From positions 1 to 35,263 of the forward strand of contig CAJJBM010000005.1 in assembly GCA_905182445.1 (NCBI GenBank): a stretch of 35,263 bases of DNA, read 5' to 3'. The notes beneath the pieces are model-generated. The model saw nothing but the letters and a program-made list of their open reading frames with translations, was not told the DNA's origin and searched no databases. Each line of letters opens with the position of its first letter. The first letter of the stretch is position 1. Both the position numbers and the translations under genes were made by a program. Of the stretch, positions 1 to 35,263 are shown piece by piece. The stretch is from Pelagibacteraceae bacterium AG-422-B15 (GTDB lineage: Bacteria > Pseudomonadota > Alphaproteobacteria > Pelagibacterales > AG-422-B15).

Positions 1-935
1 GTTGAAAGTGATCTTAAAAAAACTTCTAGTTTTTCATTATCTTTAATAAATTCATTCAACTCTGCTTTAGAAAGATTTGGATATTTATTTTTTAATTGAT
101 TTGTTACAAATTCTAATGAGCCTGCCCTTGGTTTATTAATGGCCTGATCTAATGTTTCGCCATTTAAATAACCACTTTGTGATATGGCCTTATGAAATAA
201 ATTCTCACTCTGCGGTGCTACCATTAGCGACATAACATTTCTAGCGCCAGCGGACTCACCAAAAATGGTAATATTATTTTTGTCTCCTCCAAAATTTTCA
301 ATATTTTGATTCACCCATTCAAGTGCCTTAATTAAGTCTAATGTTCCAAAATTATGTGTTTGATCAAGTTTATTTTCAGAGTTTTGATTAAAGTTATTTA
401 AAGCAAGCCAGCCAAAAGGACCTAATCGATAATTAACACTAACTAGAATTACATTATGCTTATTTAGAAATTCATTTGGAGTTGTCATTCCACTTGCAGA
501 ATAACCCCAAGTATTACCTCCTCCGTGTATCCAAAACATAACAGGCAGTTTTTCTTTTTCCAAATCTATATTACTCGGACGATAAACATTTAAATACAAA
601 CAGTCTTCACTACCTATTATTTTACCCGGCTCAAGGTCATCAATAATCTTATCGTATGAATTTGAAACTTGTGTACATCTATTTGGTAGATCAATTGCAC
701 TATAATTATTTTTAAAGCCATCAAAAGTTCTTGGTGCCTTCCATCTTAAATCATCAATAGGTGGTTCAGCGTAAGGTAGACCCAGCCAAGCAAAAACATT
801 TCTATTGCTTCCCTCATAAATAGTAGTTCCAGTAATTTCATAATTATGAATCATTACTTTAGATTCATTATTAAAAGCATGGGAAGCGTTTGAAAAAAGA
901 ACAATTAAAACTAATAAATATAATTTATGAAACAT
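1..935 (-). CDS. Type-B carboxylesterase (COesterase family), C-terminus beyond the window edge
   Basis: Not in the ORF track because it is open to the window edge. Minus-strand translation from ATG at 935: MFHKLYLLVLIVLFSNASHA (signal peptide-like) ... EDCLYLNVYRP ... FGGDKNNITIFGESAGA (nucleophile elbow GESAG) ... reads open to position 3. Confidence 0.88.
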   Translation of the reverse strand, partial: MFHKLYLLVLIVLFSNASHAFNNESKVMIHNYEITGTTIYEGSNRNVFAWLGLPYAEPPIDDLRWKAPRTFDGFKNNYSAIDLPNRCTQVSNSYDKIIDDLEPGKIIGSEDCLYLNVYRPSNIDLEKEKLPVMFWIHGGGNTWGYSASGMTTPNEFLNKHNVILVSVNYRLGPFGWLALNNFNQNSENKLDQTHNFGTLDLIKALEWVNQNIENFGGDKNNITIFGESAGARNVMSLMVAPQSENLFHKAISQSGYLNGETLDQAINKPRAGSLEFVTNQLKNKYPNLSKAELNEFIKDNEKLEVFLRSLS

Positions 936-970
936 AGTGGTATTTTATATACTTTTATTTAAAATATTAA

Positions 971-1822
971 CTAAGAAAGTTCAAATTTAATTAATTTTTT
1001 TATAGTAATTGGTATTAGATCAATAATATCTTCAGCTATCATTCCCGCACCTAATATTTCTCCAATTTGAGAATGAAGCCAAACTCCAGCGCATGCAGCA
1101 TCAAAAGCTGCCATTTTATTTTTTCCAACTAAGCTTACAATAATACCAGCTAGTACATCGCCAGAGCCGGCTGTCGCCAAGTATGCGGCTGAAGATTTAT
1201 TTATAACTACATCTCCTCTTGGTGAGGCAATAATTGTATCCGCACCCTTTAAGACAACTATTGTATTCGATATTTTTGCGGCCTCTGAAGTTTTCAGAAC
1301 TCTATCTTCAATATCATTGATTTTATTTCCAAAAATTTTTTTAAATTCTCCTTCATGAGGTGTTAAAATCGTATGAGGATAACAATCTATAAACAACTCT
1401 TCTGGATTATTGGCAAAAACTGTTAAAGCATCCGCATCTAATACTACGTAATCTATGAAGGCTAACGCCATCAAAACTCTTGCCTTAGTTTCATCGCCGA
1501 TCCCATTTCCAGGTCCAATTAAAGCTGAGGTAATTTTTTTATCTTTTAAAATATTTTGAAATTCTTGCTTATTATTAGCAACATCAATTAGTTCAACAGA
1601 AATTTGAGGCTCAAGAATATCCACGGTACTTTGGTCACAAACAATTTTAACCGCACCCGCTCCTACTCTCATTGCAGATCGAGCTGCTAATCTTGCAGCT
1701 CCAGTTTTAGATTTTAGACCGCAGTTAATCAAAACCATTCCTCTAGAATATTTATGATCAGTCTTAGAAGGTATAGGGAAACTTGAAATCCATAATTCTG
1801 GTTTATTTATTCTAATTGTCAT
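971..1822 (-). CDS. nnrD: ADP/ATP-dependent NAD(P)H-hydrate dehydratase (stand-alone, no epimerase domain)
   Basis: ORF 283 aa with GPGNGIGDETKARVL, LDADALT, LTPHEGEFKKIFG, VVLKGADTIIASP, ATAGSGDVLAGII motifs typical of the YjeF C-terminal domain. Confidence 0.88.
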   Translation of the reverse strand: MTIRINKPELWISSFPIPSKTDHKYSRGMVLINCGLKSKTGAARLAARSAMRVGAGAVKIVCDQSTVDILEPQISVELIDVANNKQEFQNILKDKKITSALIGPGNGIGDETKARVLMALAFIDYVVLDADALTVFANNPEELFIDCYPHTILTPHEGEFKKIFGNKINDIEDRVLKTSEAAKISNTIVVLKGADTIIASPRGDVVINKSSAAYLATAGSGDVLAGIIVSLVGKNKMAAFDAACAGVWLHSQIGEILGAGMIAEDIIDLIPITIKKLIKFELS

Positions 1823-2023
1823 ATTTAAATTTAATTATTAGCTTTAGACTACATACCATTGTTTTTAATAGATAATATTAATTTTATAAATAGATTTAAT
1901 ATAAAGATGTCATATTGGCATGTATTCACATTAGTTTCTAGTTCATACTTATGTAAATTTGCATTTGGGTATTACTTTTTTTCAGACTAAGTTAACCAAC
2001 AGTGTAAATAATCTAGCTATAAT

Positions 2024-2362
2024 ATGAAAAAAATAGAGGCAATAATCAAACCCTTTAAGATCGACGATGTTAAGGAGGCCTTAGAAGAAGTTGGCGTTAG
2101 AGGCATGACTGTTGTTGAGGCGGTTGGTTATGGAAGACAGAAAGGAAAGGAAGAAATTTTTCGTGGATCAGAACACTTGAATGATTTTATTCCTAAAATG
2201 AAGCTTGAATTAGTGGTTGATGATGAGATGCTTTGGCCTGCAATTGAAGCGATAAAGAAATCTGCTAATACTAATAGGATTGGCGATGGAAAAATATTTG
2301 TTACTAATATTGAAACGGTAATTCGAATAAGAACTGGAGAAACTGGATTAGATGCACTATAA
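2024..2362 (+). CDS. glnB: Nitrogen regulatory protein P-II
   Basis: 112 aa; MKKIEAIIKPFKIDDVKEAL, GRQKG, IGDGKIFV, VIRIRTGE are PII signatures; directly upstream of glnA. Confidence 0.95.
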   Translation: MKKIEAIIKPFKIDDVKEALEEVGVRGMTVVEAVGYGRQKGKEEIFRGSEHLNDFIPKMKLELVVDDEMLWPAIEAIKKSANTNRIGDGKIFVTNIETVIRIRTGETGLDAL

Positions 2363-2392
2363 AATTAAAAAAATAAGAGAGGAAATAAATAA

Positions 2393-3802
2393 ATGACTAC
2401 TGCTAAAGAAGCATTAAAAATAATTGAAGAAGCTGGAGCTAAATATTTAGATTTAAGATTCACTGATGTTAAAGGTAAAATGCAACATTTAACAATGGAT
2501 GGAACTTATGTAGATGAGGATTTATTGAATGATGGAACTTTTTTTGATGGTTCGTCTATTGCTGGATGGAAAGCAATAAATGAATCTGATATGGTTTTAA
2601 AACCTGACTTATCTACTTTAGTTATGGACCCATTCACTGCTCAACCTACGATGATAGTTTTTTGTGATATTCTTGATGCGGTAACAAAAGAGCCTTACGA
2701 ACGTGATCCTAGAGGTACTGCTAAAAAAGCAGAGGAATATGTCAAGTCAAGTGGCATAGGCGATACTATATTTATTGGTCCCGAACCAGAATTTTTTGTT
2801 TTTGATGATGTTAGATTTACTGTAGAGATGAATAAGTCCAGCTTTGAAATAGATAGTTCTGAAGGTCCTTACAATAGTGATACTAAATATGAAAGTGGAA
2901 ACTTAGGACATAGACCTGGAATAAAAGGTGGTTATTTTCCTGTACCACCAGTTGATAGCGCACAAGATATAAGAACAGAATTTTTAGAAGAACTAAAAAA
3001 TCTTGGGCTAAAAATGGAAAAACATCACCATGAAGTAGCTCCGAGTCAGCATGAACTAGGAATGTTATTTGATACTCTTTTAAAACAAGGTGATGGAGTT
3101 CAACTATATAAATATGGAGTTCATATGGTTGCGAACTCATTTGGTAAAACTGCAACATTTATGCCTAAGCCAATAAAGGGTGACAATGGTTCTGGTCTTC
3201 ATGTTCATCAGTCAATTTGGAAAGATGGTAAGCCTTTGTTTGCAGGTGATGGTTATGCCGGTCTATCTGACCTTGCTCTATACTATATTGGTGGCATCAT
3301 TAAACATGGTAAGGCACTTAATGCTTTCACTAATGCCAGTACAAATAGTTACAAACGACTTATTCCTGGATTTGAAGCACCGGTGATTCTTGTTTACTCT
3401 GCTAGAAATAGATCTGCAGCCTGCAGAATTCCTGTCTCTGATAGTCCTAAGGGTAAAAGAGTTGAAGTAAGGTTTCCTGATCCAACCGCAAATCCTTATT
3501 TAGCATTTGCTGCAATGGTTATGGCTGGTATGGATGGAATAAAAAATAAAATTCATCCTGGTGAAGCTACGGACGGTGATTTGTATGAGTTACCAGAAGC
3601 TGAAGTTGCAAAGCTTCCAACCGTGTGCGGGTCTTTAAGAGAAGCATTGGAATCACTTGATAGCGATAGAGCTTTTTTAACTGAGGCCGGTGTATTTACT
3701 GATGATCAAATTGATGGATACATTGAATTAAAAATGCAAGAAGTTTACGATCTCGAGCACTCACCTCACCCGATTGAGTTTAAAAACTATTTTAGTGTGT
3801 AA
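2393..3802 (+). CDS. glnA: Glutamine synthetase type I
   Basis: 469 aa; [50 protein letters not shown] adenylylation-site region. Confidence 0.97.
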
Positions 3803-3810
3803 TAGTATAT

Positions 3811-3846
3811 TTAACCCCTTTTTTTCTATTAAAAAAGGGGGGTTAT
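3811..3846 (+). terminator. Stem-loop downstream of glnA, probable intrinsic terminator
   Basis: aacccctttttttctattaaaaaaggggggtt inverted repeat just after the glnA stop. Confidence 0.6.
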
Positions 3847-3877
3847 ATTTAATTCCTGATAATATAAAGTAGATAAT

Positions 3878-5053
3878 ATGGAACTTACCACTGAACATGA
3901 AGAGCTAAAGAGATCTGCAATTAAATTTGTAGATGCAGAAATCAATCCTTTTGTAGACCAGTGGGAACAAGATGAAATTTTTCCAGCACATGAAGTTTTT
4001 AAGAAACTTGGGGACCAAGGTCTTCTTGGTATAACTAAGCCTGAGAAATATGGTGGAGCTGGTCTTGATTATTCCTACGGCGCAGTTTTAAACGAAGCGT
4101 TAGCTACTATAAATTGTGGTGGTGTCCCAATGGCAATCGGGGTTCAAACAGATATGTCAACTCCTGCGCTTGCAAGATTTGGTTCTGAACATGTCTGCAA
4201 TGAGTTTTTAAAACCCTCTATTGCTGGTGACTTTGTATCTTGTATTGGAGTTTCAGAACCACATGCTGGCTCTGATGTTGCGGCAATTAAAACTACTGCC
4301 GTTAAAGATGGTGATGATTATGTTATAAATGGCTCAAAAATGTGGATCACAAATGGTACTCAAGCAGACTGGATGTGTATGCTGGCTAATACTGATAGTT
4401 CCGGAGCAAGCAAACACTTAAATAAGTCTTTGATTTGTGTTCCTTTGAAGGAAAATGGTAAAAGAGCAAAAGGGGTTACTATAAATAGAAAATTAAAAAA
4501 ATTAGGTATGCATTCGTCTGATACTGCGGAAATATTTTTTGACGATGTGAGGGTTCCTGCTAGAAATCTTATTGGTGAAGAGGGTCAAGGTTTTGTTTAT
4601 CAAATGATGCAATTTCAAGAAGAGAGGCTTTATGCTGCCATTGGAAATTATGCTGGTTGTGAGTTAGCGATTGAAGAAACAATTGAATATACAAGACAGA
4701 GAAAAACTTTTGGCAAACCGATTCTAGATAATCAAATAGTTCACTTTAGATTGTCTGAATTAATGACTGAAGTTGAAGCACTAAAAGCCTTAACTTGGAA
4801 GGGTATTGAAATTCATATTAATGGTGGTGATTGTACAAAACTAGCATCAATGTCAAAATTAAAATCAACTAGATTGGCAAGAGAAGTTAATGACTCGTGT
4901 TTACAGTACTGGGGAGGTATGGGTTATATGGATGAAACTTCAATTTCTAGACGCTTCAGAGATGGTAGATTAGGATCTATTGGTGGTGGAGCTGATGAAA
5001 TAATGCTCGGTATTATTTCAAAGTACCTTGATATTCTTCCTGGCAAAAACTAA
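3878..5053 (+). CDS. Acyl-CoA dehydrogenase, resembling citronellyl-CoA dehydrogenase (AtuD-like)
   Basis: 391 aa; CIGVSEPHAGSDVAAIKTTA, MWITNGTQADWMCMLANT, YTRQRKTFGKPILDNQ, LQYWGGMGYM, GGGADEIMLGII are acyl-CoA dehydrogenase motifs; AtuD-like from recall of that subfamily. Confidence 0.85.
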   Translation: MELTTEHEELKRSAIKFVDAEINPFVDQWEQDEIFPAHEVFKKLGDQGLLGITKPEKYGGAGLDYSYGAVLNEALATINCGGVPMAIGVQTDMSTPALARFGSEHVCNEFLKPSIAGDFVSCIGVSEPHAGSDVAAIKTTAVKDGDDYVINGSKMWITNGTQADWMCMLANTDSSGASKHLNKSLICVPLKENGKRAKGVTINRKLKKLGMHSSDTAEIFFDDVRVPARNLIGEEGQGFVYQMMQFQEERLYAAIGNYAGCELAIEETIEYTRQRKTFGKPILDNQIVHFRLSELMTEVEALKALTWKGIEIHINGGDCTKLASMSKLKSTRLAREVNDSCLQYWGGMGYMDETSISRRFRDGRLGSIGGGADEIMLGIISKYLDILPGKN

Positions 5054-5054
5054 T

Positions 5055-6674
5055 TTACATTCTTGCGACGCCAAAAGTACTTGGTCTTAATTCTCTATTA
5101 TTTGAGTCCGATACTATATTTAAACATTCAGAAAGTACTTTTCTTGTATCACGAGGGTCAATAATTCCATCGTCCCACAATCTTGCGGTAGCAAATAAAG
5201 CTTCGCCTTCCTCAATATATGTATCAATAATTTTTTGTTCTATAGCATTAATCATTTCCATATTTGGCTCTTCCCCTTTTCTCTTGGCAGACTCAACAGC
5301 TACCTGAGACATAGTTTTTCCAGCTTGTTCACCACCCATAACGCTAAGCTTGTTGTTTGGCCAAGAGAACATAAATCTAGGATCAAAAGATCTTCCTGCC
5401 ATACCATATTCACCAGCACCAAATGAAGCACCAATGCGCAAGGTAATTTTGGGAACTCTACAATTAGTAACCGCTTGAATCATTTTTGATCCATGTTTTA
5501 TAATGCCCTTACTTTCTTCTCTGGTACCAACCATATAGCCTGTAGTATTCTGCAAAAATATAAGAGGGATATTTAATTTATCGCATAACTGAATAAATTG
5601 AGCAGCTTTAACTGCACCGTCGGCAAAGATTGGTCCATTGTTTCCTATTATACCAACTTTGTAACCATGAATAGCAGCTGTACCTGTAACAGTTTGTTTC
5701 CCAAATTCTGGTTTAAAATCCAGATATTCAGAGCCATCTACTATTCGTGCAATGACTTCTCTAGTATCATAGCTTTTTCTGTAATCAGTTGGCACAACAC
5801 CAATAAGTTCTTCTGGTGAGTAGATAGGTTCTTTGTAATCATATTTTTGGGTTGATATAAAATTATCATTCCAGCCAAGATTTTTTATCACATCACGACA
5901 TATTTTAATTGCATCATTATCGTCTTTAGCCATATGTTCTGCTAAACCTGATATAGTATAATGCATATCAGCCCCACCAAGCTCTTCATCAGTTGCTATT
6001 TCTCCTAACGCAGCTTTAAGCAACGGTGGTCCAGCTAAAAATATTTTAGATTTGTTTTTAACAACAATTACTTGATCTGATAAGCCAGGCAAATAAGCGC
6101 CTCCCGCAGTAGAAGATCCATGTACTATAGACACAGTTGGAATACCTATCGCAGACATTTTAGCTAGGTTAGCAAAGCTTCTACCGCCTCGAATAAAGAC
6201 CTCTGACTGTTTAAGTAAATTTGCACCAGCACTTTCAACCAAATTAATCATTGGTAATTTATTCTCTTTAACAATATCTGCACATCTAAGGCTTTTTTCA
6301 ACTCCCATCTGAGTCATTGAGCCTCCTTTGATACCTGAGTCAGATGCAGTAATCATGCACCTAACGCCCTCAATAATACCAATACCACTTATGGAATTAC
6401 CACCCATAATATTCTTATCACCATCATCATCTCCTATTTTATAGCCAGCCAAAGTAGAGATTGGTAAATAATAACTACCAGGATCTAAAAGTCTTTTTAC
6501 ACGCTCTCTAGGAAGCAATTGATTTCTTTTATCAAATTTAGGTTTTGCGCGAGAAGAATTATCTGAAACTTTTTTTTCCAATAATCTAAATTCATCAATT
6601 AAGCTAATGTGATCTTCGGCGTTTTTTTTGAACGCTTCAGTGTTAATCATTATTTTTGATTCAATTACTGGCAT
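5055..6674 (-). CDS. Acyl-CoA carboxylase carboxyltransferase (beta) subunit, geranyl-CoA carboxylase-like
   Basis: 539 aa; RNQLLPRERVKRLLDPGS, HGSSTAGGAYLPGLSDQV, FLAGPPLLKAALGE, ELGGADMHYTISG, GASFGAGEYGMAGR. Confidence 0.85.
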   Translation of the reverse strand: MPVIESKIMINTEAFKKNAEDHISLIDEFRLLEKKVSDNSSRAKPKFDKRNQLLPRERVKRLLDPGSYYLPISTLAGYKIGDDDGDKNIMGGNSISGIGIIEGVRCMITASDSGIKGGSMTQMGVEKSLRCADIVKENKLPMINLVESAGANLLKQSEVFIRGGRSFANLAKMSAIGIPTVSIVHGSSTAGGAYLPGLSDQVIVVKNKSKIFLAGPPLLKAALGEIATDEELGGADMHYTISGLAEHMAKDDNDAIKICRDVIKNLGWNDNFISTQKYDYKEPIYSPEELIGVVPTDYRKSYDTREVIARIVDGSEYLDFKPEFGKQTVTGTAAIHGYKVGIIGNNGPIFADGAVKAAQFIQLCDKLNIPLIFLQNTTGYMVGTREESKGIIKHGSKMIQAVTNCRVPKITLRIGASFGAGEYGMAGRSFDPRFMFSWPNNKLSVMGGEQAGKTMSQVAVESAKRKGEEPNMEMINAIEQKIIDTYIEEGEALFATARLWDDGIIDPRDTRKVLSECLNIVSDSNNRELRPSTFGVARM

Positions 6675-6675
6675 A

Positions 6676-6704
6676 AAAATACTCTTATTCGATTAGAGTA
6701 TTTT
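6676..6704. promoter_or_regulatory. Perfect 10-bp inverted repeat (AAAATACTCT-N9-AGAGTATTTT) in the divergent accD-like/parE promoter region
   Basis: Left arm 6676-6685, right arm 6695-6704, read directly; adjacent to the start codon at 6672-6674. Confidence 0.5.
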
Positions 6705-6754
6705 AATAATACACAATGTAAAGAATCTAAAGTATAAAATAAAATATTAAGTAT

Positions 6755-8752
6755 ATGCCAAAAAAAGATATTAAAAAAAAGCCTCTTAAAGGGAAATCCG
6801 GCAATAAAAAATCTTCTCCTGTATCAAAGTCAAATTATACAGCGAAAGATATTGAGGTATTAGAGGGACTGGAACCAGTAAGAAAGCGTCCAGGAATGTA
6901 TATTGGTGGAACTGATATTGCTGCCCTGCACCACCTAGTTAGTGAAGTTCTAGATAATTCAATGGACGAAGTAGTAGCTGGACATGCAGACAAAGTTGAA
7001 ATTAAATTAATTAATTCAAATACAATTGAAATATCTGATAATGGCAGAGGAATACCTGTCGACAAGCATCCTAAATTTAAAATATCTGCAGCAGAAGTAA
7101 TTATGACAACCTTGCATTCAGGAGGTAAATTTAGCGAAGGAAGCTATAAAACATCTGGCGGTTTACATGGCGTAGGTGTATCGGTTGTGAACGCTCTTTC
7201 GATTAATCTTACGCTCGAAATTGCAAGAGATAAAAAGTTTTATATACAAACATACTCACAAGGCGCACCAAATTCAAAGTTGAAAGCAGTTTTAAAAAAC
7301 TCGATCAAAAAAGGTACTAAAATAACTTTTACTCCTGATCCTGAAATTTTTAATGACAGCACTGATTTTGACTCTTCAATAATTTATAATATGGCTAAAG
7401 CTAAAGCTTACTTAATTCCAAATGTAGAAATAAATTGGAGCTGTCCAAAATCACTAGCTGGGAAAAATATTCCAATTACTGAAAAACTTCACTATTCGAA
7501 TGGAATTCGTGATTACCTAGAAACTATTACTCAAAAAAATGATTCAGTTATTGAAGATAGTTTTTATATTAATGAAAAACTTGGCGGTGATGAAAGTCTT
7601 GAAGCTATTATTAATTGGTATGAGTTTTTTGAACCAGTTGCTAATTCATATTGTAATACAATTCTTACCCCACAAGGGGGTACACATGAAAATGGTTATA
7701 AACAAGGAATTTTCAAAGCCTTTAAAGATTATTCAAAAATAAAATATGAAAAAAAATCTAATCAAATTAACCAAGATGACTTGTTTGGCTCTTCAGCATC
7801 TATACTTTCTATTTTTATTGAAAATCCAGAGTTTCAAGGACAAACAAAAGAGAGGCTTTCTAGTGTTGAGCCTGGTAAAAATATAGAGACAAAAGTTAGA
7901 CAACTATTTGAAGCCTGGCTGGCAAAAAGACGTCAAACCGCAGAAATTTTATTTAACTATGCATATAATAGATCTCAAATAAGACTTCAAAATAAATCAA
8001 ATCAAAATATTGAAAAGCAAATTAAAAGAAGGCGAGTTATGCTGCCTGGAAAATTAGCTGACTGTTCACGAGATGGTAATAATGGTACTGAGCTTTTCTT
8101 AGTTGAAGGAGATTCCGCGGGAGGGTCCGCAAAGCAAGCTCGTAACAGAGTAACTCAAGCCATACTTCCTCTTAGAGGAAAAATTTTAAATGTCATAAGT
8201 GCTACAAAAGATAAAATTAATGCAAACCAAGAAATAATTGACTTAATTCAAGCCCTTGGATGTAAACGTGGAGATAAATATACCTCTAAAGAACTTAGAT
8301 ATGAAAAAATTATAATTATGACTGACGCGGATGTTGATGGTGCCCATATATCCACCTTAATTATGTCCTTTTTTTATAGCGAATACCCCAAGCTAATTGA
8401 AGACGGACATCTATATCTAGCTGTTCCACCACTCTACAAATTATCTAAAGGTCCTAAAGTTTTTTATGCAACCGACGATAAAGATAAAGATAAGTTAATT
8501 ATAAGTGAATTTAAAAACTCACAGAATGTTGATATTAGTAGATTTAAAGGGTTAGGTGAAATGATGCCAGCTCAGCTTAAAGAAACTACTATGTCTCCCG
8601 AACATAGAGTCTTGTTAAAAGTTGAAATTAATAAAAATGATAAGAAAAAAACTGAAAAATGTGTAGATGCTTTAATGGGCAAGAAACCAGAGTTAAGGTT
8701 TAAATTTATTCAAGAAAATTCTAAAAAAGTAGCAGCAGAAACAGTTCTATAA
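6755..8752 (+). CDS. parE: DNA topoisomerase IV subunit B
   Basis: 665 aa; DIEVLEGLEPVRKRPGMYIGGTD, ISDNGRGIPVD, SGGLHGVGVSVVNALS, LVEGDSAGGSAKQARNR, IIIMTDADVDGAHI, RFKGLGEMMPAQL. Confidence 0.93.
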   Translation: MPKKDIKKKPLKGKSGNKKSSPVSKSNYTAKDIEVLEGLEPVRKRPGMYIGGTDIAALHHLVSEVLDNSMDEVVAGHADKVEIKLINSNTIEISDNGRGIPVDKHPKFKISAAEVIMTTLHSGGKFSEGSYKTSGGLHGVGVSVVNALSINLTLEIARDKKFYIQTYSQGAPNSKLKAVLKNSIKKGTKITFTPDPEIFNDSTDFDSSIIYNMAKAKAYLIPNVEINWSCPKSLAGKNIPITEKLHYSNGIRDYLETITQKNDSVIEDSFYINEKLGGDESLEAIINWYEFFEPVANSYCNTILTPQGGTHENGYKQGIFKAFKDYSKIKYEKKSNQINQDDLFGSSASILSIFIENPEFQGQTKERLSSVEPGKNIETKVRQLFEAWLAKRRQTAEILFNYAYNRSQIRLQNKSNQNIEKQIKRRRVMLPGKLADCSRDGNNGTELFLVEGDSAGGSAKQARNRVTQAILPLRGKILNVISATKDKINANQEIIDLIQALGCKRGDKYTSKELRYEKIIIMTDADVDGAHISTLIMSFFYSEYPKLIEDGHLYLAVPPLYKLSKGPKVFYATDDKDKDKLIISEFKNSQNVDISRFKGLGEMMPAQLKETTMSPEHRVLLKVEINKNDKKKTEKCVDALMGKKPELRFKFIQENSKKVAAETVL

Positions 8753-8782
8753 AATTAAAACTTCATTACTATTTTATAACAG

Positions 8783-8801
8783 AAAACTTGAAAAAAGTTT
8801 C
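8783..8801. terminator. Weak stem-loop between convergent parE and aldehyde dehydrogenase genes
   Basis: AAACTT-GAAAA-AAGTTT in the 65-bp convergent gap. Confidence 0.25.
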
Positions 8802-8817
8802 AGCAGAAAAATATACT

Positions 8818-10275
8818 CTATTTAAGCATCTTAATATTTTTTTCAGTTTTTTCAGAATAAGGAGCTGATACTAACTTCCCTGCATTTAAAACGTTCTGAC
8901 CTTTTAAGACGGCTCTTTTGTGACTAAAATTTAGATAGCCATCTTTACCATGATAAGCGCCAGAACCACTGGGGCCAACACCTCCAAATGGAAGATCGTG
9001 CATAGAAAATTGAAAATTGACTTCGTTTATAACCATTTGACCACTAGTTGTTTTATTCAAAAGATCGTTGATTTCATTTTTATTCTCACCGAAATAATAA
9101 AGTGCTAATGCTTTTGGACTTTTATTAATATATTTAATAGTTTCACTAAAATTTTTATATTTTTTCACAGGAAAAATAGGTCCAAATATTTCATTTTGCA
9201 TAACTTCCATATCGTCTGTTACATTTAAAATTATTGTAGGTGGAATTTTATGATGTTCTTGTTGATCAAAGTCTTCATGAGCAGGATTAATTTGGATTAT
9301 CTCAGCCCCTTTTTCTTTTGCATCCTTAATGTAAGAATTAAGTCTTTCATAATGATTTAGATGAATTATCGAAGTATAATCTGGATTATTTTTAATTGTT
9401 GGGTACATTTCTGCTACTGATACTCTAACACTTTCAACAAAGTCTTGTTCTTTATCCTCTGGTACAAATATATAATCAGGTGCTATACAAATTTGTCCTG
9501 CATTAAATAGTTTTCCCATAATTATCTTATCAACGCTCTTTTTCATTTTAGCTTCTGAACTAATAACTACTGGGGATTTTCCTCCAAGTTCTAAAGTTAA
9601 GGGAACAAGGTTAGTTGCAGCCTCAGAGGCAATTTTTTTTGCAACTGAAGTGGAACCTGTGAATAAAAGATGATCAAACGCAAGGCCTGAAAAAATTTGT
9701 GATGTCTTTGGGCCACCATTAACAACTCTAACCTCATCAGATTTAAAATATTTGTTAATAAGTTTCTCTGTTAGTTCAGAAGTTTCTGGTACAAATTCAG
9801 ATAGCTTCATCATAGCATTGTTGCCTGCAGCAAATATTTCAACAAGCGGCGCTAAACTAAGGTTTAATGGAAAATTCCATGGAGCAATAATTCCAACTAC
9901 TCCATAAGGTTGAGATTGAACGTAAGCTTTACTTCCAAGTAGTCCTAATGGAAAATTAGGTTTTCTTTTTTCAGGCTTTGTCCATTTACGAATATTTTTT
10001 AATGCATGGTTGGCATTATTGATAACTGGCATAGTGTCAGATAATAAGCTCAATTGTTCATGCCGTGTTCCAAAGTCTTTTTCTAAAGCTCTATGAAAAG
10101 CATCCATGTTATCTTCAACTAAATTTTTTAGTCTATTAATGCGGTCGATTCTTTCATCTAGATTTGGATATAAACCTTCAGTGAATCTTTCTTTAAGAGT
10201 TGATAAAATTTGATTTAAGCTTTCTTTTGAAACCTCTTGATATTCTTCGCTAGCATTTACTCCACCTAAACCCAT
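8818..10275 (-). CDS. Aldehyde dehydrogenase, coniferyl aldehyde dehydrogenase-like
   Basis: 485 aa; GVVGIIAPWNFPLNLSLAPLVEIFAAGN, LTLELGGKSPVVISSEA, FNAGQICIAPDYIFVP, NEIFGPIFPVKKY. Confidence 0.88.
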   Translation of the reverse strand: MGLGGVNASEEYQEVSKESLNQILSTLKERFTEGLYPNLDERIDRINRLKNLVEDNMDAFHRALEKDFGTRHEQLSLLSDTMPVINNANHALKNIRKWTKPEKRKPNFPLGLLGSKAYVQSQPYGVVGIIAPWNFPLNLSLAPLVEIFAAGNNAMMKLSEFVPETSELTEKLINKYFKSDEVRVVNGGPKTSQIFSGLAFDHLLFTGSTSVAKKIASEAATNLVPLTLELGGKSPVVISSEAKMKKSVDKIIMGKLFNAGQICIAPDYIFVPEDKEQDFVESVRVSVAEMYPTIKNNPDYTSIIHLNHYERLNSYIKDAKEKGAEIIQINPAHEDFDQQEHHKIPPTIILNVTDDMEVMQNEIFGPIFPVKKYKNFSETIKYINKSPKALALYYFGENKNEINDLLNKTTSGQMVINEVNFQFSMHDLPFGGVGPSGSGAYHGKDGYLNFSHKRAVLKGQNVLNAGKLVSAPYSEKTEKNIKMLK

Positions 10276-10432
10276 ATTTTTATCCTTAATTAATTATTAT
10301 CAAATATTATACCTATATTATTCTAAATAGTGTCATATTTTATTATTATTTAATCCTTTTATAATAGTTTTTTATTGTCTAAGTATTGATATATCTATAA
10401 ATTTCCGATGAATAACAATAATAATTTAAACT

Positions 10433-11119
10433 ATGCTAGCTAATATTAAAACTGACGAAAATGTCTCTATAATTACTTTAGACGATGGTAAAGCGAATGT
10501 TTTTTCGCCTACGATGATTTCAGAATTTAATTTATTGTTGGACCAAGTTCCAACAAATAAAGGCTCTCTTTTAATACACGGAAGACCTGGAATGTTTTCA
10601 GCTGGTTTTGATTTAAAGGTTATGATGTCAGGCTCAGAACCTGCGGTACAAATGGTTCAATCTGGCTTTACAATGTTAAAACGAGTATTCTCTTTCCCGC
10701 GCCCTGTAGTTGCTGCATGCTCAGGTCATGCAATTGCACTTGGTGCATTTTTGTTATGTAGTAGTGATCATCGAATTGGTGCTAAGGGTGAATATAAGGT
10801 TGGTGCTAATGAACTTAGAAATAATATGATCGTACCAACACCATTACTTGAAATTGCAAAATTTAAACTAAATAAATCTCACAAACAAAGAGCAATATTG
10901 AATGCAGAAATGTATTCAATTGAAGATGCTGTAGAACCTGGCTATTTAGATGAAGTAGTTGATGCAGATAAAGTTTTTGAAACTGCTCTAGCAAAAGCAA
11001 AGGATTTAGCTGTTTTAGCTCATCCCCAATACAATGAAACTAAAAAACTTGATCAAGCTGATGTTATTCAAAAAATAAGTGATGGAATTGATCAAATAAC
11101 TGATGTTGTAGCAAGGTAA
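10433..11119 (+). CDS. Crotonase / enoyl-CoA hydratase family protein
   Basis: 228 aa; ANVFSPTMISEF, MFSAGFDLKVM, RPVVAACSGHAIALGAFLLCSSDHRIG, GANELRNNM. Confidence 0.82.
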   Translation: MLANIKTDENVSIITLDDGKANVFSPTMISEFNLLLDQVPTNKGSLLIHGRPGMFSAGFDLKVMMSGSEPAVQMVQSGFTMLKRVFSFPRPVVAACSGHAIALGAFLLCSSDHRIGAKGEYKVGANELRNNMIVPTPLLEIAKFKLNKSHKQRAILNAEMYSIEDAVEPGYLDEVVDADKVFETALAKAKDLAVLAHPQYNETKKLDQADVIQKISDGIDQITDVVAR

Positions 11120-11125
11120 AAGAAT

Positions 11126-11920
11126 ATGAGTGAGGTAATTAAATTTGAAGTTAATAAAGATAATGTTGCTATCTTAACATTAAATGATCCAGGAAAGTTA
11201 AATGCACTTTCTTTAGATATGATTACTCAGATCCATACTAAAATCAAAGATATTAACGAAGGAAAAACTACTGCTCGTTGTTTAGTAATTACAGGAGAAG
11301 GCAAGGGATTTTGTTCTGGCGCAAACTTAGTTGATAATCCCGGTTCAACTGATTTTTCAAAACTAGATATGGGAGCTGCTTTAAATAGTCACTATCACCC
11401 AATGCTTATAGATTTAAAAAACTTAAATATACCATTCATAACTGCAGTTAATGGGCCTGCTGCCGGTGCCGGTTGCTCATTAGCTATTTTTGGTGATCTA
11501 GTTTATGCATCTAAATCATCTTATTTTTATCAGGCATTTAAATTTATTGGTTTAGTTCCAGACGCTGGCTCAACATATGTATTAACAAGAAAAATTGGAA
11601 TGGCCAGAGCAATGGAATTATCAATGCTTGGTGAAAAACTTTCATCAGAAAAAGCACTTTCATGGGGATTGATTAATAATGTTTTTGATGATGCAAGTTT
11701 TATGACTGAAGTTATGCAAATTGCAGCTGAAATTGCAAGTGGTCCAACTGTTGCTTATCGTCTAATGCGAAAATTATACTGGGATAGTTTATCTAATGAT
11801 TTTGAGACTCAGCTTTCCGCGGAAAGTGCGGCACAGACGATAGCAGGAAAGACTGAAGATTGTTATAATGGAGTTATATCTTTTCTTCAAAAAAAGAAGC
11901 CTGACTTCCAAGGTAAATAA
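11126..11920 (+). CDS. Enoyl-CoA hydratase/isomerase family protein (PaaG-like)
   Basis: 264 aa; LNALSLDMI, GKGFCSGANL, PFITAVNGPAAGAGCSLAIFGDLVYASKSSYF, FIGLVPDAGSTYVLTRKIG. Confidence 0.82.
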   Translation: MSEVIKFEVNKDNVAILTLNDPGKLNALSLDMITQIHTKIKDINEGKTTARCLVITGEGKGFCSGANLVDNPGSTDFSKLDMGAALNSHYHPMLIDLKNLNIPFITAVNGPAAGAGCSLAIFGDLVYASKSSYFYQAFKFIGLVPDAGSTYVLTRKIGMARAMELSMLGEKLSSEKALSWGLINNVFDDASFMTEVMQIAAEIASGPTVAYRLMRKLYWDSLSNDFETQLSAESAAQTIAGKTEDCYNGVISFLQKKKPDFQGK

Positions 11921-14051
<2,131 letters not shown>

Positions 14052-14176
14052 TTAATTGTTAAATGTCAGCAACGTGGCCGACGCGTTATTAAAAACTGGA
14101 TCTTACTGTTTAATATGGCTTATTCAAGTATCAAAGTGCCTAGTACACTTACATGTTTTATAACGATAATTGCATT

Positions 14177-14225
14177 GCACTCTCAAAGTGCCTTGTTTAA
14201 GTGGTCATTCCATGAACACAACAAG
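14177..14225. other. Two abutting hairpins in the nfeD-queA intergenic region (candidate structured RNA)
   Basis: GCACT(14177-14181)/AGTGC(14187-14191) then CTTGTT-taa-GTG-g-TCAT-tcc-ATGA-a-CAC-AACAAG (14192-14225). Confidence 0.35.
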
Positions 14226-14254
14226 TAAAAATAAAAAAACAGAGGGGTGTTTCA

Positions 14255-14539
14255 TTAATAATTATTAATATCTTTATTTGAGGAACCCTTTTTCCAAATT
14301 TTGGATAAGAAGAAAGAAATTATAACACTGATTACAGACCAAATTAGAATTAACAAGTACCAACTAACAGTTGAAGAATAGCTAGATCCTAAAATAAATA
14401 TTGACATCAAAGCAGCAGCGAGACCCATCGGAAGGAATACAATTAATGAGCCATCAGTTAACTCTAAAAGTAAAAAAATTACGGCAAATATTAACCAAAC
14501 TTGATAAAAATAAATCCAATAATTAATAAAAGAGATCAT
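14255..14539 (-). CDS. Short NfeD-like membrane protein without a C-terminal OB-fold domain
   Basis: Follows the SPFH gene; hydrophobic MISFINYWIYFYQVWLIFAVIFLLLELTDGSLIVFLPMGLAAALMS... The ORF-track start at 14602 overlaps the SPFH gene; ATG at 14539 avoids the overlap. Confidence 0.65.
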   Translation of the reverse strand: MISFINYWIYFYQVWLIFAVIFLLLELTDGSLIVFLPMGLAAALMSIFILGSSYSSTVSWYLLILIWSVISVIISFFLSKIWKKGSSNKDINNY

Positions 14540-14555
14540 ATGTATATTCTTTAAA

Positions 14556-15464
14556 CTATTTCTCTTTTTTGGGAAGATTTTCCAGAAAAGAATAAGCTGC
14601 ACTAAAAACTTGTGTCATTTCAGATGGTAATATTAGTGTTTTTGAGTTACTTGATGACGCAAGTTCACCAATAGCACTAACCTGTCTCTTTGCTATTTCA
14701 AAATCAACTGCAACTTTTCCATTACCAGCTATTGCTTCTGCTAATAATTTAGTTTGCTCTGCATCAGCGTCCGCTTTTACTTTTACTGCATACGCATCAG
14801 CATCAGCAGTAAGCTTAACTGCATCAGCTTGTTTTGAAGCTTCATATAGAGCGGCATCAGCTTTTAGTTGTATCGAAACTTTTTCACCTTCCGCTGTTGC
14901 AATTGTAGCACGCTTAGTTCTTTCGGCATTTAACTGTTGTCTTTGAGCTTCTTTTGTAGCATCGTCTATAATTACATCAGTAATTTCTGTACGTGTAATT
15001 TCAATGCCCCATATTTCAGCAGCTTTACTTATATTTGTAGCTATTTCAGCATTCATTGCATCTCTACTAGATTGCAGTTCATCTAGTTCAAGTTTACCTG
15101 CCGCAGATCTAACGATTGATGAAGCGGCATTTTTTAACGCATCGTCTACATTTCTTATTCTATAAACTGAATTAGCTGCATCTGTTACCCTGTAAAACAC
15201 AATTGTTTCCAGCTTAACTTCTACATTATCTCGAGTAATTACAGATATTTCTTGTTTTGCTAATTGTCTTTCTAAAATACTAACTCTGTGGGCAACACGC
15301 TCTATATACGGGACAATTATTGATAAGCCTGCATATAAAGTTTTTGAATACTTACCTAATCTTTCAATTACCAATACTTCTGATTGACGAACAATCTTAA
15401 TACCAAGATAGAGTGTTAAGAGAGTTATAAAAACAATTAGAAGCGTTATAAAAGTTGTTAGCAT
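14556..15464 (-). CDS. SPFH/Band 7 (stomatin-like, QmcA-type) membrane protein
   Basis: 302 aa; N-terminal TM, VRQSEVLVIERLGKYSKTLYAGLSIIVPYIERV, ALKNAASSIVRSAAGKLELDEL, EIWGIEITRTEITDVIIDDATKEAQRQQLNAERTKRA. Confidence 0.9.
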   Translation of the reverse strand: MLTTFITLLIVFITLLTLYLGIKIVRQSEVLVIERLGKYSKTLYAGLSIIVPYIERVAHRVSILERQLAKQEISVITRDNVEVKLETIVFYRVTDAANSVYRIRNVDDALKNAASSIVRSAAGKLELDELQSSRDAMNAEIATNISKAAEIWGIEITRTEITDVIIDDATKEAQRQQLNAERTKRATIATAEGEKVSIQLKADAALYEASKQADAVKLTADADAYAVKVKADADAEQTKLLAEAIAGNGKVAVDFEIAKRQVSAIGELASSSNSKTLILPSEMTQVFSAAYSFLENLPKKEK

Positions 15465-15542
15465 AAAATCCTTTATTTATAATTTTATAAGTTAATGGGT
15501 TTAGGTAATAAACAAAAATATGAAAATTGATATTTGCCAACC

Positions 15543-15548
15543 TATAAT
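15543..15548 (+). promoter_or_regulatory. Putative -10 element (TATAAT) for a plus-strand transcript
   Basis: TATAAT exact match about 20 nt upstream of the 15568-15660 structured element; no convincing -35 found. Confidence 0.3.
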
Positions 15549-15567
15549 TGCATCACTCATAAAGAAA

Positions 15568-15660
15568 TCATATCTCAGATAAGCAAAAAAGCAATTAAAC
15601 GTAATAGTGCGTATAATCCGTGGTGGATTTGTGCTACAATTGTGGCAATCGGAGATATGA
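15568..15660 (+). ncRNA. Candidate structured RNA (nested three-level stem) between ppi and the SPFH gene
   Basis: Outer 9-bp perfect stem TCATATCTC(15568-15576)/GAGATATGA(15652-15660); middle CAATT(15592-15596)/AATTG(15638-15642); inner TAGTGCG-tat-AATCC-GTGGT-GGATT-TGTGCTA (15605-15636) with G-U pairs that only form on the plus strand. Confidence 0.4.
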
Positions 15661-15703
15661 GAGACACTTAAGTTGTTGATTATAATGAAGAAACGAGATT
15701 AAT

Positions 15704-16261
15704 TTAAATATCAGCAACAACCTTAACTGAAATCATCTTATCTGGATCAGTAACTTCACCGCCTTGACCAGATCCTTTTTTTAAACCGTCAATAAGTTCC
15801 ATACCTTTAACAACTTGTCCAAAGACTGTATATTGCTCATCTAAGTGTGGAGTTGGACCAAAACAGATAAAAAATTGACTATTCGCAGAGTCTGGTGCCG
15901 AAGTTCTTGCCATTGAAACTGTCCCTCTTATATGCGAGGTTTTATTAAATTCAGCTTTTAGATCAGGCTTACTTGAGCCTCCTGTTCCATTTCCAAATTG
16001 ACCATCGCCAGTTTGTGCCATAAAGCCATCAATAACTCTATGAAAAGGGACGCCATCATAGAAACCCTCGCGTGCTAACTCTTTAATTCTTTCGACATGC
16101 CCTGGAGCAACATCAGGTAAAAGTTCAATATAAACATCGCCACTAGTTAATTCAATTTTAATACTGTTCTCCGGATCATTTACCATAATATGTTCTTCCT
16201 GCCCTAAAGCTGATGTGTTTAAAAAAATAAAAATAGTTAAAAATTTTAAAATAGATTTCAT
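15704..16261 (-). CDS. Peptidyl-prolyl cis-trans isomerase (cyclophilin type), exported
   Basis: 185 aa; signal peptide-like N-terminus; GDVYIELLPDVAPGHVERI, FYDGVPFHRVIDGFMAQTGD, GTVSMARTSAPDSANSQFFICF, YTVFGQVVKGMELID. Confidence 0.93.
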   Translation of the reverse strand: MKSILKFLTIFIFLNTSALGQEEHIMVNDPENSIKIELTSGDVYIELLPDVAPGHVERIKELAREGFYDGVPFHRVIDGFMAQTGDGQFGNGTGGSSKPDLKAEFNKTSHIRGTVSMARTSAPDSANSQFFICFGPTPHLDEQYTVFGQVVKGMELIDGLKKGSGQGGEVTDPDKMISVKVVADI

Positions 16262-16737
16262 TAGAATCTTTCTTTTAATTTATTAGTAACATTAGTACTA
16301 GTAAATTTTGATATATCTCCACCTAGTCGGGCAATATCTTTTACAAAGTTAGATGAAATTGGTTGGTTTTGTGGCTCTGCCATTAAAAAAACTGTTTCAA
16401 TATCCGGATTCATCGTTCTATTCATGCCAAGCATTTGAAATTCATACTCAAAATCGGAAACAACTCTTAAGCCTCTTACTAAAATTCTCGCATCTAACGA
16501 GCTAGCAAGATCAATAAGTAAATTGTTAAAAGAAATAACTTTGATATTTTTTATAGAGTTAAACTCATGATCAATCATTTCTTTTCTTTCATCTAATGAG
16601 AAAAGTGTTTTTTTATGGGGGCTATCTGCGACAGCAACATAAAGCTCATCCCATAAATTTGCAGCTCTATTAATTATGTCGCTATGCCCTTTATGAATGG
16701 GATCAAATGTTCCGGGATATATTGCAATTCTTTTCAT
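16261..16737 (-). CDS. coaD: Phosphopantetheine adenylyltransferase
   Basis: 158 aa; AIYPGTFDPIHKGHSDII, RILVRGLRVVSDFEYEFQM, SSNFVKDIARLGGD; stop overlaps the ppi start by 1 nt. Confidence 0.95.
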   Translation of the reverse strand: MKRIAIYPGTFDPIHKGHSDIINRAANLWDELYVAVADSPHKKTLFSLDERKEMIDHEFNSIKNIKVISFNNLLIDLASSLDARILVRGLRVVSDFEYEFQMLGMNRTMNPDIETVFLMAEPQNQPISSNFVKDIARLGGDISKFTSTNVTNKLKERF

Positions 16738-16777
16738 ATCAAAATTATATAACTAATACTTAAATTGCTCTAGTAAA

Positions 16778-19489
16778 TTATTCGGCATCTATTTCAACTC
16801 TAGACGCAGAAACCACTTTTTCTTCATCTGATGTTTTAAATATATTGACACCTTGAGTATTTCTACCTGCAACTCTAACATCTTTAACTGGACATCTAAT
16901 TAATTGACCAGATTTTGTAATCAGCATTATATCATCTGCATTTTCAATTTGAAATGAAGCTAAGACATTTCCATTTCTTGCTGAAGTAGTGATACATTTT
17001 ATACCTGAGCCACCTCGATTTGTTATTCTAAATTGATACGAAGATGTTCTTTTACCAAAACCATTTTCTGTAAGGGTAAGTATAAATTGTTCGCGAGCCT
17101 GCATTTCAGAGAACATATCTTCTGTTAAATTAACTGTCTCTATATTGTTCTCATCATTGTCTATATCGTCGTCGTCATCAATATTTTCATTTTTCTTATC
17201 TCTTTGCATTTTTAAGTAAGCTTTAATTTCAGCGCTACTTGATTCAGTGTGTGATAAAATTGATACAGAAATAATCTTATCATTTGAAGAGAGTTTAATT
17301 CCTCTTACTCCCTCAGAAGTTCTACTCTTAGTGGTTCTTAATTTAGATACAGGAGTTCTTATACATTTTCCTTCTGATGTAGTTAATAGATAATCATCAT
17401 CATCAGAACATACTTTGACACCAACAATAGAATTATTTGATGACAATTTCATTGCAATCTTTCCACTTGTTTGAATCCTTTTAAAATCATCCAGACTATT
17501 TTTTCTAATAGTGCCATTAGCTGTAGTAAAAATTAAATACAATTCCTTGTCTAACGATGCCTTGCTTTCAGGCAAGACCAATATACTTGAAAGTTGACTA
17601 CTTTCCTTCATCTCCAATAGATTGACTATGGCCTTACCTTTGGCTGTAACTGATGACTCCGGAATTTTCCAGGTCTTAAGTTTATAGACAATTCCAGTTG
17701 AGGTAAAAAATAACATGTTATCATGAGTACTTGCCGTAAATACTTGTGTAACAAAATCTTCTTCACTGGTTTTCATTCCAGATCTACCTTTGCCACCTCT
17801 TTTTTGAGCACGATACATTTCCAAAGGAACTCTTTTAATGTAACCTGAATTAGAAACGCTTACAACCATGTCGCTTTTTTGAACAAGATCTTCCTGATCA
17901 AAATCGGTAAGTTCTATTTCAGTAATATTTGTCTTTCTTGGAGTCGCAAACTGCCCCTTAACATCAATAAGTTCATCTTCAATTACTTTTGATAAAATTT
18001 CTTTATTTGTAAGGATTTCAAGAAAACCATTAATACTCTTAGATAACTCTTTTAGTTCTGCTTCAATTTCATTTTTTCCTAAAGCTGTTAATCTTTGCAA
18101 TCTAAGTTCGAGTATTGCCTTAGCCTGTTCTTCTGTTAAGTAAATTTCATCTTCATTTATGATTTGCCTTGGATCATCAACGATAGCAAGTAAATCAGCA
18201 ATATCTGCATTTTTCCACTTCGTTTTTACAAGCTCTCTTTTGGCATCTGCAGGATCTTTAGATTTTTTTATAATTTCAATAACTTTATCTACATTAGCAA
18301 TTGCTATACCTAAACCAATTAACAGGTGAGCTCTGTCTCTTGCTTTATTAAGATCAAATTTTGTTCTATTTGTTATAATCTCAATTCTAAATTTGATAAA
18401 ACTAGAAAGGAATTCTTTAATTCCCATAAGTTTTGGTCGACCCCCAGTTAATGCTAATGCATTAACTCCGTATGAGGATTGTAAGGGTGTGTACCTGTAT
18501 AGCTTATTTAGAATTACATTTGCTATTACGCCCTTCTTAAGCTCAATTACAACTCTTACTCCATCTCTATCAGACTCATCTCTAAGATCACTAATGCCTT
18601 CAATCTTCTTATCCCTTACAAGCTCAGCAATTCTCTGTATCAAAATTGATTTGTTTACCTGATATGGTATTTCAGAAAAAATAATTGCATCTCTATCAGT
18701 TTTAAATTCCTCTATAGTACTTTTTGCTTGAACTATAATTGAACCTCTTCCAGTTTTTTGTGAAACTTTAATAGTATTGGTTCCAACTATTGTTCCACCA
18801 GTTGGAAAATCTGGACCTTTAATGTGACTATATATTTCGCTATCACTAATATCTTCATTTTTTAGAAGAGCTATCGTAGCATCGATTACTTCGCCTAAAT
18901 TATGAGGTAAAATATTTGTTGCCATACCTACAGCAATACCACCCGCACCGTTTACTAAAAGATTTGGATACTTTGACGGTAAAACCGTTGGTTCATGTTC
19001 TGATTCGTCATAGTTTGCTCTAAACTCAACTGTTTCTTTATCAATATCGTCTAGAAGATACTTGGCAATTTTATGCATTCGTACTTCTGTATATCTCATG
19101 GCTGCAGCTCTATCTCCATCCATAGATCCAAAGTTTCCTTGTCCATCAATGAGTGGTAGACGCATAGAAAAATCTTGAGCAAGTCGAACTAAAGCATCAT
19201 AAACTGATTGGTCACCGTGAGGGTGATATTTACCAATTACATCACCGACAACCCTTGCACTTTTTCTATATTGCTTATTCCATTCATAGCCCGCTTCATA
19301 CATCGCATAAAGAATCCTTCTATGGACAGGCTTAAGACCGTCTCTGACGTCAGGTAAAGCCCTACTCACAATTACGCTCATTGCATAATCTAAGTAAGAA
19401 TTTTGCATCTCAGTATCTATAGAGGTAGGTATAATAGATTTATCTACAGCAGGTACATTGGCAGGAATATCGTCAATTGAATCAGTCAA
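16778..19489 (-). CDS. gyrA: DNA gyrase subunit A
   Basis: 903 aa; YAMSVIVSRALPDVRDGLKPVHRRILYAM, GKYHPHGDQSVYDALVRLAQ, AAAMRYTEVRM, GyrA box QKRGGKG. Confidence 0.95.
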   Translation of the reverse strand: MTDSIDDIPANVPAVDKSIIPTSIDTEMQNSYLDYAMSVIVSRALPDVRDGLKPVHRRILYAMYEAGYEWNKQYRKSARVVGDVIGKYHPHGDQSVYDALVRLAQDFSMRLPLIDGQGNFGSMDGDRAAAMRYTEVRMHKIAKYLLDDIDKETVEFRANYDESEHEPTVLPSKYPNLLVNGAGGIAVGMATNILPHNLGEVIDATIALLKNEDISDSEIYSHIKGPDFPTGGTIVGTNTIKVSQKTGRGSIIVQAKSTIEEFKTDRDAIIFSEIPYQVNKSILIQRIAELVRDKKIEGISDLRDESDRDGVRVVIELKKGVIANVILNKLYRYTPLQSSYGVNALALTGGRPKLMGIKEFLSSFIKFRIEIITNRTKFDLNKARDRAHLLIGLGIAIANVDKVIEIIKKSKDPADAKRELVKTKWKNADIADLLAIVDDPRQIINEDEIYLTEEQAKAILELRLQRLTALGKNEIEAELKELSKSINGFLEILTNKEILSKVIEDELIDVKGQFATPRKTNITEIELTDFDQEDLVQKSDMVVSVSNSGYIKRVPLEMYRAQKRGGKGRSGMKTSEEDFVTQVFTASTHDNMLFFTSTGIVYKLKTWKIPESSVTAKGKAIVNLLEMKESSQLSSILVLPESKASLDKELYLIFTTANGTIRKNSLDDFKRIQTSGKIAMKLSSNNSIVGVKVCSDDDDYLLTTSEGKCIRTPVSKLRTTKSRTSEGVRGIKLSSNDKIISVSILSHTESSSAEIKAYLKMQRDKKNENIDDDDDIDNDENNIETVNLTEDMFSEMQAREQFILTLTENGFGKRTSSYQFRITNRGGSGIKCITTSARNGNVLASFQIENADDIMLITKSGQLIRCPVKDVRVAGRNTQGVNIFKTSDEEKVVSASRVEIDAE

Positions 19490-19511
19490 AAAAATAACCT
19501 TAGAAAAGCAT

Positions 19512-19543
19512 TAAAAACCCTGAAAAATCAACATTTTTAGGGT
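19512..19543 (-). terminator. Intrinsic terminator downstream of ssb
   Basis: Minus strand ACCCTAAAAATGTTGATTTTTCAGGGTTTTTAA: stem followed by a T run. Confidence 0.65.
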
Positions 19544-19613
19544 AAATAAAATAGTGTTAATTAAAGCTAATTATAGCAGAAAAAGAATGAATTATCGATG
19601 AAAATTAAAAGAT

Positions 19614-20072
19614 TTAAAAAGGTATTTCGTCGTCAATATCAACATCACCACCACCTGGAAATGGATCAGAGTTTGAAATTGATGCGTCTTGAGACGGTGC
19701 AATTTGCTCGGTTGAATTGCTTCTTCCACCTATCATAGTAAGCGTTCCATTGTAATTTTGTAAAATTACTTGAGTCGTATATTTATCAACTCCATTAGGG
19801 TCAGTATATTTTTGTGTTTGAAGTTGGCCTTCAATAAATAATTGCTGGCCTTTCTTAACATAATTCTCAACAACACCCGATAAGCCCTCGTTAAATATAA
19901 CTATTCTATGCCATTCAGTTTTGTCTCTCTTTTCCCCAGTAGCCTTATCTTTCCAGGAATCAGTAGTAGCCAAGCTAAGTGTAGCTATTTTCTTGCCATC
20001 TTGTGTTTGTCTAATAATTGGATCGGCACCAACGTTGCCAATTAACATTACTTTATTTAAACTTCCAGCCAT
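19614..20072 (-). CDS. ssb: Single-stranded DNA-binding protein
   Basis: 152 aa; LNKVMLIGNVGADPIIRQTQDGKKIATLSLATTDSWKDK, TEWHRIVIFN, acidic C-terminal tail DIDDEIPF. Confidence 0.96.
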   Translation of the reverse strand: MAGSLNKVMLIGNVGADPIIRQTQDGKKIATLSLATTDSWKDKATGEKRDKTEWHRIVIFNEGLSGVVENYVKKGQQLFIEGQLQTQKYTDPNGVDKYTTQVILQNYNGTLTMIGGRSNSTEQIAPSQDASISNSDPFPGGGDVDIDDEIPF

Positions 20073-20177
20073 TCCTAAATCTAACTATTTAATAACAATG
20101 TGTATACAAAAAAAGGAAAATAATTTATTCACAACTTGATCTTTAAGTTCAACAATTGAAGACTATTTAAATAAAAA

Positions 20178-23024
20178 ATGAATAAATATATTTCAGTACA
20201 GGGCGCTCGCGAACATAATTTAAAAAATATTAATGTTAAAATTCCGAGAGAAAAAATAACAATAATAACTGGGTTATCAGGGTCTGGTAAATCATCTTTA
20301 GCATTTGATACTATCTATGCGGAAGGTCAGAGACGTTATGTTGAAAGTTTATCAGCTTACGCAAGACAGTTTTTGGAAATGATGCAAAAACCTGATGTCG
20401 ATCTGATTGAGGGACTAAGTCCTGCAATCGCAATAGAGCAAAAAACAACTTCTAAAAACCCACGTTCAACAGTTGGAACTGTCACTGAAATTTATGACTA
20501 CCTGCGTCTTTTGTACGCAAGGATTGGTATACCGTATTCACCTACAACTGGTTTGCCCATTACAAGTCAAACTGTAAGTCAAATGGTAGACAGAATTAAA
20601 GAAAAGCCAATTGGTACAAAATTTATAATCTTAGCTCCAATAGTAAGAGGGCGAAAAGGTGAATATAAAAAAGAATTAGCTGAATTACAAAGAAAAGGAT
20701 TTCAAAGAGTAAAAATAGATGGCACCCAATATGACTTTGATGAATTGCCAGTACTAGATAAAAAAAAGAAACATGAAATTGATATTGTTGTAGATCGAAT
20801 AGTTTTAAACAAAGAATTGGGAAATAGACTTGCTGATAGTTTAGAGACTGCTCTAAATTTATCTGATGGCCTTGCTGCAATTGAAGATCACTCAACAAAT
20901 GAAAAATCACCTAGCCGTGAACTATTTTCTTCAAAATTTGCCTGCCCTGTATCAGGGTTTACAATAGATGAAATTGAACCAAGATTATTTTCATTTAATA
21001 ATCCTTATGGAGCTTGTCCGGAGTGCGATGGAATTGGTACTGATTTATCTGTAGATCCAAACATGGTAATACCAAATAAAGAATTAACAATAAATAATGG
21101 TGCTATTGCCCCATGGTCTCTTACCAATTCTCCATATTTTAGACAAATATGTAACAGCTTAGCCAAGCACTATAAATTTTCACTTGATACAACCTGGTCT
21201 AAATTGCCAAAGAAAATTCAAAATATTATTTTATTTGGTTCTGAGGGCGAAGAAATTAAGTTTATTTATGATGATGGTTATCGGGTGCAAACGTCTATGA
21301 AAAGCTTTGAAGGAGTAGTAAGAAACCTAGAGCGACGTTATATAGAAACTGAAAGTGATTGGATGCGTGGAAATATTGAACGCTATCAATCGGAAGTTAA
21401 ATGCGCTGATTGTGGGGGCAATAGATTAAAAAAAGAAGCGCTAGCAATTAAAATTGATGGTCAGCATATTGGTGATGTATGTAAAAAATCTATTAAACAA
21501 CTTGTAGTTTGGTTTAAAACACTTGATAAAAAATTAACAAAAAAAGAAAGTACAATTGCCTATCGCATTTTAAAAGAGCTTACAGAAAGAATAAATTTCT
21601 TAAATAATGTTGGGCTTGAGTATCTAACTCTGTCAAGAAACTCTGGAACATTATCAGGAGGAGAGTCACAAAGAATTAGACTAGCATCTCAAATTGGCTC
21701 TGGTTTAACGGGAGTTCTTTATGTTCTAGATGAGCCGTCAATTGGGCTACATCAAAGAGATAACGCAAGATTGCTAGCGACATTGAAGAGATTGAAAGAC
21801 TTGGGCAATACAGTAATTGTAGTTGAGCACGATGAAGAGGCTATGATGAGCGCAGACTATTTAATTGACCTTGGGCCTGCCGCCGGCATAGATGGTGGTC
21901 ATGTCGTAGCCACAGGAACGCCATTAGAAGTTAAAAGAAATAAAAAGAGTCTTACGGGACAGTATTTGTCTCGAAAACAAAGTATTGCCACCCCAAAAAT
22001 AAGAAGAAGTGCTTTAGATAATAAATACCTTAAAATTGTTGAAGCGTCAGGAAATAATCTAAAAAATGTATCAACTGAAATTCCACTAGGTACATTAACT
22101 TGTGTAACTGGAGTTTCTGGAAGTGGGAAATCAACACTTACAATAAATACTCTTTATAAAGCAGTAGCAAGAGAGTTGAATGGGTCTAAGTATAATCCAT
22201 CAAGCTATAAAGAAATAATAGGACTTAAGCATCTTGATAAAATAATTGATATTGACCAATCTCCAATTGGTAGGACGCCGCGTTCTAACCCTGCAACTTA
22301 CACAGGAGCATTTACTTTTATAAGAGACTGGTTTTCTAGCCTCCCAGAATCAAAATCTAGAGGTTATAAGCCAGGCAGATTCTCTTTTAATGTTAAGGGT
22401 GGGCGTTGTGAGGTGTGTGAAGGTGGTGGAGTAATAAAAATTGAAATGCATTTTCTTCCCGATGTTTATGTTACATGCGATGAATGTAAAGGTAAGCGTT
22501 ATAATAGAGAGACATTAGAGATTAAATTTAAAGATAAAAATATATCTGATATACTCGATATGACAGTTGATGAAGGTTGTTTATTTTTTGATGCAATTCC
22601 ATTATTAAAAAGCAAATTAATAACACTAAAGAATGTTGGACTTGGCTATATTAAAATTGGTCAGCAAGCCACTACATTATCAGGTGGTGAAGCTCAGAGA
22701 ATAAAACTTTCAAAAGAATTATCTAAAAGGGCTACTGGTAAAACTTTATATATATTGGACGAACCCACTACTGGACTTCATGTTCATGATATTAAAAAAT
22801 TACTAGAAGTTTTACAGACACTAGTCTCTCAAGGTAACACTGTTGTAGTCATTGAGCATAATTTAGATGTTATAAAAACTGCCGATTGGATAATAGACCT
22901 AGGTCCCGAAGGTGGTGATGGTGGTGGAGAAATTGTTGCCACCGGAACACCAGAAAAAGTTTCAAAAGTTAAAAAAAGCTATACAGGACAATATCTTAAG
23001 ACCCTACTTAACGAAAAGAAATAA
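20178..23024 (+). CDS. uvrA: Excinuclease ABC subunit A
   Basis: 948 aa; [114 protein letters not shown]. Confidence 0.98.
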
Positions 23025-23963
23025 TTATTTTTGAGTTGATTCAACAGCACCTGAAGTTGACCAATCTCTTTTAACTTCCAGGTAATTTAAAAGTGGTGCA
23101 GCTATAAAGATGGATGAATAAGTTCCAACCAGTACTCCCCAAATCATTGCAAAAGTAAATCCTTTAATTACTGAGCCACCAAATATATATAACGATAGTA
23201 AAGCTAATAAGGTTGTTACAGAGGTCATTATTGTTCTAGATAAGGTTTCATTGATAGAAATATTAAGTAAATCTAAAATATCTTTTTTACGATGTTTTCT
23301 TAAATTTTCTCTTACTCTGTCATAAACCACAACAGTATCATTCATTGAATAACCCACTATTGTCAAAATTGCAGCTATAATTGATAGATTAAATTCTAAT
23401 TGGAAAAGTGAAAATATTCCCAGTGTAAGGAGTACGTCATGAATTAGTGCAATGACCGCACCAAGAGAAAATTGCCACTCAAATCTAAACCAAATATAAA
23501 TGAGCATTGCAAATACCGCTACGATAATTGCAATAACACCTGCCTTAATTAATTCCGCACTTACTTTAGGACCCACTACTTCTGTCCTTCTAAAGTTAAC
23601 ATCAGAATTTAAAGATGTGTTAAGCTCTGCCTTAACAATATTAACAACATTTTGTTGTGTTTTATCTCCACCCGCCTGTTGTTCTACTCTAATCAAAATA
23701 TTTTTTGAGGAACCAAATTCTTGAACTTGAACGTCGCCTAAATTTAAACTATTCAATGATCTTCTTAAATTGCCAAGATTTTCAGTCTCAGCAGTCTCTA
23801 TTTCAATTAATGTTCCACCACGAAAATCAATTCCAAAATTTAAACCATTAATAGAATAAATCAAAATAGAACTAACAATTAAAGCCATTGATAGGACGAA
23901 CGCAGGTTTTCTAAAGGATAGAAATTTAATCTTAGTATTAATTGCAAAAGAAAATATATTCAT
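23025..23963 (-). CDS. secF: Protein translocase subunit SecF
   Basis: 312 aa; GLNFGIDFRGGTLIEIE, VVGPKVSAELI, IVGYSMNDTVVVYDRVRENLR. Confidence 0.96.
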   Translation of the reverse strand: MNIFSFAINTKIKFLSFRKPAFVLSMALIVSSILIYSINGLNFGIDFRGGTLIEIETAETENLGNLRRSLNSLNLGDVQVQEFGSSKNILIRVEQQAGGDKTQQNVVNIVKAELNTSLNSDVNFRRTEVVGPKVSAELIKAGVIAIIVAVFAMLIYIWFRFEWQFSLGAVIALIHDVLLTLGIFSLFQLEFNLSIIAAILTIVGYSMNDTVVVYDRVRENLRKHRKKDILDLLNISINETLSRTIMTSVTTLLALLSLYIFGGSVIKGFTFAMIWGVLVGTYSSIFIAAPLLNYLEVKRDWSTSGAVESTQK

Positions 23964-23966
23964 ACT

Positions 23967-25571
23967 TTATAACCTCAGTTCTTTTGGTTTCATTTTACTT
24001 ATATATATAGAAACCATTAATCTTGTTACAGTAAACGCTGTAAATACAGAAGTAAAAATACCAATTGCTAATGTAACTGAAAAACCTTTCACTGGACCAG
24101 AGCCCATAAAAAATAAAATACTAGCCGCAATTAAAGTAGTAATATTAGCATCTAAAATTGTTGAAAGTGCTCTTTTGTAGCCACTATCTACAGAATTAAT
24201 TACCGAACTTCCACTCCTTAGTTCTTCTTTAATTCTTTCAAAAATCAAAACGTTTGCATCTACTGCCATACCAATAGTTAAAATAATACCAGCTATCCCT
24301 GGTAAAGTTAATGTTGCTTGCAATAACGATAAGATTCCAAGAACCATTATTAAATTAAGAATTAATGCCACATCAGCAAAGAACCCAAAAGATCTATAGA
24401 CTAATACCATGAATATTATTACTGCAATAAATCCAATCAATGCAGCAATTTTACCTGCTAAAATTGAGTCTGCTCCAAGATCAGGTCCCACAGAACGTTC
24501 TTCTAATATTACTAATGGTGCCGGCAAAGCTCCAGCTCTTAACAAGACAGCAAGATCTGCCGCTTCTTCAGCGGAAAATCCACCTGAAATTTGACCAGAT
24601 CCTCCTAAAATTGCGTCTCTTATAACTGGTGCGCTAACTACTTTATTATCTAGAATAATTGCAAAGGGCTTACCTATATTTGCCTTTGTCACTTTACCAA
24701 ATTTCTTTGCTCCTATTCTATCAAATCTAAAATTTACAACGGGTTCATTAGTTTGTGAATCAAAACCAGGCTGTGCATCAACTAAATTTTCGCCGCCAAC
24801 CATTACTTTCTTTTTTACTATATATTTAAATTCAGAATTTGAGTCGGATGATAGTATTTCCGAGCCTACTGGAGCTTTAGTTGGATTGCTTGGATCGTAT
24901 GATGCTTTTTGATCTACAAGTTTAAAAGTAAGTTTGGCAGTTTTACCTAATAAGGATTTAATTCTTTCTGGATCATCGAGGCCAGGTAATTGAATGAGAA
25001 TTCTACTAGTGCCTTGTTTTTGAATTGTTGGCTCTCTTGTGCCTAGTTCGTCAATTCTTCTTCTAACAATTTCAATAGATTGATTTACCGCACTAATAGA
25101 AATTTGTTTAAGATAATCGTCTGTTAATGAAACATTTATTAAATCGTTATTAATATCTATTTCTAAATTTGATTTAGATTGTGCGCTTACAGCATTTTGA
25201 GAAGTGCTTTGAGATAATTCCTTAATATTCTTCACTAGACCGCTTACTAAAGTGGCATCAGTTATTTTAAAAATTATACTATCATTTATTACTTTTAGAT
25301 TATTATATTTTATACCATCTTTCTTTAACATTCTTCTTAAGTCAAAAGTTAAATCTTCGATTTTCTCTTTCTCTATACTATCTGTATCAACTTCCAGTAG
25401 AAGGTGTGAGCCACCCTGAAGATCAAGACCTAAATTTACTTTTTGAGATGGAATGAAAGAAGGAAAATTAGAAATTTTTTGATCACTAAAAAGATTGGGT
25501 AAAGCTAAAAACATGGCAACAATTGATATCGCGCATATTGAGATAATTTTTGATCTTGAAAAATGTAGCAT
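23967..25571 (-). CDS. secD: Protein translocase subunit SecD
   Basis: 534 aa; VNLGLDLQGGSHLLLEVD, RRRIDELGTREPTIQKQG, GRILIQLPGL-like region, GMAVDANVLIFERIKEE. Confidence 0.96.
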   Translation of the reverse strand: MLHFSRSKIISICAISIVAMFLALPNLFSDQKISNFPSFIPSQKVNLGLDLQGGSHLLLEVDTDSIEKEKIEDLTFDLRRMLKKDGIKYNNLKVINDSIIFKITDATLVSGLVKNIKELSQSTSQNAVSAQSKSNLEIDINNDLINVSLTDDYLKQISISAVNQSIEIVRRRIDELGTREPTIQKQGTSRILIQLPGLDDPERIKSLLGKTAKLTFKLVDQKASYDPSNPTKAPVGSEILSSDSNSEFKYIVKKKVMVGGENLVDAQPGFDSQTNEPVVNFRFDRIGAKKFGKVTKANIGKPFAIILDNKVVSAPVIRDAILGGSGQISGGFSAEEAADLAVLLRAGALPAPLVILEERSVGPDLGADSILAGKIAALIGFIAVIIFMVLVYRSFGFFADVALILNLIMVLGILSLLQATLTLPGIAGIILTIGMAVDANVLIFERIKEELRSGSSVINSVDSGYKRALSTILDANITTLIAASILFFMGSGPVKGFSVTLAIGIFTSVFTAFTVTRLMVSIYISKMKPKELRL

Positions 25572-25588
25572 TATAAAAATTGTAAAAT

Positions 25589-25867
25589 TTACTGACCTTG
25601 AGGTTTAACAACATCTGAAACTGTAGCTTTTAAAACCACAACATTTACATTGGGAGATATTTCGAGCTCTACATCGGTTTCATTAACTACCTTTACAACT
25701 TTTGCGCGTAAGCCGCCTGCAGTAACAACCTTGTCACCTCTTTGCATTGCACTCACCATATCACGGTGCATTTTAGCTCTTCTTTGCTGCGGTCTAATAA
25801 GTAAAAAGTAAAAAACTGCAAAAATTAAGATTAGCGGTATAAATTGAACTATAAATGCTTCCATCAA
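25589..25867 (-). CDS. yajC: Preprotein translocase subunit YajC
   Basis: 92 aa; LIFAVFYFLLIRPQQRRAKMH, MQRGDKVVTAGGL. Confidence 0.94.
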   Translation of the reverse strand: MMEAFIVQFIPLILIFAVFYFLLIRPQQRRAKMHRDMVSAMQRGDKVVTAGGLRAKVVKVVNETDVELEISPNVNVVVLKATVSDVVKPQGQ

Positions 25868-25943
25868 AGACTCTCCTGATTAATTGTTATGGCAATATAC
25901 ATAGTTAGGTAGTCTTTATAAACTAAAAAATCACTTAACTTTA

Positions 25944-26759
25944 CTACCTTTTTAGGCTGTTTCTTAATGTTTCAATTGAATCAACATGGGTTAAGTCTAA
26001 GTGCAATGGGGTAATTGATATATTATTGCTAGTTATAGCAACTACATCAGTCATTACACCATCTATGTGTTTGTTAATTATATTATGTTTCGGCTTAGCA
26101 CTTTCTCCTAAACGTCTTTGAAGTCCTATACGAAATAAATTTTTTTCTTTTTCCCAAACAATTAAGTCGTCTGTTTCTCTATTTCCTTGTGATGTAACTT
26201 CAATACCAACAACATCATCAACTTTACACTGAGGAAAATTAATATTTAATAAAGTATTAAAGTCCCATCCATTCAAAACAATCTTATCTAAAACATTGCA
26301 CAAATAAGCCTTAGTAACATCCCATGAAATTTGATCCTTTTTTCCCAAATCGTAATTTTGACTTAGCGCTATTGATGGAACTCTTCTTATTACTCCTTCC
26401 ATCGCAGCTGCAATGGTTCCTGAGTAAGTGACGTCTTCGGCAACATTAACTCCACTATTAACTCCTGATAATAATATATTTGGTCTTTTGTCTTTAAGAA
26501 CTTTATCAAGTGCAATAACTACACAATCACTTGGAGATCCATTTACCGAATAAAACTTTTCACCATGTTTTTTTAAAGTTAAATCATTTATAAAAGTCAG
26601 AGCATGAGATGCCCCACTTTTTTCAAATTCAGGTGCGACTATCCATACATCATCTGTATATGTTTTTGCTAAATCATAAAGAATTTTTATACCGTCTGCA
26701 TTATAACCATCGTCATTAGTTATAAGGATCCTTGAGTCTTTTAAGTCAATTGGAAACAT
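25944..26759 (-). CDS. surE: 5'/3'-nucleotidase SurE
   Basis: 271 aa; RILITNDDGYNADGIKIL, VNGSPSDCVVIAL, LSGVNSGVNVAEDVTYSGTIAAAMEG, LLNINFP. Confidence 0.95.
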   Translation of the reverse strand: MFPIDLKDSRILITNDDGYNADGIKILYDLAKTYTDDVWIVAPEFEKSGASHALTFINDLTLKKHGEKFYSVNGSPSDCVVIALDKVLKDKRPNILLSGVNSGVNVAEDVTYSGTIAAAMEGVIRRVPSIALSQNYDLGKKDQISWDVTKAYLCNVLDKIVLNGWDFNTLLNINFPQCKVDDVVGIEVTSQGNRETDDLIVWEKEKNLFRIGLQRRLGESAKPKHNIINKHIDGVMTDVVAITSNNISITPLHLDLTHVDSIETLRNSLKR

Positions 26760-26767
26760 ATTATTTA

Positions 26768-28030
26768 TTAAAGATTTTTAAGATTATTCATGTATGGCTG
26801 TAATACATCAGGAATTGAAATAGAGCCATCAGAATTTTGATAGTTTTCCATAATTGCAATAAGAGTTCTTCCTATAGCAAGTCCTGACCCATTAAGGGTA
26901 TGAATAAATTTAGTTGAATTATTATCTTTATATCTAGAGTTCATTCTTCTTGATTGAAAATCACCACAATTTGAGCAACTTGAAATTTCTCGGTAGGCTT
27001 TTTGACCAGGTAACCAGACTTCAATATCATAGGTTTTATTGGCAGAGAAACCCATATCTTGAGAAGCTAATAACATAATTCTATAACTCAATCCCAGTCT
27101 TTTTAATACTTCTTCTGCACAAGATAACATTCTTTCGTGCTCATCTTTAGATGATTTTTCATCCGTCAGACTTACTAGCTCAACTTTGTAAAATTGGTGT
27201 TGTCTCATTATACCTCTAGTATCTCTTCCAGCTGCTCCAGCTTCAGATCTAAAGCAAGGTGTGTGCGCTACAAATCTCAAGGGTAAATCTGCACTATTTA
27301 AAATTGTATCTCTTGTCATATTGGTTAACGGAACTTCTGCGGTTGGTATAAGATAATAATCATTGATGGTTTTAAATAAGTCTTCTTCGAATTTTGGTAA
27401 TTGACCAGTGCCATACAATGCGTCTTTCTTAACTAAAATTGGCACGTTTACTTCTTGATAATCAAACTCTGTTGTATGTAAATCCAGCATAAAATTTGAA
27501 ATGGATCTCTCTAGACGTGCAAGGCTCCCCCTTTGAATAACAAATCTTGATCCAGAAATTTTTGCTGCTGTTTCGAAATCCATTAAACCAAGATTTTCTC
27601 CTAAATCAAAATGTTCTTTTGCCTCAAAACCTAGATCAATTTTTTCTCCACTGACTTTGATCTCTTGGTTAGCTTCCTCACCACCAGTCGGAACTTCATT
27701 AGCTGCTAAATTTGGTATTATAGATAATCTATTTTTAAGTATTTCCGCTATATCTTTCTGCTTAATTTCTAACTCATGCATTTCAGATTTTATAGAACCT
27801 ACTTCATCTTTTAATTTGTTAGCTTCTTCCGTTTTACCTGAAGATGTATATTCACCAATAAGTTTTGATTTAGAATTTCGCTCCTCTTGTAAAGCTTGAG
27901 CTTCAGCAATAGCTTTTCTATTGTCTTCATCAATCGTAATCAACTCAGCTGAACATGGGGCGAAATTTCTTTTGACTAGACTAGAATCAAATTCTTTTGG
28001 ATTTTCTCTAATTTTTTTAATATCAAACAT
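26768..28030 (-). CDS. serS: Seryl-tRNA synthetase
   Basis: 420 aa; MFDIKKIRENP, YLIPTAEVPLTNM, HTPCFRSEAGAAGRDTRGIMRQHQFYKVELV, EISSCSNCGDFQSRRMNSRYK, NGSGLAIGRTLIAIMENYQ. Confidence 0.97.
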   Translation of the reverse strand: MFDIKKIRENPKEFDSSLVKRNFAPCSAELITIDEDNRKAIAEAQALQEERNSKSKLIGEYTSSGKTEEANKLKDEVGSIKSEMHELEIKQKDIAEILKNRLSIIPNLAANEVPTGGEEANQEIKVSGEKIDLGFEAKEHFDLGENLGLMDFETAAKISGSRFVIQRGSLARLERSISNFMLDLHTTEFDYQEVNVPILVKKDALYGTGQLPKFEEDLFKTINDYYLIPTAEVPLTNMTRDTILNSADLPLRFVAHTPCFRSEAGAAGRDTRGIMRQHQFYKVELVSLTDEKSSKDEHERMLSCAEEVLKRLGLSYRIMLLASQDMGFSANKTYDIEVWLPGQKAYREISSCSNCGDFQSRRMNSRYKDNNSTKFIHTLNGSGLAIGRTLIAIMENYQNSDGSISIPDVLQPYMNNLKNL

Positions 28031-28044
28031 TATCAGCTCTTATA

Positions 28045-28815
28045 TTAGTTATTCTTACCTTTTTCAATAAAGCTTACGGCAATAATAGACAATTCATAAA
28101 GAAGTAGAATCGGTATTCCAAGTCCAATTTGAGAAATTGGATCAGGTGGAGTTAATATGGCCGCCACAGCAAATACTCCCACAATAACATATTTACGATT
28201 TTTCCTTAAACTTTCAGAAGATACAAATCCTACTCTAGCCATTAATGTCAGTGCAACAGGTAATTGAAAGCAAAGCCCAAATGCTAAAATCAAGCGCATT
28301 ATTAAACTCAAATATTCATTGACCTTGGCTTCTAGTTGAATCGGTAAGGCACCATTACCACCTATAGATTCAAATGATAAAAAGAATTTAATCGCTAATG
28401 GCATTATTAGATAATAGACAAGAGCTGAACCTAAAATAAAAAGTATTGGAGTTGCCAGTAAATAAGGGACTACAACGCTCTTCTCGTTCTTATAAAGGCC
28501 GGGTGCAACAAAAATCCATAATTGAATTAATAGAAATGGCAGTGAAATAAATAAGGATGCAAACAATGCAACCTTAATATAAGTAAAAAAGGTTTCATGT
28601 AGCGCAGTAAATATTAAACGTCTGCCTTCCTCTCCTTCAACGGCATCTGCATAAGGTTGCACTAAGAAATTATAAATACTATCGGCAAAAAAATAAAAGA
28701 TTACAAAAAGAGTCGTAATCATAATCATTGTTTTTATTAATCTTGATCGAAGCTCAACTAAGTGGACTAATAATGGCTGTTTATTTTCATTTAACTCATT
28801 CTTACCTAAACTCAT
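28045..28815 (-). CDS. tatC: Sec-independent translocase subunit TatC
   Basis: 256 aa; PLLVHLVELRSRLIKTM, multiple TM helices, FVAPGLYKNEK, ILTPPDPISQIGLGIPILLLYELSI. Confidence 0.95.
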   Translation of the reverse strand: MSLGKNELNENKQPLLVHLVELRSRLIKTMIMITTLFVIFYFFADSIYNFLVQPYADAVEGEEGRRLIFTALHETFFTYIKVALFASLFISLPFLLIQLWIFVAPGLYKNEKSVVVPYLLATPILFILGSALVYYLIMPLAIKFFLSFESIGGNGALPIQLEAKVNEYLSLIMRLILAFGLCFQLPVALTLMARVGFVSSESLRKNRKYVIVGVFAVAAILTPPDPISQIGLGIPILLLYELSIIAVSFIEKGKNN

Positions 28816-29117
28816 TTACCGCCCTTACTGGAATCATTACTATCAACATTATCTTTAATAGTAGTGTTAATTGAGTTGGTTATTTCTTCAGTTAAGTCTA
28901 TTGGTTTAGCTTTGTTAACAGTCTTCTTAATATCATCAACTCCTGACTCTTTAGCTAAATCATTAATCATTGTTTTAAATTCTTGTGCTAATTTTTTTAT
29001 TTTACCAAACGCCCTGCCCATACCTCTAATTAAAGAAGGTAGATCTTTTGGTCCAACAAATATGATTAGTAATATGGCAATGAATATATATTCAAAACCG
29101 CCTACACCAGGTAACAT
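28812..29117 (-). CDS. tatB: Sec-independent translocase subunit TatB
   Basis: 101 aa; GGFEYIFIAILLIIFVGPKDLPSLIRGMGRAFGKIK; ATGA overlap with tatC. Confidence 0.9.
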   Translation of the reverse strand: MLPGVGGFEYIFIAILLIIFVGPKDLPSLIRGMGRAFGKIKKLAQEFKTMINDLAKESGVDDIKKTVNKAKPIDLTEEITNSINTTIKDNVDSNDSSKGGK

Positions 29118-29138
29118 AAATACTCCAAAAAATTAGAT

Positions 29139-29327
29139 TTAGTCTTTTTGAGATGTATCGTCTGACTTATCAATTGAAGCTTGATTTTCGTCATCGTCAG
29201 ACAATCCTTTTTTAAAGCTTTTTACACCCTTAGCAACATCCCCCATTAATTCAGAGATCTTACCTCTACCAAATAATACTACTAATAAAGCGACTACAAT
29301 TATGATTTGCCAGAAACTAATACCCAT
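29139..29327 (-). CDS. tatA: Sec-independent translocase subunit TatA
   Basis: 62 aa; [42 protein letters not shown]. Confidence 0.93.
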
Positions 29328-29376
29328 TTGATCCTCATTAATTTAAAGATTAATTAAGCTATAAGAATATACGGCT

Positions 29377-29400
29377 ATTACCCCAAAAGATAGGAGTAAT
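29377..29400 (-). terminator. Hairpin downstream of fbpC
   Basis: Minus RNA AUUACUCC-UAUCUUUU-GGGGUAAU: 8-bp stem with one U-G pair, not followed by a strong U run. Confidence 0.45.
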
Positions 29401-29408
29401 TTAGTTTT

Positions 29409-30122
29409 TTAAGCTATTTTAAATGAATTGTTACGAGTAATGGGAATTAAATCCTTTGCAGGACCTTCTTGAGCGACTAAACCATCATCGATAATCAAAA
29501 CATGATCTGACATTGAAATTGCATCTTCAAAATCATGGGAGACAATAATTGCGGTAGTTCCATTATCTTTAAAAATTTTTTTTGTTTCATCTCTTAATTC
29601 AGATTTCAAAGCATGATCTAAAGCGCCAAATGGCTCGTCCATTAATAAAATTTTTGGATTAGGTGCCATAGCTCTAGCCATTGCAACTCGTTGTTGTTCG
29701 CCACTTGAAATTTCGTGAGGATAATTATTTGCATAAACATCTACTTTAAAAAGCTTTAGTAAATTTAAGGCAGTTTTATATTTTTCATCTCTTCGACCTT
29801 TTAAACCAAATTCAACATTCTTTATTATAGTTAAATGAGGGAATAAAGCCCTTTCTTGAACTACTAATCCTATATCTCTTTTTTCTGTTGGCACAAAATT
29901 TTTGCTATCAGAAACAATAGTATCACTGATGTTTACTGTTCCACCTGATTGATTTTCTAAGCCAGCAATAATTCTTAGTAGAGTTGTTTTACCACATCCT
30001 GAGGGTCCTAAAATAGAAACTATTTCGCCTCTTGATACATTCAAATTGATACCCTTAAGAACTTCCATATCAGTATTAAATGAATGTCTTAGATTTTTTA
30101 TCTCAAGAATAATTTCGGTCAT
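29409..30122 (-). CDS. fbpC: Fe3+ ABC transporter ATP-binding protein (short, no C-terminal regulatory domain)
   Basis: 237 aa; SILGPSGCGKTTLLRIIAGLE, PHEISSGEQQRVAMARAMAPNPKILLMDEPFGALD; follows an Fe3+-type permease. Confidence 0.88.
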   Translation of the reverse strand: MTEIILEIKNLRHSFNTDMEVLKGINLNVSRGEIVSILGPSGCGKTTLLRIIAGLENQSGGTVNISDTIVSDSKNFVPTEKRDIGLVVQERALFPHLTIIKNVEFGLKGRRDEKYKTALNLLKLFKVDVYANNYPHEISSGEQQRVAMARAMAPNPKILLMDEPFGALDHALKSELRDETKKIFKDNGTTAIIVSHDFEDAISMSDHVLIIDDGLVAQEGPAKDLIPITRNNSFKIA

Positions 30123-30175
30123 ATGGGTTTATTAATGAATAACTATTTTTTTAATAAACAAACATATACATTAAA

Positions 30176-30190
30176 TGATAATGATTATCA
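30176..30190. promoter_or_regulatory. Fur box (7-1-7) TGATAATGATTATCA; contains the fbpB stop codon
   Basis: Exact match to the TGATAATnATTATCA Fur consensus. Confidence 0.85.
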
Positions 30191-31837
30191 ATAGCTTTGA
30201 TAATGATTATCATTATTTCTATAACCTGGCCTAGATTTGACTATTAACCTAGATAAAATGATGATTGGTAATAGTCCTACTCCTACTATTGCAATTGATG
30301 GGGCTGCAGCATCAAACATTCTTTCTTCAGCTGCATAAATATAGGTTGATATTGCTAGAGTATCATAGTTGAAAGGTCTTAATATCAAGGATGCAGGCAA
30401 TTCCTTTATAACTTCAGATACAACAAGTATCATGCTGGTCAAGAAACTAGTTGTTAGTAATGGAAGATGTATTTGGGTTAATAACTTCCACCCTGATGTA
30501 TTTAGTGTCTTGGCTACATCATCTAATCTATTGTTGATTCTCAAAAAACCAGACTCGATTGTTGAATTTGCTAATGCAAAGGACTTAATTACAAATGCCA
30601 AAATTAATCCAACCAAACTTCCCGTTAGAACAAATTCGAGGTATTCCCTAAATAGAAGGTTATCCATGAATACAAGCAATTGAGAAACGCCTAAAGCTAA
30701 AATTAAACCTGGCACAGCATAACCGACAGTTAAAAAAGAACTTAATATATTTAGAATTTTATTTTTTCTATATCTAATAGAAAAATTAATTATAATAGCA
30801 AGTACCGCACATATTATTGCTGTTAAAATAGCTAAGTAAAATGTATTCCATGCAGTAGTAATAAATTTTTCATTAAAAAAATCTAGCTTATAATTTAGAG
30901 CCCAATAGGCAAGTTGGATGTTTGGAAGTACAAATCCAATAAAAACTGGAATAGTACAAAATAATGATGCAAAAATATTTTTGCTACCTTTTAGTTTTTC
31001 AGCAGCAATAGGACTAAATACATTTGAACCAGACGAATATCTATTTTTTCTTCTCGAGTATTTTTCTAGAATTAAAAATGTAATCACAACTATAAGTAAA
31101 AGAGCTGCTAATTGTTTCGCTGTATGAAAATCATATAATCCAAACCATGCACTAAAAATACCAGTTGTAAATGTGTTTACAGAAAAGTGTTCAACAGCTC
31201 CAAAGTCAGATATTGTTTCCATAAGCACCAACATAAGTCCCGCAATTATTGCTGGCCTAATTGATGGAATGCCTAACTTATAAAAAACTTGGAATTTACT
31301 AAATCCTAATGTCCTTCCTACTTCTAATATAGATCGTGATTGATTAATAAATGCCATTCGTGAAACTAAATATACATACGGATACAAAGTAAATGAAAAG
31401 ACAATAGCGGCACCGTAGACATTTCTAAGTTTTGGAAAGAAAATAAATTCATGTGGCAATGAAAAAATATCTCTAATTAAATTATTAGCAGTTCCGTAGC
31501 TATCAAATAATCCTGTAAATGTGTAAGCTAGTATATATGGTGGAACTGCAAATGGTAAAAGTAAAGCCCACTCTAAAATATTTTTTCCTGTAAAATTATA
31601 AGTAGTAACTAGCCATGCGCTTCCAACGCCTATTATAAGCGTGCCAATACTAGTGCCAATAATAATGAATATTGTATTATATATATAATTCGAGAGAGTA
31701 TAATTATATATATGTGTCCAATTATCTGAATAGTCTCCAAATAGACTGCTAATTATCCAAATAACAGGCACGACAAACAATGCAAAAAGAATAGTCGGTA
31801 AAATGATCCAGGGATCTAAAAGATTTTTATAAAACAT
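30188..31837 (-). CDS. fbpB: Fe3+ ABC transporter permease (two fused permease domains)
   Basis: 549 aa; two sets of TM helices with EAA-loop-like segments (RTLGFSKFQVFYKLGIPSIRPAI; KTLNTSGWKLLTQIHLPLLTTSFL). Confidence 0.9.
   Translation of the reverse strand: MFYKNLLDPWIILPTILFALFVVPVIWIISSLFGDYSDNWTHIYNYTLSNYIYNTIFIIIGTSIGTLIIGVGSAWLVTTYNFTGKNILEWALLLPFAVPPYILAYTFTGLFDSYGTANNLIRDIFSLPHEFIFFPKLRNVYGAAIVFSFTLYPYVYLVSRMAFINQSRSILEVGRTLGFSKFQVFYKLGIPSIRPAIIAGLMLVLMETISDFGAVEHFSVNTFTTGIFSAWFGLYDFHTAKQLAALLLIVVITFLILEKYSRRKNRYSSGSNVFSPIAAEKLKGSKNIFASLFCTIPVFIGFVLPNIQLAYWALNYKLDFFNEKFITTAWNTFYLAILTAIICAVLAIIINFSIRYRKNKILNILSSFLTVGYAVPGLILALGVSQLLVFMDNLLFREYLEFVLTGSLVGLILAFVIKSFALANSTIESGFLRINNRLDDVAKTLNTSGWKLLTQIHLPLLTTSFLTSMILVVSEVIKELPASLILRPFNYDTLAISTYIYAAEERMFDAAAPSIAIVGVGLLPIIILSRLIVKSRPGYRNNDNHYQSY
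30198..30212. promoter_or_regulatory. Fur box (7-1-7) TGATAATGATTATCA; inside the fbpB 3' coding sequence
   Basis: Exact Fur consensus, identical to the box at 30176-30190, 22 bp centre to centre. Confidence 0.85.
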
Positions 31838-31895
31838 GGCTGCTTAGTTATAAATATAAAATTAGGATACAGTATATTAAATATAAACTAAACAG

Positions 31896-31958
31896 CCGTC
31901 TTAACTGTTATTCAACTAATCTAAAGACGGATACTAAAGACGGTATTAGTTGAATAAC
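31896..31958 (-). other. fbpA-fbpB intergenic repeat/RNA element (14-bp perfect inverted repeat, duplicated loop, downstream complement)
   Basis: gttattcaactaat(31907-31920)/attagttgaataac(31945-31958); CTAAAGACGG at 31921-31930 and 31934-31943; ccgtctt at 31896-31902 complementary to both copies. Confidence 0.6.
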
Positions 31959-31967
31959 CAAGGCTTA

Positions 31968-32006
31968 GTAACTTTTTGAGGGGAAAAATAAATCCTCAAA
32001 GTTATT
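31968..32006 (-). other. Stem-loop immediately 3' of fbpA
   Basis: Minus strand AACTTTGAGG ... CCTCAAAAAGTT with a 2-nt bulge, starting a few nt after the fbpA stop; no T run. Confidence 0.45.
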
Positions 32007-32007
32007 A

Positions 32008-33033
32008 TTACCAGCCCGCTCTCTCCATCAGCTTAACAGCATCAGGATTGAATTCTCCATAACTGCTCACAGGTGTCTGATCTTGTTTAAAATCAGTACC
32101 AAATTGAGCAATTAGCGGATGAGCATTCACACCATCACGTATTGGATATTCAAATGAGTTTTTTACAATATGATTTTGTGCCTCTTCAGAAAGTAGGAAG
32201 TCAATCAATTTAACAGCATTATGTGTATTTGGTCCTTTTAATAAGCCAATACCACTTACGTTAATATGTGTTCCTCTTCCATTTTGACTAGGAAAGAAAG
32301 GTACTACTTTATTAGCAGCTGCTTGTTGCTCTGTACCTTTTTTACCAGATAACATTAAAGCAATATAGTAGCTGTTAGCTACCGCTATATCAGCTTCACC
32401 ATTTGCTACGGCCATAATCTGAGCTCTATCATTGCCCTCTGGTTTTCTGGCCATGTTAGCTACCAGTTCATTTGCCCATGTTTCCGTTGCATCAACACCA
32501 TGATTAGCTACAAGTGATGCTACAAGTGATTGATTGTACATGTTACTTGACTTTCTAATTACAACTCGACCATTCCATTCAGGATTAGCCAAATCTTCAT
32601 ACGTCAAACCATCTAGTTCGGCCTCAGTAACAGTTCTTGGATTGTAATACATAATACGTGCACGTTTTGCTAAAGCAACCCACTCATTGTTTGGACCACG
32701 TAAGTTTTTTGGCACAACACTATCAACTGTGCTGCTAGTAATTTTTTGGAACAAGCCTTCTTTTTGAGCTTTCCACAAATTTCCAGCATCTACTGTTACA
32801 AATAAATCAGCAGGAGAGCTATTGCCTTCAGTAATAATTTGTTGCATTAATGCTTTACCTTTTCCAGATACGACATTTACTTTAATTCCAGTTTCAGCAG
32901 TAAATTTTGAATAAAGTTTTTCATCGGAGTCATAATGTCTTCCGCTGTAAAGATTAACTTCATTTGCAAATGAGCTAGCTGAAAAAATAAGCACAGCCAT
33001 GCTAACTTGTAAAATTCTAGTAATTAAATTCAT
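32008..33033 (-). CDS. fbpA: Fe3+ ABC transporter substrate-binding protein (FutA/IdiA/FbpA type)
   Basis: Start corrected from 33108 to ATG at 33033 (MNLITRILQVSMAVLIFSASSFA, signal peptide). NEVNLYSGRHYDSDEKLYSKF, GEADIAVANSYYIALML, SGIGLLKGPNTHNAVKLIDFLLSEEAQ. Confidence 0.93.
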   Translation of the reverse strand: MNLITRILQVSMAVLIFSASSFANEVNLYSGRHYDSDEKLYSKFTAETGIKVNVVSGKGKALMQQIITEGNSSPADLFVTVDAGNLWKAQKEGLFQKITSSTVDSVVPKNLRGPNNEWVALAKRARIMYYNPRTVTEAELDGLTYEDLANPEWNGRVVIRKSSNMYNQSLVASLVANHGVDATETWANELVANMARKPEGNDRAQIMAVANGEADIAVANSYYIALMLSGKKGTEQQAAANKVVPFFPSQNGRGTHINVSGIGLLKGPNTHNAVKLIDFLLSEEAQNHIVKNSFEYPIRDGVNAHPLIAQFGTDFKQDQTPVSSYGEFNPDAVKLMERAGW

Positions 33034-33086
33034 TTTTATCTTCTTTCTATTAATTATTAATATAGTAAAAAGAATATATACAAGAT

Positions 33087-33101
33087 TGATAATGATTATC
33101 A
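33087..33101. promoter_or_regulatory. Fur box (7-1-7) TGATAATGATTATCA upstream of fbpA
   Basis: Exact Fur consensus, third identical copy; an overlapping weaker 7-1-7 unit (TGATTATCAATATCA, 33093-33107) is offset by 6 bp. Confidence 0.87.
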
Positions 33102-33195
33102 ATATCAATTAATAAAAATTAAAGTATTGATAAAATTGAGAAAATTTAATCTAATTTAGAACTATTTTAAACAATGGTGAGATTATTAGTAATAA

Positions 33196-33210
33196 TGATA
33201 ATCAATATCA
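33196..33210. promoter_or_regulatory. Fur box (7-1-7) TGATAATCAATATCA upstream of fbpA
   Basis: One mismatch to TGATAATnATTATCA; in the gap between the di-heme gene stop and fbpA. Confidence 0.7.
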
Positions 33211-33225
33211 AGACTCAAAAATTTA

Positions 33226-34692
33226 TTACAAGGAGTTAATAAATCTTATTAATTGATCAACTTCACTTAGGGATAGTTTTAAAATTTTATTTTTTGAATT
33301 CTCTGCTTCTCCCCCATGCCATAAAATTGCCTCTAAAATATTTTGAGCTCTACCATCATGTAAGAAATTTGTATGTCCATTAACTACATTTGTTAATCCA
33401 ATTCCCCATAATGGAGGAGTTCTCCATTCACTACCTGTGGCATTAAATTCATTTAAGTTATCAGCAAGATCTTTCCCCATATCATGTAACAAGAAATCTG
33501 AGTAAGGCCATATTACTTGTTCAGACAAAGAAGGATTTTCTATATCTCTAGAAGTGGTAAATTTTTGCACATGGCAAGAATTACATCCTGACTCAAAAAA
33601 TATTTTTTTTCCTTTTAAAACTTCTTTATTATTTACATCCCTTCTTCCAGGTGGAGATAAATGTTTTTGATAAAAAATCATTAAATCAATCTGTTCATTT
33701 GAAACCTCAACATTATCATAATCAGATGAATTGCCTGTGGCGATAGACTGACAATCAATTTGAATTTTTGAACAGTTATTTGATTGTGAAGAAAATGTAC
33801 TTGATAGACCCATATCATGGTAAAGCGCATCGGTTGTTTGTTGAAGTATAGATGGTTGCGAAGCTTTCCAACCAAATCTACCTAATACAAGCTCGTCTGT
33901 AATTTCATTTCTAACTCTATTAGCTTTGCCTGATACTCCATCTTTATCTTCATCGTTAGGATCTATATTCATCAAGATATCTCTATCGCTTATTCCTTCA
34001 ATTAACCCAAGCCCTGTAATTGGTTGAGCAATTCTTGCAGAAATTTGAATGTCCGGATGTAATTTTCCATATTTTAAATTAGAAATAGAAAAATTTGGCT
34101 TTCTAAGGTTTACAACTTTACCATTATCAAATGCTATTGGAAAATAATCATATTCAATCATTACCTTACCTTCAGGCATTACTCCTTCAGTTGCAAAATC
34201 ACTTAGCTGCGAACCATAGTTAGGATCTGGAAAAGACTTTATTTGAAGTGTTTCAAGTTGTTTTTTTTGGAATTCATTTTGTGGAGGTATAGCTAAAGCA
34301 ATTACTAAAGATATCGCATCATCCCCAGGCCAACTTAAGCTTGGTGGGTGTCCTCTACCATCATTTATATGACAGCTTTGACAAGAGTCGGCGTTAAAAA
34401 ATGGGCCCAATCCATCTTTTGCTTTATATAAAGTACTCGGCGGAAGCCAAACTCTTCTAAACATAGAATTTCCAACAAAAAAATTTATTCTGTTTTCTGT
34501 TCTTATGTTTTTTAACGGTAGTGAGTAAGCATTTTTATTTTTAACAAATACTGTTCCAGTGCCTCCCGTGAAAGCTTCTCCTATTTCTGAAACATCAAAA
34601 TTATTGTCAGCAATAGAGTACTTTTGAATACATATTGCTATAAATAAATTTATTGTAATTATAGTTAAGAGATTAAAACGTCTAATTGTCAT
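33226..34692 (-). CDS. Di-heme c-type oxidoreductase family protein (DUF1111 / DHOR), exported
   Basis: 488 aa; signal-like N-terminus; two CXXCH sites (SCQSCHINDGRGHPP and SGCNSCHVQ); RRVWLPP...DGLGPFFNADSCQSCH; HTNFLHDGRAQNILEAILWHGGEAE. Confidence 0.9.
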   Translation of the reverse strand: MTIRRFNLLTIITINLFIAICIQKYSIADNNFDVSEIGEAFTGGTGTVFVKNKNAYSLPLKNIRTENRINFFVGNSMFRRVWLPPSTLYKAKDGLGPFFNADSCQSCHINDGRGHPPSLSWPGDDAISLVIALAIPPQNEFQKKQLETLQIKSFPDPNYGSQLSDFATEGVMPEGKVMIEYDYFPIAFDNGKVVNLRKPNFSISNLKYGKLHPDIQISARIAQPITGLGLIEGISDRDILMNIDPNDEDKDGVSGKANRVRNEITDELVLGRFGWKASQPSILQQTTDALYHDMGLSSTFSSQSNNCSKIQIDCQSIATGNSSDYDNVEVSNEQIDLMIFYQKHLSPPGRRDVNNKEVLKGKKIFFESGCNSCHVQKFTTSRDIENPSLSEQVIWPYSDFLLHDMGKDLADNLNEFNATGSEWRTPPLWGIGLTNVVNGHTNFLHDGRAQNILEAILWHGGEAENSKNKILKLSLSEVDQLIRFINSL

Positions 34693-35263
34693 CTATATTG
34701 CTAGCAATCATATCCTCAAGATTATCATCTTCTGCTAGTGGGTCAATTTGCGTATCGTCAATTTCTTCGGGGGTATTAATATCAAGGTTTGAAGGTAGGC
34801 GACTTTCCAGTAGACCTGCTGATTTTAGTTCTTCTAGCCCTGGAAGATCTGTTATATTTTCAATACCAAAATAAACTAGAAATTTTTCAGTAGTGCCATA
34901 AATAATTGGACTCCCTGGAGTTTTTTTTCTACCAATAGGTTTGACCCATTCTAACTCTAGTAAAACATCTAGTGTTCCAGGACTAAAATTAACACCTCTT
35001 ATATCTTCAACTTCTGCACGCGTTACTGGCTGATGGTAGGCAATTATTGCTAATGTTTCAGTAGCTGCTTTAGATAATTTTCTTTGAACAATTTTTTCTT
35101 TTTGCATCATACTTGCAAGATCCGGTGCAGTTTTAAAACTCCATTTATTTACAGTCTTAACTAAATTAACTCCACGACTATCATATTGAGCCTTTAATAA
35201 ATTAATTAATTTTTCTAAATTTGCTTCCTTGGGCAGTCTTGCTTTTATACTTTCAGCATCCAA
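34682..35263 (-). CDS. scpB: Segregation and condensation protein B, N-terminus beyond the window
   Basis: LSKAATETLAIIAYHQPVTRAEVEDIRGVN, LLELEWVKPIGRKKTPGSPIIYGTTEKFLVYFGI; no credible start at the window edge. Confidence 0.92.
   Translation of the reverse strand: MDAESIKARLPKEANLEKLINLLKAQYDSRGVNLVKTVNKWSFKTAPDLASMMQKEKIVQRKLSKAATETLAIIAYHQPVTRAEVEDIRGVNFSPGTLDVLLELEWVKPIGRKKTPGSPIIYGTTEKFLVYFGIENITDLPGLEELKSAGLLESRLPSNLDINTPEEIDDTQIDPLAEDDNLEDMIASNIDDN

Follow-up and report, generated by a model that had tools for sequence, protein, structure and literature searches.

Why would two exact Fur boxes lie inside an iron-transport operon, at the very end of one of its genes, where they are read partly as protein and partly as the stop codon? 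SAR11 bacteria (Pelagibacterales) rank among the most numerous cells in the ocean; iron often limits them, their regulators are few and their intergenic gaps very short. The locus considered here lies on a 35,263-nt stretch of a SAR11 draft genome (722 kb, 62% complete); we refer to this whole stretch as the window. It carries fbpA, fbpB and fbpC in that order, all on the minus strand and co-directional, as one operon (Table 1). The closest named relatives of its FbpB are from Candidatus Pelagibacterales AH-269-J06 (94%) and Pelagibacteraceae AG-900-M14 (89%). FbpA and FbpB both match solved iron-transport structures, and the Fur boxes therefore adjoin iron-uptake genes.

Table 1. Features of the fbp locus, in window coordinates
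Feature	Position	Strand	Remarks
fbpC, ABC transporter ATP-binding protein, 237 aa	29409..30122	-	
Putative fbpC promoter: TTGATA (30191-30186), 17-bp spacer, TATATG (30168-30163)	30163..30191	-	conserved in three genomes
fbpC-proximal Fur box, TGATAATCATTATCA on minus strand	30176..30190	-	exact; invariant in three congeners
fbpC-distal Fur box, within fbpB codons 542-547	30198..30212	-	exact; one substitution in 1/3 congeners
fbpB, ferric-iron ABC transporter permease, 549 aa	30188..31837	-	closest solved structure is an iron ABC permease
fbpA, periplasmic ferric-iron-binding protein	32008..33033	-	matches solved ferric-iron-binding proteins, E 5.6e-104
fbpA promoter, TTGATA-N18-TATATT	33073..33102	-	found by scan; exact box 33087-33101 overlaps
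Exact Fur box before fbpA	33087-33101	-	third exact copy; overlaps fbpA promoter
Distal fbpA Fur box, one mismatch	33196..33210	-	without mismatch in the two congeners, where it lies at -168 and -144

Two Fur boxes at the fbpB-fbpC junction

The inverted repeat TGATAATnATTATCA, a Fur box of the 7-1-7 type, occurs in two exact copies at the end of fbpB and in a third before fbpA. A pattern match confirmed both junction copies where the initial annotation had placed them, and its account of their geometry was borne out: the boxes are 22 bp apart from centre to centre, the fbpB TGA (30190-30188, minus strand) falls inside the fbpC-proximal box, and 53 bp separate this box from the fbpC ATG (fbpC start 30122). 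The distal box had been read as encoding the residues NNDNHY, a range that is off by one. It covers (N)DNHY(Q), that is, the third base of Asn542, the codons for Asp-Asn-His-Tyr and two bases of Gln547, and leaves the first N outside. The two boxes on the fbpA side were absent from that earlier argument.

The three exact copies are the only ones in the whole draft genome, so that all of them lie in the fbp locus and two form the tandem pair. Exact boxes are limited to fbp in both fbpB-bearing congeners as well. With at most one mismatch allowed, 4 boxes are counted in the window where dinucleotide shuffles predict 0.04, and a 2-Mb third-order Markov simulation contained no exact box. At up to two mismatches, the genome has 34 matches versus 24 for a reversed-pattern control, only a mild excess.

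Two Fur-family proteins are encoded in the genome. One is a Fur that scores above the Pfam cut-off and has Magnetospirillum Fur as its best structural match (E 2e-43), with the VYR motif aligned; in the Magnetospirillum protein this motif holds the DNA-reading residues Tyr56 and Arg57 (PMC4506495). The second is Irr-like and passes the IrrA cut-off. We rejected Irr as the regulator: despite the presence of the Irr-like protein, the motif is of the Fur 7-1-7 type. Identification of the tandem boxes as a Fur operator, as initially proposed, is a prediction that is strongly supported by the confinement of exact boxes to fbp, by a Fur with a structural relative solved on DNA, and by the way the boxes have stayed conserved while the sequence around them diverged.

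We also considered and rejected a wider Fur regulon. Beyond the window there are four one-mismatch boxes, three of which lie within coding sequence and look like chance matches. The fourth is found just 3′ of irr, 7 bp past its stop codon. In one congener, G003, the sole exact box has irr on one side and a rubrerythrin-like gene on the other (the two loci are L007:1501-1515 and L114:1501-1515).

Origin of the operator and constraint on its sequence

The tandem operator occurs at the same position and with the same 22-bp spacing in all three fbpB-holding genomes of the genus, a small sample made up of the genome under study and two congeners (G001 and G004); G001 has one substitution in the distal box. 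It was found at none of 117 junctions outside the genus, which come from 42 genomes of other genera in the same family and 75 genomes of another family. The best near-match among these junctions has two mismatches and lies 61 bp inside the fbpB of G048. The expectation that relatives would keep the boxes thus holds within the genus and fails in every other one. Because the operator is absent from sister genera and from the outgroup family, the simplest reading is that it was gained in the ancestor of the genus and that one box, read in translation, supplies the new FbpB tail.

The gene ends differ accordingly between the two groups. Outside the genus, fbpB either overlaps fbpC or ends within a few bases of it, and FbpB stops ~8-10 residues earlier, at SRPASRD or similar. 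Within it, the gap measures 57-65 bp across the three genomes and FbpB continues as SRPGYRNNDNHYQSY, with a genus-specific tail after Arg540. Gain of the operator would have pushed the two genes apart to this distance and given FbpB both its new stop codon and its extra tail.

Two further observations concern the distribution of the tandem and of the transporter. An identical 37-bp tandem (TGATAATGATTATCATTAGTTTTGAGATTTATTATCA) is present at G104:C2:8332-8368 and in G141, G164, G314 and G377, all of them other SAR11. Neither FbpA nor FbpB had a match in two members of the genus (G002 and G003) or in two further genomes of the family (G005 and G008). With G003 98% complete, the transporter seems to be missing from at least one congener, which must acquire iron otherwise.

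We compared variation at the operator with that in the rest of fbpB across the three genomes. Third codon positions vary at 316 of 535 sites overall versus 1 of 13 in codons 538-550, which comprise the new tail and the stop. Within the 37 bp of the operator 2 columns vary, compared to a mean of 10 for fbpB windows, and none of the other 1,600 windows of 37 bp scanned in fbpB has two or fewer. A codon-matched test, which uses conserved Asn, Asp, His, Tyr and Gln codons only and is weak when taken alone, gave 26/67 two-fold codons varying in the body of the gene versus 0/8 in the tail (binomial 0.02, Fisher 0.045). Judged by this pattern of substitution, selection acts on the DNA at the operator.

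The tail residues are conserved because the DNA is selected, and their conservation is hence no evidence that the tail has a function. In the predicted structure of FbpB, pLDDT is below 50 over residues 481-549, which is too poor to judge the tail. We suggest that the tail is probably a passenger. The earlier description of protein tail and operator as dual-use sequence is literally true at the level of the DNA; for the protein, nothing points to a function of the tail, and relatives do without it.

A putative fbpC promoter and competing explanations

What would a Fur operator do at this position? The initial annotation had proposed that fbpC has a Fur-controlled promoter of its own. The conserved TTGATA-17-TATA arrangement at the junction lends this indirect support, with the reservation that the second hexamer is imperfect (TATATG here, TATAGA and TATAAA in the two congeners). 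The first hexamer is formed by the proximal box and consists of the last base of Tyr549, the stop codon and TA. Within the window, 3 of 76 TTGATA sites have a TATA 16-18 bp further on. The promoter scan missed the putative fbpC promoter because the last base of its second hexamer is not T.

The putative promoter resembles the fbpA promoter, having the same build with a box over TTGATA, and many fbpA promoters in the family have TATA a few bases past the box. The cores TATTGATAATCATTATCA are identical between the junction and the fbpA promoter. We considered whether the junction site had been copied from the fbpA promoter; the flanks of the two sites showed no clear alignment. From these features we infer promoter activity before fbpC, with a predicted transcription start at ~30156, ~34 bases before the fbpC ATG.

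Taken together, the boxes are probably a Fur-repressed internal promoter for fbpC, with an operator gained in the ancestor of this SAR11 genus. Under iron excess, metal-loaded Fur dimers would occupy both boxes, on the same helix face and two turns apart, and the bound Fur would cover the first hexamer and the spacer of the fbpC promoter. When iron is scarce, Fur would leave, and fbpC, which encodes the ATPase, would be transcribed from this site as well as by read-through of transcripts begun at the fbpA promoter.

A more elaborate possibility, which we consider unlikely, is that the sequence does three jobs at once, as a Fur operator in the DNA, an intercistronic hairpin in the mRNA, and the new C-terminus and stop of the permease, and together with the conserved, structured 66-bp leader of fbpB splits the operon into three separately set parts. 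We also find it quite improbable that the boxes act mainly in the mRNA, pairing into a stem-loop of ~17 pairs with the fbpB stop that protects or separates the fbpB and fbpC messages. Such a hairpin is predicted in three of three congeners (-14.4 to -15.9 kcal/mol, z -3.5 to -4.1), and the A to G substitution in G001 retains pairing as G-U. However, any direct repeat of a palindrome folds in this way, so that the stability follows automatically from two palindromic boxes. An RNA stem, moreover, needs neither palindromic arms nor a match to the single box on the fbpA side, yet both features are present. The junction has no T-run either, and no intrinsic terminator (a G+C-rich stem plus a T run) was called at 30165-30225, which led us to rule out a terminator between fbpB and fbpC. 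A role of the hairpin in the message could explain part of the conservation, perhaps in addition to the operator.

We give equally little credence to a roadblock, in which Fur bound under iron excess would halt read-through from the fbpA promoter into fbpC, and fbpC would have no promoter of its own. The operator does lie between co-directional genes of one operon, and two adjacent sites would hold Fur firmly, but a roadblock leaves the conserved TTGATA-17-TATA and its likeness to the fbpA promoter unexplained, and it would add little to an upstream promoter that is already Fur-controlled. That the boxes arose by chance or are neutral sequence passed down with no regulatory function is hardly credible: the mild excess of matches at up to two mismatches in an AT-rich genome would allow it, but in three genomes no exact box falls outside fbp, boxes with at most one mismatch far exceed their expected number in the window, and conservation is strong.

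Known Fur sites and expression along the operon

Fur boxes of the 7-1-7 type precede Fe3+ ABC transporter components in most SAR11 genomes (AEM 2016 survey, PMC4771312), and a study of strain HTCC1062 reported no classic Fur box (PMC3090418). The junction boxes share the 15-bp 7-1-7 motif, the transporter and the bacterial order with those of the survey, and differ from them in forming an extra, internal tandem before the ATPase gene that overlaps the end of the permease gene. Other SAR11 genera have tandems ahead of fbpA (for example loci L183-L187) that likewise consist of two boxes 22 bp apart, in the same register and in the fbp operon; those have 2-3 mismatches and stand at the operon head, whereas the tandem of the genus under study is exact and internal. 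The closest solved relative, Fur of Magnetospirillum gryphiswaldense, binds the P. aeruginosa Fur box, which has the same GATAATCATTATC core (PMC4506495), and the structure on that box has two dimers on one overlapping box, in contrast to the two separate boxes 22 bp apart described here.

A Fur box at the fbp operon is therefore known, and what is new is the internal position, the exact tandem form, the restriction to one genus and the overlap with a gene end. Among the abstracts listed by literature searches, none gave a clear precedent for a Fur operator that covers an intra-operon stop codon, a negative that carries little weight. Operators overlapping the end of the upstream gene are not rare in compact genomes.

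The gap between fbpA and fbpB has features of its own. The 66 bp that lead up to and include the fbpB start codon (31835-31900, minus strand) form a block with 100% identity to one congener and 92% to the second, despite widely diverged fbpB third positions; this block folds as a long hairpin abutting the fbpB ATG. The other 57 genomes searched gave only short weak matches to this block, and Rfam gave no credible match in 29900-33300. We regard the block as a candidate fbpB leader or attenuator. Between fbpA and fbpB, at ~31900-31960 on the minus strand, there is another inverted repeat, TTATTCAACTAAT ... ATTAGTTGAATAA; it is found in the genome under study and in G001 and not in G004.

In P. 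ubique, iron limitation raised the transcripts of the binding-protein gene sfuC 16.0-fold, those of sfuB 10.4-fold and those of the ATPase gene sfuA 5.0-fold, an induction that declines along the operon (PMC2864753). We hypothesize that an internal Fur-controlled promoter would offset such falling expression along the operon by lifting the last gene. The structured fbpA-fbpB gap in this genus could deepen the fall.

If the promoter reading is true, the ATPase in this genus is controlled apart from the binding protein, and such separate control would bear on how iron-stress marker genes are read from ocean transcriptomes. The junction would also offer a clean case of a regulatory site gained without spare DNA, by overwriting a gene boundary and the end of a protein.
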